In this document: positions 1 through 64,000 of the stretch, in pieces | Position numbering within the stretch: the first letter of the stretch is position 1 | Layout: each line of letters begins with the position of its first letter | Source: Sphaerotilus mobilis | Lineage (GTDB): Bacteria; Pseudomonadota; Gammaproteobacteria; Burkholderiales; Burkholderiaceae_C | NCBI RefSeq assembly: GCF_004216565.1 | Contig: NZ_SGWV01000013.1 | Span: forward strand, 1-64,000 | Direction: 5' to 3' | Length of the DNA stretch: 64,000 nt | Position numbers and translations under genes: made by a program | Notes under the pieces: generated by a model | Seen by the model: only the letters and a program-made list of their open reading frames with translations | What the model was told of the DNA's origin: nothing | The model's database searches: none

Positions 1-45
1 ATGATAGTGCGCATTCGCGTGTGAAAGTAGGTCATCGTCAGGCTA
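1..45 (+). rRNA. rrf: 5S ribosomal RNA, 3' end only
   Basis: The first ~45 bases match the conserved 3' third of betaproteobacterial 5S rRNA, including the GTGTGAAAGTAGGTCATCGT stretch and the closing CAGGC. The rest of the gene lies left of the window, so an rRNA operon runs into the window on the plus strand. The exact 3' end is uncertain by a few bases. An intrinsic terminator follows at once. Confidence 0.92.
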
Positions 46-53
46 CTATCCCC

Positions 54-90
54 AAACCCCCTCAGTGAAAACTGCAGGGGGTTTGTTCTT
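54..90 (+). terminator. Rho-independent terminator of the rRNA operon
   Basis: AAACCCCC (54-61) pairs with GGGGGTTT (77-84). An inner CAGT/ACTG stem closes on a GAAA tetraloop. A T-rich tail (TTTGTTCTTTT) follows. The position directly after 5S rRNA fits termination of the rRNA transcript. I see no gene in the rest of the stretch up to 229. Confidence 0.9.
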
Positions 91-229
91 TTGGGCGAAG
101 AAGATGCTGCCAGGATTAATTCCGGCGATTCAGCGACGCTCATTGAACATCGACGCGAACGAAGTCGACCCCAACTCTGGCGCAACTTGACGGATCGAGG
201 CCATGTGGCGCGGGCAACATCGCGTAGCC

Positions 230-1054
230 ATGACGCTCCCCGAAGAACTCCGTCGACTTCAGATCGCCTTGCCGGCCTGCCCAAGGGCCTTGCTGGACCT
301 GCAGGCCCTGTTGCGCGAGCCTGCCGTTCACGCACAGGCCTGTGCCGACGTCATCTCGGCCGACATGGCCTTGGCCGCCGAGGTGGTCAAGACCGTCAAC
401 TCCGCGATGTTTGGCCTCTTGCGGCGGGTTGATCACGTCGGAGAAGCCCTGCGTTTCCTCGGCAACGATCAGGTGATGGCCATCACCTTGCAAACCGCCT
501 TGCGCCGGGCGTTTCCGCCGACGCCCTTGATGGACCGGATCTGGGGCGGCGCCGCGCGACTGGCTTGGGTCATGGGCAGAGCGGCTGTGCCCCTGGACCT
601 GGATCCCTGGCTCGCCCACAGCGCGGGGCTGTTTGCCGCATCGGGCGCAGCCGTCTTTGCGTCTCGCAAGGATCTGTTTCCCGGCGGTTACGACCTTCTG
701 TTCGACACCCACACGCATGATCCCCAGGCCCTGGCCGACGCTGAGATCAAGGCGATCGGCGTCGGAAACCACGCCGTGGGATCCGCGCTCTGCGCGCAAT
801 GGGGGTTGTCGAATCAGGTGGTGCGCTACGTCCGTGCGCGCGCAACCCCGAGCCAGACGTGGATGGCGATGGACCTGCCCGTGCGACGCTTGCTGGTGCT
901 CAGCCGCAGCATCGAGACGGCGGGTTTGTCGGAGGACACCATCCCGTTGCCGGCGCACCTCGCAGAACTGACCGGATGGACCAATGAGCGCTACATCGCG
1001 ATCATTCAGGCCGTGCTTGACGAACATCTGCGACGCAGCGCCGCGTTGACCTGA
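230..1054 (+). CDS. HDOD domain protein
   Basis: A 274-residue protein that is almost entirely an HDOD domain, the metal-free relative of HD phosphohydrolases used as a regulatory or scaffold module in bacterial signalling. Seen: an opening helix with LPACPRALLDL, then SADMALAAEVVKTVNSAMFG and the VDHVGEALRFLGNDQV segment near residues 60-90, all typical of the N-terminal half of HDOD domains. No receiver, GGDEF or EAL domain is fused, so its partner is unknown. I chose the ATG at 230 because the family alignment begins there; an in-frame ATG at 203 would add nine residues. It stands alone between the rRNA operon and the uracil cluster. The specific function is not known. Confidence 0.82.
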   Translation: MTLPEELRRLQIALPACPRALLDLQALLREPAVHAQACADVISADMALAAEVVKTVNSAMFGLLRRVDHVGEALRFLGNDQVMAITLQTALRRAFPPTPLMDRIWGGAARLAWVMGRAAVPLDLDPWLAHSAGLFAASGAAVFASRKDLFPGGYDLLFDTHTHDPQALADAEIKAIGVGNHAVGSALCAQWGLSNQVVRYVRARATPSQTWMAMDLPVRRLLVLSRSIETAGLSEDTIPLPAHLAELTGWTNERYIAIIQAVLDEHLRRSAALT

Positions 1055-1160
1055 CACCCCGCACATGACGGGGACGTGCCACTGGCCGGCACGGGTATTG
1101 CGCACACGGGGTTGTCGTCCTTCCGCACGATGCTGAAGCCCACCTCCCTCGGAGTCCGCC

Positions 1161-2435
1161 ATGTCGAGCGATGTCCCGCCGCTGTCCCACATCCGTCTGA
1201 CCTCACATCCGGGTCAGACCGCCCACGGCACGCCCGTGATCCACTGGGGCGAGGCCGACCCGCAACGCCGCGGACCGGTGATCGGCACCACCACGAACCG
1301 CAGCCACCGAAACGTGGTGGGGACCCACAGCGGTAGCTACGGCGTGTATCGGGCCTTGGCGGTGGCAGCCGGCAACCTGACCAAGGGACACCGGGCGGAC
1401 CTGACCAACACGTCCCCGACATCGCCGGTCGGCCCCCATCCGTCGTGGGCAGACGCCCAGAAGATCGTCTCCATCGATCCCTGGGGTGCCTCGGTTGCGC
1501 AGGTCTACGCCGAGCAGATCGCCGAGGGCTACGACATCCGCCCGACGATCGCGGTGACACAAGCGCACATTGACCTGCCGGAGATCCGGCAGGCCATCGC
1601 CTTTCAGCGGCTCAAGCCCGACGGCGAGGTGCTGCTGGAAAACGGCTCGGCCGTCGTCACCAAGGTGGCGCTGGAGCCGGTCTGGTGGTTGCCCGGCGTG
1701 GCGGCGCGTTTCCGCGTCGGCGAGGCCGACCTGCGCCGCACGCTGTTCGAGGAGACCGGCGGCATGTACCCCGAACTGGTCACACGCAGCGACATCGAGG
1801 TCTTCCTGCCGCCGATCGGTGGGCAGACGCTCTACGTCTTCGGCCGCATCCAGGACCTGGCCGATCCGGCCATCACGCTGACCGCGCGGGTGCATGACGA
1901 ATGCAATGGCTCGGACGTCTTCGGCTCCGACATCTGCACCTGCCGGCCCTACCTGACGCACGCGATCGAGGAATGCATCGCCGGTGCCCAGTCGCGTGCG
2001 CACGGCGGACTCGGCGGCGTCGGCCTGATCGCCTACAGCCGCAAGGAAGGCCGGGCGCTCGGGGAGGTCACCAAGTTCCTCGTCTACAACGCCCGCAAAC
2101 GGCAGGTCGGCGGTGATTCGGCCGACAAGTACTTTCTCAGGACCGAATGTGTGGCCGGCGTGCAGGACATGCGCTTCCAGGAACTGATGCCCGACGTGCT
2201 GCACTGGCTGGGCGTGCGCAAGATCCATCGCCTCGTCAGCATGAGCAACGACAAGTACGACGCCATCACCTGCAGCGGCATCGAGGTCGGCGAACGCGTC
2301 AAGATTCCGGACGCCCTCGTGCCGGCCGACGCCCGCGTCGAGATCGAGGCCAAGATCGCCGCCGGCTATTACACGACCGGCGATGTGCCCGACGACACCG
2401 CGCTGGCCGCCGTCAAGGGCCGGGACCTGCGCTGA
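1161..2435 (+). CDS. urc1: URC1-type GTP cyclohydrolase II homologue, uracil catabolism
   Basis: A 424-residue homologue of GTP cyclohydrolase II (RibA) of the URC1 class. Seen: the zinc motif CX10CXC at C248, C259 and C261 (HDECNGSDVF...CTC), followed by a RibA-like region with RKEGRALGEV. The ~190-residue N-terminal extension (GTTTNRSHRNVVGTHSGSY) is typical of the URC1 branch and absent from riboflavin-pathway RibA. In the yeast Lachancea kluyveri, Urc1 with Urc4 and a uracil phosphoribosyltransferase degrades uracil, with 3-hydroxypropionate and urea derivatives as products. The same three families are adjacent here. The ATG at 1161 has CGGAG upstream. URC4 starts 12 bases after the stop. 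Assignment to uracil breakdown rather than riboflavin synthesis rests on the extension and the neighbours. Confidence 0.88.
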   Translation: MSSDVPPLSHIRLTSHPGQTAHGTPVIHWGEADPQRRGPVIGTTTNRSHRNVVGTHSGSYGVYRALAVAAGNLTKGHRADLTNTSPTSPVGPHPSWADAQKIVSIDPWGASVAQVYAEQIAEGYDIRPTIAVTQAHIDLPEIRQAIAFQRLKPDGEVLLENGSAVVTKVALEPVWWLPGVAARFRVGEADLRRTLFEETGGMYPELVTRSDIEVFLPPIGGQTLYVFGRIQDLADPAITLTARVHDECNGSDVFGSDICTCRPYLTHAIEECIAGAQSRAHGGLGGVGLIAYSRKEGRALGEVTKFLVYNARKRQVGGDSADKYFLRTECVAGVQDMRFQELMPDVLHWLGVRKIHRLVSMSNDKYDAITCSGIEVGERVKIPDALVPADARVEIEAKIAAGYYTTGDVPDDTALAAVKGRDLR

Positions 2436-2447
2436 AGCAAGCTGCCG

Positions 2448-3728
2448 ATGAGCCCGAACGTCACTCCCTTGTCCGCCGCCGAGCAGGCCGTCCGCCGCTT
2501 GCGTGACCCCGCCGAAATCCGTCGTCGCTGCGCCGCCATCGCCGCCCATGTGGACGCCTGCGCCTCGCCCCATTTCACCTTGGATCGATCACGCCTGGAT
2601 GCCGTGGCACGCCGCGTGGCCAAGCTCAGCCTGGCGCGATTCCCGACCCTGCGCATCCCGTATCACAGCCGCTGGCGCCACTTCGAAGCCGGCGGCGTCG
2701 ACCGTCAGGCCCGGCTGGACGTGGCGTTGCAAGGGCTGGGCGCGCCTGAAGCCGCCCGCGCGCGGATCGACCTGACCGTCGTCAGCGTGTTGCTGGATGC
2801 CGGCGCCGGGCCGGCCTGGCGCTACCAGGAGCCCGAGACCGACGCCATCCTGACCCGCAGCGAAGGCCTGGCTGTCGCCAGCTTCGATGCCTTCATGACG
2901 GGGCAGTTCTCCAGCGACCCGGCGCAGCCCTGCCGGGTCGACGCGACGGCTCTGTTGGCGCTGCAGCCGTGGCATCTCGCGACGATCTTCCAGGTGCACG
3001 AGGGCAACCCGCTGGTCGGTCTGGACGGCCGCACCGATTTGATGCACCGCCTTGGTGCCGCGCTGCAAGCGCTCGCCCACAAGGAGGGCGGCGCGGCGCG
3101 TCCGGGCCGTCTCTACGACGTGTTGCAGGCCCGGCTGGACCCGGCTACCCGCAGCCTGAAGGCCGCCGACATCCTGGGCGCCTTGCTCGATGCGACCAGC
3201 ACGATCTGGCCGAGTGGCCAGTGGCTGGGACAGCGCGACGGTCACACGCCCGACGACCAGCCGCTGGGCGACGTCTGGCCACACCCTGCCGCTGGCGGCG
3301 AGGCTCTGGACGCCGGCCTCGTGCCGTTCCACAAGCTGTCGCAGTGGCTGAGTTATTCGCTGCTCGAACCCTTTGAATGGGCCGGCATCCCCGTGACCGG
3401 GCTGGACGCGCTCACCGGCTTGCCCGAATACCGCAATGGCGGTCTCTTGCTCGACGCGGGCGTGATCGTCCCGCGCGACCCGGCCATGCTCACCCGACCG
3501 CACCTACCGGCCGACCCGTGGGTGATCGAGTGGCGCGCGCTGACCGTCGCCCTGCTGGACGAACTGGCCCCCCGGGTCAGGGCCGAGCTGGGTGTCAACG
3601 CCGAGCAGCTGCCGCTGGCCTGCATGCTCGAGGGCGGCAGCTGGGCCGCCGGCCGGCAGATCGCCGCCGAGCGCCGCCTGGGCGGACCGCCGCCGGTCCT
3701 GATCGACAGCGATGGCACCGTCTTCTGA
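2448..3728 (+). CDS. urc4: URC4/Urg3 family protein (DUF1688), uracil catabolism
   Basis: A 426-residue DUF1688 protein, the family that contains fungal URC4/urg3. Seen: the conserved blocks IPYHSRWRHFEAGGVDR (near residue 70), SVLLDAGAGPAWRY (near 110), GLAVASFDAF (near 140), PFHKLSQWLSYSLLEPFEW (near 300) and LTGLPEYRNGGLLLD. No signal peptide or membrane segment. Known from yeast genetics: required with Urc1 for growth on uracil as nitrogen source. The exact chemistry of each step was not settled in the work I know. It sits 12 bases after URC1 and 40 bases before upp, so the three probably form one transcript. Length is normal for the family. Confidence 0.88.
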   Translation: MSPNVTPLSAAEQAVRRLRDPAEIRRRCAAIAAHVDACASPHFTLDRSRLDAVARRVAKLSLARFPTLRIPYHSRWRHFEAGGVDRQARLDVALQGLGAPEAARARIDLTVVSVLLDAGAGPAWRYQEPETDAILTRSEGLAVASFDAFMTGQFSSDPAQPCRVDATALLALQPWHLATIFQVHEGNPLVGLDGRTDLMHRLGAALQALAHKEGGAARPGRLYDVLQARLDPATRSLKAADILGALLDATSTIWPSGQWLGQRDGHTPDDQPLGDVWPHPAAGGEALDAGLVPFHKLSQWLSYSLLEPFEWAGIPVTGLDALTGLPEYRNGGLLLDAGVIVPRDPAMLTRPHLPADPWVIEWRALTVALLDELAPRVRAELGVNAEQLPLACMLEGGSWAAGRQIAAERRLGGPPPVLIDSDGTVF

Positions 3729-3768
3729 ACATCCCTGACCCCATCGAGCCACCCATCCGGAGAGCGCC

Positions 3769-4416
3769 ATGAACACCGCCACCACGACCCCGCAGGTCCA
3801 TGTCATCGATCACCCGCTGGTCCAGCACAAGCTCACGCTGATGCGGCAGAAGGACCTCTCCACCAGCAGCTTCCGTCGCCTGCTTGGCGAAATCAGCATG
3901 CTCATGGCCTACGAGGTCACGCGCGACATGCCGACCCAGCTGATCGAGATCGAAACGCCGCTCGAAAAGATGATGAGCCCGGTGATCGAGGGCAGGAAGA
4001 CCGTCTTCGTCGTTGTGATGCGTGCCGGCAGCGGCTTTCTCGACGGCATGCTGGAGGTCGTGCCCGGCGCGCGCGTCGGCCACATCGGCCTGTACCGCGA
4101 CCCGAAGACGCTGGTGGCCGTCGAGTACTACTTCAAGATGCCCGGCGACATGCACGAACGCGACGCCATCGTGCTGGACCCGATGCTGGCGACCGGCAAC
4201 TCGGCCGCCGCTGCGGTCGAGCGGCTCAAGGAGACGCGGCCACGTTCGATCCGCTTCGTCAGCCTGCTCGCCGCGCCCGAGGGCCTGTCACGCTTCCATG
4301 CCCACCACCCGGACGTGCCGGTCTACACCGCTGCGATCGACCGGCAGCTCAACGACCATGGCTACATCGTCCCGGGACTGGGCGATGCCGGCGACCGCAT
4401 GTTTGGCACCAAATGA
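3769..4416 (+). CDS. upp: uracil phosphoribosyltransferase
   Basis: A 215-residue cytosolic enzyme converting uracil and PRPP to UMP and pyrophosphate. Seen: the PRPP loop [20 protein letters not shown] (residues ~138-157) and the family-typical C-terminus [18 protein letters not shown], so the gene is full length. A purine-rich CGGAGAG precedes the ATG at 3769. It is third in the URC1-URC4-upp cluster. In the URC pathway a uracil phosphoribosyltransferase makes the nucleotide on which Urc1 and Urc4 act, so this copy may serve degradation as well as salvage. Its last 129 bases overlap the 3' end of the minus-strand FMN glutamate-synthase-like gene. Confidence 0.97.
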
Positions 4417-5883
4417 GTCGTCCGGGACGGCGTCCATCGGCAGCGGGCTGAACGAGCCGACTTGCGCGCGCGGCCAGTCGCGGGCATGGATCGGCGACGG
4501 CCACGGCACTTCGCCGCGCTCAGCGGCCAGCAACACCCCGCTGCGCAGCGGTGGTAGGCACTCGGCCAAGATCGCCGTGCTGCCATCGGGCCGTCGGCGG
4601 ACGATGTGGCTGCGGGTGAACTCGCCGGGGTGATGCAGCCCAGCCGCCTGCACGAGTTCGTGCAGCGCTTCGAGCATGTGCCGGTGGCATGCGGCCACCT
4701 GCTCGATGGTGTCGGGCACGACCCGCGCGTGCAGACGTCGCCCATCCGGCGTGGCGTTGCACCAATCGGCGCCCAGGGCCATTGCGCGGGCGATGTCGAA
4801 GGCGTTGACGAACTCACCCGCACAGCCGATCCGCACGCGTTCCCGCAGGCCGACGCCGACCAGCGTGTCGTGCACCAGTTGCAGGCCTTCGAGCAGCGGC
4901 AAGCCCGTGGGGTCCGCCCGCTGCTGCGGCGTTGCGCCGGTGACGCCTTCGGACCCGTCAACGACGATGAAATCAGGCGCCACGCGGCTGACCTGCATCG
5001 CCTTGACCAGCGCGAACCATTCCCAGGCAGGGCCGATGCACAGCTTGATGCCGACCGGCTTGCCGCCCGACAGGCGTCGCAAACGCTCGACGAACAGCAT
5101 CAGCGCCAGCGGCGTCGAAAAGGTGCTGTGAGCGAGCTGAAGTTCGATCATGCGGACCTGTGGATCGGCGGCCTGCTCCGCACAGCGTTGCGGGTCGAAA
5201 CCACCGTTGCCTTCGTGGCAGCCGACGTCGCCCGAGCCGATCGCCCAGATCAGGTCGCCGCCGTGGCGGCGGTGGTGCTCGCTGATCGGGCCTTCGCCCG
5301 TCTCATGGGCAAAGCGACCTTGCCGCGCGCCGCCGTTGATCGCCTCGATCGTGGCCGCCGACGAGGGGCCGAAGCGCAAGGCGGAGACGTTGAGGACCGA
5401 GGCGCTGTAGGGTTGCCGACAAGACGCTGCCGAGCCGATCAGCACTCGGAAGTCGTGACCGGCCACGGTGGTGGGCGCGAGCGCGTGGGACAGCCACTCA
5501 TGTCCGCCGGCCTTCTCGTCTTGCGGGTTGCCGACGGGGCGCATGTCCGAGACGCCTTCGGCACGGAGGTCGACCCGCGAGAATGGCGGGGCGTCTGGCT
5601 CGCTGTCGATGATGTCCCCACCCCTTGCCGGGCGGACCCATGCGAGCAAAAAGCGCAGATGCCCGATCACCGGGTAGTGGCGCCACACGGCTTGGCGGCT
5701 TTGCGCCAGGTCATGCAGGCCGATGAGCAACAGCACCGCGCCCATCACGGTCCAGCCGCTGGGGCCTTGTCCTGACAGCGGCCAGTCCGACCACAGGCCG
5801 GCCGCCAGCGCGAGCGCGCAGCTCGCAAGCATCAGGTAGCGGACCGGCACGTGGCGGTCCAGCGTCAACAGCCAGGCGGGCAT
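4288..5883 (-). CDS. degenerate FMN-binding glutamate-synthase-like membrane protein
   Basis: A 531-residue relative of the membrane-anchored FMN-binding glutamate synthase family. Seen: two N-terminal membrane segments (about 15-32 and 43-58), the family's [12 protein letters not shown] stretch, LNVSAL...[28 protein letters not shown] and [12 protein letters not shown]. From my knowledge of the family two segments are missing. Between L250 and A251 the SQGAKPGHGG-type active-site loop (about 37 residues) is gone. After ADWCN (376) the cysteine-rich 3Fe-4S segment (about 22 residues, CHT..CPTGVATQ type) is gone. The frame is open throughout. The last ~45 residues run antisense into upp and do not resemble the family, suggesting loss of the original stop. 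Glutamate synthase activity is unlikely. It could be an eroding gene or a repurposed FMN protein. Confidence 0.75.
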
Positions 5884-6140
5884 CGCGGGCTCCGGCAGAT
5901 CAGGGTGCGATCCATCGTAGAACCCCGATCAACACGGGCATCGCGGCAACAACAGGCTTGCGGTCGACCTGTTCTCGGCGCGCCAACGAGGCCCCCAAAG
6001 TGTGGCGCGGGCCCCGCTTTGTTACGGCTTCGAACGCCTTGAATGAAAAAACTGCGCAGCAGTTCGCGGACCCTTCCGGCCACCCGTGCGGATACTGTGA
6101 CGCACCTTGCAAGACGACACACGGAAGAGCCCACACCGCC

Positions 6141-7739
6141 ATGTACCGACTCCTCAGCCTCGACGAACTCGACACCGCCTGCGTCGCGCAATGGCGTCAG
6201 GGGGCCGTCGAGCGGTGCCGCAACGCCGCCAACCTGCTGCGCGCCCGCGCGCTCGAGGCCGGCGACCTGCTGCACGAAGGTCGGGCCGAGCTGCACCTCG
6301 CCATGTGTGCCCAACGCGAGGCCCAATTCCGTGCGGCCATGGCGCATGCACGCCGGGCGTCCGAACTTGCAAGGCATGAACGCGATCTCGCACTCGAGAT
6401 CGAGGCCCTGTCCGTGCTCGGGTCGGCAGCGGCCGTCGTGGGCCAGGACGCCAGCGCCGAAGAGGCCGGACAACTCGCGCGCCGACTGGCCCGCCAGCTG
6501 GCCGAGCCGCTCGTCACCGTCCAGGTCTGCGACAGCCTGGGCATCGCGCAGGCGTGGCTGGGCCATGTCGAATCCGCGCGCCAGAGTCTGGCCCAAGGCT
6601 GCAGCCTGGCCCGCGATGCCGGCCGGGTCGACTGGGAGAGCCACCTGCTCATCCACGCCGCCTTTGCCGAAGCCTTGCTGCTGGCGCGCTCCTGGGACAT
6701 CGCCCTGGGCCTGCCTTCGCTGGCGCGCCGTCGCCAGGTCGAGGTGGCGTTGCAATCGGCGCTGTCGCGCTGCGAAGCGACCCCGGGGGTGATGGCGGCG
6801 GGCACGCAGCGCAGCGGCCGTTTCCTACTGGCCTGGGTCGACTTCATGCTGACCATTTGGCGTGGCGAGCCGGTCGATGCCGCCGTCGACCTTCAGCGCA
6901 TGCAGGCCTTGCTGCCGCATGAACGCGCCTGGATGGGCGGCCTGTCGCGCTGGGCCCAGGCGGTCCATGCGCTGGTGCTGCGCGACAACGTGCGGGCGGA
7001 GGCCCAGGCGCGCGCGCTGATCGAGCTGGCGCATGGCCTTGGTCACCAGCCCCTGATCGAACAGGGCCGGCGCTGCTGGCTGCTGGCGCAGAGCCGGCTG
7101 GGCCAGTTCAATGCCCACGACCTTGCCACCTTGAAGCTGTGGCCCAGCCCGGGCTCAGACAGCAGTGGCGCGGTCACCGAGGAGATGCTGGCCTTCGAGC
7201 TGCGCATGCGCGACCTGAGCCTGCGCGAAGCCGCGCAGCTGCCGGCCTGGCGACGCGAGGACAGCCTGACCGGACTGGCCAGCCGCGAGCACTTCCAGGC
7301 CCAGACCGAAGAATTGCTCCAGCGCACCGACCCGACCCGCGCGCAGGTCTCGGTGCTGGTGCTGGCGCTGGACCCGGGCCAGGTGCTGGCCGCCCATCAC
7401 AGCCCGCTGGTGCGGGACCGCGTGCTGTGCACGCTGGCCGCGCTGATGCGACAGGTCTTGCGCGCGGGTGACCTGCCCGCACGCTGGAGCCATGACGAGC
7501 TGGCCGCGCTGCTGCACCGGGCCAGCGGCGAGGATGTCGCGCGGGTCTGCGAGCGTGTCCAGGCGGCCGTGCGCGAGCACGACTGGTCGTCGCTGGCCAC
7601 CGGCTTGGACGTGCGCGTCTGCCTCGGCCATGCGAGCGCCCGCGTGGGCGACACGCTCGACGCGCTGATGCGCCGCTGCGAGTCCTCGCGCTTTGCCAGC
7701 CTGCGACGCGAATACCGCAAGGTCGTGCACGCCGCCTGA
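6141..7739 (+). CDS. TPR protein with catalytically dead GGDEF domain
   Basis: A 532-residue soluble protein. Residues 1 to about 365 are helical repeats of TPR type, rich in Ala, Leu and Arg (for example EAQFRAAMAHARRASELA). Residues ~372-532 resemble a GGDEF (diguanylate cyclase) domain: DSLTGLASREHF matches the usual D-x-LTGLxNRR entry. The signature loop is RWSHDEL (residues 448-454) in place of R-x-GGDEF, so both glycines and the phenylalanine are lost. Cyclic-di-GMP synthesis is therefore not expected; a sensor or scaffold role is more likely. I chose the ATG at 6141 because the helical repeats begin there. It is transcribed divergently from the FMN gene across 257 bases in which I see no clear promoter. 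Confidence 0.8.
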   Translation: MYRLLSLDELDTACVAQWRQGAVERCRNAANLLRARALEAGDLLHEGRAELHLAMCAQREAQFRAAMAHARRASELARHERDLALEIEALSVLGSAAAVVGQDASAEEAGQLARRLARQLAEPLVTVQVCDSLGIAQAWLGHVESARQSLAQGCSLARDAGRVDWESHLLIHAAFAEALLLARSWDIALGLPSLARRRQVEVALQSALSRCEATPGVMAAGTQRSGRFLLAWVDFMLTIWRGEPVDAAVDLQRMQALLPHERAWMGGLSRWAQAVHALVLRDNVRAEAQARALIELAHGLGHQPLIEQGRRCWLLAQSRLGQFNAHDLATLKLWPSPGSDSSGAVTEEMLAFELRMRDLSLREAAQLPAWRREDSLTGLASREHFQAQTEELLQRTDPTRAQVSVLVLALDPGQVLAAHHSPLVRDRVLCTLAALMRQVLRAGDLPARWSHDELAALLHRASGEDVARVCERVQAAVREHDWSSLATGLDVRVCLGHASARVGDTLDALMRRCESSRFASLRREYRKVVHAA

Positions 7740-7897
7740 GCGCCGCGCAGGGCGCCCGCCCTGCCACAACTCGACCCGCCGTGCAGCAGGTGTGGCGAGC
7801 TGTCCCCTGGGCCCGAACAGGGGCAACCCCCGGGAAGGCCGATGGATAGAATGAAATCTCGAGGTCCGGGTTGCCGGGCCCACCTGCCGTACCCGCC

Positions 7898-8518
7898 ATG
7901 AGACTCATTGCTTCGCTGACCAGCCCCTATGCCCGCAAGGTGCGCATCGTGTTGGCCGAGAAGAAGCTCGACTACAAGCTCGAGCTCGACGACCCGTGGT
8001 CCGCCACGCCTGCTGTGCTTGCCCACAACCCCCTTGGCAAGGTGCCTTGTCTGCTGCTGGAAGGCGGCGATGCGCTCTACGACTCGCGGGTCATCGTCGA
8101 ATACGTCGACACCCTCTCGCCCTTGGGCCGCCTGATCCCCGAGCGTGGCCGTGAACGCGCCGAGGTGCGGACCTGGGAGGCGCTGGCCGATGGCCTGCTG
8201 GACGCCGCGGTCGGTGCCCGCATGGAGATGATCTGGCCGGCACGCCCGGAAGCCCAGCGCTGCCAGCCTTGGATCGATCGCCAGTTGGGCAAGATCGACG
8301 TCTCGCTGGCGGCCATGGCCGATCACCTCGGCGACAAGCCCTGGTTCTCCGGCCTGCACCTCTCGCTGGCCGACATCGCCGTGGGGTGCGCGCTCGGCTA
8401 CCTCGATTTCCGCTACCCGGCAGTGGTGTGGCGAGATCGCCATCCGGCGCTGGCCCGCCTGATGGACAAGCTCAGCCAACGGCCCAGCTTCCAGCAGACG
8501 TTGCCGCCGACTGCCTGA
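7898..8518 (+). CDS. glutathione S-transferase family protein
   Basis: A 206-residue cytosolic GST. Seen: an N-terminal thioredoxin-fold half with TSPYARKVRIVLAEK (Ser-8 is the likely glutathione-activating residue), NPLGKVPCLLLE with the cis-proline, and the glutathione-binding ALYDSRVIVEYVD. The C-terminal helical half has the conserved LADIAVGCALGYLDFR. Length is normal. The ATG at 7898 matches the family start; upstream in-frame codons add only low-complexity residues. A good -10 hexamer (TAGAAT, 7847-7852) lies 45 bases upstream. It converges with the minus-strand gene ending at 8524, five bases away. The substrate cannot be told from sequence. Confidence 0.92.
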   Translation: MRLIASLTSPYARKVRIVLAEKKLDYKLELDDPWSATPAVLAHNPLGKVPCLLLEGGDALYDSRVIVEYVDTLSPLGRLIPERGRERAEVRTWEALADGLLDAAVGARMEMIWPARPEAQRCQPWIDRQLGKIDVSLAAMADHLGDKPWFSGLHLSLADIAVGCALGYLDFRYPAVVWRDRHPALARLMDKLSQRPSFQQTLPPTA

Positions 8519-8523
8519 GGCGC

Positions 8524-9291
8524 TCAGGCCGGCATCGCCGGCAAGGCCAACACCACCTCGACCTGCAGCGTGCCGCCCTGATCGACGATGTCGAGCTGGG
8601 CCCCCAGGCGCGTGCTGAGTTGGCGCAGCCGGCGCGCGCAGCGGGCCTGCACGCTGCGCGGTCCCCCGCTCAGACGCAGCCGCAAATGGCTGCCGGTCTC
8701 GCCATCCAGCCGATCCAGTTCGACCCGCAGGACCGCCGCGCCATCCGGGCTTGCCGGTGCATCGGCAGCGGGCGCATCGCCCAGCAGGTGGGTCGCCGCA
8801 TCCAGCGACGCGAGCAGCCAGGCCTGCTGTGCCGGCGGCAAGGCCACGTCGCGCGCCGCCGGGTGCACATGGCCCACCAGACGGACGCCTTGGGCGCGCA
8901 GCCGCGCCTGCTGCTGTCGACAGGCGTGATCGACGCTGCGCCCCAGCGTCTCGGCGTTGCCGAGCGCCTCGGGTGTCCGGACGCCGCCCGGCAGCCAGGA
9001 CACGCCACACCAACGTCGCCCGATCGCCAGCGTCGCGCCAAACAACGCGCCGCCGAGCATCGGCAGCGGCGCGCCGCTGTCGTCGGCCCGCACGCCGGCC
9101 AGCCATGGCAGGCCGATCCCCACCACCAACACCGCACTGGCACTCAGGACGGCCGACCGACCCAGCGGCGTGCGCCACAGTCCCGGCCGTGCGGAGGGCT
9201 CGGCAGGGCAGGGCGCGGTGGGCTCGGGGCGCAGCAGGAAGGGCACGGTGCGGGTGAGGAAAGCGGGGTGATTGAGCGTGATCCGTTGCAC
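8524..9291 (-). CDS. hypothetical membrane protein with a histidine-kinase-like tail
   Basis: A 255-residue protein I cannot assign to a named family. The GTG at 9291 has GGAG six bases upstream and no ATG lies nearby. Seen: two hydrophobic segments near residues 50-67 (SAVLSASAVLVVGIGLPWLAG) and 76-90. A C-terminal half follows whose layout (LRVELDRL, LRLRLSGG, RRLRQLSTRLGAQLDI, QGGTLQVEVVLALP) recalls the end of HATPase domains of NarX/LytS-type kinases. I see no phospho-accepting histidine and no proper N, G1 or G2 boxes, so kinase activity is not supported. Codons end mostly in G or C, as in the neighbours. It is divergent from the riboswitch-controlled metX. Confidence 0.55.
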   Translation of the reverse strand: MQRITLNHPAFLTRTVPFLLRPEPTAPCPAEPSARPGLWRTPLGRSAVLSASAVLVVGIGLPWLAGVRADDSGAPLPMLGGALFGATLAIGRRWCGVSWLPGGVRTPEALGNAETLGRSVDHACRQQQARLRAQGVRLVGHVHPAARDVALPPAQQAWLLASLDAATHLLGDAPAADAPASPDGAAVLRVELDRLDGETGSHLRLRLSGGPRSVQARCARRLRQLSTRLGAQLDIVDQGGTLQVEVVLALPAMPA

Positions 9292-9420
9292 GAAATTCTC
9301 CGATCGCGCCGGCTCGCCGCACACCCCAAGGACGTGGGGGCCGGACCAACGGGCCCGATTCGCGCCCGAACCGTCGTTTGCACCCGGCGGCCCCACATGT
9401 CGGGGCCAGGGACGCGGCGT

Positions 9421-9426
9421 TAAACT
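9421..9426 (+). promoter_or_regulatory. probable -10 element of the metX leader
   Basis: TAAACT, four of six matches to TATAAT. A start about seven bases downstream would begin the transcript exactly at the SAM-II aptamer. The -35 region (TGTCGG around 9398-9403) is weak. Confidence 0.5.
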
Positions 9427-9432
9427 CCTTTT

Positions 9433-9487
9433 CAGCGCCGATTTGGTCCGGCTTGCGGGCGCTCTAGAAATTCCGCTAAAGGGGGAC
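9433..9487 (+). promoter_or_regulatory. SAM-II (SAM-alpha) riboswitch aptamer upstream of metX
   Basis: An S-adenosylmethionine-sensing RNA of H-type pseudoknot class. P1 is AGCGCC (9434-9439) with GGCGCT (9458-9463), six perfect pairs. The loop carries the hallmark GATTTGG then CCGGCTTGC. After P1 come the A-rich linker and the conserved CGCTAAA (9474-9480), then a run of G (9481-9485) that can pair back to the loop GGTCC (9445-9449) to form the pseudoknot. Order, spacing and conserved bases match the SAM-II class known chiefly upstream of metX/metA in alphaproteobacteria. High SAM would lower methionine synthesis. Confidence 0.93.
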
Positions 9488-9532
9488 ACCCGCGAACCCG
9501 GTGTCCGCTTCGAGGCGGCGCCGGGTTTTTTT
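9484..9532 (+). terminator. SAM-controlled attenuator: antiterminator and intrinsic terminator
   Basis: Two exclusive hairpins follow the aptamer. Terminator: AACCCGG (9495-9501) pairs with CCGGGTT (9521-9527), with an inner CCGC/GCGG stem, followed by seven T (9526-9532), ending 14 bases before the metX start. Alternative: GGACACC (9484-9490) pairs perfectly with GGTGTCC (9500-9506), which uses part of the terminator's left arm. The left arm of this alternative overlaps the G-run needed for the pseudoknot. SAM binding would thus free the terminator, and absence of SAM would favour the antiterminator. This logic is inference from base pairing. Confidence 0.85.
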
Positions 9533-9546
9533 GTGGATCGGGATCG

Positions 9547-10680
9547 ATGCAGACACTCGGGCATGTGACGCCCCAGACCATGGCCTTCGCCGAACCGCTG
9601 CCCTTGCGCAGCGGCGCGACGCTCGGGCCCTACGAGCTGGTCTACGAGACCTACGGCACCCTCAACGCCGAGCGCAGCAACGCGGTGCTGGTGTGCCACG
9701 CGCTGAACGCGAGCCACCACGTCGCCGGCACCTATGCTGGCCAGGAGCGCAGCCAGGGCTGGTGGGACAACCTGGTCGGACCGGGCAAGCCACTGGACAC
9801 CAACCGCTTCTTCGTCATCGGCGTCAACAACCCGGGCTCCTGCTTCGGCTCGACCGGGCCGACGCATGTCAACCCGGCGAATGGCCAGATCTACGGCGCC
9901 GACTTCCCGGTCGTCACCGTCGAAGACTGGGTTGACGCGCAGGCCCGCCTGATCGACCGCCTGGGCATCACGCAGCTGGCCGCCGTGCAGGGCGGCAGCC
10001 TGGGGGGCATGCAGGCGCTGAGCTGGACGCTGCGCCACCCGGCGCGTGTCCGCCATGCGCTGGTGATCGCCAGTGCGCCCAACCTGTCGGCCCAGAACAT
10101 TGCGTTCAACGAAGTGGCGCGGCGGGCCATCGTGACCGATCCCGACTTCCACGGCGGTCACTACCAGGCCCATGGCGTCGTGCCCAAGCGTGGCCTGACG
10201 GTGGCCCGCATGATCGGCCACATCACCTACCTGTCGGACGACTCGATGGAGGAGAAGTTCGGCCGCTCGCTGCGCGCCGCCGAGCTGGCCTACAGCACCC
10301 AGGCGATCGAGTTCCAGATCGAGAGCTACCTGCGCTACCAGGGCGACAAGTTCAGCGAGTACTTCGACGCCAACACCTACTTGCTGATCACCCGCGCGCT
10401 CGACTACTTCGATCCGGCCGGCGAATTCGGCGGCGACCTGAGTGCCGCGCTGGCCCAGGCGCGTGCCAAGTTCCAGGTCATCAGCTTCACGACCGACTGG
10501 CGCTTCTCGCCGCAGCGCTCGCGCGAGATCGTCAAGGCGCTGGTCGACAACGGCCACGACGTCAGCTACGCCGAGATCGCCGCGCCGCACGGCCACGACG
10601 CCTTCCTGCTCGACGACCCGCGCTACCACGCGGTCGTGCGCAGCCGCTACGACCGCATCGCCCAGGAGATCGGCGCATGA
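9547..10680 (+). CDS. metX: homoserine O-acyltransferase
   Basis: A 377-residue alpha/beta-hydrolase-fold enzyme that transfers an acetyl or succinyl group to homoserine, the first committed step of methionine synthesis. Seen: the nucleophile motif GGSLGGMQ (Ser-151), the acid in FTTDWRF (Asp-317) and the base in [10 protein letters not shown] (His-350). The oxyanion region [12 protein letters not shown] is also present. Length is standard. The ribosome site is weak (GGGA close to the ATG). Whether acetyl- or succinyl-CoA is used cannot be read safely from sequence. It overlaps metW by four bases (ATGA), so the two are translationally coupled, and expression is gated by the SAM-II leader. Confidence 0.97.
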
Positions 10681-11261
10681 CCCGGCGTCAGACCCTCGAC
10701 ACCATCGCCCGCCTGGTGCCCGAAGGCAGCCGCGTGCTCGACCTCGGCTGCGGCGGTGGCGCCCTGCTGGCGCTCTTGCAGCGCGAGCGCGCCTGCACCG
10801 GCTACGGCGTTGAACTCGATGACGCCAAGGTGCACGACTGCGTGCAGCGCGGCGTCAACGTCCTGCAGCTCAATCTGGAAGAGGGCCTGGCCCTGTTCGA
10901 GGACAACAGCTTCGACGTCGTGCTGCAGCTCGACACCTTGCAGAACCTGCGCAACACCGAGGCCATGCTGCGCGAGACCGCCCGTGTGGGCCGCATCGGC
11001 ATCGTCTCCTTCCCCAACTTCGCCCACTGGCCCAACCGGCTGTCGGTGCTGCGCGGGCGCATGCCGGTCACCAAGACGCTGCCTTACCAGTGGTTCGACA
11101 CGCCCAACATCCGCGTGGGCACCTATGCCGATTTCGAGGTGCTGGCCGAGCAATGCGGGCTGCGCATCCTCGAATCCTTCGGCCTGCACGACGGGCGCAT
11201 CGTGACCCGCCACCCCAACCTGCTGGCCAGCACGGCGGTGTTCAAGTTCCAGCGCGCCTGA
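10677..11261 (+). CDS. metW: methionine biosynthesis protein MetW
   Basis: A 194-residue class I SAM-dependent-methyltransferase-fold protein. Seen: the SAM-binding [15 protein letters not shown] (residues ~20-34), then the MetW-typical [22 protein letters not shown] and [12 protein letters not shown]. MetW is found with MetX in proteobacteria and is reported to support or activate homoserine acyltransferase; no methyltransferase reaction is firmly assigned. It starts within the metX stop and shares its SAM-II control. The 240 bases after it hold no gene or clear terminator that I can see. Confidence 0.95.
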
Positions 11262-11505
11262 AGCCGGCGGCTTCGTAAGCGGGTGTGACGGCGCGCTCGA
11301 CCGCGTCGACGGGTCGCAAACGGTTGTGCGCCAACAAGCCCGATGGGCACGGGCATCGCGGCGCGGGCAGGCGCAGCCCCCTGCCGCAGGCCTGTTCCCG
11401 ATCTGGCAAATCCGTGCGCCACTTACGGCTTGAAACAGGCGGTTCGTGTGGTCCCGCACACCATGGCTCCTCCTTGCTGGCAACCCACATTCCGGAGGTT
11501 CACCC

Positions 11506-12186
11506 ATGGTTCGTCACCTGCTGTCCCAGACGGCCGACGCCGCCCGAGAAAGCGCCCGGAACGGTCATGCCGCTGCCGCGACGGCCGGCACCGCCATTGC
11601 GTGGCGCAGCTGGCTGACGGGCTGCATGGCGGTCGTGATGCTGGCCGCCGGTGCGGTCCGCGTCGAGACCTTCGAACAGCGCCGCCGCAGCAGCCACCTG
11701 GACGCGGCGCGCACGGTCGACCGGCTGAAGTCGGCCGCTGGCGCGCATGGCCTGTCGGTCATCGCCGTGATCCCGATGCCGGGCCAGCACGCCGAACTGG
11801 TCGTGCTGGGCCCTTACCCGGGCGAGACGGCGGTGGTCCAGCATGACCATGTGCGCGACCAGACCCACGACCTGTCCCTGCCGCTCGCGCTGCATGTGCA
11901 CACGACCGAAGACGGCCACGCCGAAGTCAGCTTCCACGACCTCGGCATGGCCGGCGCCCAGGCCTTGCCCGGCGAGTTGCGCGACGGCCTGGCTGCGCTG
12001 CCGGCGCTGGTCGGCACGGCGCTCGGCGAGGCCGAACGCCCACTGATCGGGCCGGTCGCTCCCACGGGTCTGCGCCACCGTGCCGGCCGGGCCCTGGGCC
12101 TGTCCGGCGATGGCCGGGCCGATGAGCACGTGGCCATCGACGCCTGGTCGGCGCACGCCCGCGCCCGGGCCCGCAGCGACGCCTAA
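11506..12186 (+). CDS. membrane-anchored DUF302-like protein
   Basis: A 226-residue protein. Residues 1-28 are polar, 29-47 form one membrane segment (around SWLTGCMAVVMLAAGAV), and the rest is outside or periplasmic. Residues ~60-150 resemble DUF302: an ALxxHGL-like opening (AAGAHGLSVIAVIPM), a strand with VVLGPYPGETAVVQ, then LSLPLALHVHTTEDGHAEV and SFHDLG, the last matching the family's SYxDP end. The C-terminal 50 residues are disordered and Ala/Arg rich. The start at 11506 is set by CGGAGG at 11493-11498. The function of DUF302 is unknown. It stands alone, 50 bases before the M20 peptidase. Confidence 0.68.
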   Translation: MVRHLLSQTADAARESARNGHAAAATAGTAIAWRSWLTGCMAVVMLAAGAVRVETFEQRRRSSHLDAARTVDRLKSAAGAHGLSVIAVIPMPGQHAELVVLGPYPGETAVVQHDHVRDQTHDLSLPLALHVHTTEDGHAEVSFHDLGMAGAQALPGELRDGLAALPALVGTALGEAERPLIGPVAPTGLRHRAGRALGLSGDGRADEHVAIDAWSAHARARARSDA

Positions 12187-12235
12187 ACTGGCTCGCCGGA
12201 CGGCCGGTCGTCGCGCTGTCCAGAGGAGTCCTTGC

Positions 12236-13732
12236 ATGAGCCACGTCACCGACCGCGCGCCCGCGCTCGACCTGCAGCGCCTCTCGCGCGAGCTGTCCCT
12301 CACCTGGGACGCCGACATCCTGCCGGCGCTGCGCGACTACATCGCCGTGCCCGCCAAGAGCCCGATGTTCGACCCGCAATGGGCCGAACACGGCCACATC
12401 GACACGGTGGTGCAGCGGGCGGCCGTCTGGGCCGAATCGCGCCGCGTCTCCGGTCTGAAGCTGGAGGTGGTGCGCCTGAACGACGCCGCCGGCCGGCCGC
12501 GCACACCCGTCATCTTCTTCGAGGTCCCGGCGACCCGGCCCGAGCCTGCGGGCTCGGCCGCGCCGACCGTGCTGATGTACGGCCACCTCGACAAGCAGCC
12601 CGAATTCACCGGCTGGCGCAACGACCTCGGCCCCTGGACGCCCAAGGTCGACGACGACAAGCTCTACGGCCGGGGCGGCGCCGACGACGGCTACGCGATC
12701 TACGCCAGCATCGCCGCGATCGAGGCGATCCAGGCGCAGGGCGTGGGCCATCCGCGCCTGGTCGGCCTGATCGAGACCTGCGAGGAAAGTGGCTCGCACG
12801 ACCTGCCGGCCTATCTCGATGCGCTGCGCGACCGGCTGGGCGAGGTCAGCCTGGTCGTCTGCCTCGATTCCGGTGCCGGCAACTATGAACAACTCTGGCT
12901 GACCACCAGCCTGCGCGGCAACGTCACCGGTACCTTGCGGGTCGAGGTGATCGAGGAGGGCGTGCATTCCGGCGAGGCCAGTGGCGTCGTGCCGTCCAGC
13001 TTCCGGGTGCTGCGCCAGGTGCTGGATCGCCTCGAAGACAGCGCCACCGGCCGCTTGCTGCCGGCCAGTCTGCATGCCGAGATCCCGCCCGGGCGCATCG
13101 CCCAGGCGCGCGCGGCGGCCGGCCGGCTGGGCGATGCGGTCTGGAAGGGCCTGCCCTGGTCCTGCGGGCTGGACGGCAACCCGGTGTTGCCGACCACCAC
13201 CGATCCGGTCGAGGCGCTGCTCAACCGCACCTGGCGGCCGACGCTGTCGGTGACCGGCGCCGAAGGCTTCCCGGCGATCGCCAGCGCCGGCAACGTCCTG
13301 CGGCCCTGGAGCGCCTTCAAGCTCAGCCTGCGCCTTCCGCCGACGGTGGACGGCCCGGCCGCCGGGCGTGAGCTCAAGCGTCTGCTGGAACTCGATCCGC
13401 CCTACAACGCCCGCGTCACCTTCGTGCCCGACGGCCGCGCCGGTGCCGAAGGCGCCACCGGCTGGGACGCGCCCGGCCTGCAGCCCTGGCTGGAACGCAG
13501 CCTGGAATCTGCCTCGCAAAACCATTTCGGCGCCCCGCTGGGCTACATCGGCCAGGGCGGCACGATTCCCTTGATGAACCTGCTGGCCCAGGGCTTCCCC
13601 AAGGCCCAGATGCTGGTCTGCGGCGTGCTCGGCCCCAAGAGCAACGCCCATGGTCCGAACGAGTTCCTGCACCTGCCCTATGCCCGGCGCCTGACGGCGG
13701 CGGTGGCGCAGGTGATCGCCGAACACCCCTGA
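12236..13732 (+). CDS. M20 family metallopeptidase
   Basis: A 498-residue zinc peptidase of the M20 (CNDP/ArgE/DapE) family. Seen: the first metal motif MYGHLDKQPEFTGW (His near residue 120), the bridging Asp in LYGRGGADDGYA, the catalytic pair in IETCEESGSHD (Glu-Glu near 185), a dimerisation domain after HSGEASG, and a C-terminal metal region with GPKSNAHGPNEFLHL. This layout is that of cytosolic nonspecific dipeptidases. No signal peptide. The ATG at 12236 has AGGAG nine bases upstream. It likely cleaves small peptides; the substrate is unknown. Confidence 0.92.
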   Translation: MSHVTDRAPALDLQRLSRELSLTWDADILPALRDYIAVPAKSPMFDPQWAEHGHIDTVVQRAAVWAESRRVSGLKLEVVRLNDAAGRPRTPVIFFEVPATRPEPAGSAAPTVLMYGHLDKQPEFTGWRNDLGPWTPKVDDDKLYGRGGADDGYAIYASIAAIEAIQAQGVGHPRLVGLIETCEESGSHDLPAYLDALRDRLGEVSLVVCLDSGAGNYEQLWLTTSLRGNVTGTLRVEVIEEGVHSGEASGVVPSSFRVLRQVLDRLEDSATGRLLPASLHAEIPPGRIAQARAAAGRLGDAVWKGLPWSCGLDGNPVLPTTTDPVEALLNRTWRPTLSVTGAEGFPAIASAGNVLRPWSAFKLSLRLPPTVDGPAAGRELKRLLELDPPYNARVTFVPDGRAGAEGATGWDAPGLQPWLERSLESASQNHFGAPLGYIGQGGTIPLMNLLAQGFPKAQMLVCGVLGPKSNAHGPNEFLHLPYARRLTAAVAQVIAEHP

Positions 13733-13759
13733 TTCCTTGCTCGCCGGATCCCCCGCCCC

Positions 13760-15241
13760 ATGACGCGACCTTTCTTCCGGCCACTGGCCGGCTGCTTCGC
13801 CTTGTGCGTCACCGCAATTGCGGGGGTGCTTCCGACGGCGCATGCAGCCAGCTTCGACACCCTCCCGACCCGCGCCAGCCTGGGCCTCGAACGGGTCGAA
13901 CTGCCGGGGCGTGAAGGCATGGGCCTGATGTCCGGGGCCCTGCTGTTCGAGGCCGCCGATGGTCTCTGGGCCGGTCCGGCCGTCTACGGCGCGTCCAGCG
14001 GCCGACGCGGCGGCCTGTTCGTCGGCGGACTGCAGGTCGAAGGCGACTGGCGGCTGGGCGGCGGGCGCACCTTGAGCGCCAGCGTCTATGCCGGCGGCGG
14101 CGGCGGCGCGGCGGCGCCGGTCGGCGGGGGACTGATGCTGCGCCCCGCGCTGACGCTGTGGCAGCGCCTCGGGCCGGGCTGGCAGGCCGGGCTGACGGCG
14201 TCTCGGGTGTCCTTCCCGAGCGGCGACATCCGCAGCCGCCAGCTGGGCCTGGCTCTGGCCTGGGACGGCGCCTTCCGGCATCTGCCGACCGGGTCTGCGC
14301 CAGACGCGGACGCCGGGCGCAGTGGCCTCGGCCTGGACCGCATGGCCGGCACGCTGACCGACTGGTCGATCCGCACGCCCGGCGGCACGCGCCGCATCGG
14401 CCTGGTCGGCGCGCGGGCCGAGCGCATCGATCTGGCCAGCGGGATGTCCTGGGGCATCGAATCGGCCGCCGCTGCGCGCGGCGATGCGGCGGGCTATATG
14501 GAGATCCTCGCGACCGGCGCGGCCAGCGTCGCGCCCTTGCCAGCGCGCCTGCCCAGCCTGCGCGGCCACGTGCGCCTGTCGGCCGGCCTGGGCGGCGGTG
14601 GCTCGGTGCCGACCGAGGGCGGGCCGATCGGCCGGCTCGTCGTCGGCGTCCAGGCCAGTCCCGCCAGCGGCTGGACGACCGGCGTCGAGGCCGGCAGCTT
14701 GCGTGGCATCGGCAGCCACTTGCGCGCCCGCGTCGCGGCGGCGTGGCTGGCCTTCGACCTGGAACACATCGGTGCCGGGCAGCCGACCGGTCTGCCGGTC
14801 CGCAGCGACTGGTCCGGCGCCTTGCTGCGCTACACCGACGTGCGCCGCAACGACGGTCGTTCGCTGGCGCTGGACACCATCGGGCTCAAGCTCAACCGCT
14901 ATGTGAGCGAGCACGTCTACCTCAGCGGCCAGGCCCACAGCGCCTTTGCCGGTCAGGCGGGCGCCTATTCGATCGGCCTGATCGGTGCCGGTGTGTCGAT
15001 GCATCCGGGCTGGGGCTGGCAACTCGGTGCCGAGGCGCTGGCCGGTGCGGCCGGCGGCGGCGGTGTCGCCACCGGGGGCGGCTTGCTGATGCAGGGCGTG
15101 GCCTGGGCCGGCTGGCAGCCCGAAGGCGCCATCGGCGAATGGCGCATCGGCGTTGGTCAGGCCCGCACCCGCCAGGGCGGGCTGTCGTCGCCGCTGCTCG
15201 AACTGGGCTGGGCGCGGCGCTTCGTCCTGGGCGGTCGATGA
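13760..15241 (+). CDS. predicted secreted/outer-membrane beta-barrel protein
   Basis: A 493-residue protein with a signal peptide (residues 1-29, probable cut after AHA). The mature part is very rich in Gly, Ala and short alternating strands (LGLALAWDG, GRLVVGVQAS, AYSIGLIGAG, WRIGVGQA), as in outer-membrane barrels. No family name suggests itself. It lacks the usual terminal Phe: the end is RFVLGGR, although an aromatic sits seven residues from the end. It starts 27 bases after the M20 peptidase, so the two may share a transcript. A barrel is inference from composition; a periplasmic beta-rich protein is the alternative. Confidence 0.6.
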   Translation: MTRPFFRPLAGCFALCVTAIAGVLPTAHAASFDTLPTRASLGLERVELPGREGMGLMSGALLFEAADGLWAGPAVYGASSGRRGGLFVGGLQVEGDWRLGGGRTLSASVYAGGGGGAAAPVGGGLMLRPALTLWQRLGPGWQAGLTASRVSFPSGDIRSRQLGLALAWDGAFRHLPTGSAPDADAGRSGLGLDRMAGTLTDWSIRTPGGTRRIGLVGARAERIDLASGMSWGIESAAAARGDAAGYMEILATGAASVAPLPARLPSLRGHVRLSAGLGGGGSVPTEGGPIGRLVVGVQASPASGWTTGVEAGSLRGIGSHLRARVAAAWLAFDLEHIGAGQPTGLPVRSDWSGALLRYTDVRRNDGRSLALDTIGLKLNRYVSEHVYLSGQAHSAFAGQAGAYSIGLIGAGVSMHPGWGWQLGAEALAGAAGGGGVATGGGLLMQGVAWAGWQPEGAIGEWRIGVGQARTRQGGLSSPLLELGWARRFVLGGR

Positions 15242-15337
15242 CGCTCGCCCGGCGCACCTGACGTCGCTGCCCCGTCATCCGGCTGGCCCGACAATGCGCG
15301 CCGATGGCCGCATGGGTGGCCGCTGGAGCCTGACGTC

Positions 15338-15931
15338 ATGACCTTCCTGATCCTCGGCCTGCTGGTGTTCCTGGGCGCGCATTCGGTGCGCATCGTGGCC
15401 GACGACTGGCGCACGCGCCAGATCGCCCGTCTGGGCGAGGGCGCCTGGAAGGGCGTCTACACCGCCGTTTCGCTGGTCGGTTTCGGCCTGATCGTCTGGG
15501 GCTACGGCCTCGCAAGGCTTGAACCGGTCCCGCTGTGGACGCCCTGGGTGGGTGGTCGCCACCTCGCCTCCCTGCTGACGCTGGTGGCTTTCATCCTGCT
15601 CGCGGCGGCCTATGTGCCGGGTAATGCGATCAAGGCGCGGCTGGGCCATCCGATGGTGCTGGCGGTCAAGGTCTGGGCGCTGGCCCACCTGCTGGCCAAC
15701 CACACGCTGGCCGACCTGCTGTTGTTCGGCGGCTTCCTGGTCTGGGGGGTGCTCGATTTCCGCAGCGCACGGCGCCGCCCGGCACCCGCCGCCAGCGTGC
15801 CGACGAGCGGCTTGCGCACCGCGCTGGTGTTGCTGATCGGCCTGCTGGCCTGGGCCGGCTTCGCGATGTGGGCCCACGCGGCCTGGATCGGCGTGCGGCC
15901 CTTCGGCGCGGCTGTGCCTGCGGTCGGCTGA
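15338..15931 (+). CDS. NnrU family membrane protein
   Basis: A 197-residue inner-membrane protein with about five to six hydrophobic segments. Seen: the N-terminal LGLLVFLGAHSVRIVADDWR, then a central WVGGRHLASLLTLVAFIL and NAIKARLGHPMVLAVKVWAL with LANHTLADLLLFGGF, which are NnrU hallmarks. NnrU was described near nitric-oxide-related genes in alphaproteobacteria, but no nitrogen-oxide genes are near here, so the role is open. The stop is 18 bases before rep. Confidence 0.9.
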   Translation: MTFLILGLLVFLGAHSVRIVADDWRTRQIARLGEGAWKGVYTAVSLVGFGLIVWGYGLARLEPVPLWTPWVGGRHLASLLTLVAFILLAAAYVPGNAIKARLGHPMVLAVKVWALAHLLANHTLADLLLFGGFLVWGVLDFRSARRRPAPAASVPTSGLRTALVLLIGLLAWAGFAMWAHAAWIGVRPFGAAVPAVG

Positions 15932-15949
15932 ACGCGTCCATTCCCTGCC

Positions 15950-18016
15950 ATGGCTGAAGCCCCGTCGTCGCTCAACCCCGCCCAGATGGAGGCGGTCAAC
16001 CACCTGGCCACGCCCTGCCTGGTGCTGGCGGGTGCGGGATCGGGCAAGACGCGTGTCATCACCCAGAAGATCGCCCGGCTGCTGCAGGTCGGCTTGCGGC
16101 CCGAGCAGATCGCCGCCATCACCTTCACCAACAAGGCGGCGCAGGAGATGCGCGAGCGGGCCCGCCAGCTGGTTGGTGCCCGGGCGGCGCAGAAGCTGGT
16201 GATCGCCACCTTTCACTCGCTGGGCGTGCGCATGCTGCGCGAGGACGGCGAGTCGCTCGGCCTGAAGCCGCAGTTCTCCATCCTGGATGCAGATGACGTG
16301 CTGGGCGTGCTGCGCGATGCCGGTGGCACCACCGACGCGGCGCTGGCGCGGCGCTGGCAATGGACCATCAGCCTGTGGAAGAACCAGGGCCTCACCTGGG
16401 AACAGGCCGAAGGCGCCGCGCAGGATGCCGACGAGGTTCAGGCCGCGCGGGTCATGAAGCTCTACCACGAGCGCCTGTCGGCCTACCAGGCGGTCGACTT
16501 CGACGACCTGATCGGCCTGCCGCTCAAGCTGCTGCTGAGCAACGACACGGCGCGCCTGAAGTGGCAGACCCAGCTGCGCCATGTGCTCGTCGACGAGTAC
16601 CAGGACACCAACGCGACGCAGTACGAGATGCTCAAGGCCATCGTCGGCAGCGACGGTGTCTTCACGGCGGTGGGCGACGACGACCAGAGCATCTACGGCT
16701 GGCGCGGCGCGACCATCGAGAACCTCAAGCGCCTGCCGCAGGACTACCCGAAGCTCAAGGTCATCCCGCTGGAGCAGAACTACCGCTCGACCGGCGCGAT
16801 CCTGAACGCGGCCAACAACGTCATCGCGCTGAACCCCAAGATCTTCCAGAAGAAGCTCTGGAGCGAGTTCGGCGAGGGCGAGCCGGTGCGGGTCATCCAG
16901 TGCGACCAGGAGGAGCACGAGGCCGAACGGGCCGTCGCGCGCATCCAGGGCATCCGCGCCAACGCCACCGGCGCGTACACCGGCACGACCGAGTGGCGCG
17001 ACTTCGCCATCCTCTACCGGGCCAATCACCAGAGCCGCAAGCTTGAAGAGGCGCTGCGCAAGGCCCAGATTCCGTACAAGGTCTCGGGCGGCCAGAGCTT
17101 CTTCGACCGCGCCGAGATCAAGGACCTGTGTGCCTGGCTGCGCCTGCTGGTCAATCAGGACGACGACCCGGCCTTCCTGCGCGCGGTCACCACGCCCAAG
17201 CGTGGTATCGGCCACACCACGCTCGGCGCGCTGGGCGAGTTCGCCGGGCGCTGGAAGGTCAGCCTGTTCGAGGCGCTGTTCCAGGAGTCGCTGGCCGCCG
17301 TGCTCAACGCCAAGGCGATCGGCTCGCTGCACGAGTTCGGCCGCTATGTGAACGACCTGCAGCACAGCGCCCGCCACACCATCGGCGGCGAGGCCGCCAA
17401 GCCGATGCTGATGGCCTGGCTCCAGGACATCGGCTACGAACAGTTCCTCTACGACGGCGAAGAGAACGAGAAGGTCGCCGCCGCGCGCTGGAACAACGTC
17501 GTCGACTTCATCGACTGGATCGCGAAGCGCTGCGGCGGCCAGATCGAGAACGATGGCGGCATCAGCACCGAAACCGAGCGCAAGAGCGTGCTCGACATCG
17601 CCCAGTCGATCAGCGTGATCCTGAGCCTGGCCGAACGTGGCGAGGACCAGAACATGGTCACGCTGTCGACGCTGCATGCCAGCAAGGGCCTGGAGTGGCC
17701 GCACGTCGTGCTGGTCGGCGTCAACGAGGGCACCTTGCCCTTCAAGCGCGACGAGGAGGACATGACGGTCGAGCGGCTCGAAGAAGAGCGCCGCCTCATG
17801 TACGTGGGCATCACCCGGGCGCGCCGCACGCTGCTGGTCAGCACGCTGCTGCGGCAAAAGCGCGGGCGCGAGGTCCGCAAGGCCATCCCGAGCCGCTTCA
17901 TCGCCGAGATGAAGCTCGACGAGCGCACGGCCCGCGAAGACCCGCGCGAGAAGCTCAAGGCGCTGCGCGCCGAGTTCGCCGCCCGGGCAGCACAGTCCGC
18001 GAACCAGCGGCCTTGA
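15950..18016 (+). CDS. rep: ATP-dependent DNA helicase Rep (UvrD/Rep, SF1A)
   Basis: A 688-residue 3'-5' DNA helicase, close to E. coli Rep in length. Seen: the Q-motif region (LNPAQMEAV), Walker A AGAGSGKT (27-34), motif Ia TFTNKAAQEM, motif II VDEYQDTN, motif III GDDDQSIYGWRG, motif IV EQNYRST, motif V TLHASKGLEWPHV and motif VI YVGITRARR. Rep removes protein blocks ahead of the fork and helps restart replication. The C-terminus is not much longer than the helicase core, which favours Rep over UvrD or PcrA. Confidence 0.94.
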   Translation: MAEAPSSLNPAQMEAVNHLATPCLVLAGAGSGKTRVITQKIARLLQVGLRPEQIAAITFTNKAAQEMRERARQLVGARAAQKLVIATFHSLGVRMLREDGESLGLKPQFSILDADDVLGVLRDAGGTTDAALARRWQWTISLWKNQGLTWEQAEGAAQDADEVQAARVMKLYHERLSAYQAVDFDDLIGLPLKLLLSNDTARLKWQTQLRHVLVDEYQDTNATQYEMLKAIVGSDGVFTAVGDDDQSIYGWRGATIENLKRLPQDYPKLKVIPLEQNYRSTGAILNAANNVIALNPKIFQKKLWSEFGEGEPVRVIQCDQEEHEAERAVARIQGIRANATGAYTGTTEWRDFAILYRANHQSRKLEEALRKAQIPYKVSGGQSFFDRAEIKDLCAWLRLLVNQDDDPAFLRAVTTPKRGIGHTTLGALGEFAGRWKVSLFEALFQESLAAVLNAKAIGSLHEFGRYVNDLQHSARHTIGGEAAKPMLMAWLQDIGYEQFLYDGEENEKVAAARWNNVVDFIDWIAKRCGGQIENDGGISTETERKSVLDIAQSISVILSLAERGEDQNMVTLSTLHASKGLEWPHVVLVGVNEGTLPFKRDEEDMTVERLEEERRLMYVGITRARRTLLVSTLLRQKRGREVRKAIPSRFIAEMKLDERTAREDPREKLKALRAEFAARAAQSANQRP

Positions 18017-18325
18017 GCGCCGCCGCCACGTCCGTCCTGGACATGGCGTGAACTTGTAACGGTCGCGCTTTTTTTTGACAACAAACCCTGAGCCCAACCG
18101 GGCGGGGCCGCAGCGTGGGCGGGGCATTTCCCTCATTGATCGGTATCAAGGCCTGCGCGTCTTGATCTGGACCCGAAACGCGTGTCTCCGAAGTGGGTCA
18201 AGTGAATCAATATGTGCCCGAGTGGGTGTAATGACCGCAACGGCCTGTGATCTGTGCCACGAATAGGGGGTTGTTTGGGCGGCTAGGTGGGATAAAGTCC
18301 CATTCATACCAGCCAGGAGCACCAC
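18017..18325. other. 309-base gap between rep and the first subtilase
   Basis: I see no gene here. Just after rep, CGCCACGTCC (18024-18033) and GGACATGGCG (18039-18048) form a hairpin with one mismatch; eight T follow 20 bases later (18069-18076), so it may act as a rep terminator of poor form. A TTGACA (18075-18080) has no -10 at a proper distance. GGGATAAAGTCCC near 18290 is a small hairpin just before the subtilase. Confidence 0.5.
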
Positions 18326-20191
18326 ATGCCCGCCACGTCCGTCACCCCCGTTCCTTGCCTGTCGGCACCTTCCAAGGTCTTGCCGCTGGTGATCGGTATG
18401 GCGCTGTTGGCGGTCCTGTCGCTGCCGGCGCTGGCCTACCAATCCGACGATGCTCCGCGTGCCAGCCAGCGTCCGGCGAGCGTGGGTGCGGCCGACGACG
18501 AGGACGAGACCGATCGCCTGATCGTCAAGTACCGCAGCGCCGAGAACCGGCAGGACCTGAGCGTGCGCTCCCGCGACGGCCTGCGTGTGGCCGGCAACCG
18601 TGCGGGCCTGCAGCTGGAGCGGGTCCGTGGTCACGCCGACGGCGGCCATGTCGTGAAGGCCAACCGTCGCCTGAAGATCGCCGAGCTCCGCCGCCTGGCC
18701 CAGGACCTGCGCAACGGCGACAACGACATCGAATACGTCGAGCCGGACCGCCTGATGCAGGCCCAGGTCATGCCCAATGACCCGCAGATCGGCACCCAGT
18801 GGCACTACACCGAGGCAGCCGCCGGCATCCGCGCCCCGCAGGCCTGGGACAAGAGCACCGGCTCGGGCGTGCGCGTGGCCGTGATCGACACGGGCGTGCG
18901 CCGCCATGCCGATCTGGCCGCCAACCTGCTGCCGGGCTACGACTTCATCACCGACACCAAGATTGCCAACGACGGCACGGCCCGCGACACCGATCCGGTC
19001 GACCCGGGCGACTGGCGCGGCGCCGGCGAGTGCGGCACCGGATCGGTGGCCGCCAACAGCAGCTGGCACGGCACCCATGTGGCGGGCACGATTGCCGCCG
19101 TGTCCAACAACGGCGTGGGCGTGGCCGGTGTGGCTTACGGCGCCAAGGTCGTGCCGGTGCGTGTGCTGGGCAAGTGCGGTGGCTATACCTCCGACATCGC
19201 CGACGCGATCACCTGGGCCTCCGGCGGCAGCGTGACCGGCGTGCCGGCCAACCCCTATCCGGCCAAGGTGCTCAACCTGTCGCTGGGCGGCGTCGGGGCC
19301 TGTGACGTCACGACCCAGACCGCCATCAACGGCGCGCGCAGCCGCGGCGCGGTGGTGGTGGTGGCCGCCGGCAACGCGACGGCCGATGCCGCGCGCTACA
19401 CGCCGGCCAGTTGCACCGGCGTGATCGTGGTCTCGGCCGTGGGCCGTACCGGCGCGATCGCCAGCTATTCCAACTTCGGCGCCAACGTCGACGTGGCAGC
19501 CCCGGGCGGTGACGGCAGCTACACGGTGCTGTCGACGCTCAACAGCGGCACCAGCAAGCCCGGCTCGGACAGCTACGCCGGCTACCGCGGCACCTCGATG
19601 GCGACGCCCCATGTCGCAGGCATCGTGGCGCTGATGCTCGCCCGCAATGCCGCGCTGACACCCGACCAGGTCGAGGCGCGTCTGAAGACCAGCGCGGCGG
19701 CCCGGGGCTTCCCGGTGTCCTGCGCCCAGTGTGGCGTGGGCATCGTCGACGCCAGCGCGGCTATCGACGCGGCCCTGGGCGTGACCCCGACCCCGACCCC
19801 GACCCCCACGCCGGTCCCGACCACCACCACGGTCGCCGAGGTCGAACCCAACGACACCCTGGCGGCGCCGCAGGTCATCACCGGCACGGTGGTCACGGTC
19901 AATGCCAATGTCGCCAGCCTGAGTGACCTCGATCACTTCAAGTTCACGATCGGCGCCGGCAAGACGCTGGTGCTGACCCTGCAGCCGGGACCGAACTCTG
20001 ACCTGGACCTGCAGGTGTTCAACAGCGCCGGCACGATGGTCTCGCAGAGCAACAACGGCACCGGCACGGCCGACTCGGTCTCGCTGCTGAACTCCGGCAC
20101 CGCCGCCATCACGGTGACGGCCAAGACCGTCTACTACAGCGGCAATGTCGGCGCGACCGGCGGCGCCTACACGCTGAAGGCGAGCCAGTGA
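18326..20191 (+). CDS. secreted S8 subtilisin-like protease with PPC domain
   Basis: A 621-residue exported serine protease. Seen: a signal peptide (residues ~1-38, hydrophobic VLPLVIGMALLAVLSLPALA), an I9-like propeptide (DRLIVKYRS to IEYVEPDRLM, ~65-150), and a catalytic domain with Asp-188 (VIDTGVR), His-248 (HGTHVAG) and Ser-424 (GTSMATPHVAG). A proline-threonine linker made of PT repeats (~488-500) leads to a C-terminal pre-peptidase (PPC) domain (VEPNDTLAAPQ...) that is usually trimmed during or after export. All triad residues are intact. A paralogue follows 313 bases later. It likely degrades extracellular protein. Confidence 0.95.
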   Translation: MPATSVTPVPCLSAPSKVLPLVIGMALLAVLSLPALAYQSDDAPRASQRPASVGAADDEDETDRLIVKYRSAENRQDLSVRSRDGLRVAGNRAGLQLERVRGHADGGHVVKANRRLKIAELRRLAQDLRNGDNDIEYVEPDRLMQAQVMPNDPQIGTQWHYTEAAAGIRAPQAWDKSTGSGVRVAVIDTGVRRHADLAANLLPGYDFITDTKIANDGTARDTDPVDPGDWRGAGECGTGSVAANSSWHGTHVAGTIAAVSNNGVGVAGVAYGAKVVPVRVLGKCGGYTSDIADAITWASGGSVTGVPANPYPAKVLNLSLGGVGACDVTTQTAINGARSRGAVVVVAAGNATADAARYTPASCTGVIVVSAVGRTGAIASYSNFGANVDVAAPGGDGSYTVLSTLNSGTSKPGSDSYAGYRGTSMATPHVAGIVALMLARNAALTPDQVEARLKTSAAARGFPVSCAQCGVGIVDASAAIDAALGVTPTPTPTPTPVPTTTTVAEVEPNDTLAAPQVITGTVVTVNANVASLSDLDHFKFTIGAGKTLVLTLQPGPNSDLDLQVFNSAGTMVSQSNNGTGTADSVSLLNSGTAAITVTAKTVYYSGNVGATGGAYTLKASQ

Positions 20192-20244
20192 GGCGCTGAG
20201 TCGCCGACCGGTCCGCCCCTTCGAGGCCGGACCTTCCACACCGC

Positions 20245-20270
20245 AAGGGCGCCCGATCGGGCGCCCTTTT
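20245..20270 (+). terminator. Rho-independent terminator after the first subtilase
   Basis: AAGGGCGCC and GGCGCCCTT flank CGATCG, forming a perfect stem followed by TTTT. It sits 54 bases after the stop and separates the two protease genes into different transcripts. The remaining bases up to 20504 hold no gene I can support; CGGAGGG directly precedes the second protease start. Confidence 0.88.
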
Positions 20271-20504
20271 GCCATCGGGCGTGGCGGACGCGAGACCTGA
20301 CGGACACCGGCGCGAAGGCTCGCCGCGACGCTTGCAGCGCGCTGTCCAGCACATCGACCGCAAGGTGTGTGCGGGCGGGTGACGGGTGCGTCGATTCGTG
20401 ACCTTCTACCGGTCACAGTGGCATCGGCTCGTTTCAAACCTCAAGTTGGTCGCTTTGGGTGCCGAACATGCGGATCACAACGACACGCGATCCCGGAGGG
20501 CACC

Positions 20505-22388
20505 ATGCGCGCAGCGACCCACAGACCACTCCCGATGCCTTGGTTGGCCGTCCTGCGGGACTGGCTGATCGGCATCCTGATCGGGCTGCTGCTGCTGTAT
20601 GTCGGCGGGGCTTCGGCCCTGCAGCGTGGCGGCGACGGCCCGACCCTGCGCGCCGCCCAGGCCGTCGACGACGGCCCGCCGTCGGATCGCCTGATCGTCA
20701 AGCTGCGCGATGCGCAGGCCACCGCCATTGCCGATCCGAGCGCCCGGCCTTCGGTCCGCGTGGCCGGCAACCGGGCCGGCGTGCGGCTGTCGCGTCTGCG
20801 CGGCATGGCGCAGGCAGGCGGCCATGTCCTGCAGCTTGACCGCCGCCTGGGCAGTGCCGCGCTGCGGCAGCTGGCCGACGACATCCGCAACGGCGACAAC
20901 GCCGTCGAATACGTCGAACTCGATCGCATCCTGACGGCCCAGTGGCTGCCCAACGACCCGCAGTTCATCAACCAGTGGGACCTCAGCGATGCGACGGCTG
21001 GCCTGAACCTGCCGGCCGCGTGGGATCTCGGCCGTGGCGCCGGCGTGGTCGTCGCGGTGATCGACACCGGCGTGCGCCCGCACGCCGACCTTTCGGCCAA
21101 CCTGCTGCCGGGTTATGACTTCATCAGCATGACGACGGTGGCCAACGACGGCAATGGCCGCGACGCCGATGCCAGCGACCCGGGCGACTGGGCGCCGGCC
21201 GGCGCCTGCGGCACCGGCAGCGTCGCCAGCAACAGCAGCTGGCATGGCACGCACGTCGCCGGCACGATCGCGGCGGTGGCCAACAACGGCGTGGGCATGG
21301 CCGGCGTGGCGCCCGGCGCGCGCATCCTGCCGCTGCGGGTGCTGGGCCGCTGCGGCGGCTACACCTCGGACATCGCCGACGCCATCATCTGGGCGGCCGG
21401 CGGCACCATCACGGGCGTGCCGGCCAACCCGACGCCTGCCAAGGTGCTGAACCTGTCGCTGGGCGGCCGCGGGGCCTGTGACCTGACGACCCAGAACGCG
21501 ATCAACAGCGCCCGCAGCCGTGGCGCGGTGGTGGTCGTGGCGGCCGGCAACTCGGCCGCCGATGCGTCGGGCTATTCGCCAGCCTCTTGTGCCGGTGTGG
21601 TCTCGGTGGCGGCGGTCGGGCGCACGGGCGCTCGGGCGTCCTATTCCAACTACGGCGCCTCGGTCGACCTGGCAGCGCCGGGCGGCGATGCGGCCTTCGG
21701 CATCCTGTCGACGCTGAACGCCGGCACGACCACGCCGGGCGCCGACACCTACCGCAGCTACATGGGCACCTCGATGGCCGCCCCGCACGTGGCCGGCGTT
21801 GCCGCGCTGATGCGGGCCCGCAACCCGGCGCTGACGCCTGACCAGGTCGAGACCCTGCTGAAGTCCAGCGCCGTCGCACGTGGCTTCCCGGTCGCCTGCA
21901 GCCAGTGCGGCAGCGGCCTGCTCGACGCGCACCGGGCGATCGTCGCCGCAGGCGGGACATCGACCACGACACCCGCGCCCCTTCCCGCACCAGCGCCCAA
22001 CCCGACGCCGGCCCCGGCGCCCGTCACCCAGGTCATCGAGGTGGAGAACAACAACACCCTGGCACGGGCCCAGAAGGTGCTGGTGGTGCCCTCTCAGCTG
22101 AAGGGCACGATCGGCTCGGCCAGCGACACGGACTACGTGAGCGTGGTGATCCCGGTCGGCAAGACCTTGAGCGTTGCGCTGGCGCCCAATGCGCGCTCCG
22201 ACTACGACCTGATGGCCTACACCACCAATGGCACCTTGCTGGCGCGCAGCGTGCTAGGCATGGGTCAGATCGACCGGCTAAGCGCACGCAATGCCGGTTC
22301 GACCCCGCTGACGCTGGTGCTGCGGGTGGTCCGCTACAGCGGCCTGAGCGGCGCCACCGGCACCTACACGCTGTCGATGACGTTCTGA
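20505..22388 (+). CDS. second S8 subtilisin-like protease with PPC domain (paralogue)
   Basis: A 627-residue paralogue of the preceding protease with the same order: hydrophobic N-terminus (VLRDWLIGILIGLLLLYVGG), propeptide (DRLIVKLRD to VEYVELDRIL), catalytic Asp-188, His-247 and Ser-423, linker and PPC domain (VENNNTLARAQ). The linker here is Pro/Ala-rich (PAPLPAPAPNPTPAPAP) instead of PT repeats. The N-terminal hydrophobic stretch is longer and lacks an obvious AxA site close behind it, so it may stay anchored longer. The ATG at 20505 is fixed by CGGAGGG. Similarity over the whole length points to tandem duplication. Confidence 0.94.
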   Translation: MRAATHRPLPMPWLAVLRDWLIGILIGLLLLYVGGASALQRGGDGPTLRAAQAVDDGPPSDRLIVKLRDAQATAIADPSARPSVRVAGNRAGVRLSRLRGMAQAGGHVLQLDRRLGSAALRQLADDIRNGDNAVEYVELDRILTAQWLPNDPQFINQWDLSDATAGLNLPAAWDLGRGAGVVVAVIDTGVRPHADLSANLLPGYDFISMTTVANDGNGRDADASDPGDWAPAGACGTGSVASNSSWHGTHVAGTIAAVANNGVGMAGVAPGARILPLRVLGRCGGYTSDIADAIIWAAGGTITGVPANPTPAKVLNLSLGGRGACDLTTQNAINSARSRGAVVVVAAGNSAADASGYSPASCAGVVSVAAVGRTGARASYSNYGASVDLAAPGGDAAFGILSTLNAGTTTPGADTYRSYMGTSMAAPHVAGVAALMRARNPALTPDQVETLLKSSAVARGFPVACSQCGSGLLDAHRAIVAAGGTSTTTPAPLPAPAPNPTPAPAPVTQVIEVENNNTLARAQKVLVVPSQLKGTIGSASDTDYVSVVIPVGKTLSVALAPNARSDYDLMAYTTNGTLLARSVLGMGQIDRLSARNAGSTPLTLVLRVVRYSGLSGATGTYTLSMTF

Positions 22389-22450
22389 CGTCGCTCACCG
22401 ATCCTCGCGCACGCCGCCCCACCGCCCCTGCGGGGTCTGGCTCGGGTTTC

Positions 22451-22480
22451 GCGGTCCTGACCGGGACCGCGACCTACAAT
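22451..22480 (+). promoter_or_regulatory. candidate yajC promoter with inverted repeat
   Basis: TACAAT (22475-22480) is a good -10 hexamer 36 bases before the yajC start. Just upstream GCGGTCC (22451-22457) and GGACCGC (22464-22470) form a perfect 7-base inverted repeat covering the spacer and -35 area, where no good -35 is visible. It could be a protein site or chance symmetry in GC-rich DNA. Confidence 0.4.
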
Positions 22481-22515
22481 CGAGCGCTTTGTGTCCTGCT
22501 CGAGGAGCCCTGAAG

Positions 22516-22839
22516 GTGTTCATTTCCAACGCGTTTGCGCAAGCCCCCGCCGCAGCCCCGGCCGCCGGTTCGTCCCTGATGAGCCTGTTGCCCCTGGTGC
22601 TGATGTTCGTGGTGCTGTATTTCGTCATGATCCGCCCGCAGCAGAAGCGCCAGAAGGAGCATCGCGCCATGATCGATGCCCTGGCCAAGGGCGACGAGGT
22701 GGTCACCGGTGGTGGCCTGCTGGGCAAGGTGACGAAGGTCGGCGAGACCTACATCTCGATCGAGCTGGCCACGGGCGTCGAGGCGCAGTGCCAGCGCAGC
22801 TCGATCGTCCAGGTGCTGCCCAAGGGCACCATCAAATAA
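22516..22839 (+). CDS. yajC: preprotein translocase subunit YajC
   Basis: A 107-residue single-span inner-membrane protein of the SecDF-YajC complex. Seen: an N-terminal FISNAFAQAPAA stretch, one membrane segment (LLPLVLMFVVLYFVMIRP), then the cytosolic KRQKEHRAMIDALAKGDEVV and GGLLGKV motifs. I place the start at the GTG at 22516, with GAGGAG upstream, because homologues begin with this F-I-S-N-A-like sequence. It is first in the yajC-secD-secF order. In many proteobacteria queA-tgt lie just before yajC; here the subtilase does. Confidence 0.94.
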   Translation: MFISNAFAQAPAAAPAAGSSLMSLLPLVLMFVVLYFVMIRPQQKRQKEHRAMIDALAKGDEVVTGGGLLGKVTKVGETYISIELATGVEAQCQRSSIVQVLPKGTIK

Positions 22840-22973
22840 GACGCTGACGGCCCTCCCGGGGTGACCGCCACCGCGCCGGCGCGGTCGGCCCCGGCGGTCT
22901 CACACCTGGCCCGCCACCGGGCCTTCCTCCCCGCGCCTGCCGCATCCGGGGCCACCGCCCCGAGGATCCGACG

Positions 22974-24869
22974 ATGAACCGTTATCCCCTGTGGAAGTAC
23001 CTGATCCTGGCCTTCGCGGTCGCGATCGGGTTGCTCTACACCTTGCCCAACTTCTTCGGCGAGGCGCCTGCGGTGCAGGTGTCCAGTGGCAAGGCGACGA
23101 TCAAGGTCGATGCCGACCTGGTCCCGCGCGTTCAGCAGGCGCTGGAAGGTGCTGGCCTGAAGCCGGACTTTGTCCAGCTCGAAGGCAATTCGGTGCGGGC
23201 CCGCTTCGGCGATACCGACACCCAGCTCAAGGCGCGTGATGCGGTGGTGCGGGCGCTCAACCCGGATCTGACCGACCCCAGCTACATCGTCGCGCTCAAC
23301 CTGGTTTCGCGCTCGCCGCAATGGCTGACCTCGCTGCGCGCGCTGCCGATGTACCTGGGTCTGGACCTGCGCGGTGGCGTGCACTTCCTGATGCAGGTCG
23401 ACATGAAGGCGGCCCTGACGAAGAAGGCCGAATCGCTCACCGGCGACCTGCGCACCCTGCTGCGCGACAAGAACATCCGCCACGCCGGCATCGTCCGCAA
23501 TGGCGAGACCGTCGAGGTCCGCCTGCGCGATGCCGAAGGCCTGGGACGCGCTGCCACCGAGTTGCGCACCGCCTTGCCCGATCTCGTCTGGGTCGACACC
23601 AACACCGGCGGCGAGTTCAAGCTGGTCGGCACGCTCAAGCCCGAGGCTGGCCGCAAGGTCCAGGAGCAGGCGCTGCAGCAGAACATCAACACGCTGCACA
23701 ACCGCATCAACGAGCTGGGCGTGGCCGAACCGGTGATCCAGCAGCAGGGCATCGACCGCGTCGTCGTGCAGCTGCCCGGCGTGCAGGACGTGGCCAAGGC
23801 CAAGGACATCATTGGCCGCACGGCGACGCTGGAGATCCGCCTGGTCGACGACAGCACCGAGGCCCAGGCGGCGGCGACCGGCACCGGCGCCGTGCCCTTC
23901 GGCACCGAGCGCTACAACGAGCGCGGCGGCCGCCCGATCATCGTCAAGCGCCAGGTCATCCTGACCGGCGAGAACCTGACCGATGCGCAGGCCGGTTTCG
24001 ACGACAACCAGCAACCGGCCGTGCACCTGACCCTCGATGCCCGCGGCGCGCGGATCTTCCGCGACGTCACGCGCGAGAACATCAACAAGCGCATGGCCAT
24101 CCTGCTGTTCGAAAAGGGCAAGGGCGAGGTCGTGACCGCACCGGTGATCCGCAGCGAGATCGGCGGAGGACGGGTGCAGATCTCCGGCGCGATGACGCCG
24201 GTCGAGTCGGCCGACACCGCACTGCTGCTGCGCGCGGGCTCGCTCGCTGCGCCGATGGAGATCATCGAGGAGCGGCTGATCGGCCCGAGCCTGGGCGCGG
24301 AGAACATCGCCAAGGGCTTCGACAGCGTGCTGTACGGCTTCATCGCCATCGCGATCTTCATGTGCGCCTACTACCTGCTGTTTGGCGTCTTCTCGACGCT
24401 GGCGCTGGGCGTGAACCTGTTGCTGCTGGTGGCCATCCTGTCGATGCTGCAGGCGACGCTGACCCTGCCGGGCTTCGCGGCGATCGCGCTGGTGCTGGGC
24501 ATGGCCATCGATGCCAACGTGCTGATCAATGAACGCGTGCGCGAGGAACTGCGCAGCGGTGCCTCGCCGCAGACCGCCATTCACGTCGGCTACGAGCGTG
24601 CCTGGGCCACGATCCTGGACTCCAACGTCACCACCTTGATCGCCGGCGTGGCACTGCTGGCCTTCGGCTCCGGCCCGGTGCGTGGCTTCGCGGTCGTGCA
24701 CTGCCTGGGCATCCTGACCTCGATGTTCTCGGCCGTGATGTTCTCGCGTGGCCTGGTCAACCTCTGGTATGGCCGCAAGAAAAAGCTCGCCAAGGTCTCG
24801 ATCGGTCAGGTCTGGCGCCCCAATGGCGCGGTTGTCAGCCCCGAATCCACCCCGGCCGAACAGGCCTGA
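22974..24869 (+). CDS. secD: protein translocase subunit SecD
   Basis: A 631-residue six-span inner-membrane protein of the RND superfamily. With SecF it uses the proton gradient to pull proteins out of SecYEG on the periplasmic side. Seen: first membrane helix (YLILAFAVAIGLLYTLPNFF), the conserved GLDLRGGVHFLMQVD, a large periplasmic region, then five helices from VLYGFIAIAIFMCAYYLLF onward, with GMAIDANVLINERVREEL in the fourth. Length is normal for proteobacteria. It is 134 bases after yajC and 24 bases before secF. Confidence 0.97.
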   Translation: MNRYPLWKYLILAFAVAIGLLYTLPNFFGEAPAVQVSSGKATIKVDADLVPRVQQALEGAGLKPDFVQLEGNSVRARFGDTDTQLKARDAVVRALNPDLTDPSYIVALNLVSRSPQWLTSLRALPMYLGLDLRGGVHFLMQVDMKAALTKKAESLTGDLRTLLRDKNIRHAGIVRNGETVEVRLRDAEGLGRAATELRTALPDLVWVDTNTGGEFKLVGTLKPEAGRKVQEQALQQNINTLHNRINELGVAEPVIQQQGIDRVVVQLPGVQDVAKAKDIIGRTATLEIRLVDDSTEAQAAATGTGAVPFGTERYNERGGRPIIVKRQVILTGENLTDAQAGFDDNQQPAVHLTLDARGARIFRDVTRENINKRMAILLFEKGKGEVVTAPVIRSEIGGGRVQISGAMTPVESADTALLLRAGSLAAPMEIIEERLIGPSLGAENIAKGFDSVLYGFIAIAIFMCAYYLLFGVFSTLALGVNLLLLVAILSMLQATLTLPGFAAIALVLGMAIDANVLINERVREELRSGASPQTAIHVGYERAWATILDSNVTTLIAGVALLAFGSGPVRGFAVVHCLGILTSMFSAVMFSRGLVNLWYGRKKKLAKVSIGQVWRPNGAVVSPESTPAEQA

Positions 24870-24893
24870 ACGCGGTCGCACGCAGGAGCATCC

Positions 24894-25931
24894 ATGGAAT
24901 TCTTCCGTTTCCGCCGCGACATCCCGTTCATGCGGCATGCGCTGATCTTCAACATCATTTCCTTCCTGACCTTTGCCGCTGCGGTCTTCTTCCTGATCAC
25001 CCGCGGCCTGCACCTGTCGATCGAGTTCACCGGCGGCACGGTCATCGAGACCGAATACGCCCAGAGCGCGGACATCGCCAAGGTGCGTTCCACGGTCGAG
25101 GCGATGAACCTCGGCGAGGTGCAGGTGCAGAAGTTCGGCACGTCGCGCGACGTGCTGATCCGCCTGCCGCTGCGTGAAGGCGTCAAGCAGAACGAGCTGG
25201 TCGGCAGGGTTTTCGCCGCGTTGTGCGCGTCCGAACAAGGTGTGGTCGCCAGCCGGCAGTTCACGTCCGAGAAGGGCGAGCAGATCAGCCGGGATGTCTG
25301 CGAAGCGGCGGGCGCCGAGCCGGTCAAGCTCTCGCGCAGCGAATTTGTCGGCCCGCAGGTCGGCAAGGAACTCGCCGAGGACGGTGCCAAGGCGCTGGCC
25401 TTCGTGATCGTCGGCATCATGATCTACCTCGCCTTCCGCTTCGAATGGAAGTTCGCGGTGGCGGCCATCATTGCCAACCTGCACGACGTCATCATCATCT
25501 TGGGCTTCTTCGCCTACTTCCAGTGGGAGTTCTCGCTGTCGGTGCTGGCGGCCGTGCTGGCGGTGCTGGGTTACTCGGTCAACGAGTCGGTCGTCATCTT
25601 CGACCGGATCCGCGAGGCCTTCCGCAAGTACCGCAAGATGAGCACGACCGAGGTGATCAACCACGCCATCACCAGCACGATGAGCCGGACCATCATCACC
25701 CACGGTTCGACCCAGATGATGGTGTTGTCGATGCTGGTCTTCGGTGGCCCGACGCTGTTCTATTTCGCCCTCGCACTGACCATCGGCATCTGTTTCGGCA
25801 TCTACTCTTCGGTCTTCGTGGCGGCGGCCGTCGCGATGTGGCTGGGCGTGAAGCGGGAGGACCTCGTGAGCGGTGGCCCGACGCGCAAGGATCACGATCC
25901 GAACGACCCGAATGCGGGTGCCGTGGTCTGA
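24894..25931 (+). CDS. secF: protein translocase subunit SecF
   Basis: A 345-residue six-span inner-membrane partner of SecD. Seen: the N-terminal FRRDIPFMRHALIFN, SIEFTGGTVIE after the first helix, SRSEFVGPQVGKELAEDGAKAL, and the conserved helix-4 region with GYSVNESVVIFDRIRE. The C-terminus is a short charged cytosolic tail. The ATG at 24894 has CAGGAG upstream. It completes the yajC-secD-secF operon; the next gene starts 52 bases later. Confidence 0.97.
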   Translation: MEFFRFRRDIPFMRHALIFNIISFLTFAAAVFFLITRGLHLSIEFTGGTVIETEYAQSADIAKVRSTVEAMNLGEVQVQKFGTSRDVLIRLPLREGVKQNELVGRVFAALCASEQGVVASRQFTSEKGEQISRDVCEAAGAEPVKLSRSEFVGPQVGKELAEDGAKALAFVIVGIMIYLAFRFEWKFAVAAIIANLHDVIIILGFFAYFQWEFSLSVLAAVLAVLGYSVNESVVIFDRIREAFRKYRKMSTTEVINHAITSTMSRTIITHGSTQMMVLSMLVFGGPTLFYFALALTIGICFGIYSSVFVAAAVAMWLGVKREDLVSGGPTRKDHDPNDPNAGAVV

Positions 25932-25983
25932 GGCTGGTGTAGAGTTCCTTCAACCCAACCAGCCGAGCGCGACGACCTGATCC

Positions 25984-28548
25984 ATGGCGCCTGCCATCCA
26001 TTCACCGGCTCTCGCCTCGCAGGCACGACGGTTCTATTTCGAGCTGCTGCTGCGCGAACTGCCGCGTGTCATCAAGGCCGTGCACCAGTCCTCGCGCGAG
26101 CAGATGAGCCAGAGTGGCTCGCCCGAGTTGCTGTCGCGTCGGCGTGACCTGGTGCTCGACCTGCCGCGCCTGGCGCCGCGCTGGCACCAGATCATGGTCC
26201 AGTCGCTGCGCAATGCGGTGACGCCCCCGCCGCCAGGCACGCCGCGTTCGATGACCTCGCACAACGCGACCAAGGCCAGCGAGCTGGCGCTGGTCGATGA
26301 CGACACCATTGAGCTGGAGATCGTTGCCTCGCGCATGGCACTGGCGATCATGGACAAGGTGTCGTGGGAGTTCTCGGACCTGCGCTATCGCATGTCTGCG
26401 CTCGAACGCCGCGAGGAACTCGACACCGGCGACATCCTGCGCCCGAACGTCATCGCGCGTGCGGCGATCGACGGCTGGCGGTCCGCCGGCCTGACGCTGG
26501 AGAACTGGCGCACCGCGCAGTCGCAGCTGCACGAAGAATTCGGTGTGCTGGTTCATGAGGGCTATCACGAGACCAACCGCTGGCTGATCGGGCAGGGGGT
26601 CTGCACGGACGTCAACCTGCGCCCCTTCATCCGTCGTAGCCGCGAAGGTGGCTCCGGCGCGGCGAGCGGGCATGGTCATGCCCAGACGACCGGCTCCGGC
26701 GCACCGTTGACGACGCCGGCGGCGCAGCCGCCAGTCGCGTCCTCGCCGTCACCTGCATCGTCAGCGGCTGGCGGTGCGCCGGGCCAGCGCTACCCGACGC
26801 CCACCGGCTTCAGCAAGGACAAGGACAAGTTCCAGCCGACCCCCGAGACCGCGCACCTGTTTGCACCGACCGTGGTCGCCGGCCTGCCGCTCCAGACCCG
26901 GCATCCGGGTCCCAGCTCGACCAGCCCGGGCAACCTGTCGCCGGCGGGTGCCAGCTCCGGCCGGGGGGATGTGCACGAGGAAACCCGCCTGATGACCCGC
27001 TCGCCGGGTCTCGCGCGGACCTTCGAGCAGGCCGAGATGGTGCTGGGACGGCTCAACCAGTTCGTCTCGCGCCAGGTCCCCGAGTTCAATCGCTCGACCA
27101 TCCAGCAGCCTCACCCGGCGTCTCCCGGGCTGCGCGCCGCCATCCACGATGCCCAGGTCGCCGTGCGCCAGCGCTTCGATGCGAGCGGGCCGGCCGGCGG
27201 CATGCCCGCCGGGGTGGGCCAGCCACCGGTGCTCGGGGCGTCGCAGATGGTCAGTGCGCCGGCGCTGCTGCAGGAACTCCAGCAGCGCAAGCAGGCCCTC
27301 AAGCAGGCTGCGACCACGCCGGTCGAACGCGCCACCATCGAGATCGTCGCGCTGATGTTCCAGAGCCTGCTGACCGAAGAGCGCATTCCGACCTCGATCC
27401 GCGTCTGGTTCGCCCGCCTGCAGATGCCGGTGCTGCGCGTGGCCGTGGCCGAGCCCGACTTCTTTGCCACCACCGACCACCCGGCGCGCAAGCTGATCGA
27501 CCGCATGGGCGCCTGTGTCATGGGCTTTGAGGTCGGCAGCGCAGGGGTCAGCGACGAGCTGGAAAAAGAGATCAAGCGCGTCGTGCAGGTCGTCGAAGCC
27601 TATCCCGACACCGGCCGGCGGGTCTTCCAGACCGTGTTGACCGAGTTCGAGCGCTTCCTTGAAAACTACTTCAAGACCACCCACGCCGCAGCCAGCAAGG
27701 GCGTGAGCCTCGCCCAGCAGATCGAGCAGCGCGAGACGCTGGCGATCCAGTACACGATCGAGCTGCGCAAGATGCTCAACGAGGTGCCGGTGCACGACGG
27801 CGTGCGCGAGTTCCTCTTCCACGTCTGGGCCGACGTGCTGGCCACCACCGGTGTCAAGTCCGGCCAGGGCAGCGACGCGACCAAGCAGATGCAGCGCGCC
27901 GCCGCCGACCTGATCTGGCTGGCCAGTGCCAAGGTCTCGCGCGAGGAGCGCTCCGAGGCCATCCGCCGCCTGCCGCCGCTGCTCAAGAAGCTGCGCGAGG
28001 GCATGGCCTCGGCTGGCGTGCCGCAGGCCAAGCAGGACGAATACATCCAGGCCCTCAACAACTCGCTGGCGGCGGCCTTCTCGGCCCGCACCGCGACCAT
28101 CCCGTCCGAGCGGCTGGATGAGCTGATGATGCAGATGGAGACGCTCGAGGAACTGCTGCCCGACGCGGACCACATCGAGATCGACGAGTCGATGGTGCGC
28201 GATCTGTCCGGGCATGACGAGGGTGATCTTGAGGTCGTGGCCGAGGGCGGCTCGATGCCGACGCCGGCCATGCTGGCCTGGACCGCCGAGCTGCAGGTCG
28301 GCGCCTGGTTCAAGCTCGATTACCGCGACCGGGTGGATCCGGTCCAGCTGGCCTGGCAGGGCTTGCGCAAGCAGCTCGCCATGTTCGTCACGCCGACCGG
28401 GCGCGGCATCATGTTCCAGAAGCACCGCCTGGCGGCCTTCCTGCAGGCCGGCCTGCTGGTGCCGGTCGAAGAGGAATCGCTGACGGTGCGCGCCACGCGC
28501 AGCGCGCTGGCCAAGCTCGACGCCGATCCGACGCGCTTGTTGCAGTGA
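25984..28548 (+). CDS. DUF1631 family protein
   Basis: An 854-residue protein of the DUF1631 family (sometimes mislabelled thymidine phosphorylase). Seen: an N-terminal helical part (RRFYFELLLRELPRVIKAV), a disordered Ser/Pro/Gly-rich insert (residues ~220-330), a large helical centre (~340-720; for example VRVWFARLQMPVLRVAVAEPDFF-like text near 480) and an acidic stretch (LLPDADHIEIDES). The C-terminal ~90 residues (LQVGAWFKLDYRDR...RGIMFQKHRLAAFL) are beta-rich and resemble a PilZ-like barrel, which is inference. No signal peptide. The function is not known. A terminator follows. Confidence 0.82.
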   Translation: MAPAIHSPALASQARRFYFELLLRELPRVIKAVHQSSREQMSQSGSPELLSRRRDLVLDLPRLAPRWHQIMVQSLRNAVTPPPPGTPRSMTSHNATKASELALVDDDTIELEIVASRMALAIMDKVSWEFSDLRYRMSALERREELDTGDILRPNVIARAAIDGWRSAGLTLENWRTAQSQLHEEFGVLVHEGYHETNRWLIGQGVCTDVNLRPFIRRSREGGSGAASGHGHAQTTGSGAPLTTPAAQPPVASSPSPASSAAGGAPGQRYPTPTGFSKDKDKFQPTPETAHLFAPTVVAGLPLQTRHPGPSSTSPGNLSPAGASSGRGDVHEETRLMTRSPGLARTFEQAEMVLGRLNQFVSRQVPEFNRSTIQQPHPASPGLRAAIHDAQVAVRQRFDASGPAGGMPAGVGQPPVLGASQMVSAPALLQELQQRKQALKQAATTPVERATIEIVALMFQSLLTEERIPTSIRVWFARLQMPVLRVAVAEPDFFATTDHPARKLIDRMGACVMGFEVGSAGVSDELEKEIKRVVQVVEAYPDTGRRVFQTVLTEFERFLENYFKTTHAAASKGVSLAQQIEQRETLAIQYTIELRKMLNEVPVHDGVREFLFHVWADVLATTGVKSGQGSDATKQMQRAAADLIWLASAKVSREERSEAIRRLPPLLKKLREGMASAGVPQAKQDEYIQALNNSLAAAFSARTATIPSERLDELMMQMETLEELLPDADHIEIDESMVRDLSGHDEGDLEVVAEGGSMPTPAMLAWTAELQVGAWFKLDYRDRVDPVQLAWQGLRKQLAMFVTPTGRGIMFQKHRLAAFLQAGLLVPVEEESLTVRATRSALAKLDADPTRLLQ

Positions 28549-28568
28549 ACGCCTGAGCCGCAAACGAC

Positions 28569-28594
28569 AACGGAGCCCGAGGGCTCCGTTTTTG
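28569..28594 (+). terminator. Rho-independent terminator after the DUF1631 gene
   Basis: ACGGAGCCC and GGGCTCCGT around a GA loop, followed by TTTTT. It lies 20 bases after the stop and ends the plus-strand transcript before the convergent smg gene. Confidence 0.9.
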
Positions 28595-28632
28595 TTGTCT
28601 GTTCGTTTGTTCGTCTGTTGGCTTGTGCCGGG

Positions 28633-29085
28633 TCAGTGGATCAGCCTGTCCTCGGCATCGACGAAGAGCTCGTCGAGGATCAGCGCATCGGGTTCCTCGC
28701 CCAGGCTCCAGAACACCATCAGCACGATGATCTTCAGGTCTTCCAGCGGAACAGGGGCGCCGTCGAAGGCCATCGCGCGGTCAACCACGATCTCGCGCAT
28801 CGATGGTGGCAACACGCCGGCCGATTCGAGGAAGCTCAGGAAGGAGATCGACGCGACGCCCAGATGGTCTTGCTCGTTGGGCAGGTAGACGCGGACCGAC
28901 AGGTCGTGCTGATTGGCAACGTAGGACTCGGCGACGCTCGCGAGGCCGTCCAGCCACGTCAGGGCATCGGCGATTTCTTCACTCTCGAAACCCACCGCGC
29001 TGAGCTTCTTGGACAACTGCTCATGGTCCGGACATGCGTCCGGGCGCCAGTAGTTTTCGTAGAGGTACACGAGCACGTCGAACAT
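28633..29085 (-). CDS. smg: Smg family protein (DUF494)
   Basis: A 150-residue cytosolic protein. Seen: the family start MFDVLVYLYENYW, LSKKLSAVGFESEEIADALTWLDGL in the middle and SLGEEPDALILDELFVDAEDRL at the end. The function is unknown. The gene accompanies dprA in gamma- and betaproteobacteria, as here (87 bases after dprA on the same strand). I chose the ATG at 29085 because homologues begin with MFDVL. Confidence 0.94.
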   Translation of the reverse strand: MFDVLVYLYENYWRPDACPDHEQLSKKLSAVGFESEEIADALTWLDGLASVAESYVANQHDLSVRVYLPNEQDHLGVASISFLSFLESAGVLPPSMREIVVDRAMAFDGAPVPLEDLKIIVLMVFWSLGEEPDALILDELFVDAEDRLIH

Positions 29086-29172
29086 GAATCCACTATACCC
29101 CAGCGACTTCCGCAGGCCGTTTGCCGGCGCCGTGCGCGGGATCACGCCTGACCGGTTTCGTCGGACCGGGTC

Positions 29173-30357
29173 TCACGCGCTGGCACGGCGTTGGAACACC
29201 CCGCCGGGCAGCCGCAGAACGGCGCCCGACAGTTCCAGGTCGAGCAGCCGGACCGACAGTGCCGAGGCGCTCCAGCCGGTGCGAGCCTGCAGCACATCCA
29301 GCGTGGCCGCGCTCCAGCCGAGGGCGGCCAGCAGCGGGTCTTCGGGCGCCTCGTCGGCCGCCGCGGTGGCGTGCTCGCTCGCCTGATCCAGGGGCATCTG
29401 CCCGTCCGCGTCGGACTCCCTGGGCGAGCCGGGGCGGGCCGCGAGGTGCAACTCCTCCAGGACGTCCTGCAGGCTCTCAACCAGCTTGGCGCCCTGCCGG
29501 ATCAGGGCATGGCAGCCGCGTGACTGCGGGTTGTGGACCGAACCTGGGATGGCAAAGACCTCGCGGCCCGCCTCGACCGACAGGCGAGCGGTCAGCAGCG
29601 AACCCGAACGCAGCGCCGCCTCGACCACCAGCGTGCCCAGCGCCGCCGTGGCGATCAGTCGGTTGCGTTGCGGGAAGTGCGACGGCAGCGGCGCGGTGCC
29701 CAGCGGCATCTCGCTGACGAGCAAGCCATGGCCGGTGATGCGTTGCGCCAGTTGGATGTGGCTGCGCGGATAGATGCGATCCAGGCCACTGCCAAGGATC
29801 GCGACGGTGCCGACCGGCCCGGTCAGCGCACCTTCGTGGGCGGCGCCATCGACGCCGATGGCCAGACCCGAGATGACGCACAGGCCCGCTTCGCTGGCGG
29901 CGGCTGCAAAGTCGTGGGCGTGGGCCAGCCCGTCCGGGGTCGGATGGCGGGTGCCGACGATCGCCAGCATCGGCCGTTGCAACAGGCTCAGGTCGCCTTC
30001 TGTGCAGACCAGCAGGGGCGGGTCGGCGCTGTCGAGCCAGCCACGGGGGTAGAAGCCGGGCTGGTCCAGCGTCAGCACCTGTCGCAGCGGCGAGGCCTGC
30101 AGCCAGTCCCAGGTCGACGCGACCAACGGTTCGACGCCCGTCAGCGGGCGGTGCAGAGCGTCCGCCAAGGACGTGCCAACGTGCGCCGCCAGGGCTGCTC
30201 GACCGGCCTGCCGCACCGCCATCGGACTGCCAAAGGTGGCCAGCAGGCGACGTGCGGTGCCTCGCCCGATGCCGGGCGTTTCCAGCAGATGCAGCCAATC
30301 GGCCAGTTCGGCCCGGGTCAGGCTGGGAAGCTTGGGTTTCTCGTCAGTCAGGGTCAT
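29173..30357 (-). CDS. dprA: DNA processing protein DprA
   Basis: A 394-residue protein that binds single-stranded DNA taken up in transformation and loads RecA. Seen: an N-terminal SAM-like helical part (LLETPGIGRGTARRLLATFG), the Rossmann core with AIVGTRHPTPDG, VISGLAIGVDGAAHEGAL, AILGSGLDRIYP, FPQRNRLIATAALGTLVVEA and AIPGSVHNPQSRGCHALIRQGA, and a C-terminal winged-helix part (~330-394). All conserved motifs are intact. It suggests natural competence is at least possible. It lies between the LysM gene and smg. Confidence 0.96.
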   Translation of the reverse strand: MTLTDEKPKLPSLTRAELADWLHLLETPGIGRGTARRLLATFGSPMAVRQAGRAALAAHVGTSLADALHRPLTGVEPLVASTWDWLQASPLRQVLTLDQPGFYPRGWLDSADPPLLVCTEGDLSLLQRPMLAIVGTRHPTPDGLAHAHDFAAAASEAGLCVISGLAIGVDGAAHEGALTGPVGTVAILGSGLDRIYPRSHIQLAQRITGHGLLVSEMPLGTAPLPSHFPQRNRLIATAALGTLVVEAALRSGSLLTARLSVEAGREVFAIPGSVHNPQSRGCHALIRQGAKLVESLQDVLEELHLAARPGSPRESDADGQMPLDQASEHATAAADEAPEDPLLAALGWSAATLDVLQARTGWSASALSVRLLDLELSGAVLRLPGGVFQRRASA

Positions 30358-30395
30358 GGCGCCGGTCCGGTGAGGGCCTGTCGCGCCATCGCGCG

Positions 30396-31595
30396 TCAGG
30401 GCTGCGTGATGTGGTCACCCCGGCGCACGGGGGTCTCGGACGCCAGAATGAGGCCGTAGGAAACGCGCTGGAAGACGCGGAAGACGTAGAGGTGGCCGTT
30501 GCGCTCGGCCGGCAGACGCACGCTGGTGCGTTCCGGGTCCTCGCGGTCCCGCACCACGCTGCCGGCTCGCCAGATGGCCAGCACGTGGCCCGGCTCGACG
30601 CCGCCGGAGCGGCCGCGGTTGATCGCGATGATCTGGTTCTGGCCGGCCTGCAGGCCCTCGCCATAGACCGACACCACCATGGCGTCCAGCGGCGAGGAGG
30701 GCGCGTGCGGCACGTGGCGGCCGTCGTCGCGGGGCTGAGGCGCCGTCAAGCGGTCACCGACGCCGGCTTCCTGGCGCAGGGTCTTCAGGCTGACGGTGGC
30801 GGGGATGATCTCCGGCTTGCCGTCGTCCAGCGTGCGCTGTTCGCCCGGCTGCAGGTATTCGGCGGTGCCGACGAAGGCGGCCTCGAAGCCGAGCACTTCG
30901 CCCGTCTCCGGGTCCGTCAGCGGCTGGGCCCGGCGAAAGACCTGCCAGTCACGCCGCGGCGCCATCTCGCCGCGCACGTAGGCGACGTCACCGCGACCGA
31001 GCAGCACCCGACCCTCGCGGCCGGCGACGATGCGCGGTGCGGTCTCCAGCTCGTTGCTGTCGAGCACGACCGCATCGGTCAGGAAGGGCTGGATCAGGGT
31101 CAGGTTGATGGCGCCGATCGGGCCGCGGTCCATCGCGGTCTCACGAGCCCGAGGCGAGAGCTTCTCGGTCCCGCTGGCGTCGATGACGCGGCCGACCTGC
31201 AACTGGGCCCGTCCACCGTTCTTGACCAGCACCAGCATCTGGCCCGGGTAGATCAGGTGCGGGTTGCGGATCGCGTCGAGGTTCATGCCCCACAGCTCGG
31301 GCCAGCGCCAGGGGGTGCGCAGGAACAGGCTGGAGATGTCCCACAGCGTGTCACCGCGCTTGACGGTGTAGCTGTCAGGCGCCGTGGGCGACAGCTCGCT
31401 GAGCGGCACGCCGGCCTGGGCGACCTGGCGTGCGGTGCCGCGTTGTGCGTCGGTGACCGGATAATTCGGCTCGGCCGCCTGGACACCGTCAGGACCCAGG
31501 GCGCCGGCCAGCAAGACCAGCCCGCTCAAGGCCGCTGCGAGCGAACCCGGCGCGGCAAACCGGCGGCGGAAAACAGTTGCGTGACGCAGAAACAT
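30396..31595 (-). CDS. LysM domain protein, exported
   Basis: A 399-residue protein with a signal peptide (basic start FLRHATVFRRRF, then SLAAALSGLVLLAGAL, cut near VQAAE). A LysM peptidoglycan-binding domain lies at ~70-125 (YTVKRGDTLWDISSLFL...NPHLIYPGQMLVLV). The remaining ~270 residues are specific to the betaproteobacterial family found next to dprA and def; they contain VLLGRGDVAYVRGE and AINRGRSGGVEPGHVLAIW. Probably periplasmic and cell-wall bound. I chose the ATG at 31595 because it gives a proper signal peptide. It is divergent from def across 256 bases. Confidence 0.93.
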   Translation of the reverse strand: MFLRHATVFRRRFAAPGSLAAALSGLVLLAGALGPDGVQAAEPNYPVTDAQRGTARQVAQAGVPLSELSPTAPDSYTVKRGDTLWDISSLFLRTPWRWPELWGMNLDAIRNPHLIYPGQMLVLVKNGGRAQLQVGRVIDASGTEKLSPRARETAMDRGPIGAINLTLIQPFLTDAVVLDSNELETAPRIVAGREGRVLLGRGDVAYVRGEMAPRRDWQVFRRAQPLTDPETGEVLGFEAAFVGTAEYLQPGEQRTLDDGKPEIIPATVSLKTLRQEAGVGDRLTAPQPRDDGRHVPHAPSSPLDAMVVSVYGEGLQAGQNQIIAINRGRSGGVEPGHVLAIWRAGSVVRDREDPERTSVRLPAERNGHLYVFRVFQRVSYGLILASETPVRRGDHITQP

Positions 31596-31851
31596 GGACC
31601 GCTGCTCCGTGGAAGCTGATTCGGCAGTCTGCCAGCGGTGCAGGGGATGCGATGCCATCCTCTGCAGGCGGCTCGGCCTTGCGCGAAAATCTTCATTCAG
31701 TTTCATAAATTCTGCCTGTAAACCCTTGATGCTGCAACGAAAACGGGTCGCCGGACCGTATCTGCCAGTGACCGTTGGCTGGTGCTGATCCGTCCCGTCC
31801 TGCACGTCAACATTCCCGCGGCGACGACTGGCGCCGCTTGAGCGAGTCCCC

Positions 31852-32367
31852 ATGAGCCTGCTGACCATCCTGCGCTATCCCGATGCGCGCCTGAACAAGA
31901 TTGCCAAGCCGGTGGCCGAGGTCAATGACCGCATCCGGCGTCTGGTCGACGACATGTTCGAGACCATGTACGCCTCGCGCGGCATTGGATTGGCGGCAAC
32001 CCAGGTTGACGTGCATGAGCGTGTCATCGTCATCGACACCTCCGAGGACCGCTCCGAGCCGCGCGTGCTGATCAACCCGAAGCTGGTGGCCGTCAGCGAC
32101 GAGATGATGGTCGGCGACGAGGGCTGCCTGTCGGTGCCGACCATCTATGACAAGGTCGAGCGCCACGTCCGCGTCACCGTCGAGGCGCTGGACCGTGACG
32201 GCAAGACCTGCCGCTTCGACGCCGAGGACCTGCTGGCTGTCTGCGTGCAGCATGAGATGGACCACCTCCAGGGCAAGGTCTTCGTCGAATACCTGTCGCC
32301 GCTCAAGCGCAACCGCATCCGCAGCAAGATGATCAAGCGCACGCGCGACGACGAGTCCGACGCATGA
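31852..32367 (+). CDS. def: peptide deformylase
   Basis: A 171-residue metalloenzyme that removes the formyl group from the N-terminus of new proteins. Seen: motif 1 GIGLAATQ (near residue 45), motif 2 EGCLSV (metal Cys near 92) and motif 3 QHEMDH (two metal His near 133-137). The start is followed by the usual [12 protein letters not shown]. It overlaps fmt by four bases, so formylation and deformylation enzymes are coupled. Confidence 0.97.
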
Positions 32368-33362
32368 CGGCGACCGTCGCTGCGCCGGTCTTGCGGGTGG
32401 CGTATGCCGGCACGCCGGAGTTTGCGGCCACTGCGCTGGCAGCCATCCTGGCCGCCGGTCATGTCGTGCCGCTGGTGCTGACCCAGCCTGACCGGCCGGC
32501 TGGCCGTGGGATGAAGTTGCAGGCCTCGCCGGTCAAGCAACTGGCGCAGCAACACGGCGTGCCGGTCGTGCAGAGCGTCAGCCTGAAGCTCGATGGCCGC
32601 CACCCGGCGGATGCCGCCGCCGCGCGCGAGGCCTTGCTGGCCGCCGCGCCGGACGTGCTGGTGGTTGCCGCCTATGGCCTGATCCTGCCCGAGTGGGTGC
32701 TCACCTTGCCGCGACTGGGCTGCCTGAACATCCACGCTTCGCTGCTGCCGCGCTGGCGCGGTGCGGCGCCGATTCATCGCGCCATCGAGGCGGGGGACCC
32801 GTTCACCGGCATCACCCTGATGCAGATGGATGCCGGCCTGGACACCGGGCCGATGCTGCTGCGCGCCCAGACCGCCATCGGCGTCGACGAGACCACCGCG
32901 ACGCTGCACGATCGTCTGGCGGCACAAGGCGCGGCGCTGGTGCTGAAGGGGCTGACCGATGCGGCGCTTGGCCGCCTGAACCCGGTGGTCCAGCCGACCG
33001 AGGGCGTGACGTATGCGCACAAGATCGAGAAGGCCGAGGCCGCGATCGACTGGCGCTACGCGGCGACCGTGATCGAGCGCCGCGTGCGCGCCTTCGACCC
33101 CTTCCCCGGGGCGACCTGTGCCATGCCGGTCGACGGCGGCGCCGCCGAAACCGTCAAGGTTTGGGCGACGCGGCTGGCCGATGCCGCGATGCCGGCGGGC
33201 GCGCCCGGTCAAGTCCTTGCGGTCGAGCCCGACGGCCTGTGCGTGGCCTGCGGCGAAGGCGCCTTGTGGCTGACGCGGCTGCAGCGGCCGGGCGGCAAGC
33301 GGGTCACGGCACGTGAATTCCTGCAGGTGCGACCGCTGGCGGCCGGGCTGGTTCTGTCCTGA
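32364..33362 (+). CDS. fmt: methionyl-tRNA formyltransferase
   Basis: A 332-residue enzyme that formylates initiator Met-tRNA using 10-formyl-THF. Seen: N-terminal [15 protein letters not shown], the flexible loop region [11 protein letters not shown], the catalytic [16 protein letters not shown] with the Asn-His pair, and the Asp in [12 protein letters not shown]-terminal OB-fold domain begins near residue 210 ([14 protein letters not shown]). The ATG at 32364 overlaps the def stop region. The length is typical. Confidence 0.97.
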
Positions 33363-33475
33363 GTCGATTCGGCCGGCTGGTTTGATCGCTCGAAAAGCGG
33401 GGGCCGCCTCAAGCAGCGCCCGCGCCGGTCGATAGCACGGGGGAGAACGCTTTCCGTCCCTTGCCCGAGCTGACC

Positions 33476-33964
33476 ATGCGCCGCATCCTGAACCTGATTT
33501 CCCTGCTCCTGGCCGCCGGCCTGATGGTCGGCTGCGATGCCCTTGGCATCGAGAGTGGCACGGCCGCCGCCGCCCGCAAGGAGGCCGACGGCATGGCCAT
33601 CGGCAGCGCCTGCCGCCACGCGACCCGTGCGATCGAGGACTGCTACACGCTCAATCCGAAGGCGACCAAGTCGGCGGTCTACGCCGGCTGGCGCGATATG
33701 GACGAGTACATGCGCGAGAACAAGATCGACGGCATCGCCCCGGTGATCCCGCGCAAGTCGGCCAAGCCTGCCGCGCCGGCGGCGTCTGCCGCCGACGGCG
33801 AAGGTGCGGCGGCCGACGGCCATGCCGAGCCGGCGGACAAGGCCGACGCTCACGAGGCCGGGCCGGCCAAGTCGCGCAACAGCCACGGCGACGCCGGCGT
33901 AACCGCCACGCCTGCCGTGCGCGAGGCGCGTGCATCGACGCCGCGTCAGCCCACGACGCACTGA
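33476..33964 (+). CDS. small hypothetical lipoprotein
   Basis: A 162-residue predicted lipoprotein: signal sequence MRRILNLISLLLAAGLMVGC with lipobox LMVGC (Cys-20). The mature part has a helical middle with two cysteines (SACRHATRAIEDCYTL) and YAGWRDMDEYMREN, which recalls small betaproteobacterial lipoproteins of unknown function. The last ~70 residues are Ala/Glu/Lys-rich and disordered. It lies between fmt and azlC on the same strand with no clear link to either. I used the ATG at 33476 because it starts the signal peptide; a TTG 15 bases upstream is possible. Confidence 0.7.
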   Translation: MRRILNLISLLLAAGLMVGCDALGIESGTAAAARKEADGMAIGSACRHATRAIEDCYTLNPKATKSAVYAGWRDMDEYMRENKIDGIAPVIPRKSAKPAAPAASAADGEGAAADGHAEPADKADAHEAGPAKSRNSHGDAGVTATPAVREARASTPRQPTTH

Positions 33965-34010
33965 GCGCCGTCGCTTCCTCGGCCGGCGAGGCCGATGTGA
34001 CAATGTCCGG

Positions 34011-34778
34011 ATGTCCCGACTGGCCGCCTGGCGCTCCGAACTGATCCACCTGCTGGCCGAGCCGCAGTTCCGGCGTGGCGTGCGCGACATGCTGCCGATG
34101 ACACCGGGCATCGCGGCCTGGGGCCTGGTGACCGGCGTGGCGATGATCAAGAGCGGCCTGAGCCTGCCGCTCGCCTTGCTGATGAGCCTGGTGGTGTTTG
34201 CCGGCTCCTCGCAACTGGCCTCGCTGCCGCTGCTGGCGGTGGGTGCGCCGATGTGGGTGATCTGGCTGACGTCCTTCGTCGTCAACCTGCGCTTCGTCAT
34301 CTACAGCGCGCAATGGCGCTGGTATTTCGGCGGCCTGAGCCGACCGAAACGCCTGGCGATGACCTATTTCGCCGCCGACCTCAACTACGTCGTCTTCCTG
34401 AAAGCTTGGCCCGAGCCGGAACCGGCGCCCGGTCAGGTCCCGTATTTCCTCGGCGGCGTCTTCATCATGTGGTTCGCCTGGCAGATCCCGTCGATCGCCG
34501 GCATCGTGCTGGCCGACTCGGTGCCGCCGGCCTGGGGCCTGGGCTTCGCCGGCACGCTGGCGCTGATCGGCCTGACCTGCACGCTGCTGGTCGACCGCGC
34601 CACCTGGGTGGCCGCAGCCGTGGCGGCACTGGCCGCCGTGGCCGCGTTTGCCTTGCCCTACAAGCTGCACATCATCGTGGCGGTCGCCGCAGCGGTCGCT
34701 GCCGGGCTGATGCTGGACGGCGAAGGTGGCGCCGGCCGACGTCCCCGCAAGGGCGCCGCACCGGACGCAGCCGCCTGA
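34011..34778 (+). CDS. azlC: AzlC family amino-acid exporter, large subunit
   Basis: A 255-residue inner-membrane protein with about seven hydrophobic segments. Seen: the AzlC pattern RRGVRDMLPMTPGIAAWGLV, LMSLVVFAGSSQLASL and WLTSFVVNLRFVIYSAQW. With AzlD it forms a two-part exporter of branched-chain amino acids and analogues. The ATG at 34011 fits the family start. azlD follows after 16 bases. Confidence 0.93.
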   Translation: MSRLAAWRSELIHLLAEPQFRRGVRDMLPMTPGIAAWGLVTGVAMIKSGLSLPLALLMSLVVFAGSSQLASLPLLAVGAPMWVIWLTSFVVNLRFVIYSAQWRWYFGGLSRPKRLAMTYFAADLNYVVFLKAWPEPEPAPGQVPYFLGGVFIMWFAWQIPSIAGIVLADSVPPAWGLGFAGTLALIGLTCTLLVDRATWVAAAVAALAAVAAFALPYKLHIIVAVAAAVAAGLMLDGEGGAGRRPRKGAAPDAAA

Positions 34779-34794
34779 ACGGAGGGTTGGACAC

Positions 34795-35124
34795 ATGGAC
34801 GCCTGGATCACCGCCCTCACGATCATTGGCATGGGGATCGTCACCCTCATCACGCGTGGCCTGCTGCTGATGCCGCGCGAGGAGGTGCCGTTGCCGGCCT
34901 GGAGCAAGCGGGCGCTGAAGTTCGCGCCGCTGGCCGCGCTGGTCGCCGTGGTCGTGCCCGAGGTGCTGCTGACGCAGGGTCAGCTGATCGAGACGCTGGC
35001 CGATGCCCGTCTGATCGGCGCGATCGCCGGCATCGCCTGGTTCGTCATCCGGCGCGGCATGCTCGGCACCATCCTGTTCGGCATGGCGGTTTTCCTGCCG
35101 CTGCGCATCGGCCTGGGTTGGTGA
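34795..35124 (+). CDS. azlD: AzlD family amino-acid exporter, small subunit
   Basis: A 109-residue protein with three to four membrane helices, the small partner of AzlC. Seen: N-terminal [18 protein letters not shown], the conserved [19 protein letters not shown] and a final [10 protein letters not shown]. The start at 34795 is fixed by GGAGGG ten bases upstream. Confidence 0.92.
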
Positions 35125-35215
35125 AGGCCGTCGCCCGCATCCCTTTGCATTCGATTCCAAGAACAAGCCCCCGACTTCCTGTCCTTCCAACCCTTCCGAA
35201 ACGAGGCTCAGACCC

Positions 35216-36409
35216 ATGAAGATCAAGCGCCTTTCCGACCTGATCGCCGCCGGCCAGCTGGCTGGCCAACGCGTGTTCATCCGCGCCGACCTCAACGTGC
35301 CGCAGGACGATGCGGGCCGTATCACCGAGGACACCCGCATCCGCGCCAGCATCCCCTGCATCGAGATGGCGCTCAAGGCCGGTGCCGCCGTGATGGTGAC
35401 CAGCCACTTGGGCCGCCCGACCGAGGGTGAGTTCAGGCCCGAGGACAGCCTGGCGCCGGTCGCCGCCCGCATGGGCGAGCTGATGGGGCGCGAGATCCCG
35501 GTCGTGGCCAACTGGACCGATGGCGTGCAGGTCGCGCCGGGCCAGCTGGTGATGCTGGAGAACTGCCGCCTGAACAAGGGCGAGAAGAAGAACAACGAGG
35601 ACCTTGCCCGCAAGATGGCGGCCCTGTGCGACGTCTTCGTGCACGACGCCTTCGGCACCGCGCACCGCGCTGAGGCGTCGACCTACGGCATCGCCCAGTT
35701 TGCCAAGGTCGCCTGCGCTGGCCCTCTGTTGGCCGCCGAGATCGATGCGATCAGCCAGGCGCTGGCCCAGCCGAAGCGCCCGCTGGTGGCGATCGTCGCG
35801 GGCAGCAAGGTCAGCACCAAGCTGACCATCCTGCAGGCGCTGGCCCGCAACGTCGACGGCCTGATCGTCGGCGGCGGCATCGCCAACACCTTCATGCTGG
35901 CCGCCGGCCTGAAGATCGGCAAGAGCCTGGCCGAGCCCGACCTGCTGGGCGAGGCCCGCGCCGTGATCGAGGCGATGAAGGCCCGTGGCGCCGAGGTGCC
36001 CATCCCCGTCGACGTGGTTTGCGCCAAGCGCTTCGCAGCCGACGCCGAGGCGACCGTGAAGGCCGCCGATGCGGTCGAGGACGATGACCTGATCCTCGAC
36101 ATCGGCCCGAAGACCTCGAAGATCCTGGCCGACAAGCTGGCCGCAGCCGGCACCATCGTCTGGAACGGGCCTGTCGGCGTGTTCGAGTTCGACGCCTTTG
36201 CCGGTGGCACCGAGGCCATCGCCCGGGCCATCGCCAAGAGCGACGCTTTCAGCATCGCCGGTGGCGGCGACACCTTGGCGGCCATCGCCAAGTACGGCAT
36301 CGAGCGCGACGTCAGCTACATCTCGACCGGCGGCGGCGCCTTCCTGGAGGTGCTCGAAGGCAAGACCCTGCCGGCCTTTGAGATCCTCTCCAAGCGCGCC
36401 GAAGACTGA
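35216..36409 (+). CDS. pgk: phosphoglycerate kinase
   Basis: A 397-residue glycolytic enzyme: 1,3-bisphosphoglycerate + ADP to 3-phosphoglycerate + ATP. Seen: N-terminal [12 protein letters not shown], the substrate site [27 protein letters not shown], then the hinge region and nucleotide site [17 protein letters not shown] and the glycine-rich [12 protein letters not shown] near the C-terminus. Complete. It begins a block of carbon-metabolism genes (pgk, maeB, pyk, fba) that appear to have separate terminators. Confidence 0.97.
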
Positions 36410-36474
36410 GCCCGAACCGGCGGTCGGTAACCCATGCGACTTGTGCATGGGCCTTGCTGACCGCTGACATGAAC

Positions 36475-36507
36475 CCCGGAAACGCCCCTGCAGCGGGCGT
36501 TTCCGGG
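36475..36507 (+). terminator. strong hairpin between pgk and maeB, possible terminator
   Basis: CCCGGAAACGCCC (36475-36487) pairs perfectly with GGGCGTTTCCGGG (36495-36507) over 13 bases with a seven-base loop. No T-run follows, so it may end pgk transcription weakly or stabilise RNA ends. A second nested hairpin lies just upstream (CCCATGC/GCATGGG inside CGGTC/GACCG, 36421-36463). Confidence 0.6.
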
Positions 36508-36574
36508 CATGCGACGTGTGTGCCTGCGCTGTAACCTTCGCGCCCCGCGAAGAACATCCGCCCTGGAGACACAC

Positions 36575-38869
36575 ATGGCCGCCCTCACCCCCGCCGAACA
36601 AGCCCTGCGCGAAGCCGCGCTGGAATACCACCGCTCGCCCGTGCGCGGCAAGATTTCCGTCACGCCGCTCAAGCCGCTGATGAACCAGCGCGACCTGTCG
36701 CTGGCGTACTCGCCGGGTGTCGCCTATGCCTGCCTGGACATCCAGGCCGACCCGAGCAAGGCGGCCGAATACACCTCGCGCGGCAACCTCGTGGGCGTGG
36801 TCACCAACGGCACGGCCGTGCTGGGCCTGGGTGACATCGGCCCGCTGGCTGGCAAGCCGGTGATGGAAGGCAAGGGCTGCCTGTTCAAGAAGTTCGCCGG
36901 CATCGACGTGTTCGACATCGAGCTGGCCGAGCGCGATCCCGACAAGCTGGTCGAGATCATTGCCGCGCTGGAGCCGACGCTGGGGGGCATCAACCTCGAG
37001 GACATCAAGGCGCCGGAGTGCTTCTACATCGAGAAGAAGCTGCGCGAGCGCATGCAGATCCCGGTCTTCCACGATGACCAGCACGGCACCGCGATCATCT
37101 CGGGCGCCGCCCTGCTCAACGGCCTGGAGCTGGTCGGCAAGGCCATCGGCAGCGTCAAGCTGGTGGTGTCGGGCGCGGGGGCCGCCGCCATCGCCTGCCT
37201 GGACCTGATGGTCGGCCTGGGCGTGAGGCTCGAGAACATCTACGTCTGCGACTCCAAGGGCGTCATCCGTGCGGGCCGGGGCGACAAGCTCGACGAGTCC
37301 AAGCAGCGCTACTGTCAGTCCACCGAACTGAAGACGCTGGCCGACGTGATCGTGGGTGCCGACGTCTTCCTGGGCTGCTCGGCCGCGGGCGTGCTGTCGC
37401 CGGAGATGGTTGCGACCATGGGTGACAAGCCCATCATCCTGGCGCTGGCCAACCCGGAGCCGGAGATCCGGCCCGAGCTGGCGCGCCAGGCCAAGCCCGA
37501 CTGCATCGTCGCGACCGGCCGTTCGGACTACCCGAACCAGGTCAACAACGTCCTGTGCTTCCCCTACATCTTCCGGGGCGCGCTGGACTGCGGCGCGACC
37601 CGCATCACCGAGGCGATGAAGCTCGCCTGCGTGCGCGAGATCGCCGCGCTGGCCAAGGAAGAAACCAGCGACGAGGTGGCCGCCGCCTACGCGGGCCAGG
37701 AGCTGCAGTTCGGCCCGGAATACATCATCCCCAAGCCCTTCGACGCCCGCCTGATCCTGCGCATCGCACCGGCCGTGGCGCGTGCGGCGGCCGAGTCCGG
37801 CGTGGCGACGCGGCCGATCGAGGACATGGACGCCTACCGCGAGTCGCTGACCCGCTACGTCTACCAGACCGGCATGTTCATGCGCCCGGTCTTCGCCGCC
37901 GCCAAGCGTGCGCCGTCGCGGGTGGTCTACGCCGAAGGCGAGGACGAGCGCGTGCTGCGCGCGGTCCAGGCCGTGCTGGCCGAAGGCATGGCCAAGCCCA
38001 TCCTGGTGGGCCGACCCAACGTGATCCAGATGCGCATCGAGCGCGCCGGCCTGCGCCTGAAGGCCGGCACCGACTTCGAGGTGGTCGACCCGGAAGACGA
38101 TCCGCGCTTTCGCGCCTGCTGGGAGGACTACCACCGCCTGATGGGCCGCGAGGGTGTCTCGCCCGAGGCCGCCAAGGCGGCGGTGCGGCGTTCGACCACG
38201 CTGATCTCGGCGCTGCTGCTGCGCCGGGGCGATGCCGACGCGATGCTGTGTGGCCTGCATGGCCGCTTCGACAGCCACTACGAGCACGTCAAGGCGGTGA
38301 TCGGCGCCCAGGCCGGCGTGCACACCATGGCGACGATGAACGCGCTGATGCTGGAGGAGCACAACCTCTTCATCACCGACACCTTCATCAACGAACAGCC
38401 CAGCGCCGAGGAACTCGCCGAGATCGCCCGCATGGCGGCCGAGGAGGTGCGCCGCTTTGGCGTGCCGCCCAAGGTGGCCTTCCTGTCGCACTCGATGTTC
38501 GGCTCGTCGAGCCGGCCGTCGGCCAAGCGGGTGCGGGCTGCACGTGACCTTTTCGTGGCCCGCAACCCGCACATCGAGTGCGACGGCGAGATGCACGGCG
38601 ATGCCGCGCTGTCCGAGAAGCTGCGCCAGAACATCCTGCCCGACGGCCGCCTGAGCGGCGCCGCCAACCTGCTGGTGCTGCCCAACATCGACGCTGCAAA
38701 CATCCTGTTCAACGTGCTGAAGATGACATCGGGCAAGGGCGTCACGGTCGGCCCGATGCTGCTGGGTGCCGCCGCGCCGGTGCACATCCTGACGCCGTCG
38801 GCGTCGATGCGCCGTGTCGTCAACATGACCGCGCTGGCGGTGGCGGACGCGGCGGCGTCGCGGCGCTGA
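36575..38869 (+). CDS. maeB: NADP-dependent malic enzyme with phosphotransacetylase-like domain
   Basis: A 764-residue two-domain enzyme, as in E. coli MaeB. Residues 1 to ~430 are the malic enzyme part (malate to pyruvate + CO2 with NAD(P)H): [15 protein letters not shown], the catalytic-region [19 protein letters not shown], and a Rossmann motif with [15 protein letters not shown]. Residues ~435-764 resemble phosphate acetyltransferase ([43 protein letters not shown]), which in MaeB is regulatory and not thought to be active. The ATG at 36575 follows GGAGAC. The coenzyme choice is inferred from domain architecture. Confidence 0.96.
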
Positions 38870-38921
38870 GGCGGATCGTCCTTCGGGGTTGGGGCCACGG
38901 ACGGCGGGCGCACAACGAGGG

Positions 38922-38944
38922 CAGCGCGGCTCGTAACCGCGCTG
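38922..38944. repeat. inverted repeat between maeB and pyk
   Basis: CAGCGCGG (38922-38929) and CCGCGCTG (38937-38944) form a perfect 8-base stem with a 7-base loop, 53 bases after maeB. There is no T-run. It may be a weak terminator or RNA-stabilising stem; nothing else is seen in the 180-base gap. Confidence 0.45.
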
Positions 38945-39049
38945 TTCCAGAGTCAGGCTGATAATCCGCCGCCACACCGCTTGAGCCCCCTTGCAGCCCG
39001 TCGCTGACGAGGCCCTGACGCGGTGACCGACCCCCTAGGAGACTGACCC

Positions 39050-40480
39050 ATGCCCCGCCATACCAAGATCGTTGCAACCCTCGGCCCCGCCTCGTCGGAC
39101 CCCGAGGTGCTGGAACGGATGATCCGTGCCGGGGTCGACGTCGTGCGACTGAACTTCAGCCACGGCAAGGCGCAGGACCACATCGACCGCGCGACCATGG
39201 TGCGCGAGGCTGCCCGCCGCGTCGGCAAGCCGGTGGCCATCATGGCCGACCTGCAGGGCCCGAAGATCCGCGTCGGCAAGTTCGCCGAAGGCAAGGTCAT
39301 GCTCGAACAGGGCCAGCCCTTCGTGCTGGACGCCGGTCGCACCGAACCGGGCGACCTCGGCGGTGTCGGCCTGGACTACAAGGAACTGCCGCGCGACGTG
39401 AAGCCCGGCGACACGCTGCTGCTCAACGACGGCCTGATCGTGATGGTGGTCGAGGCGGTGCGCGGCGAGCAGGTCCACACCATCGTCAAGATCGGTGGCG
39501 AGCTGTCCAACAACAAGGGCATCAACAAGCAGGGCGGTGGCTTGACCGCGCCGGCCCTGACGGCCAAGGACATGGAGGACATCAAGACCGCGATGTCCTT
39601 CCAGTGCGAGTACCTGGCGGTCAGCTTCCCGAAGAACGCCACCGACATGGAAATGGCGCGCCAGCTGGCCAACGTGGCCGGCGAGCCGTGGCGCCACAAG
39701 CCCGGCATGATCGCCAAGATCGAGCGCAGCGAGGCCATCCCCGTGCTCGACCAGATCCTCAAGGCCAGCGACGGCATCATGGTCGCCCGCGGTGACCTGG
39801 CCGTGGAAGTCGGCAACGCAGCGGTGCCCGCGTTGCAGAAACGCATGATCCGCATGGCCCGCGAGATGGACAAGGTCACCATCACCGCGACGCAGATGAT
39901 GGAGTCGATGATCCAGAACCCGGTGCCGACCCGCGCCGAGGTCAGTGACGTGGCCAATGCCGTGCTGGACGGCACCGACGCGGTCATGCTGAGTGCCGAG
40001 ACGGCCGCCGGCAAGTACCCGGTCGAGACCATCGAGCAAATGGCCGCCATCGCGCTGGCCGCCGAGCGGGCCGAGGACTTCCAGCTCGACGCCAACTTCA
40101 CCAACAAGAAGTTCGCCCGCATCGACCAGTCGATCGCGATGGGCGCGCTGTTCACCGCGCACCACCTGGGCTGCAAGGCCATCCTGGCGCTGACCGAGTC
40201 GGGCTCGACCGCGTTGTGGATGAGCCGCTACCGCATCGACGTGCCGATCTATGGCCTGACGACCCAGGCCAAGTCCGAGCGCGCCATGGCGCTCTACCGC
40301 AATGTGCGCCCCATCCTGATGGCGAAGTTCGACGACCGTGACACCGCGCTGGCCGCTGCCGAGCGCCTGCTGGTCGACAAGGGCGTGCTGCGCCCGGGCG
40401 ACACCTATGCGATCACCTGCGGCGAGCCGATGGGCTACCCGGGCGGCACCAACATGCTGAAGGTCTGCCGCGTCGGCTGA
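39050..40480 (+). CDS. pyk: pyruvate kinase
   Basis: A 476-residue glycolytic enzyme: phosphoenolpyruvate + ADP to pyruvate + ATP. Seen: start RHTKIVATLGPAS, VVRLNFSHG with the substrate-binding Asn and Ser, MADLQGPKIRVG, the catalytic-site IAKIERSEAI, VARGDLAVE, ITATQMMESMI and DGTDAVMLSAETAAGKYPVE, then the C-terminal regulatory domain (~350-476). AGGAG precedes the ATG. A terminator follows. Confidence 0.97.
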   Translation: MPRHTKIVATLGPASSDPEVLERMIRAGVDVVRLNFSHGKAQDHIDRATMVREAARRVGKPVAIMADLQGPKIRVGKFAEGKVMLEQGQPFVLDAGRTEPGDLGGVGLDYKELPRDVKPGDTLLLNDGLIVMVVEAVRGEQVHTIVKIGGELSNNKGINKQGGGLTAPALTAKDMEDIKTAMSFQCEYLAVSFPKNATDMEMARQLANVAGEPWRHKPGMIAKIERSEAIPVLDQILKASDGIMVARGDLAVEVGNAAVPALQKRMIRMAREMDKVTITATQMMESMIQNPVPTRAEVSDVANAVLDGTDAVMLSAETAAGKYPVETIEQMAAIALAAERAEDFQLDANFTNKKFARIDQSIAMGALFTAHHLGCKAILALTESGSTALWMSRYRIDVPIYGLTTQAKSERAMALYRNVRPILMAKFDDRDTALAAAERLLVDKGVLRPGDTYAITCGEPMGYPGGTNMLKVCRVG

Positions 40481-40508
40481 CCCGCCAGCGTCAGCGCTCC
40501 GCCACACG

Positions 40509-40535
40509 AGGCCGCCCAACAGGGCGGCCTTTTTC
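40509..40535 (+). terminator. Rho-independent terminator of pyk
   Basis: AGGCCGCCC (40509-40517) pairs with GGGCGGCCT (40522-40530) around AACA, followed by TTTT. It is 28 bases after the pyk stop. Confidence 0.93.
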
Positions 40536-40760
40536 GTTGTGCCTTGCGCAATCCCCGCGAGCCGGGTGTCGCAGGCCGTCGGCGCTCGCTCGGGTTGTCG
40601 ATGGGGCGACCCTAGAATCCTGCGAGTTACAAGGCGGTTTCAAGGTGCGTCTGCCCGGGCCCGAAGCGGGGTAGATCCCGAGTCGGTGATTCGGCTGTAT
40701 CGATAACGTCCACCGTTGACTGCCTCTTCCAAGTCCCATTCACTCCCTGAGGTTCCCACC

Positions 40761-41825
40761 ATGCCACTCGTCTCGATGCGCCAGTTGCTCGACCATGCTG
40801 CCGAATGCGGCTATGGCATCCCGGCGTTCAACGTCAACAACCTGGAGCAGGTCCAGGCGGTCATGGCTGCGGCCGACGAGGTCGGTGCGCCGGTCATCCT
40901 GCAAGCCAGCGCGGGTGCCCGCAAGTACGCCGGCGAGAGCTTCATCAAGCACCTGATCCAGGCGGCGGTCGAGGCCTATCCGCACATCCCGCTGGTCATG
41001 CACCAGGACCACGGCACGAGCCCGAAGATCTGCGAAGGCGCGATCAACCTCGGCTTCGGCTCGGTGATGATGGACGGCTCCTTGCGCGAAGACGGCAAGA
41101 CCCCGGCCGACTTTGCCTACAACGTCGAAGTGACCCGCAAGGTCGTCGACATGGCCCACCAGGTCGGCGTGACGGTTGAAGGCGAGCTCGGCTGCCTGGG
41201 CTCGCTGGAGACCGGCGAGGCCGGCGAGGAAGACGGCGTCGGCGCGGTCGGCAAGCTCGACCACAGCGCGCTGCTGACGGATCCGGAAGAGGCTGCGCAG
41301 TTCGTCAAGGCAACCCAGCTGGACGCACTGGCCATCGCCATCGGCACCAGCCACGGCGCCTACAAGTTCAGCCGCAAGCCCACCGGCGACATCCTGGCGA
41401 TCAGCCGCGTCAAGGAGATCCATGCCCGCATCCCCAACACCCACCTGGTGATGCATGGTTCGTCCTCGGTGCCGCAGGAACTGCTGGCCATCATCAACCA
41501 GTACGGCGGCCAGATGAAGGAGACCTATGGCGTGCCCGTCGAAGAGATCCAGGAGGCGATCAAGTTCGGCGTGCGCAAGATCAACATCGACACCGACATC
41601 CGCCTGGCGATGACCGGTGCGGTGCGCAAGTTCTTGGCCGAGCATCCCGACAAGTTCGACGCCCGCGAGTGGCTCAAGCCGGCCCGCGAGGCCGCGCGGC
41701 TGGTCTGCAAGCAGCGCTACCTCGAGTTCGGTTGCGAAGGCCAGGCCGGCAAGATCAAGGCTGTTGCGCTGGACGAGGTTGCCCGCCAGTACGCCGCCGG
41801 CAAGCTGGCGCAGCAGGTGCGTTGA
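40761..41825 (+). CDS. fba: fructose-bisphosphate aldolase, class II (Calvin subtype)
   Basis: A 354-residue zinc aldolase. Seen: [18 protein letters not shown], the zinc/catalytic [10 protein letters not shown] (Asp and His near 82-83), [36 protein letters not shown] with a zinc His, [10 protein letters not shown] and the phosphate-binding [12 protein letters not shown]. Length and motifs match the class IIB enzymes of Burkholderiales. It starts at the ATG at 40761 after TGAGGTTC. A TAGAAT (40613-40618) lies far upstream, giving a leader of roughly 140 bases if it is the -10. A terminator follows. Confidence 0.97.
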
Positions 41826-41899
41826 ACCCGACTTGAGGGCGCGGGAGGCCCGGCGCCGCGTCGCTTGGGCCCCTCGTTTCCCCGTCCGTCACCCTGAGG

Positions 41900-41924
41900 A
41901 AGGCCCGCGTCATGCGGGCCTTTT
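41900..41924 (+). terminator. Rho-independent terminator of fba
   Basis: AAGGCCCGC and GCGGGCCTT around a five-base loop, ending in a four-T run. A TACAAT at 41942-41947 right behind it is a candidate -10 for purC, 29 bases before its start. Confidence 0.9.
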
Positions 41925-41975
41925 CGCTGGGGAGGCCCCCCTACAATTCGTGAAACTCTCCACAACGATCCCGCC

Positions 41976-42890
41976 GTGACCGCTGCCGCCGCCCTTCAAG
42001 AATCCAGCCTCCGTTCGCTGCCGCTGCTCGCGCGCGGCAAGGTCCGTGACAACTACGCCGTAGGCGAGGACCGCATCCTGATGGTCGCCAGCGACCGCAT
42101 CTCGGCCTTCGACGTGATCATGGGCGAGGGCATCCCCGGCAAGGGCGAACTGCTCACCCGCATGGCGCAGTTCTGGTTCGACAAGCTCGGCCACATCGTC
42201 CCGCATCACCTGACAGGCGAAGACCCGACCTCCGTGGTCTCTCCCGACGAGGCCGATCGTGTGCGTGGTCGCTCGATGCTGGTCAAGCGACTGAAGCCCC
42301 TGCCGGTCGAAGCCGTGGTGCGCGGCTACCTCGCCGGCAGTGGCTGGAAGGAATACCAGGAAAGCCGCTCGGTCTGCGGCGTCGCGCTGCCCGCCGGTCT
42401 GCGCAATGCTGAGCGCCTGCCCACGCCGATCTTCACGCCCGCCACCAAGGCTGAGATGGGCGATCACGACGAGAACATCAGCTTCGCGCGCATGACCGAG
42501 ATCATCGGTGCCGACCTGGCCGAGCGCGTGCGCACCCTCTCGATCGCGCTCTACCAGGCAGCGGCCGAACATGCGCTGACCAAGGGCATCATCATCGCGG
42601 ACACCAAGTTCGAGTTCGGCCTTGATGCCAAGGGCACGCTGACCTTGATGGACGAGGTGCTGACGCCTGACTCGTCGCGCTACTGGCCGGTCGAGCACTA
42701 CCAGCAGGCGCTGGCCGAAGGCCGTAACCCGCCGAGCTACGACAAGCAGTTCCTGCGCGACTGGCTTGAAGCCGCTCGTGTCGACGGCCAGCCCTGGAAC
42801 AAGCAGGCGCCGGCCCCGGCCTTGCCGGCCGACGTCGTCGCCCACACCGCGGCGACCTATCGGGAGGCGCTCGAGCGCCTCACCACCTGA
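41976..42890 (+). CDS. purC: phosphoribosylaminoimidazole-succinocarboxamide synthase (SAICAR synthetase)
   Basis: A 304-residue purine enzyme that joins CAIR and aspartate with ATP. Seen: [34 protein letters not shown] split as motifs [10 protein letters not shown] and IPGKG, the [18 protein letters not shown] region, [13 protein letters not shown] and the [22 protein letters not shown] signature near 208-232. The start is the GTG at 41976: homologues begin about here and no nearby ATG fits. purE and purK lie 2.3 kb further on, in a separate unit. Confidence 0.97.
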
Positions 42891-42935
42891 CGGCACCGCC
42901 CCTGGCGCCGTAGCCCCGACCGACTGCGACCCGCC

Positions 42936-44069
42936 ATGCACCGACTGCTGCGCAACCTCGACGAGGCGATCGAACGGGCTCGCATCCCGCGAGAGCTGCC
43001 CTTCCTGCGGGCCGAACGTGCGGTCGTCTATGCCCGGCTCGGCGAGTTGGACCTGGCGCGCCGTGAGGTCCAGCAACTGCGCCAGTTGGGTGACACCCAC
43101 ACGCAGACGGTGCTGGGTGCCTGGCTTTGGCTGGCCGAGGGGCTGGCCGACTACTTCGAGAACGTCAGCCTGCGGGCCCGCGAACGGGTCGGTCGCGCCG
43201 TCGTGCAGGCCGCACAGATGCGCGCACCGCGGGCTCATTCGCTGGCGGCGGCGTGGCTGGCCCACTTCGACTTCCGGGTCCACGACTACGCCGCAACGAT
43301 CGAGCATGTGCGCATCGCCCTGACCGTGGCGCCGGCCACGCACCATTCGGCCCGCTCACGCGCCTGCACGGTCGTGGCCGGGGCCTACCACTACGCCGGT
43401 CGAGAGGACCTGGCCCAGCCCTGGTACCTGCAGGCTCGGGCCCATGCCACCGCCGAAGGCGACGGCTCGGCGCTGAGTTCGCTCATGTACAACATGGCGG
43501 CCCTGCGGGTCATGGAAGTTCGGCTCAACGAACGTTTCGGTGCGTCCGATGGCCTGAAGGTCAAGCGGGCCCGGCTGGGCACCGACTCGTCGCGCCAGCT
43601 CGACCTGAACGTGCGCACCAAGGCGCTCAGCCACCACACCCCGATGCAGCAGGCGCTGGTGCTGTCGGCACTGGGCGAGCACGCTGCGGCGCTGGCCTTG
43701 TACGACGCTCACCTCGACGCCGCCTTGAGGGAGGGGCTGGCCTTCTCCGAATGCCTGTTCCAGGCCGATCGCGCCACCTGCCTGCTGGCGCTGGGGCAGG
43801 GCGATGAGGCGCTGACGGCGGCGCGGCAGGCCGAATCGGCCTTCCTGAGCGCCACCGAGCCGGAGGAGCAGGCCATTGCGCACGCGCTGTTGGCGCCCCT
43901 TCTCGAGCGCCTGGGTCTGCCGGAGATCGGCGCCCGGCATCTGGCCGCTGCCGAGGCACCGCTGCAGCTCTACCGCAGCCGGAGCGCGGCCTTGCTGGAG
44001 ATGCTGGAACAGGCCGATCTCGCGCGTTACCGGCTTGGCCCGCTGGTTGCGGATCCGAAGGCGGCCTGA
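42936..44069 (+). CDS. TPR-repeat protein of unknown role
   Basis: A 377-residue soluble protein built of helical pairs of TPR type along its length (AERAVVYARLGELDLARREV, YAATIEHVRIALTVAP, ALVLSALGEHAAALALYDAH, RATCLLALGQGDEALTAARQ). No catalytic domain, signal peptide or membrane segment. Its layout recalls the N-terminal part of the TPR/GGDEF-like protein at 6.1-7.7 kb, but I see no strong sequence match. It sits between purC and cnoX and converges with cnoX at 24 bases. A protein-interaction scaffold is the most that can be said. Confidence 0.75.
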   Translation: MHRLLRNLDEAIERARIPRELPFLRAERAVVYARLGELDLARREVQQLRQLGDTHTQTVLGAWLWLAEGLADYFENVSLRARERVGRAVVQAAQMRAPRAHSLAAAWLAHFDFRVHDYAATIEHVRIALTVAPATHHSARSRACTVVAGAYHYAGREDLAQPWYLQARAHATAEGDGSALSSLMYNMAALRVMEVRLNERFGASDGLKVKRARLGTDSSRQLDLNVRTKALSHHTPMQQALVLSALGEHAAALALYDAHLDAALREGLAFSECLFQADRATCLLALGQGDEALTAARQAESAFLSATEPEEQAIAHALLAPLLERLGLPEIGARHLAAAEAPLQLYRSRSAALLEMLEQADLARYRLGPLVADPKAA

Positions 44070-44093
44070 GGGCCGACCGCCTCCCGGATCCAC

Positions 44094-45038
44094 TCAGAAC
44101 AGGACCATGCTGAGCTTGCGGCGGTACTGGTCCAGCAAGGGGTCGGTGGCGACCGCTGCGGTTTTGCCGGCGATCTCGACGGCGCCCTTGGCCTCCGCGA
44201 CCGCCGCTGGCTTGGGCATCGGCTTGGTCATCAGCTCCAGGATCGCGACGTAGGTCTTGCGCGCCCGGCCGTCCGACCACGCCTTGTCGCGCATCAGGAT
44301 CTCCAGCAACTCGTCCATCGCGGCGGTGTGTTCCTGCAGCGCGAAGAGCTGTCGGGCGCGGTCGAAACGGGCGTCGAAGTCGCGCTTGTTGGCGGCGATG
44401 GCGGCATCCAGTTCGGCCATGGGGCGGGCGCTGGCCACGGCCTCGCAAGCCTCCAGCCAGGCACCCAGAGCGGCGATGCGCTGGTCGACGATGGCCTTGC
44501 TGGCGACCGGCTCGAAGACACGGCGGGCGTCGCTGACACGACCTTCCTGCAGCAGCAGCTTGACGTAGTCGAAGCGCGCGGTTTCGTTGGACGGGTCGAT
44601 CGCGACGGCTTCCTGAAGCTTGGCCAGGGCCGCCTCGGCATTGCCGTCCTCGGCCAGTGCCTCGGCTTGCTCGACCTCGGCTTCGGCTTCGATCTCGGCC
44701 TCGCTGGGCACGTGCTTGTCGAGGAACTCGCGGATCTGCGCTTCGGGGATCGCGCCGACGAAGCCGTCGACCGGCTGGCCCTGGCTGAACATCACGCAGA
44801 AGGGGATGGAGCGCACGCCGAACATCTGGCTGAGCTGGCTGGCGATCTCGGGCACCTCGTCGCTGTTGAGCTTGGCCAGCGTGAAGCGACCTTCGTAGGT
44901 TGTCTCCAGCTTCTCCAGCATCGGCCCGAGCTGGCGGCAAGGGCCACACCAGGGCGCCCAGATGTCGAGCAGCACGGGCTGGCGCAGCGAGGCCTGGATC
45001 AGTTCGGATTCAAAGTTTTCGAGGGTGATGTCGATCAT
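44094..45038 (-). CDS. cnoX: thioredoxin-TPR co-chaperone CnoX (YbbN)
   Basis: A 314-residue protein: thioredoxin domain at 1-110 with active site WCGPC (Cys-31, Cys-34) and the cis-Pro in IPFCVMF, then a charged Glu/Ala linker (~118-135) and TPR-like helices (~135-290, AALAKLQEAVAIDPSNETAR). CnoX proteins hold unfolded proteins and hand them to GroEL or DnaK under oxidative stress. E. coli CnoX lacks the CGPC pair, while this one keeps it, so it may also act as an oxidoreductase. The ATG at 45038 gives the usual N-terminus MIDITLENFE. Confidence 0.92.
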   Translation of the reverse strand: MIDITLENFESELIQASLRQPVLLDIWAPWCGPCRQLGPMLEKLETTYEGRFTLAKLNSDEVPEIASQLSQMFGVRSIPFCVMFSQGQPVDGFVGAIPEAQIREFLDKHVPSEAEIEAEAEVEQAEALAEDGNAEAALAKLQEAVAIDPSNETARFDYVKLLLQEGRVSDARRVFEPVASKAIVDQRIAALGAWLEACEAVASARPMAELDAAIAANKRDFDARFDRARQLFALQEHTAAMDELLEILMRDKAWSDGRARKTYVAILELMTKPMPKPAAVAEAKGAVEIAGKTAAVATDPLLDQYRRKLSMVLF

Positions 45039-45227
45039 CGCGGCACCTGAGGAATTCGTGCGGAAGGAAGGCGTGAGCCACGTGCTCGGCCATGGATGTG
45101 GCCATCTGTTTGGCCACCTGCGTGGCCACCCAAGCGGCCGACCTCGACTTGAGGGCTGGGCCAGCAAACACAAGCGGTGCGGCGGGTGCCGCCTAAAATC
45201 CCGCCTTTGTCTCGCCCGGAGCCTGCA

Positions 45228-45722
45228 GTGAACAGCGCCTCGCCCGTGGTCGGCATCGTCATGGGGTCCAACAGCGATTGGGACACCATGCGACAGGCGG
45301 CCCAGATTCTCACCGAGTTTGCCGTGCCCTTCGAGGCGCGCGTGGTCTCGGCCCACCGCATGCCCGACGACATGTTTGCCTACGCCGAAGCGGCGCGCGG
45401 ACGCGGCTTGCAGGCCATCATCGCGGGCGCCGGTGGTGCCGCGCACCTGCCGGGCATGCTGGCGGCCAAGACGCCGGTGCCGGTGCTCGGGGTTCCGGTC
45501 GCCAGCAAGCACCTGCTGGGCGTCGACTCGCTGCACTCGATCGTGCAGATGCCCAAGGGCATCCCGGTGGCGACCTTCGCGATCGGCGCGGCCGGCGCGG
45601 CCAATGCGGCCTTGTTCGCCGTGGCACTGCTGGCCAACCGCGATGCCGATCTGGCCGCACGGCTGGACGCCTTCCGCGCCCGCCAGACCGAGGTGGCGCG
45701 TGCGATGACGCTGGACGACTGA
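45228..45722 (+). CDS. purE: N5-carboxyaminoimidazole ribonucleotide mutase
   Basis: A 164-residue class I PurE that converts N5-CAIR to CAIR. Seen: [14 protein letters not shown] with the catalytic Ser-Asp, [11 protein letters not shown] with the catalytic His, [15 protein letters not shown] and [10 protein letters not shown]. The GTG at 45228 is the start; homologues begin near here. Its stop overlaps the purK ATG by one base (TGATG), so the pair is translationally coupled. Confidence 0.97.
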
Positions 45723-46900
45723 TGTCTGCTCACCACCCCGTGATCCTCCCCGACGGCCACGCCACGCTGGGCGTGATGGGCGGCGGCCAGCTCGGCCGCA
45801 TGTTCGTGCACGCCGCCCAGCAGATGGGCTACCGCACCGCAGTGCTCGAACCCGATCCCGCCAGCCCGGCCGGTCTGGTCGCCCACGAACACGTGCGCAC
45901 CGGCTACGAGGACGTCATCGGCTTGACCGCGTTGGCCAACGTCGCCGCCGCCATCACCACCGAGTTCGAGAACGTCAGTGCCGCCTCGCTGCGTCAGCTG
46001 GCGGCGCACCGTCCGGTGGCGCCGGCCGGCGACGCGGTGGCGGTCTGCCAGGACCGCGCCGCCGAGAAGGCCCACTTCGTCGCGAGCGGCGTGCCGTGTG
46101 CGCCACATGCCCGGATCGAGTCTGACGCGGACCTCGCGGCGGTCGATGTGTCGACGCTGTTGCCCGGCATCCTCAAGACATCGCGCATGGGCTATGACGG
46201 CAAGGGCCAGCGCCGCGTGGCCGATGCCGCCGAGCTGGCGCGGGCCTGGTCCGACCTGGGCCGCGTGCCCTGCCTGCTCGAAAAGATGCTGCCGCTGGCG
46301 GCCGAGCTGAGCGTCATCGTGGCGCGTGGCGCCGACGGCTGCTGCGTGCACCTGCCGGTTCAGCGCAACCTGCATCGCGACGGCATCCTGGCCGTCACCA
46401 CCGTGCCTGCCGAAGGCATCCCGGCGGCGACGCAGGACGCCGCGATCGCCTCGGCTGGCCGGATCGCGGCCGAACTGGCCTATGTCGGCGTGTTGTGCAT
46501 CGAGTTCTTTGTGCTGGCCGACGGCAGCCTGGTTGCCAACGAGATGGCGCCGCGCCCGCACAACTCTGGCCACCACAGCATCGACAGCTGCGACGTCTCG
46601 CAGTTCGACCTGCAGGTGCGCACGCTCGCCGGTCTGCCGCTGGTCCAGCCGCGTCTGCATTCGCCCACCGTGATGCTCAACCTGCTGGGCGACCTTTGGT
46701 GGGACGCCGCCGGCCGCGAGCGCACGCCCGACTGGGCTGGCGTGCTGGCCTTGCCCGGCACCCACCTGCATCTCTACGGCAAGGCCGAGGTGCGCAGGGG
46801 CCGCAAGATGGGCCACCTGACCGTGACCGCCGCGACGCCGGAAGCCGCCCGAGCGCTGGCCTTGCAGGTGGCGGCCGTGCTCGGTTTCGAACCGTTCTGA
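45722..46900 (+). CDS. purK: N5-carboxyaminoimidazole ribonucleotide synthase
   Basis: A 392-residue ATP-grasp enzyme making N5-CAIR from AIR, bicarbonate and ATP, the substrate for PurE. Seen: N-terminal LGVMGGGQLGRMFVHAAQQMGY, ITTEFENVSA, the ATP-grasp SRMGYDGKGQRRV, LEKMLPLAAELSVIVAR, and the metal-binding NEMAPRPHNSGHHSIDSC. Its translation is coupled to purE. tsaC begins 15 bases after the stop, so a purE-purK-tsaC transcript is likely. Confidence 0.97.
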   Translation: MSAHHPVILPDGHATLGVMGGGQLGRMFVHAAQQMGYRTAVLEPDPASPAGLVAHEHVRTGYEDVIGLTALANVAAAITTEFENVSAASLRQLAAHRPVAPAGDAVAVCQDRAAEKAHFVASGVPCAPHARIESDADLAAVDVSTLLPGILKTSRMGYDGKGQRRVADAAELARAWSDLGRVPCLLEKMLPLAAELSVIVARGADGCCVHLPVQRNLHRDGILAVTTVPAEGIPAATQDAAIASAGRIAAELAYVGVLCIEFFVLADGSLVANEMAPRPHNSGHHSIDSCDVSQFDLQVRTLAGLPLVQPRLHSPTVMLNLLGDLWWDAAGRERTPDWAGVLALPGTHLHLYGKAEVRRGRKMGHLTVTAATPEAARALALQVAAVLGFEPF

Positions 46901-46914
46901 TCGGCCTTCTCGCC

Positions 46915-47958
46915 ATGCCCGTGCTGTTGCCCAACTCGACCGGGGCCGAGCGCTCGGCCAGCTTGGCCGCCGCCGTCGCCAGACTGGTCGAAGGTGGCCT
47001 GGTGGCCTTGCCGACCGAGACCGTCTACGGCCTTGGCGCCCGGGCCGACGACGCACAGGCTGTCGCCCGCATCTTCGCGGCCAAGGGCCGACCCAGCGAT
47101 CACCCGCTGATCGTGCATGTGGCTGATTTGGCAGGCGCCGAGCACTACGCTGCCGAGATCTCGCCGCTGGCGCAGCGCCTGATGGCGGCCTTCTGGCCGG
47201 GCCCGCTGACGGTGATCGTGCCGCGCCGGCCGGGCATCGCCGAAGCGGCCGCTGGCGGGCAGACCAGCGTAGGCCTGCGCTGCCCGTCGCACCCGATCGC
47301 GCAGGCGCTGTTGCGCGCGGCCGGGCAGGCAGGCGTCAGCGGCGTCGCTGCGCCCAGCGCCAACCGCTTCGGGCGCGTCAGCCCGACCTGCGCCGCCCAT
47401 GTGATGAGCGAGTTCGCCGACACGCCCGAAGCCGCCGGGCTGCTGGTGCTGGACGGGGGTGACTGCGACGTCGGCATCGAGTCGGCCATCGTCGACTGCA
47501 GCCGCGGCCATCCGGTGCTGTTGCGCCCGGGCAGTCTGGGCCGGGCCCTGATCGAGGCGTCAGCGGGCGAGCCGCTGCTCGCCCCGGATGCCCATGCGCC
47601 GCGCGCATCCGGCACGCTGGCGGCGCATTACGCGCCCAGCGCCAAGGTCCGCCTGATGACGTCGACCGCACTGAAGGACGCGCTCGGCGTGCTGGCGTCC
47701 AGCCTGGCTGCGCTGCCCGATGCGTCACGAAAGGCGCCGACCGTGGCGGTATATTCGCGCCTCCCGAAGCCGGCTGGGTTGCAGGGCGTGGTCTGGCGGA
47801 CCATGCCGGCCGACCCGGCAGCGACGGCGCATGAGCTGTTCGGTGCCCTGCGCGACTTCGACGACGCCCACGTCGCGCTGATCTGGGTCGAGCAGCCGCC
47901 GTCCGACAGCGCCTGGGACGGCGTGCGCGACCGGCTGCAACGTGCGGCGGCGGCCTGA
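46915..47958 (+). CDS. tsaC: L-threonylcarbamoyladenylate synthase, Sua5 type
   Basis: A 347-residue enzyme that makes threonylcarbamoyl-AMP from threonine, bicarbonate and ATP for tRNA t6A modification. Residues 1-~205 are the YrdC domain: GGLVALPTETVYGLGA, AKGRPSDHPLIVHV, FWPGPLTVIV, GLRCPSHPIA and APSANRFGRVSPT. A linker follows, then a Sua5-specific C-terminal domain (SGTLAAHYAPSA to the end), so this is the long two-domain form. tsaB, another t6A gene, lies 2.7 kb downstream. Confidence 0.95.
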   Translation: MPVLLPNSTGAERSASLAAAVARLVEGGLVALPTETVYGLGARADDAQAVARIFAAKGRPSDHPLIVHVADLAGAEHYAAEISPLAQRLMAAFWPGPLTVIVPRRPGIAEAAAGGQTSVGLRCPSHPIAQALLRAAGQAGVSGVAAPSANRFGRVSPTCAAHVMSEFADTPEAAGLLVLDGGDCDVGIESAIVDCSRGHPVLLRPGSLGRALIEASAGEPLLAPDAHAPRASGTLAAHYAPSAKVRLMTSTALKDALGVLASSLAALPDASRKAPTVAVYSRLPKPAGLQGVVWRTMPADPAATAHELFGALRDFDDAHVALIWVEQPPSDSAWDGVRDRLQRAAAA

Positions 47959-48006
47959 CCCCAGTTCCCCAGATTCCCTGACCCCCCGGTATCCGTTGGA
48001 GACTCG

Positions 48007-49038
48007 ATGAATCCCCTGTCACGACTCGCGCGCGCCTGGCGCACCGCCACCGTCCTCGCCCTCGCGTTGGCAGGCTTGGCAGGCTGCGACAGCTCCAGCC
48101 GGATCGAGCCCTATGTGCCGACGCGGATGATGTCGTTCGGGGATGACCTGAGTGCCGTCAACGCCGATGGCAGAAAGTACTTCGTCAACGTCGTGGACAG
48201 CAGCAATGTCGTGAACTGCTCTGCGGTGTCGAGCTGGAATCAGATCGTTGCCAATGGCTTCGGCTTGACGATGCCCGGATGCCCTGTCAGTCCGGCGACG
48301 CCGGCGACCGGCTTCAACGGGGCTGTGGCTGGGGCTCGGGTGGATGCCATCAAGCTTCAGGTCGATGCCCGGCTCAACGAGTTTGTCCCTTCGACGCTGG
48401 TGACGATCCAGGGTGGCATGTGGGACGTGCTCGATGCCTACCTGCTGGCCAAGACGGCGACGGACCTTCAGCCCATCTACAACCAGATCGTGACGAAGGC
48501 CAATGTGCTGTCGGCGGCCGTCAACAGTGCCACCCGGCAAGGCCAGGGCGCCCGCGTGGTGTACATCGCCGTGCCCGACCTCGGGCTGTCGCCCTTGGCG
48601 ATCCAGGACCAGGCCGCTGGCAGTTGCGGTGTGCGCGACTGCCGGGCCCTGCTGACCGAACTGAGCGCCCGCTTCAACAGCATCTTCCGCGTCGGCATCT
48701 ACCAGGAAGTCGTCTATGGCCCCGGCGTCACGAACGACGGGCGCTATGCGGCGTTCGTCGACGGTGAAGGCTGGACGAGGACCCTGGTGGCGTCGGTACT
48801 GGGGGATTCCAATGGCACGAAGAACGATGTCTACGGGCTGGATCAGGTGACATCCGCCGCATGCCCGGTCGTAGTGGGGGGGCTGAACGATGACATCAGC
48901 GCGTGCGACACGGCCGATCTCGTCGCGGGTGTGAGCGCCGCAGCCTACCTCTGGGCAGCCAGTGTCCACCCCGGTCAGGCGTGGCATCTGCAGGTCGGAA
49001 CCATCGCCCTCGCCCGCGCCCGCAACAACCCGTTCTGA
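48007..49038 (+). CDS. SGNH/GDSL-like lipoprotein lacking catalytic residues
   Basis: A 343-residue predicted lipoprotein (lipobox LAGC, Cys-27). The mature part follows the SGNH/GDSL lipase order. Block I reads MMSFGDDLSAV, where families have FGDSLSD; the nucleophile Ser is Asp-47. Block II keeps a Gly (NGAVAGARV). Block III reads GGMWD (136-140), with Trp-139 where the oxyanion Asn is expected. Block V reads AASVHPGQAW, keeping His-321 but with Ala-318 where the Asp of DxxH is expected. Thus three of four key positions differ. An esterase is unlikely; a binding protein with a GDSL fold is my inference. It converges with dacB, four bases apart. Confidence 0.72.
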   Translation: MNPLSRLARAWRTATVLALALAGLAGCDSSSRIEPYVPTRMMSFGDDLSAVNADGRKYFVNVVDSSNVVNCSAVSSWNQIVANGFGLTMPGCPVSPATPATGFNGAVAGARVDAIKLQVDARLNEFVPSTLVTIQGGMWDVLDAYLLAKTATDLQPIYNQIVTKANVLSAAVNSATRQGQGARVVYIAVPDLGLSPLAIQDQAAGSCGVRDCRALLTELSARFNSIFRVGIYQEVVYGPGVTNDGRYAAFVDGEGWTRTLVASVLGDSNGTKNDVYGLDQVTSAACPVVVGGLNDDISACDTADLVAGVSAAAYLWAASVHPGQAWHLQVGTIALARARNNPF

Positions 49039-49042
49039 TCGC

Positions 49043-50542
49043 TCAGCGCAGCGCGCCGCCCAGCCGCTCCGCGCCCCAGCCCAGCACCGCGTCGATCACC
49101 GCTCGGCCACCTTCCCGGCTGGCCAGCGGGTGGTTCAGGATGACCACCACAACGGCCCGACGACCGTCCGCGCCATCGAGGTAGCCAGCCACACCGGCCA
49201 CGTCTGAGAGGGAGCCGGTCTTCAGATGTGCCCGACCGGCCACTGACGTGGCGCGGCGTGCGGTGGCCTCGCCGGCCAGCGGCAGGCTGGACACCAGGTC
49301 CGGCATCCACGGCTGGCGCCACGACCAGCGCAGCCACTGCGCCAGGCAACGCGGCGTGATGCGCTCGTCGCGCGACAGGCCCGAGCCGTTGTCCAGCTTC
49401 AACTCGTCTGCCGTGCAACCCACCCGAGGCAACAGACCGGTGACGACCGCGCGGCCGGCGTCCCAGGTCGCGGTTGCTGCGGCCAGCGTGGGTGCTGGCG
49501 ATGCGCCCGGTGGCAAGGGCAGGTTGGGCGGGCCGCCCAGGGCCAGCAACATCTGCTGGGCGATGGTGTTGTTGCTGTAGAGGTTCATCGGCCGCAGCAC
49601 GTCGGCCAGAGGCGGAGAGCTGAATGTGAACAGCGGCAGCGCCTCGCCGCCCGATCCGCCGTTCCTGACCTTGCCCTGCAGCGCGCCGCCGAGCGCGCGC
49701 CACTGCGCCTCGATCGCCCGGGCGGCATGCGTGGCGGGCTCGTTGTAGGCGACCGACCAGCTGCGTTCACCGCAGCTGCGCGGCAGGCCGCCGGCGAAGC
49801 TCCATGACGTGGGCGAGCGGAAGTCGGCCAGCAGCTTGGCGCGCCAATCCTCGCAAGGCCCGTCGAGCAAGGGCACCCGCTCGCTGACCCGCCAGCCCGC
49901 CAGCGGCAGGTCGACCGACACCTCGGCCCAGGCCTGCGAGGGCTGCGGCCGGAAGGTCAGCGTCAAGCTCTTGAAGTTCACCAGCAGCGCATCGGGCCGG
50001 GCGTTGTAGGGCTTGAGCGGCTCGTTGTCGAAGGCGGCGGGATCGACCTCGGGGATGGCGTAAGCGCTGCGGTCGAGCACGATGTCGCCGCGAATCTCGC
50101 GCACGCCGCGCTGGCGGATCTGGTCGAGCAGCAGCCAAAGCCGCTCGGCCACCAGGCTCGGATCGCCACCGCCTCGGATGCGCAGCGAGCCTGTCAGCAC
50201 GCCCTCGCGCGGCAGCGCATCGACGCTCACCAGGGTCTGCCACTGGTGGCTGCGGCCCAGCGTCTCCAGCGCGGACGCCGAGGTCAGCAGCTTCATCAAC
50301 GATGCGGGGTTGACCAGCTGGCCTGCGCGGTGCGCCAGCCACGGTTCGCCGCCATCGACCGGGCCGATCCAGACGTGCATGGCTTCGGCCGGCAAGCCGG
50401 CCTGGGCCAGGGCGGCGGTGATGCGTTGCGGCACCCGCTGGGTCGCTTGTGCGGGTGCTGGAGACGGCAGCATCGCGGCCATCAAGGCCATGGCCTGCAA
50501 GGTCCAGGGCAGGGTGAAGGACGGGCGTCGGGTGGGGTGCAT
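49043..50542 (-). CDS. dacB: D-alanyl-D-alanine carboxypeptidase/endopeptidase (PBP4, S13)
   Basis: A 499-residue periplasmic peptidoglycan hydrolase of class C penicillin-binding proteins. Seen: a signal peptide (~1-32, cut near PAPAQA), SxxK at Ser-81-Lys-84 (NPASLMKL), the SxN motif in NLYSNNTIAQQ, and KTG in AHLKTGSLSDV, with the large inserted domain between SxxK and SxN typical of PBP4. DNGSGLSRDERI is also conserved. It removes or cuts D-Ala cross-links. It is transcribed divergently from tsaB across 114 bases that contain a perfect inverted repeat. Confidence 0.95.
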   Translation of the reverse strand: MHPTRRPSFTLPWTLQAMALMAAMLPSPAPAQATQRVPQRITAALAQAGLPAEAMHVWIGPVDGGEPWLAHRAGQLVNPASLMKLLTSASALETLGRSHQWQTLVSVDALPREGVLTGSLRIRGGGDPSLVAERLWLLLDQIRQRGVREIRGDIVLDRSAYAIPEVDPAAFDNEPLKPYNARPDALLVNFKSLTLTFRPQPSQAWAEVSVDLPLAGWRVSERVPLLDGPCEDWRAKLLADFRSPTSWSFAGGLPRSCGERSWSVAYNEPATHAARAIEAQWRALGGALQGKVRNGGSGGEALPLFTFSSPPLADVLRPMNLYSNNTIAQQMLLALGGPPNLPLPPGASPAPTLAAATATWDAGRAVVTGLLPRVGCTADELKLDNGSGLSRDERITPRCLAQWLRWSWRQPWMPDLVSSLPLAGEATARRATSVAGRAHLKTGSLSDVAGVAGYLDGADGRRAVVVVILNHPLASREGGRAVIDAVLGWGAERLGGALR

Positions 50543-50582
50543 CGCGGTCGATCATAGGAGCCGCAGGCAGGCCCGCACCAGC

Positions 50583-50611
50583 CGACAAGGCCGTTGCCAT
50601 CGGCCTTGTCG
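50583..50611. repeat. perfect 11-base inverted repeat between dacB and tsaB
   Basis: CGACAAGGCCG (50583-50593) and CGGCCTTGTCG (50601-50611) with a 7-base loop lie between two divergent genes, 41 bases from the dacB start and 46 from the tsaB start. A candidate -10 for tsaB (TACACT, 50626-50631) follows. Because both genes point away, a terminator makes little sense; an operator or RNA leader stem is possible. Confidence 0.55.
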
Positions 50612-50656
50612 CCACACCCTCGCCGCTACACTGGATCGGTACATCCGCTCTGCGCC

Positions 50657-51382
50657 ATGCCCTTGCCCTGTCTGCTTGCCCTCGATGCCGCGACCGAACA
50701 CCTGCACCTCGCGGTGTGGCGCGACGGCGTCGTGCACGCCCGCCAGCTGGCCGGTGGTGCCCAGGCCTCGATGAACCTGCTGCCGGCGATCGCCTCGCTG
50801 GTCGACGAGGCGGGCGCGACCTTGCAAGACATCGACGCGATCGGCTACGGACAGGGCCCTGGCGCCTTCACGGGCCTGCGCACCGCCTGCTCGATCGCCC
50901 AGGGCCTGGCCATCGGCCTGGACCGGCCGCTGGTCGCGCTCGACACGCTGGCGCTGGTTGCCGAGTCGGCCCATCGGCAAGCGGGTTTCGAGCGCGTCTG
51001 GACGGTGCTGGATGCGCGCATGGGTGAGGCTTATGCGGCCTGCTGGCAGCGCCATGGTGAAGCCGATTGGCGGCTGGCCACCGATGCAGCGGGCGTCGTC
51101 ATCGCCGGTCCGGCTCTGCTGCGACCAGAGGCCTTGCGCGGCCTCGTGCAAGCCCATCCTGCCGCGCTGGCGGGGCCGGGCTGGATGGTTTTCGAGTCGG
51201 CTGCATCGGACCTGGACTTGCCCATGTGCGTGCTGGCCTTGCCCGACGGTGAGGCGCTGGCCGCGCTGACGCGACAGGCCCATGCGGCACAACGCTGGAT
51301 CGACCCGGCCCTGGCCCTGCCGCTCTATGTGCGCGACAAGGTCGCGCAGACCACCGCCGAACGGGCGGCGGCCCGTGCCTGA
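50657..51382 (+). CDS. tsaB: tRNA t6A biosynthesis protein TsaB
   Basis: A 241-residue ASKHA-fold protein, partner and scaffold for TsaD in the threonylcarbamoyl transfer to A37 of tRNA. Seen: N-terminal LLALDAATEHLHLAVW, IGYGQGPGAFTGLRTACSIAQGLA and VLDARMGEAYAA. The full kinase-like metal residues of TsaD are absent, as expected. rimI begins 13 bases after the stop. I used the ATG at 50657 because homologues start at this strand. Confidence 0.95.
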   Translation: MPLPCLLALDAATEHLHLAVWRDGVVHARQLAGGAQASMNLLPAIASLVDEAGATLQDIDAIGYGQGPGAFTGLRTACSIAQGLAIGLDRPLVALDTLALVAESAHRQAGFERVWTVLDARMGEAYAACWQRHGEADWRLATDAAGVVIAGPALLRPEALRGLVQAHPAALAGPGWMVFESAASDLDLPMCVLALPDGEALAALTRQAHAAQRWIDPALALPLYVRDKVAQTTAERAAARA

Positions 51383-51394
51383 TCGCCGCGCACC

Positions 51395-51961
51395 ATGAGC
51401 GCCCGACCCGATCCCGCCTACCTGGCCCGAGCGCCCCACGCGCCCCGTGCGATGCCGCTGGTGATGCGGCCCATCACGCTGGACACGCTCGATGCCCTGT
51501 TGGCCATCGAGGTGCGCTGCTACACACATCCCTGGAGCCGCGGCAACTTCATCGATGCACTGGCCGCCGGCTACCTCGCGCAGGCGCTGCAGACACCGGC
51601 CGGCGAACTGGTGGCCTACATGATCGCCATGGCCGGCGTCGACGAGTGGCACCTGCTCAATATCACCGTCGCGCCCGAGCACCAGGGCCGCGGCCATGCC
51701 GTGCGGCTGTTGCATGAACTGTCCCGACACGCCCGTGCCACCGGGGCCGAATGCCTGTGGCTGGAGGTCCGGCCCAGCAACGAGCGCGCCCGTGCGGTCT
51801 ATGCCCGGCACGGTTATGTGCAGGTCGGGATGCGACGCGGCTACTACCCCGCCTGCGACGGTCAGCGCGAGGATGCGCTGGTGCTGAGGCTGGACATCGG
51901 CCCGGACCGGTCGGATCGCCGGCCACGTCACGACAGCGAGGGCGGCCATGGTCTGGTCTGA
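51395..51961 (+). CDS. rimI: ribosomal-protein-S18-alanine N-acetyltransferase
   Basis: A 188-residue GNAT acetyltransferase. Seen: RPITLDTLDALLAIEVRCYTHPWS (the RimI-typical E...HPWS), LLNITVAPEHQGRGHAVRLL (acetyl-CoA binding pattern Q/RGxG), ECLWLEVRPSNERARAVYARHGY and VGMRRGYYP. The first ~24 residues and the last ~20 are low complexity; a start at an internal Met is possible. It overlaps udg by 14 bases, so tsaB-rimI-udg is probably one operon. Confidence 0.94.
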   Translation: MSARPDPAYLARAPHAPRAMPLVMRPITLDTLDALLAIEVRCYTHPWSRGNFIDALAAGYLAQALQTPAGELVAYMIAMAGVDEWHLLNITVAPEHQGRGHAVRLLHELSRHARATGAECLWLEVRPSNERARAVYARHGYVQVGMRRGYYPACDGQREDALVLRLDIGPDRSDRRPRHDSEGGHGLV

Positions 51962-52790
51962 ACGGCAGGTCGCGATGCTGGCCGAGATGGGCATCCACCT
52001 TCGGCTACCGACGGCCGAGTCGGTGCAGCAGGTCGCTCCGGCCGAGGTGGTCGCCGGCACGGTGCCCGCCGACATCGCCGCGCCGACAGGGCCGGCAACG
52101 CCTGTCGCACGGCTTGCAGCCCCGGTTGCAGTCCCGGTTGCAGCACCGATCGCCTGGGTCCCCGATGCGGCAAGGTCGACGACGCTGATCGACCCAGCCA
52201 GTCCGGTCGCCGCGATGGGTTGGGACACATTGGCCGATGCCGTCGCCGGCTGCCGCGCTTGCGAGCTGTGCGTGAGCCGCCGCAACACGGTCTTCGGTGC
52301 CGGCAACCGGCAGGCCCGCTGGATGCTGATCGGCGAAGCGCCCGGCGAAAACGAGGACCGCACCGGCCAGCCCTTTGTCGGCGAGGCCGGCCAGTTGCTG
52401 GACAACATGCTCCGTGCCGCCGGCCTGACGCGTGCCGATGGCGGCGGCGAGGACCAGGTCTACATCGCCAACGTGCTGAAGTGCCGCCCGCCGCGCAACC
52501 GCAACCCCGAGCCGCACGAGGTCGAGCGCTGCGAGCCCTACTTGCAGCGCCAGGTCGAACTGGTGCGGCCGCGCCTGATCGTGGCGCTGGGGCGCTTCGC
52601 GGTGCAGTCCATCCTGCGCAGCGCCGAGCCGATCGGCCGGCTGCGCGGCAAGGTCCACCAGTACCACGGCGTGCCGGTGGTGGTGACCTACCACCCCGGC
52701 TACCTGCTGCGCAACCCGGTCGACAAGTCGCGCGTGTGGGAAGACCTGTGTCTGGCCCGCGAGGTCATGGAAGGTCTGGCCTCGCGGTGA
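51948..52790 (+). CDS. udg: uracil-DNA glycosylase, family 4, with Fe-S cluster
   Basis: A 280-residue DNA repair enzyme that removes uracil from DNA. Seen: cluster cysteines in CRACELC (102-108) and C179/C195 in LKCRPP and ERCEPY, the active-site motif GEAPGENEDRTGQPFVG near 127-143, and the second motif VVTYHPGYLLR. The first ~95 residues are an unusual Ala/Pro/Val-rich, probably disordered extension (PVARLAAPVAVPVAAPIAW). It is the last gene of tsaB-rimI-udg and converges with hemB nine bases away. Confidence 0.94.
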   Translation: MVWSERQVAMLAEMGIHLRLPTAESVQQVAPAEVVAGTVPADIAAPTGPATPVARLAAPVAVPVAAPIAWVPDAARSTTLIDPASPVAAMGWDTLADAVAGCRACELCVSRRNTVFGAGNRQARWMLIGEAPGENEDRTGQPFVGEAGQLLDNMLRAAGLTRADGGGEDQVYIANVLKCRPPRNRNPEPHEVERCEPYLQRQVELVRPRLIVALGRFAVQSILRSAEPIGRLRGKVHQYHGVPVVVTYHPGYLLRNPVDKSRVWEDLCLAREVMEGLASR

Positions 52791-52799
52791 CGGCAGGCG

Positions 52800-53891
<1,092 letters not shown>

Positions 53892-53937
53892 TCAGTAGCC
53901 AACCCGATCCAGACGCACAAATCCCGCTGCTACACTC

Positions 53938-54058
53938 GTCCGCGAGCGACGGGCCGCAAGGCCCTCGTTCCCTGCTTTTCCTCCCTGAGCAGGTGCCTTA
54001 CCGTGTTGACAGCGTTAAGGCTTTGCAGCCCCAGCATCGAGCTGGGGCTCTTTTTTTT
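53938..54058 (+). ncRNA. candidate small RNA with four hairpins and terminator
   Basis: A ~120-base stretch without a plausible ORF that folds into consecutive stems. The first is GGGCC/GGCCC on a GCAA tetraloop (53951-53964, extended by CGA/TCG). The second is CCTGC/GCAGG (53971-53993) with the pyrimidine loop TTTTCCTCCCTGA. The third is GCCTTA/TAAGGC (53995-54021). The last is a textbook terminator, AGCCCCAGC/GCTGGGGCT (54027-54049) followed by eight T. A -10-like TACACT (53931-53936) precedes it. The C-rich loop could pair with Shine-Dalgarno sequences. The neighbours on both sides point away, so it does not look like a leader or trailer. The family is unknown to me. Confidence 0.7.
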
Positions 54059-54132
54059 GTGGCGTCGAGTGATCGAGGACAGGTCTGTTGACCCGTCCCA
54101 CGGCGCGGCCCCAACGCGCTTGCCGGCGGTCA

Positions 54133-54157
54133 CGAAAAAGCCGCCCTTCGGGCGGCT
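54133..54157 (-). terminator. Rho-independent terminator of the DUF2726 gene
   Basis: On the minus strand AGCCGCCC and GGGCGGCT flank a three-base loop (positions 54157 down to 54139), followed by TTTTT. It lies about 33 bases after the stop of the minus-strand gene. Confidence 0.88.
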
Positions 54158-54189
54158 GGCGGGGTGGCCGTGTGAAGCGGTCGATCGTG

Positions 54190-54990
54190 TCAGCGACCGA
54201 GTCCGGCGATGCTGTGGGCGGGCGATTTGATGCCACCCAGGGAGCCGTTGTCGGCCAGTTCGTCCGTTCTGACCTCGACCTGATCAAGCGGCGCCGGGCG
54301 CGTCGCGTTGAGGTCATCGAACCAGGTGGTGCGCGGTGGCTCGCTGCCCGCTTCGACCGGCGCGGCGCGACCACGGCCTTCACGGTACAGAACGGGTTCG
54401 AGCGGGCTCGTTTCCGGGCCTTCGTCGGTGACGACTTCGGTGACGGCCTGCGCCACGAAGATCTTGCGCACTGCGGCCGGGTCAGGCAACAACGACTCGG
54501 TCCACACATGCAGCGGAATGCCCCCGGCGCGCAGCACACGTTCGACACGCTGGTGGCGCTTGCGGGCGCGCTCGGTCTCGACCCGGTCGGCCGGCCGGAC
54601 CTCGATCACCGCGATCACGTTGGACGCGGCATCGCAGACCATCAGGTCGACGCACACATGGCCGACCCGGCGCATCCATTCGACGTAGGAGTTCCGCGTC
54701 GGCACGCGCACGAAATGCGAGATCGGCACCTGCGCCAGCACCAGGTGATCGGGCAGCGCACGCCTCAGCACCTCGAAGGCGCGCTGATGGCGCAAGGTCA
54801 GTACCCGGGTGGCCTCGGGCGGCCAGCCGATGACGGTGTCGACAGCGTCCAGCGCCCGCGGGCGACCGACGGTGGCCTTGCGCGGCTTGTCGCCCTGGCT
54901 GCGTCGCCAGGCCCAGACGACGATCGCCGCGCAGATTCCGGAGAAGACCACCAGAGCGATCGGATTGGCGGCCAACAGTGTGAGATCCAT
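54190..54990 (-). CDS. DUF2726 domain protein, membrane anchored
   Basis: A 266-residue protein with one N-terminal membrane segment (residues ~6-24, PIALVVFSGICAAIVVWAW). The DUF2726 domain covers ~55-190: LTLRHQRAFEVLRRALPD, VLAQVPISHFVRV, HVCVDLMVCDAASNVIAVIEV (a PD-(D/E)xK-like strand order D..E) and RVLRAGGIPLHVWTE. DUF2726 is thought to be related to restriction-endonuclease-like folds; the function is unknown. The C-terminal ~70 residues are disordered. The ATG at 54990 is used; a GTG directly before it is possible. Confidence 0.82.
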   Translation of the reverse strand: MDLTLLAANPIALVVFSGICAAIVVWAWRRSQGDKPRKATVGRPRALDAVDTVIGWPPEATRVLTLRHQRAFEVLRRALPDHLVLAQVPISHFVRVPTRNSYVEWMRRVGHVCVDLMVCDAASNVIAVIEVRPADRVETERARKRHQRVERVLRAGGIPLHVWTESLLPDPAAVRKIFVAQAVTEVVTDEGPETSPLEPVLYREGRGRAAPVEAGSEPPRTTWFDDLNATRPAPLDQVEVRTDELADNGSLGGIKSPAHSIAGLGR

Positions 54991-55121
54991 CACGACAAGT
55001 TAGCGTGCACGCACAAGGTCGTCAATGCTGCCCCTTGCGCGATTCATGTAACAGTCTCACCACTTGAAGTGATGCGGCGAGATGCGAACCGTGCTTGGAA
55101 ACGGTTGCGCCCCAGAACGGG

Positions 55122-56507
55122 TCAGAAGCCCATACCGCCCATGCCGCCCATGCCGGGGAACTTGCCCTTGCCGCCGCCCATGCGCTTCATCATCTTCATC
55201 AGGCCGCCGCCCTTCATCTTCTTCATCATGTCGCGCATCTGCTCGAACTGGTTGAGCAGGCGATTGACCTCCTGGACCTGCACGCCAGCGCCAGCCGCGA
55301 TGCGGCGCTTGCGGCTCGCCTTGAGCAGATCGGGCTTGCGCCGCTCCAGCGGGGTCATCGAGTTGATGATGCCCTCCATGCGGCGCACGTCCTTCTCGGC
55401 CTTGCCCATGTCGGCCTGACCGGCCTTGGCGGCCAGTTCGCTGGGCAGCTTGTCCAGCAGGCCCGACAGGCCGCCCATCTTCTTCATCTGGCTGAGCTGG
55501 GCCAGGAAGTCGTTGAGGTCGAAGCCTTCGCCGCTGCGGACCTTGTCGGCCAGCTTCTGCGCGGCCTGGATGTCGACGCCCTTCTGGACCTCCTCGACCA
55601 GCGCGACGATGTCGCCCATGCCGAGCACACGTCCGGCGTGGCGATCGGCGTCGAACACCTCCAGGCCGTCGATCTTCTCGGACACACCGGCGAACTTGAT
55701 CGGCGCGCCGGTGATCTGGCGCACCGACAGCGCCGCGCCGCCGCGCGAGTCGCCGTCGAGCTTGGTCAGCACGACGCCGGTCAGCGGCAGCGCGTCCTTG
55801 AAGGCCTTGGCCGTGTTGACCGCGTCCTGGCCCTGCATCGCGTCGACCACGAACAGCGTCTCGATCGGGTTGAGCGCCGCGTGCAGCTCGCGGATCTCGG
55901 CCATCAGCGCCTCGTCGATCGCCAGCCGGCCGGCTGTGTCGACCAGCAGCACGTCAAACAGGTGACGCCGGGCATGGTCCAGCGCGGCCAGTGCGATGTC
56001 GCGCGGCTTGTCCTCCGGGCGGCTCGGGAACCAGTCGGCGCCGGCCTGTTTCGTGACGGTCTTCAGCTGCTCGATGGCGGCCGGGCGGTAGACGTCGGCC
56101 GAAACCGTCAGCACCTTCTTCTTGCGGCGCTCGATCAGGTGCTTGGCCAGCTTGGCGGTGGTGGTCGTCTTGCCGGCGCCCTGCAGGCCGGCCATCAAGA
56201 TCACCGCTGGCGGCTGCACGGCCAGGTTGATGTCGGCCACGCCCTCGCCCATCGTCGCGGCGAGTTCCTTGTGCACGATGCCTACCAGCACCTGCCCTGG
56301 GTTGAGCGAACCGACGACTTCCTGGCCGAGCGCCTTCTCCTTCACGCGGTTGATGAAGTCGCGCACCACCGGCAGCGCGACGTCCGCCTCCAGCAGCGCC
56401 ATGCGCACCTCGCGCATCATGTCCTGCACGTTCGTTTCGGTGATGCGGGCCTGGCCACGCATCGACTTGACGAGCTTGGATAGGCGATCGGAGAGGGCTG
56501 AGGCCAT
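55122..56507 (-). CDS. ffh: signal recognition particle protein Ffh
   Basis: A 461-residue SRP54 GTPase that, with 4.5S RNA, brings inner-membrane proteins to FtsY and SecYEG. Seen: N domain (LSDRLSKLVKSMRGQARI), G1 GLQGAGKTTTTAKLAK, G2 region DVYRPAAIEQL, G3 DTAGRL, G4 TKLDGDSRGGAAL, then the methionine-rich M domain (~300-440; DMMKKMKGGGLMKMMKRM) and a Gly/Met tail. Complete and standard in length. It is divergent from ypjD across 97 bases. Confidence 0.97.
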   Translation of the reverse strand: MASALSDRLSKLVKSMRGQARITETNVQDMMREVRMALLEADVALPVVRDFINRVKEKALGQEVVGSLNPGQVLVGIVHKELAATMGEGVADINLAVQPPAVILMAGLQGAGKTTTTAKLAKHLIERRKKKVLTVSADVYRPAAIEQLKTVTKQAGADWFPSRPEDKPRDIALAALDHARRHLFDVLLVDTAGRLAIDEALMAEIRELHAALNPIETLFVVDAMQGQDAVNTAKAFKDALPLTGVVLTKLDGDSRGGAALSVRQITGAPIKFAGVSEKIDGLEVFDADRHAGRVLGMGDIVALVEEVQKGVDIQAAQKLADKVRSGEGFDLNDFLAQLSQMKKMGGLSGLLDKLPSELAAKAGQADMGKAEKDVRRMEGIINSMTPLERRKPDLLKASRKRRIAAGAGVQVQEVNRLLNQFEQMRDMMKKMKGGGLMKMMKRMGGGKGKFPGMGGMGGMGF

Positions 56508-56604
56508 CGGGGATTCCGGAGATCTGTGACCGAAGAGGGCGGTCGGGCTGGTGTGGCGGGCCGTGCAGCGTCGTCACGACGGGGCCCGAAAGTACACTGT
56601 GCGA

Positions 56605-57438
56605 GTGATTCTATCGACCGCCTTTCCAAGCCCCTTGTCGCCCTGGTCCGTGTTGCCGGCCGTGCTGGCCCTGGTGGCCTATGCGTTGGCCTGGCCTCAG
56701 GGCGAGTCGGCGCTGGTCCGGCGTGCCTTGCCGGTGGCGTGGGTCGCCCACGGCACCGCGCTGTTCGCGCAATTGCTGGGCGTCGGCCTGCCGGGTGACG
56801 GCATCCGTTTCGGCTTTGCACCGGCCCTGTCGTCGACGGTCTGGCTGGTCCTCGCGGTGCATGCGATCGAAAGCCGCTTCGTGCCGGTCCCGACGATCCG
56901 CCGTCTGCTGGCGGGTCTTGGCGGACTGGCCGTGCTGGTGGGCCTGCTCTTTCCTGGCGAAGGCGCCATCCATGCCGTGTCGCCCTGGGCGCCTCTGCAC
57001 TGGCTGATGGGCTTTGCGTCCTATGGCCTGTTCGGTGCGGCCGTGCTGCACGCGATCTGGCTGGACCGGGCTGAGCGGGCGATGCGCTCCCGCCGCGTGC
57101 CGGCTGCGACAGGCGGCTCGTTGCCGCTGCTGCTGCTCGAACAGCTGACCTTCCGTTTCGTGTCGGCCGGCTTTGTCGTGCTGTCAGGCGCCATCGTGCT
57201 GGGCAGTTGGTTCATGGCGACCTGGAGCTGGGATCACAAGACCGTCTTCTCGGTGCTGGGCTGGGCGGTCTTCGCCGGCCTGCTCGGTGGTCGACGGGCC
57301 TTCGGATGGCGTGGCCGACGTGCGACCCGCTGGCTCTACGTCGGCAGCGTGCTGCTGCTTTTGTCTTATGTCGGCTCGCGCTTCGTCTTCGAGGTGTTGC
57401 TGCACCGGCCTGCGGCCGTCGCGGGACTGGCGTCATGA
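56605..57438 (+). CDS. ypjD: inner-membrane protein YpjD, CcsA/cytochrome c assembly family
   Basis: A 277-residue protein with about eight hydrophobic segments. Seen: the family's APLHWLMGFASYGLFGAAVLH with a membrane His, and TWSWDHKTVFSVLGW, which matches the heme-handling WxWD-like signature of CcsA/YpjD proteins. YpjD is the usual partner facing ffh in gamma- and betaproteobacteria; its exact role is unclear. The start is the GTG at 56605, since no ATG fits; TACACT (56593-56598) sits too close to act with a normal leader, so the promoter may be further upstream. The stop overlaps the next ATG (ATGA). Confidence 0.9.
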   Translation: MILSTAFPSPLSPWSVLPAVLALVAYALAWPQGESALVRRALPVAWVAHGTALFAQLLGVGLPGDGIRFGFAPALSSTVWLVLAVHAIESRFVPVPTIRRLLAGLGGLAVLVGLLFPGEGAIHAVSPWAPLHWLMGFASYGLFGAAVLHAIWLDRAERAMRSRRVPAATGGSLPLLLLEQLTFRFVSAGFVVLSGAIVLGSWFMATWSWDHKTVFSVLGWAVFAGLLGGRRAFGWRGRRATRWLYVGSVLLLLSYVGSRFVFEVLLHRPAAVAGLAS

Positions 57439-57707
57439 GGGTGCTGCTCTGGTTGTTGATCGGCCTGGCGGTCTACCTGCTGATCCGCAAGTGGCGACGC
57501 GAGCGCGAGACGACGGCCGCAGAAGCGGCCCGATAAGCCGCTCCACCTCGAACCGGTGCCACGCCCTCGACAACCGGGCGCATGGTTCGTTGCGCCCACT
57601 GTGGCCTGCACCTGCCGGAGTCCGAGTCCGTGCGCAGTGCCGACGGGCAGGACTACTGCAGCCCCGCGCACCAGACGTCCGGTCCGCGCACCGGCCTGCC
57701 TTCCTGA
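57435..57707 (+). pseudogene. PP0621 family gene interrupted by an in-frame stop
   Basis: Two halves of one small protein lie in the same frame. 57435-57536 encodes 33 residues with a membrane segment (MRVLLWLLIGLAVYLLIRKW) and ends at TAA (57534-57536). 57582-57707 encodes 41 residues, MVRCAHCGLHLPESESVR then DYCSPAHQ, a small zinc-ribbon-like CxxC...C..H unit. In PP0621 family proteins a membrane helix and this C-rich unit are one chain. No frameshift is needed, only the stop. It may be a decayed gene, two separate micro-proteins (the second half has its own ATG) or a sequence error. Confidence 0.75.
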
Positions 57708-57723
57708 GGACGGCTCCGGCGAC

Positions 57724-59913
57724 ATGGCCCGCAACCGACCTCCGGGACATCCGGCCACACCGCCGCTGCCGTTTCTTGACACCGATCTGCCCGGCCGTCG
57801 CCCGGGCCGTCCGGCGGTGCCGCGCGACTCATGGTTCGCGGGCTTCAGTGGTGCGGGCGAGTCGACCCGCCCCGAGGACATCGACGCACTGATCGCGCCG
57901 ACGCGCCCTATGGGATCGGGCTTCGCGCCAACCCGGCCCGAAGAGCGTGTCGAACGTGACGACCGCAAGCGCTTCGAGCGCCTCCATGGCGACGGCTCGA
58001 ACAGTTCGCGCGTGGCGCCGCCCAGTGGTCGGGTCGACCTGGATGCCGACACCCAGCCGGCCGAGGAATGGGCCGCTCACCCCGGTGCCCAGCCAGCGGT
58101 GGCCGAAGCCGCCCTTGGTGTCCGCGACGCCGAAGACTCCAGCGGCTACACCGCGCCGCCCGTCATCGAGCCCACGCCGGCACCGCGTGCCAAGGGTCCG
58201 CCCAAGGCCTTCAAGCGGATCCTGCGTGGCTTCATCGTGGCCCGGGCGCTGCTGGCCGTGCTGCTGCTGGCCATGCAGGCTGTCATCGCGATCTACGGCA
58301 GCTCCGGCTCGACCTTGCTGGCGCTGACCATCTGTGGCGGCTACACGCTGGCCACGCTGATGCTGGTCGCCCAGGTCGAACTGCGGTGGCTGCCGCAACT
58401 TGGCCTGCCGCTGGACCTGCAGGGGCACCTGCGGCGACGTTGGCAGCTCATGACCATCGGCGTCGATCTGGTGGGTTTCTCGGCGCTGCTGCTGGCGTCC
58501 ATCTCCGGACCGCTCAACCTCAACGCGCTGTTCCTGCTTCCGGTGCTGACGGCGGGGGCGCTGCTGCCGCGCCGCATCGCCGCTGCCGTGGCGGCCTCGG
58601 TCGTGCTGCTGCTGCTGGGAGCGGCCTGGTGGCGGGTGCTCGAAGGTGCCGATCTGGCGACCCAGCTGACGCAGGCCGGCATGTTCGGCGCGATGGTGTT
58701 TGCGCTGGCCCTGCTGACCGCCGAGATGGCCGATCGCCTGAACCGCCAGGAAGCCGCCGCGCGCAGCACGCTGGAGATGGCGCGCCAGCAGGCGCTGCTC
58801 AACCGGTTGATGATCGAGGAGATGCAGGACGGCGTCATGGTGGTCGATGCCGACGGCCAGGTGCGGGCGGCCAACCCCGCTGCGATGGCGCTGATCGGCG
58901 CGCCGCCGGGGCGCCGCTTCATGGCCTTCGACCTGCGCCAGCACGAGGCCTGGGAACCCCTCTGGCTGGCCCTTGAGCGGGCCTGGACGACCGGTTTCTG
59001 GCCCGATGGTGGCGAGGAAATCCGGCTGCGCCTGAGCCAGGGCGCCAAGGTCGAGGAACGTGGCCTGCGCCTGCGCATGCGCTTCACGCGGCGGCAGGAC
59101 AACGTCGATCCCGGCCTGGACGACAAGCCTGCCGAGTCCTTGCTGTGCGTGCTGTTCATGGAGGACGTGCGCACCTTGCAGTCACGGGCCCGACAAGAGA
59201 AGCTGGCGGCGATGGGCCGCGTCTCGGCGGGCATCGCCCACGAGATCCGCAACCCGTTGGCGGCCATCGCGCAGGCCAATGCCCTGCTGGCCGAGGACCT
59301 GATGCAGCCGGCCCAGCGCCAGCTCACGCGCATGGTGGCCGACAACGTCGTGCGCCTGCAGCGCATCGTCGACGACGTGATGGAGGTCGCGCCCGGCGCC
59401 CCGCGCGAGGCGCCGGTGATCGACCTGTCGGCCCAGGTCCAGATGCTGTGCGACGACTGGGGGCGCACCGCCGGCCTGCCGCATGTCGGCCCGAGTCCGC
59501 TGATGGTCGAGGCCGGCGACGGCGTCATGCCGGTGCGCTTTGATCCGGATCACCTGCGCCGCGTGCTGATCAACCTGCTCGACAACGCCCATCGCCATGG
59601 CAGCGGCCGAACCGATGCGCTGTGGGTGCGCGTGCATGCGCGCGGCGACGCGCAGGTCGTCTTGTCGGTAGCCAGCGACGGCCAGCCGATCGCGCCCGAC
59701 GTCGAGCCCTACCTGTTCGAGCCCTTCTTCTCCACCCGCAGCCGTGGCAGCGGCCTCGGTCTCTACATCTGCCGCGAGCTGTGTGAACGTTATGGCGCCA
59801 CGATCGAATACCACCCGCGCGGCGTCGGCGCACGTCACCGCAACGTCTTCGTGATGACGTTGCCGCGCATGATCCCGGTGCCGCCGCCGATGCGTCCCGG
59901 AGCGGGACGATGA
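57724..59913 (+). CDS. pilS: sensor histidine kinase, PilS type
   Basis: A 729-residue membrane kinase. Residues 1-~165 are a charged, Pro-rich disordered region. About six membrane helices follow (~170-345, for example LLAVLLLAMQAVIAIY and MFGAMVFALALLTAEMADRL). Then come a PAS-like domain (~365-480, DGVMVVDADGQVRAANPAAMAL), the H box GIAHEIRNPLAA with His-506, and an ATPase domain with NLLDNAHRHG (N box), FEPFFSTRSRGSGLGLYI (F and G2). It phosphorylates PilR, encoded next with a four-base overlap, to control type IV pilin genes. A later start is possible because the N-terminal extension is longer than in Pseudomonas PilS. Confidence 0.92.
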   Translation: MARNRPPGHPATPPLPFLDTDLPGRRPGRPAVPRDSWFAGFSGAGESTRPEDIDALIAPTRPMGSGFAPTRPEERVERDDRKRFERLHGDGSNSSRVAPPSGRVDLDADTQPAEEWAAHPGAQPAVAEAALGVRDAEDSSGYTAPPVIEPTPAPRAKGPPKAFKRILRGFIVARALLAVLLLAMQAVIAIYGSSGSTLLALTICGGYTLATLMLVAQVELRWLPQLGLPLDLQGHLRRRWQLMTIGVDLVGFSALLLASISGPLNLNALFLLPVLTAGALLPRRIAAAVAASVVLLLLGAAWWRVLEGADLATQLTQAGMFGAMVFALALLTAEMADRLNRQEAAARSTLEMARQQALLNRLMIEEMQDGVMVVDADGQVRAANPAAMALIGAPPGRRFMAFDLRQHEAWEPLWLALERAWTTGFWPDGGEEIRLRLSQGAKVEERGLRLRMRFTRRQDNVDPGLDDKPAESLLCVLFMEDVRTLQSRARQEKLAAMGRVSAGIAHEIRNPLAAIAQANALLAEDLMQPAQRQLTRMVADNVVRLQRIVDDVMEVAPGAPREAPVIDLSAQVQMLCDDWGRTAGLPHVGPSPLMVEAGDGVMPVRFDPDHLRRVLINLLDNAHRHGSGRTDALWVRVHARGDAQVVLSVASDGQPIAPDVEPYLFEPFFSTRSRGSGLGLYICRELCERYGATIEYHPRGVGARHRNVFVMTLPRMIPVPPPMRPGAGR

Positions 59914-61529
59914 GCGCCACCTCGCTTCACAGCCTGCTGGTGGTCGACGACGAGCCGGACCTTCGCACGATCTACGAGCTGACGCTGCTGCGCGAGGGCT
60001 ATGAGGTCGAGACGGCTGGAAGCGTCGAGGAGGCCTGGGCCCAGCTCAAGGACCGAACCTACAGCGCCGTCATCACCGACATGCGCCTGCCCGACGGCAG
60101 CGGGCTGGACCTGCTGCGCCGGCTCGAACAGTCCGGCCGCAGCGAGCGGGCCATCGTCATCACCGCCTACGGCTCGGCCGAGAACGCGGTGCAGGCGCTC
60201 AAGTCGGGTGCCTACGACTACCTGACCAAGCCGGTCGACCTGAAGGTGTTCCGCAGCGTCGTCGCCGCCGCGCTGGGCCGCAGCCCGGCCGCCCGTGGCG
60301 CGGCCCCCAACGCGGCGCCGATCGGCGCGACCGGCGTCACCGGCGTGGCGGCCGACTTCGGCCAAGGTCTGCGCTCGATCGTGCCGAGGATCGAACGCGG
60401 CAGCGGTGCGCTGCGCCGCATGGCCGGCCAGTCCAACGCGATGCAGCAGGTTCGCGCGCTGGTCGACAAGGTCGCGCGCAGCATGGCGCCGGTGCTGGTG
60501 CAGGGCGAGTCGGGCACCGGCAAGGAACTGGTCGCACGCTCGATCCACCAGGTCAGCACGCGGGCCGCGCAGCCCTTCATCGCGGTCAACTGCAGCGCCA
60601 TCCCCGAGCAGTTGCTGGAGGCCGAGTTCTTTGGCTACCGCAAGGGCGCCTTCACCGGCGCGGCCGAGGACCGCGAGGGCTTTTTCCAGGCCGCCAACGG
60701 TGGCACGCTCTTCCTCGACGAGATCGGCGACCTGCCGCTGTCGATGCAGAGCAAGCTGCTGCGCGCGATCCAGGAACGGGCGGTTCGCCCGGTCGGTGCC
60801 GTGGCCGAGGTGTCGGTCGATGTGCGCATCATCAGCGCCACCCACCGCGACCTGGCCGCCGAGGTTGGCGAGGGCCGCTTCCGCCAGGACCTGTTCTACC
60901 GCCTCAACGTCATCCAGATCCGCGTGCCGCCGCTGCGCGAGCGCCGCGACGACCTCTACGAGCTTTGTGCCCGCGTGCTCGAACGCATCGCCGCCGAGGC
61001 CGGCATGGCCGTGATGCCGCGCCTGACACCGCGTGCGCTGGACCATCTGGCGCACTACGACTTCCCGGGCAATGTGCGCGAACTGGAGAACCTCCTGCAC
61101 CGCGCCGTTGCCTTGAGCAGTGCCAGCCAGATCGATGTCGAAGACCTGGAACTGCCGATCCCGCCACGTGCCCGGACCCTCGCACACGCCGTGGCCGCGA
61201 CGAACGGACCGGGCGAGGGCCGCAGCGCTGAGCCGTGGACCACCGACCCCTTCAAGCCGCTGATCGAGCCCGCACCCCCTTCGGCTGCGGTGAGTGTCAC
61301 CGCGCCGGTCGCCGAGCCCGCCGTGCCGCAGGATCTGGTGGCCTATCTCGACGAGGTCGAGCGGGCGGTGCTGGTGCGTTCGCTCGAACGCTACCGATAC
61401 AACCGCACGGCGGCCGGCGCGGCGATGGGCCTGACGCTGCGCCAGATGCGCTACCGCATGGCGCGGCTGGGCATCCAGGTGGCCGGCGAGGGCCTGACCG
61501 TCGACGACGGCGAGGGCGGCGGCGAGTGA
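59910..61529 (+). CDS. pilR: sigma-54-dependent response regulator, PilR type
   Basis: A 539-residue NtrC-family activator. Receiver domain at 1-125 (acidic Asp-13/14, phospho-site Asp-57 in [12 protein letters not shown], switch Lys in YLTKPVDL). A ~45-residue linker, then the AAA+ domain at ~170-395 with Walker A GESGTGKE, the sigma-54 contact loop GAFTGA, Walker [13 protein letters not shown] and the arginine-finger region [12 protein letters not shown] disordered stretch and a C-terminal Fis-like helix-turn-helix ([21 protein letters not shown]) complete it. All key residues are intact. It activates sigma-54 promoters of pilus genes; no such target lies in this window. Confidence 0.95.
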
Positions 61530-61536
61530 GCCGCAC

Positions 61537-62139
61537 ATGAAGCTGGCCCGACGTCGCCCAGGCGCGTCGTGGCGCTGGCGGGCCGGCTGGCATGGGCAGG
61601 CGCGGTCGGTGCCCAGTCCCAACGTCGGGGTCCGGCCGGTCGGTGTCGCGATCGACCTGGCGGTGGTGCACTCGATCAGTCTGCCGCCCGGACGCTATGG
61701 CAGCGACGCGATCGAGCGCCTGTTCACCAACCGCCTCGACCCGCAGGCCCATCCCGCCTTCGCCGAGGTCGCGGGCCTGCAGGTGTCGGCCCATTTCGTG
61801 ATCCGGCGCGATGGCGCGCTGCTGCAGTTCGTCGCCCTGCAGGGCCGTGCCTGGCATGCCGGCGTGTCGCACTGGAAGGGCCGCGACAACTGCAATGACC
61901 ACAGCATCGGCATCGAGCTGGAAGGTCTTGAAGGCCGCCGCTTCGCGGCCGCGCAATACCGCGCACTGGCTCAGCTGCTGCGCCAGCTGGGCCGTGTCCT
62001 GCCGCTGCGCGAGGTGGTCGGGCACGAGCATGTGGCGCCAGGCCGCAAGCGCGATCCCGGGCCGGGCTTCGACGCCTCGCGGCTGCGTCGACGGTTGCGT
62101 GGCAGCGGTCTGGTGCTGGCGTGGATGACCCCGAAATGA
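61537..62139 (+). CDS. ampD: 1,6-anhydro-N-acetylmuramyl-L-alanine amidase AmpD
   Basis: A 200-residue zinc amidase that cleaves anhydro-muropeptides in peptidoglycan recycling and so lowers AmpR-type beta-lactamase induction. Seen: SPNVGVRPVG, the zinc His in LAVVHSISLPPG, VSAHFVIRRDG, AWHAGVSHWKGRDNCNDHSIGIELEG, and the second metal motif VGHEHVAPGRKRDPGPGFD. It is cytosolic (no signal peptide). It starts seven bases after pilR and probably ends that transcript, but no clear terminator follows. Confidence 0.95.
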   Translation: MKLARRRPGASWRWRAGWHGQARSVPSPNVGVRPVGVAIDLAVVHSISLPPGRYGSDAIERLFTNRLDPQAHPAFAEVAGLQVSAHFVIRRDGALLQFVALQGRAWHAGVSHWKGRDNCNDHSIGIELEGLEGRRFAAAQYRALAQLLRQLGRVLPLREVVGHEHVAPGRKRDPGPGFDASRLRRRLRGSGLVLAWMTPK

Positions 62140-62173
62140 GAGATTTGGACTGCCTGGGGTTTATGCTCCCCTC

Positions 62174-62220
62174 ACACTAGCGCTAGTGCTTCGCAACGAT
62201 CGGGGCACTAGCTATAGTGC
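62174..62220. promoter_or_regulatory. pair of NrdR boxes controlling nrdA
   Basis: Two 16-base palindromes, ACACTAGCGCTAGTGC (62174-62189) and GCACTAGCTATAGTGC (62205-62220), start 31 bases apart, which is three helical turns. Sequence and spacing match NrdR operators, the repressor of ribonucleotide reductase genes that senses ATP/dATP. A -10-like TATTCT (62231-62236) follows, so box 2 covers the -35 area. The 260 bases from there to the nrdA start hold no supported gene. Confidence 0.92.
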
Positions 62221-62495
62221 CTCCTCGTGCTATTCTCCGACCCGATCAAGACAGCAGCAGATCCCGTGACGCGCTGGTTCCGCAGTCCGCTTGAACAGCC
62301 TGTCGAGACCCAGGTCCGCGCTCCAAGGGACACGAGACCCGCAACTTCCAACCGTTTCCTGCCACCCGCCTGGCGACCGCGCGCACAGCAATCCGACGCT
62401 GCTGCTTGAGCCCCGGCGCGGCAGGGCATGGCCGATCGATGGGCTGCTGCCTGTCACGCCAGACGACCGACATCCCAGACACGCAAGGAGCACCG

Positions 62496-64000
62496 ATGCA
62501 AGCAACCGGCACCCCGCAACCGCAGACCGCCCACATCGCCATGGCCACGGGCTATGGCGCCGACGGTCATCCCGTCGCCAGCGTCTATGCCAGCTACCAG
62601 ATCATTCGCCGCAACGGCGCGGTCGTGGCCTTCGAGCCGCACAAGATCTCGGTGGCCATGATGAAGGCCTTCCTTGCGGTGCATGGGACCCAGGGTGCGG
62701 CTTCGGCCAGCGTGCGCGAGACCGTCGATGCCTTGACCGAGACCGTGGTGCGCGCGCTGATGCGCTCGCGTCCGAGCGGCGGCAGCTTTCACATCGAGGA
62801 CATCCAGGACCAGGTCGAGCTCGGCCTGATGCGCGGCGGCCATCACGACGTCGCCCGTGCCTATGTGCTTTACCGCGAGCGCCGGACCCAGGAGCGGGCC
62901 CAGCAAGGGCAGGCCGCTCGCGCCGCCGAACCGACCTTCTACGTGACCGACCGCGGTCAGCGCGTGCCGCTGAATCTGGCGCAGCTGAGCGGCATCATCG
63001 AGGCCGCCTGCGCCAACCTGGGCAGCGAGGTCGTCGCTGCTCCGGTGCTCGCCGAGACGCGCCGCAACCTGTATGACGGCGTGCCGATCGACGAGGTCTA
63101 CAAGGCTGCCATCCTGGCCGCACGCACGCTGATCGAGAAGGACCCCGCCTACACCCGCGTGACGGCCCGCCTGCTGATGCACACCATCCGCCGCGAGGTG
63201 CTGGGCGACGAGGTCACGCAAGGCGAGATGGGTGCGCGCTACGCCGAGTACTTCCCGGCCTTCATCAAGAAGGGCATCGAGGCGGAACTGCTCGACGAAC
63301 GTCTGGCCCAGTACGACCTGGCGCGTCTGGGTGCCGCACTCAAGGCCGAGCGTGACCTCGACTTCGACTACCTCGGCCTGCAGACCCTGTACGACCGCTA
63401 CTTCCTGCACGTGCGCAAGACCCGCATCGAGATGCCGCAGGCCTTCTTCATGCGTGTGGCCATGGGCCTGGCGCTCAACGAGGTCGACCGCGAGGCGCGT
63501 GCCATCGAGTTCTACGAGGTCATGTCCTCGTTCGACTTCATGTCCAGCACGCCCACGCTGTTCAACTCGGGCACGCGCCGCTCGCAGCTCTCGAGCTGCT
63601 ACCTGACCACCGTGCCCGACGACCTCGACGGCATCTACGAGGCCATCAAGGACAACGCCCTGCTGTCGAAGTTCGCAGGGGGTCTGGGCAATGACTGGAC
63701 GCCGGTGCGCGCGCTCGGTTCGCACATCAAGGGCACCAACGGCGAGTCGCAAGGGGTCGTGCCCTTCCTGAAGGTCGTCAACGACACCGCTGTGGCGGTC
63801 AATCAGGGCGGCAAGCGCAAGGGTGCCGTCTGCGCCTACCTCGAGAGCTGGCACCTCGACATCGAGGAGTTCCTCGAACTGCGCAAGAACACCGGTGACG
63901 ACCGCCGTCGCACCCACGACATGAACACGGCGAACTGGATCCCCGACCTGTTCATGCGGCGCGTCATGGAAGGTGGCGACTGGACCCTGTTCTCGCCGTC
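62496..64000 (+). CDS. nrdA: ribonucleoside-diphosphate reductase alpha subunit (class Ia), partial
   Basis: The first 501 residues of the large subunit; the gene runs past the window end. It reduces ribonucleotides to deoxyribonucleotides with a beta subunit expected downstream. Seen: an N-terminal ATP-cone (~residues 30-120; YQIIRRNGAVVAFEPHKIS), the helical NrdA domain (ARYAEYFPAFIKKGIEAELL, LYDRYFLHVRKTRIEMPQAFF), then the barrel start with SSTPTLFNSGTRRSQLSSCYL (active-site Cys) given here as STPTLFNSGT and SQLSSCYL, GGLGNDWTPVRALGSHIKG and GKRKGAVCAYLESWHLDIEEF. AAGGAG precedes the ATG at 62496. It is controlled by the NrdR boxes upstream. Confidence 0.96.
   Translation, partial: MQATGTPQPQTAHIAMATGYGADGHPVASVYASYQIIRRNGAVVAFEPHKISVAMMKAFLAVHGTQGAASASVRETVDALTETVVRALMRSRPSGGSFHIEDIQDQVELGLMRGGHHDVARAYVLYRERRTQERAQQGQAARAAEPTFYVTDRGQRVPLNLAQLSGIIEAACANLGSEVVAAPVLAETRRNLYDGVPIDEVYKAAILAARTLIEKDPAYTRVTARLLMHTIRREVLGDEVTQGEMGARYAEYFPAFIKKGIEAELLDERLAQYDLARLGAALKAERDLDFDYLGLQTLYDRYFLHVRKTRIEMPQAFFMRVAMGLALNEVDREARAIEFYEVMSSFDFMSSTPTLFNSGTRRSQLSSCYLTTVPDDLDGIYEAIKDNALLSKFAGGLGNDWTPVRALGSHIKGTNGESQGVVPFLKVVNDTAVAVNQGGKRKGAVCAYLESWHLDIEEFLELRKNTGDDRRRTHDMNTANWIPDLFMRRVMEGGDWTLFSP

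Follow-up and report, generated by a model that had tools for sequence, protein, structure and literature searches.

A SAM-II-like leader with overlapping P2, antiterminator and terminator pairings before metX of Sphaerotilus mobilis, and a candidate related element before metK

The window analysed here comprises 64,000 nucleotides of Sphaerotilus mobilis (contig NZ_SGWV01000013.1, positions 1 to 64,000), and all features of the metX region are given on its forward (+) strand. To judge by its sequence, a true SAM-II riboswitch that carries a transcription terminator appears to stand directly before metX. Its pseudoknot helix P2, an antiterminator and a terminator are three competing pairings on one chain, and we consider it very likely that the element controls metX-metW by transcription termination and is OFF with SAM. 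It would thus be a compact attenuator that can be traced base by base, with the pseudoknot strand doubling as antiterminator strand. The element is ordinary in kind and its type is common in the host family, where it has apparently been carried in the literature under other names; its value lies in clearing up these names and in the lead that it gives to a second element, before metK, which we regard as the more interesting one.

Aptamer, promoter and downstream genes

In a cmscan search against Rfam, the full model (1-79) of RF00521 (SAM_alpha, SAM-II) matched positions 9425-9495 (+) with 38.9 bits and an E-value of 3.1e-5, the gathering score of the family being 36 bits. An earlier note, made on the letters of the window, had claimed a full SAM-II core before metX and named a comparison with RF00521 as its check; the match exceeds the gathering score, P1, the core and the pseudoknot arms lie where the note had placed them, and its account holds in nearly all details. 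At an E-value of 0.001, this is the only RF00521 match in the 4.65-Mb genome.

P1 is formed by AGCGCC (9434-9439) and GGCGCT (9458-9463). Its loop contains GATTTG (9440-9445), the P2 5' arm GTCC (9446-9449), which pairs in a run of four with GGAC (9484-9487), and the conserved core CTTGC (9452-9456), whose GC is able to pair with the GC of GCTAAA. The second core segment, CCGCTAAA (9473-9480), is followed by a G-run (9481-9485) that overlaps the P2 3' arm GGAC, the latter being shared with the antiterminator. Read as a whole, the order after CCGCTAAA is GGGGGACACC, a terminator with seven T, and the ATG at 9547. The likeness to RF00521 covers P1, a predicted P2 pseudoknot, GATTTG, CTTGC, GCTAAA, the terminator, a -10 element closely preceding P1 and a methionine gene downstream; the element differs from the consensus in its shorter P2 region, where 3 and 5 model positions are deleted, and in standing before a betaproteobacterial metX-metW.

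The gene beginning at this ATG (9547..10680, 377 aa) was named metX in the earlier note, and the name is confirmed by NCBIfam NF047916 (661.1 bits, cut-off 560). This best model is titled homoserine O-succinyltransferase MetX; the acetyltransferase-named NF001209 also passes (564.8 versus 331 bits). Its end overlaps the next gene, metW (10677..11261, 194 aa; TIGR02081, 235.5 bits, cut-off 189.5), by 4 nt.

For comparison, leaders were gathered from 111 of the 169 family genomes matching RF00521, from the members of the genus and from 80 loci found by MetX. After 7 of these 202 loci had been set aside for want of an acceptable core, 174 distinct leaders remained. TTGC and GCTAAA are present in all 174, which is largely built in, as the search pattern requires both. 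Among the leaders found by RNA search alone, 116 of 119 distinct ones have metX downstream. In 82 relatives, 96.7% of the P1 cells are paired and 13 cells are changed on both sides, neither figure being reached in any of 500 shuffles. Covariation in P1 is confined to two of its six pairs, those at the ends; this count of pairs changed on both sides is equalled by 169 of the 500 shuffles, and the other four pairs never vary. For P2 (n = 171), the arms score 3.80, compared to 3.19 for shuffled arms and 3.76 (sd 0.04) for arms permuted between leaders. As they are no better than permuted arms, P2 shows conservation, not covariation.

A -10 element, TAAACT, was read at 9421..9426, with a predicted RNA start at about 9433; no -35 element was seen before it. 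The earlier note had the RNA start at the aptamer from a -10 at 9421, a position that the relatives bear out: a TAnnnT hexamer lies 4-18 nt before P1 in 168 of the 174 distinct leaders, compared to 1-4 of 174 in five control windows starting at least 14 nt before P1. When 166 of these hexamers were aligned, a G stood two bases before the hexamer in 73%, as it does before the TAAACT of the window, and no -35 consensus emerged. With these two traits, the leader -10 is presumably of the extended -10 type. A simple consensus scan of 9200-9700, which demands a -35 and an unbulged stem, returned no promoter and no terminator.

Terminator and antiterminator

By folding, the intrinsic terminator (9494..9532) consists of 9494-9509 paired with 9514-9528, a loop at 9510-9513 and a T-run at 9526-9532. 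The stem has 15 bp with one bulged U and a free energy of -26.1 kcal/mol, and segment 9481-9533, at -31.2 kcal/mol, is more stable than all 200 shuffles (z -3.53). The arms first named for it, AACCCGG (9495-9501) and CCGGGTT (9521-9527), and the seven T were correctly located in the earlier note; the stem is longer than the 7 bp given there. A terminator is present in 153 of the 174 distinct leaders and was not detected in 21 under a relaxed criterion, a stricter one leaving 48 of 174 without.

The predicted antiterminator hairpin (9484..9506) pairs GGACACC (9484-9490) with GGTGTCC (9500-9506) at a folding energy of -10.2 kcal/mol. Its 3' arm lies wholly inside the terminator 5' arm; since the terminator is longer than first described, the overlap covers all of 9500-9506 and not only the GG. 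The P2 3' arm GGAC (9484-9487) in turn lies inside the antiterminator 5' arm. Two proposals of the earlier note agree with this anatomy: that the two stems exclude one another, and that the G-run needed by the pseudoknot overlaps the left arm of the antiterminator.

When 9493-9533 was dinucleotide-shuffled 5000 times, 50 of the shuffled segments offered 9481-9492 a Watson-Crick match of 7 bp, so that the antiterminator of the window, taken alone, is a chance event at about the 1% level. In the 153 leaders with a terminator, including the odd L111 and L153, the mean energy of pairing between the P2 3' region and the terminator 5' arm of the same leader is -11.88 kcal/mol. Swapping partners among the same leaders gave a mean of -10.73 kcal/mol (lowest of 40 swap means -11.19, with kinship between leaders remaining in this comparison), and shuffling the arms a mean of -9.94 kcal/mol (lowest of 40 means -10.49). 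With L111, L153 and five leaders lacking a clear anchor dropped (n = 146), the longest antiterminator pairing run averages 5.13 for own and 4.65 (sd 0.07) for permuted partners, kinship again remaining. At least 6 contiguous pairs, G-U allowed, are found in 68 of these 146 leaders; with Watson-Crick pairs only, 8 of 146 reach 6 pairs and the excess over permuted partners drops to z 1.6. Within the 13 members of the genus, own (-14.94) and swapped (-14.33) arms are barely apart.

Covariation between columns was ranked in a MAFFT alignment of 136 leaders, comprising 4280 ranks. One terminator pair ranks 2, and the P1 end pairs rank 4 and 39; the antiterminator columns range from 58 to 4184. In our view these low ranks arise because the antiterminator is out of register between lineages, for which reason the swap and permutation tests were used instead. 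Of the covariation that the earlier note had proposed to seek in both stems among relatives, that of the antiterminator is partial; support for the antiterminator is moderate, and it is likely real, not proven.

The growing transcript was folded at 11 chosen ends, either free or under a constraint representing the bound state, in which P1 is enforced and the core and both P2 arms are barred from pairing. When the arms are free, no antiterminator pair forms at end 9506, and all 7 pairs form at five ends (9510, 9515, 9518, 9520 and 9522). Under the bound-state constraint, the antiterminator is absent at all 11 ends, and 9518 is the first end with terminator pairs. From end 9524 on, the best structure contains the terminator, constrained or free. 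The free full-length fold (-46.1 kcal/mol) contains the terminator as well, and even P1 yields to other pairs. As full-length folding picks the terminator either way, an equilibrium model yields no switch, and switching, if real, must be kinetic. The antiterminator would then have to delay the terminator hairpin until the polymerase has passed the U-tract. The truncated RNA 9433-9508 folds as P1 plus antiterminator, at a stability equalled or exceeded by 134 of 200 shuffles (z +0.65).

Proposed mechanism and alternatives

From the structures above we infer SAM as the ligand, kinetic switching and the OFF direction. RNA polymerase would start about 1 nt before P1, as judged from the -10 element. 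When SAM is scarce, 9484-9490 would pair with 9500-9506 soon after synthesis, and the resulting hairpin would occupy the terminator 5' arm and let the polymerase read through into metX. When SAM is bound, P2 (9446-9449 with 9484-9487) would hold the antiterminator strand, the terminator (9494-9528) would form and transcription would stop near 9532.

Alternatively, the terminator behind the SAM-II aptamer might be effectively constitutive, the short RNA being made mostly for its own sake or to hold metX down, with little effect of SAM on termination. The dominance of the terminator at full length in either state and the roughly 1% chance level of the isolated antiterminator fit this reading, for which there is also a parallel in Sinorhizobium meliloti metA, where, in the excerpted text of PMC9373788, a SAM-II aptamer is followed by a terminator not predicted to be SAM-dependent. 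Against it stands the complementarity of the arms in 153 leaders, which goes beyond that of swapped or shuffled partners and involves the strand beside the core that also forms P2; we consider a constitutive terminator unlikely. Control might instead be mainly translational, P2 or its platform hiding the metX ribosome binding site as in compact metagenomic SAM-II RNAs, and a review, in its excerpted text, explains the action of the crystallised metX SAM-II riboswitch by direct occlusion through P2 (PMC10907184). Here, however, about 60 nt and a strong terminator with seven T separate P2 from the start codon, and translational control appears very improbable. Sequence cannot tell the ligand, which might have changed, for instance to SAH; yet the core fits the SAM-II consensus and metX follows 116 of 119 leaders, and we give a changed ligand next to no credence. 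Termination controlled by SAM remains our preferred reading of the metX leader.

Distribution and relation to published elements

RF00521 matches 169 of 299 family genomes at an E-value of 0.001, 70 of the 299 above the cut-off, and all 13 genomes of the genus, 12 of them above the cut-off. A model built from 82 family aptamers (R1) matches 270 of the 299 family genomes, many of which had supplied its training rows. A megablast search against plasmids gave no match. The earlier note had implied that SAM-II in a betaproteobacterial background is unusual; these counts speak otherwise, as do the excerpted texts of PMC1273637, PMC2258182 and PMC2704228. In these excerpts, the discovery paper of 2005 names Bordetella bronchiseptica in a figure legend and describes SAM-II elements as usually showing promoter elements immediately ahead of P1 and, in many cases, putative terminators (PMC1273637); SAM-II in alpha- and betaproteobacteria is described as mostly terminator-linked, with a mechanism not experimentally established at that time (PMC2258182); and Alpha-, Beta- and Gammaproteobacteria are listed as the groups in which SAM-II is commonest (PMC2704228). 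Betaproteobacterial SAM-II was thus in print by 2007, as far as these excerpts go. In S. meliloti, according to the excerpt of PMC9373788, the SAM-II leader of metZ gives rise to an RNA of about 100 nt that is ascribed to termination and is up under high SAM. This leader resembles that of the window in having a SAM-II aptamer and, behind it, a terminator predicted to depend on SAM; it differs in belonging to another gene in an alphaproteobacterium and in having had its RNA levels measured, while the window element is known from sequence (PMC9373788). On the precedents excerpted from PMC1273637, PMC2258182 and PMC9373788, the window element belongs to a known kind.

In the text portion of Leyn et al. 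(2014; PMC4239095) considered here, SAM_alpha is confined to Rhizobiales and Rhodobacterales, and a new element, 'metXZ', is proposed before metX or metZ in 35 of the authors' betaproteobacterial genomes. Like the window element, metXZ stands before metXW in betaproteobacteria and has a poly-U terminator after it; of its six conserved regions, the pairings 1-4 and 2-6 follow the order of SAM-II P1 and P2 (PMC4239095). Its authors call it new, and we liken it to SAM-II by topology and context, on which grounds metXZ is probably SAM-II and the same element as that of the window (PMC4239095, in part). If so, the published restriction of SAM_alpha to two alphaproteobacterial orders, as the excerpt has it (PMC4239095), needs correcting. 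When 16 titled loci were compared with Rfam, 15 metX leaders matched RF00521 at E <= 0.5, six of them with an E-value above 0.05 and 4 with a score above the cut-off; the metX leaders of Variovorax, Acidovorax, Diaphorobacter, Giesbergeria and Ramlibacter are all under the cut-off, and that of Comamonas granuli, among these 16 loci, had no RF00521 match at E 0.5. Scores lying mostly below the cut-off could explain why the kinship may have been overlooked in the part of Leyn et al. considered (PMC4239095).

Another name may be Bp2_287 (RF02424), from work on Burkholderia pseudomallei, which the excerpted text places ahead of methionine genes, its figure legend naming metX and metZ (PMC3521395). 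Weak RF02424 matches (23-32 bits, cut-off 70) were found opposite the SAM-II strand in five loci (L207, L047, L164, L187 and L200), and every RF02424 score lies far under the cut-off. Among 18 RF02424 matches inspected, 15 lack a convincing SAM-II core, and convincing cores on the opposite strand are present at three loci (L203, L207 and L214). L204 carries RF02424 on both strands, and next to the RF02424 match of L206 there is no SAM-II match; RF02424 has no match in the S. mobilis genome at an E-value of 0.001 and none in the window at the cut-off. That Bp2_287 is the other strand of SAM-II leaders is therefore, from these sequence matches, a possibility that has been weakened. The strand of RF02424 in Rfam may be reversed.

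A related element before metK

In relatives, R1 also matches before metK, at nine loci and with 30.8 to 40.2 bits. One 15-base motif from these metK leaders, GCTAAAGCGTTCGCC, is present in 268 of the 299 family genomes and in 131 of 141 genera, the reversed pattern giving four matches as a control. Of 300 genomes sampled from the order, 10 have the motif, namely all nine family members in the sample and 1 of 291 others. The 87 distinct copies examined lie 46-79 nt before metK in 86 cases, the sole exception being the copy from another family.

These 86 metK leaders, chosen for an exact 15-mer that itself includes parts of the core and P2, were examined further. P1 has at least 5 pairs in 86/86, its ends exchanging A-T/G-C and C-G/T-G/T-A, and a linker 11 to 98 nt long separates it from the core. 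The loop reads G(A/G)(G/T)TTA in 86/86 and GAGTTA in 81, TTGC is present in 86/86, and in 86/86 a segment ahead of it could pair with GTTC, an ability that shuffled leaders show in a mean of 14.6 and a maximum of 25 cases. A -10-like hexamer was found in 85/86. The features of a possible translational switch are less constant: a downstream hairpin arm is present in 74/86, a match to the start region, GGCGAACG, in 64/86, and CTCC together with GGAG in 57/86. The copy in the S. mobilis genome (C3, L285:1326-1501) has a long linker. The element was also seen in L270-L272, L276-L278, L280-L282 and L286 onward.

In these RNAs, P2 and the downstream hairpin would compete for GCGUUCGCC. The latter could also pair with the metK start, exactly so in 64 of the 86, and has close by a CUCC that could pair with a GGAG Shine-Dalgarno sequence. 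We find it fairly probable that Burkholderiaceae possess at least two SAM-II-type switches, the metX attenuator and a metK subclass that feeds back on SAM synthetase, the latter probably at the level of translation. Rfam 15 gave no riboswitch match in nine metK leaders (L270-L272, L276, L277, L280-L282 and L285), and the results included one chance microRNA model. In the main text of open-licence PMC papers, we found no report of the element. According to the part of Leyn et al. considered above, metK is without a known regulator in betaproteobacteria (PMC4239095), a gap, as far as that part goes, which the metK element would fill if it binds SAM.

Further SAM-II-like elements and other observations

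A second element in the S. mobilis genome was found with R1 at C1:204117-204176 (-) with 51.6 bits, the next match scoring 14.1 bits. This element, which was also seen at L232/L234, seems to carry a -10, possesses a terminator-like stem with a T-run, and is followed by a 75-aa open reading frame without a passing Pfam family and then by a DUF3293 gene. Near position 2500 of five loci (L265-L269), another SAM-II-like type (GATTTACCAACTACTTGC) and a terminator-like stem precede a protein of 137-149 aa; Pfam assigned no family to the two of these five proteins that were searched.

Several leaders depart from the simple layout. In the metX leaders L047, L153 and L166, a dispersed repeat of about 60 nt separates the core from the P2 3' arm, and GCTAAA, or something close to it, recurs after the insert; at an E-value of 0.01, the repeat has 3 to 6 matches per genome, that of the leader included. 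Tandem SAM-II-like cores, about 160-170 nt apart, are present in L111, L273 and L274. At L203 (near 1542, +) and L275 (near 1934, -), SAM-II-like elements carry an extra hairpin between P1 and GCTAAA. Elsewhere in the window, positions 53969-54056 match the anti-hemB small RNA RF02837 with 63.8 bits.
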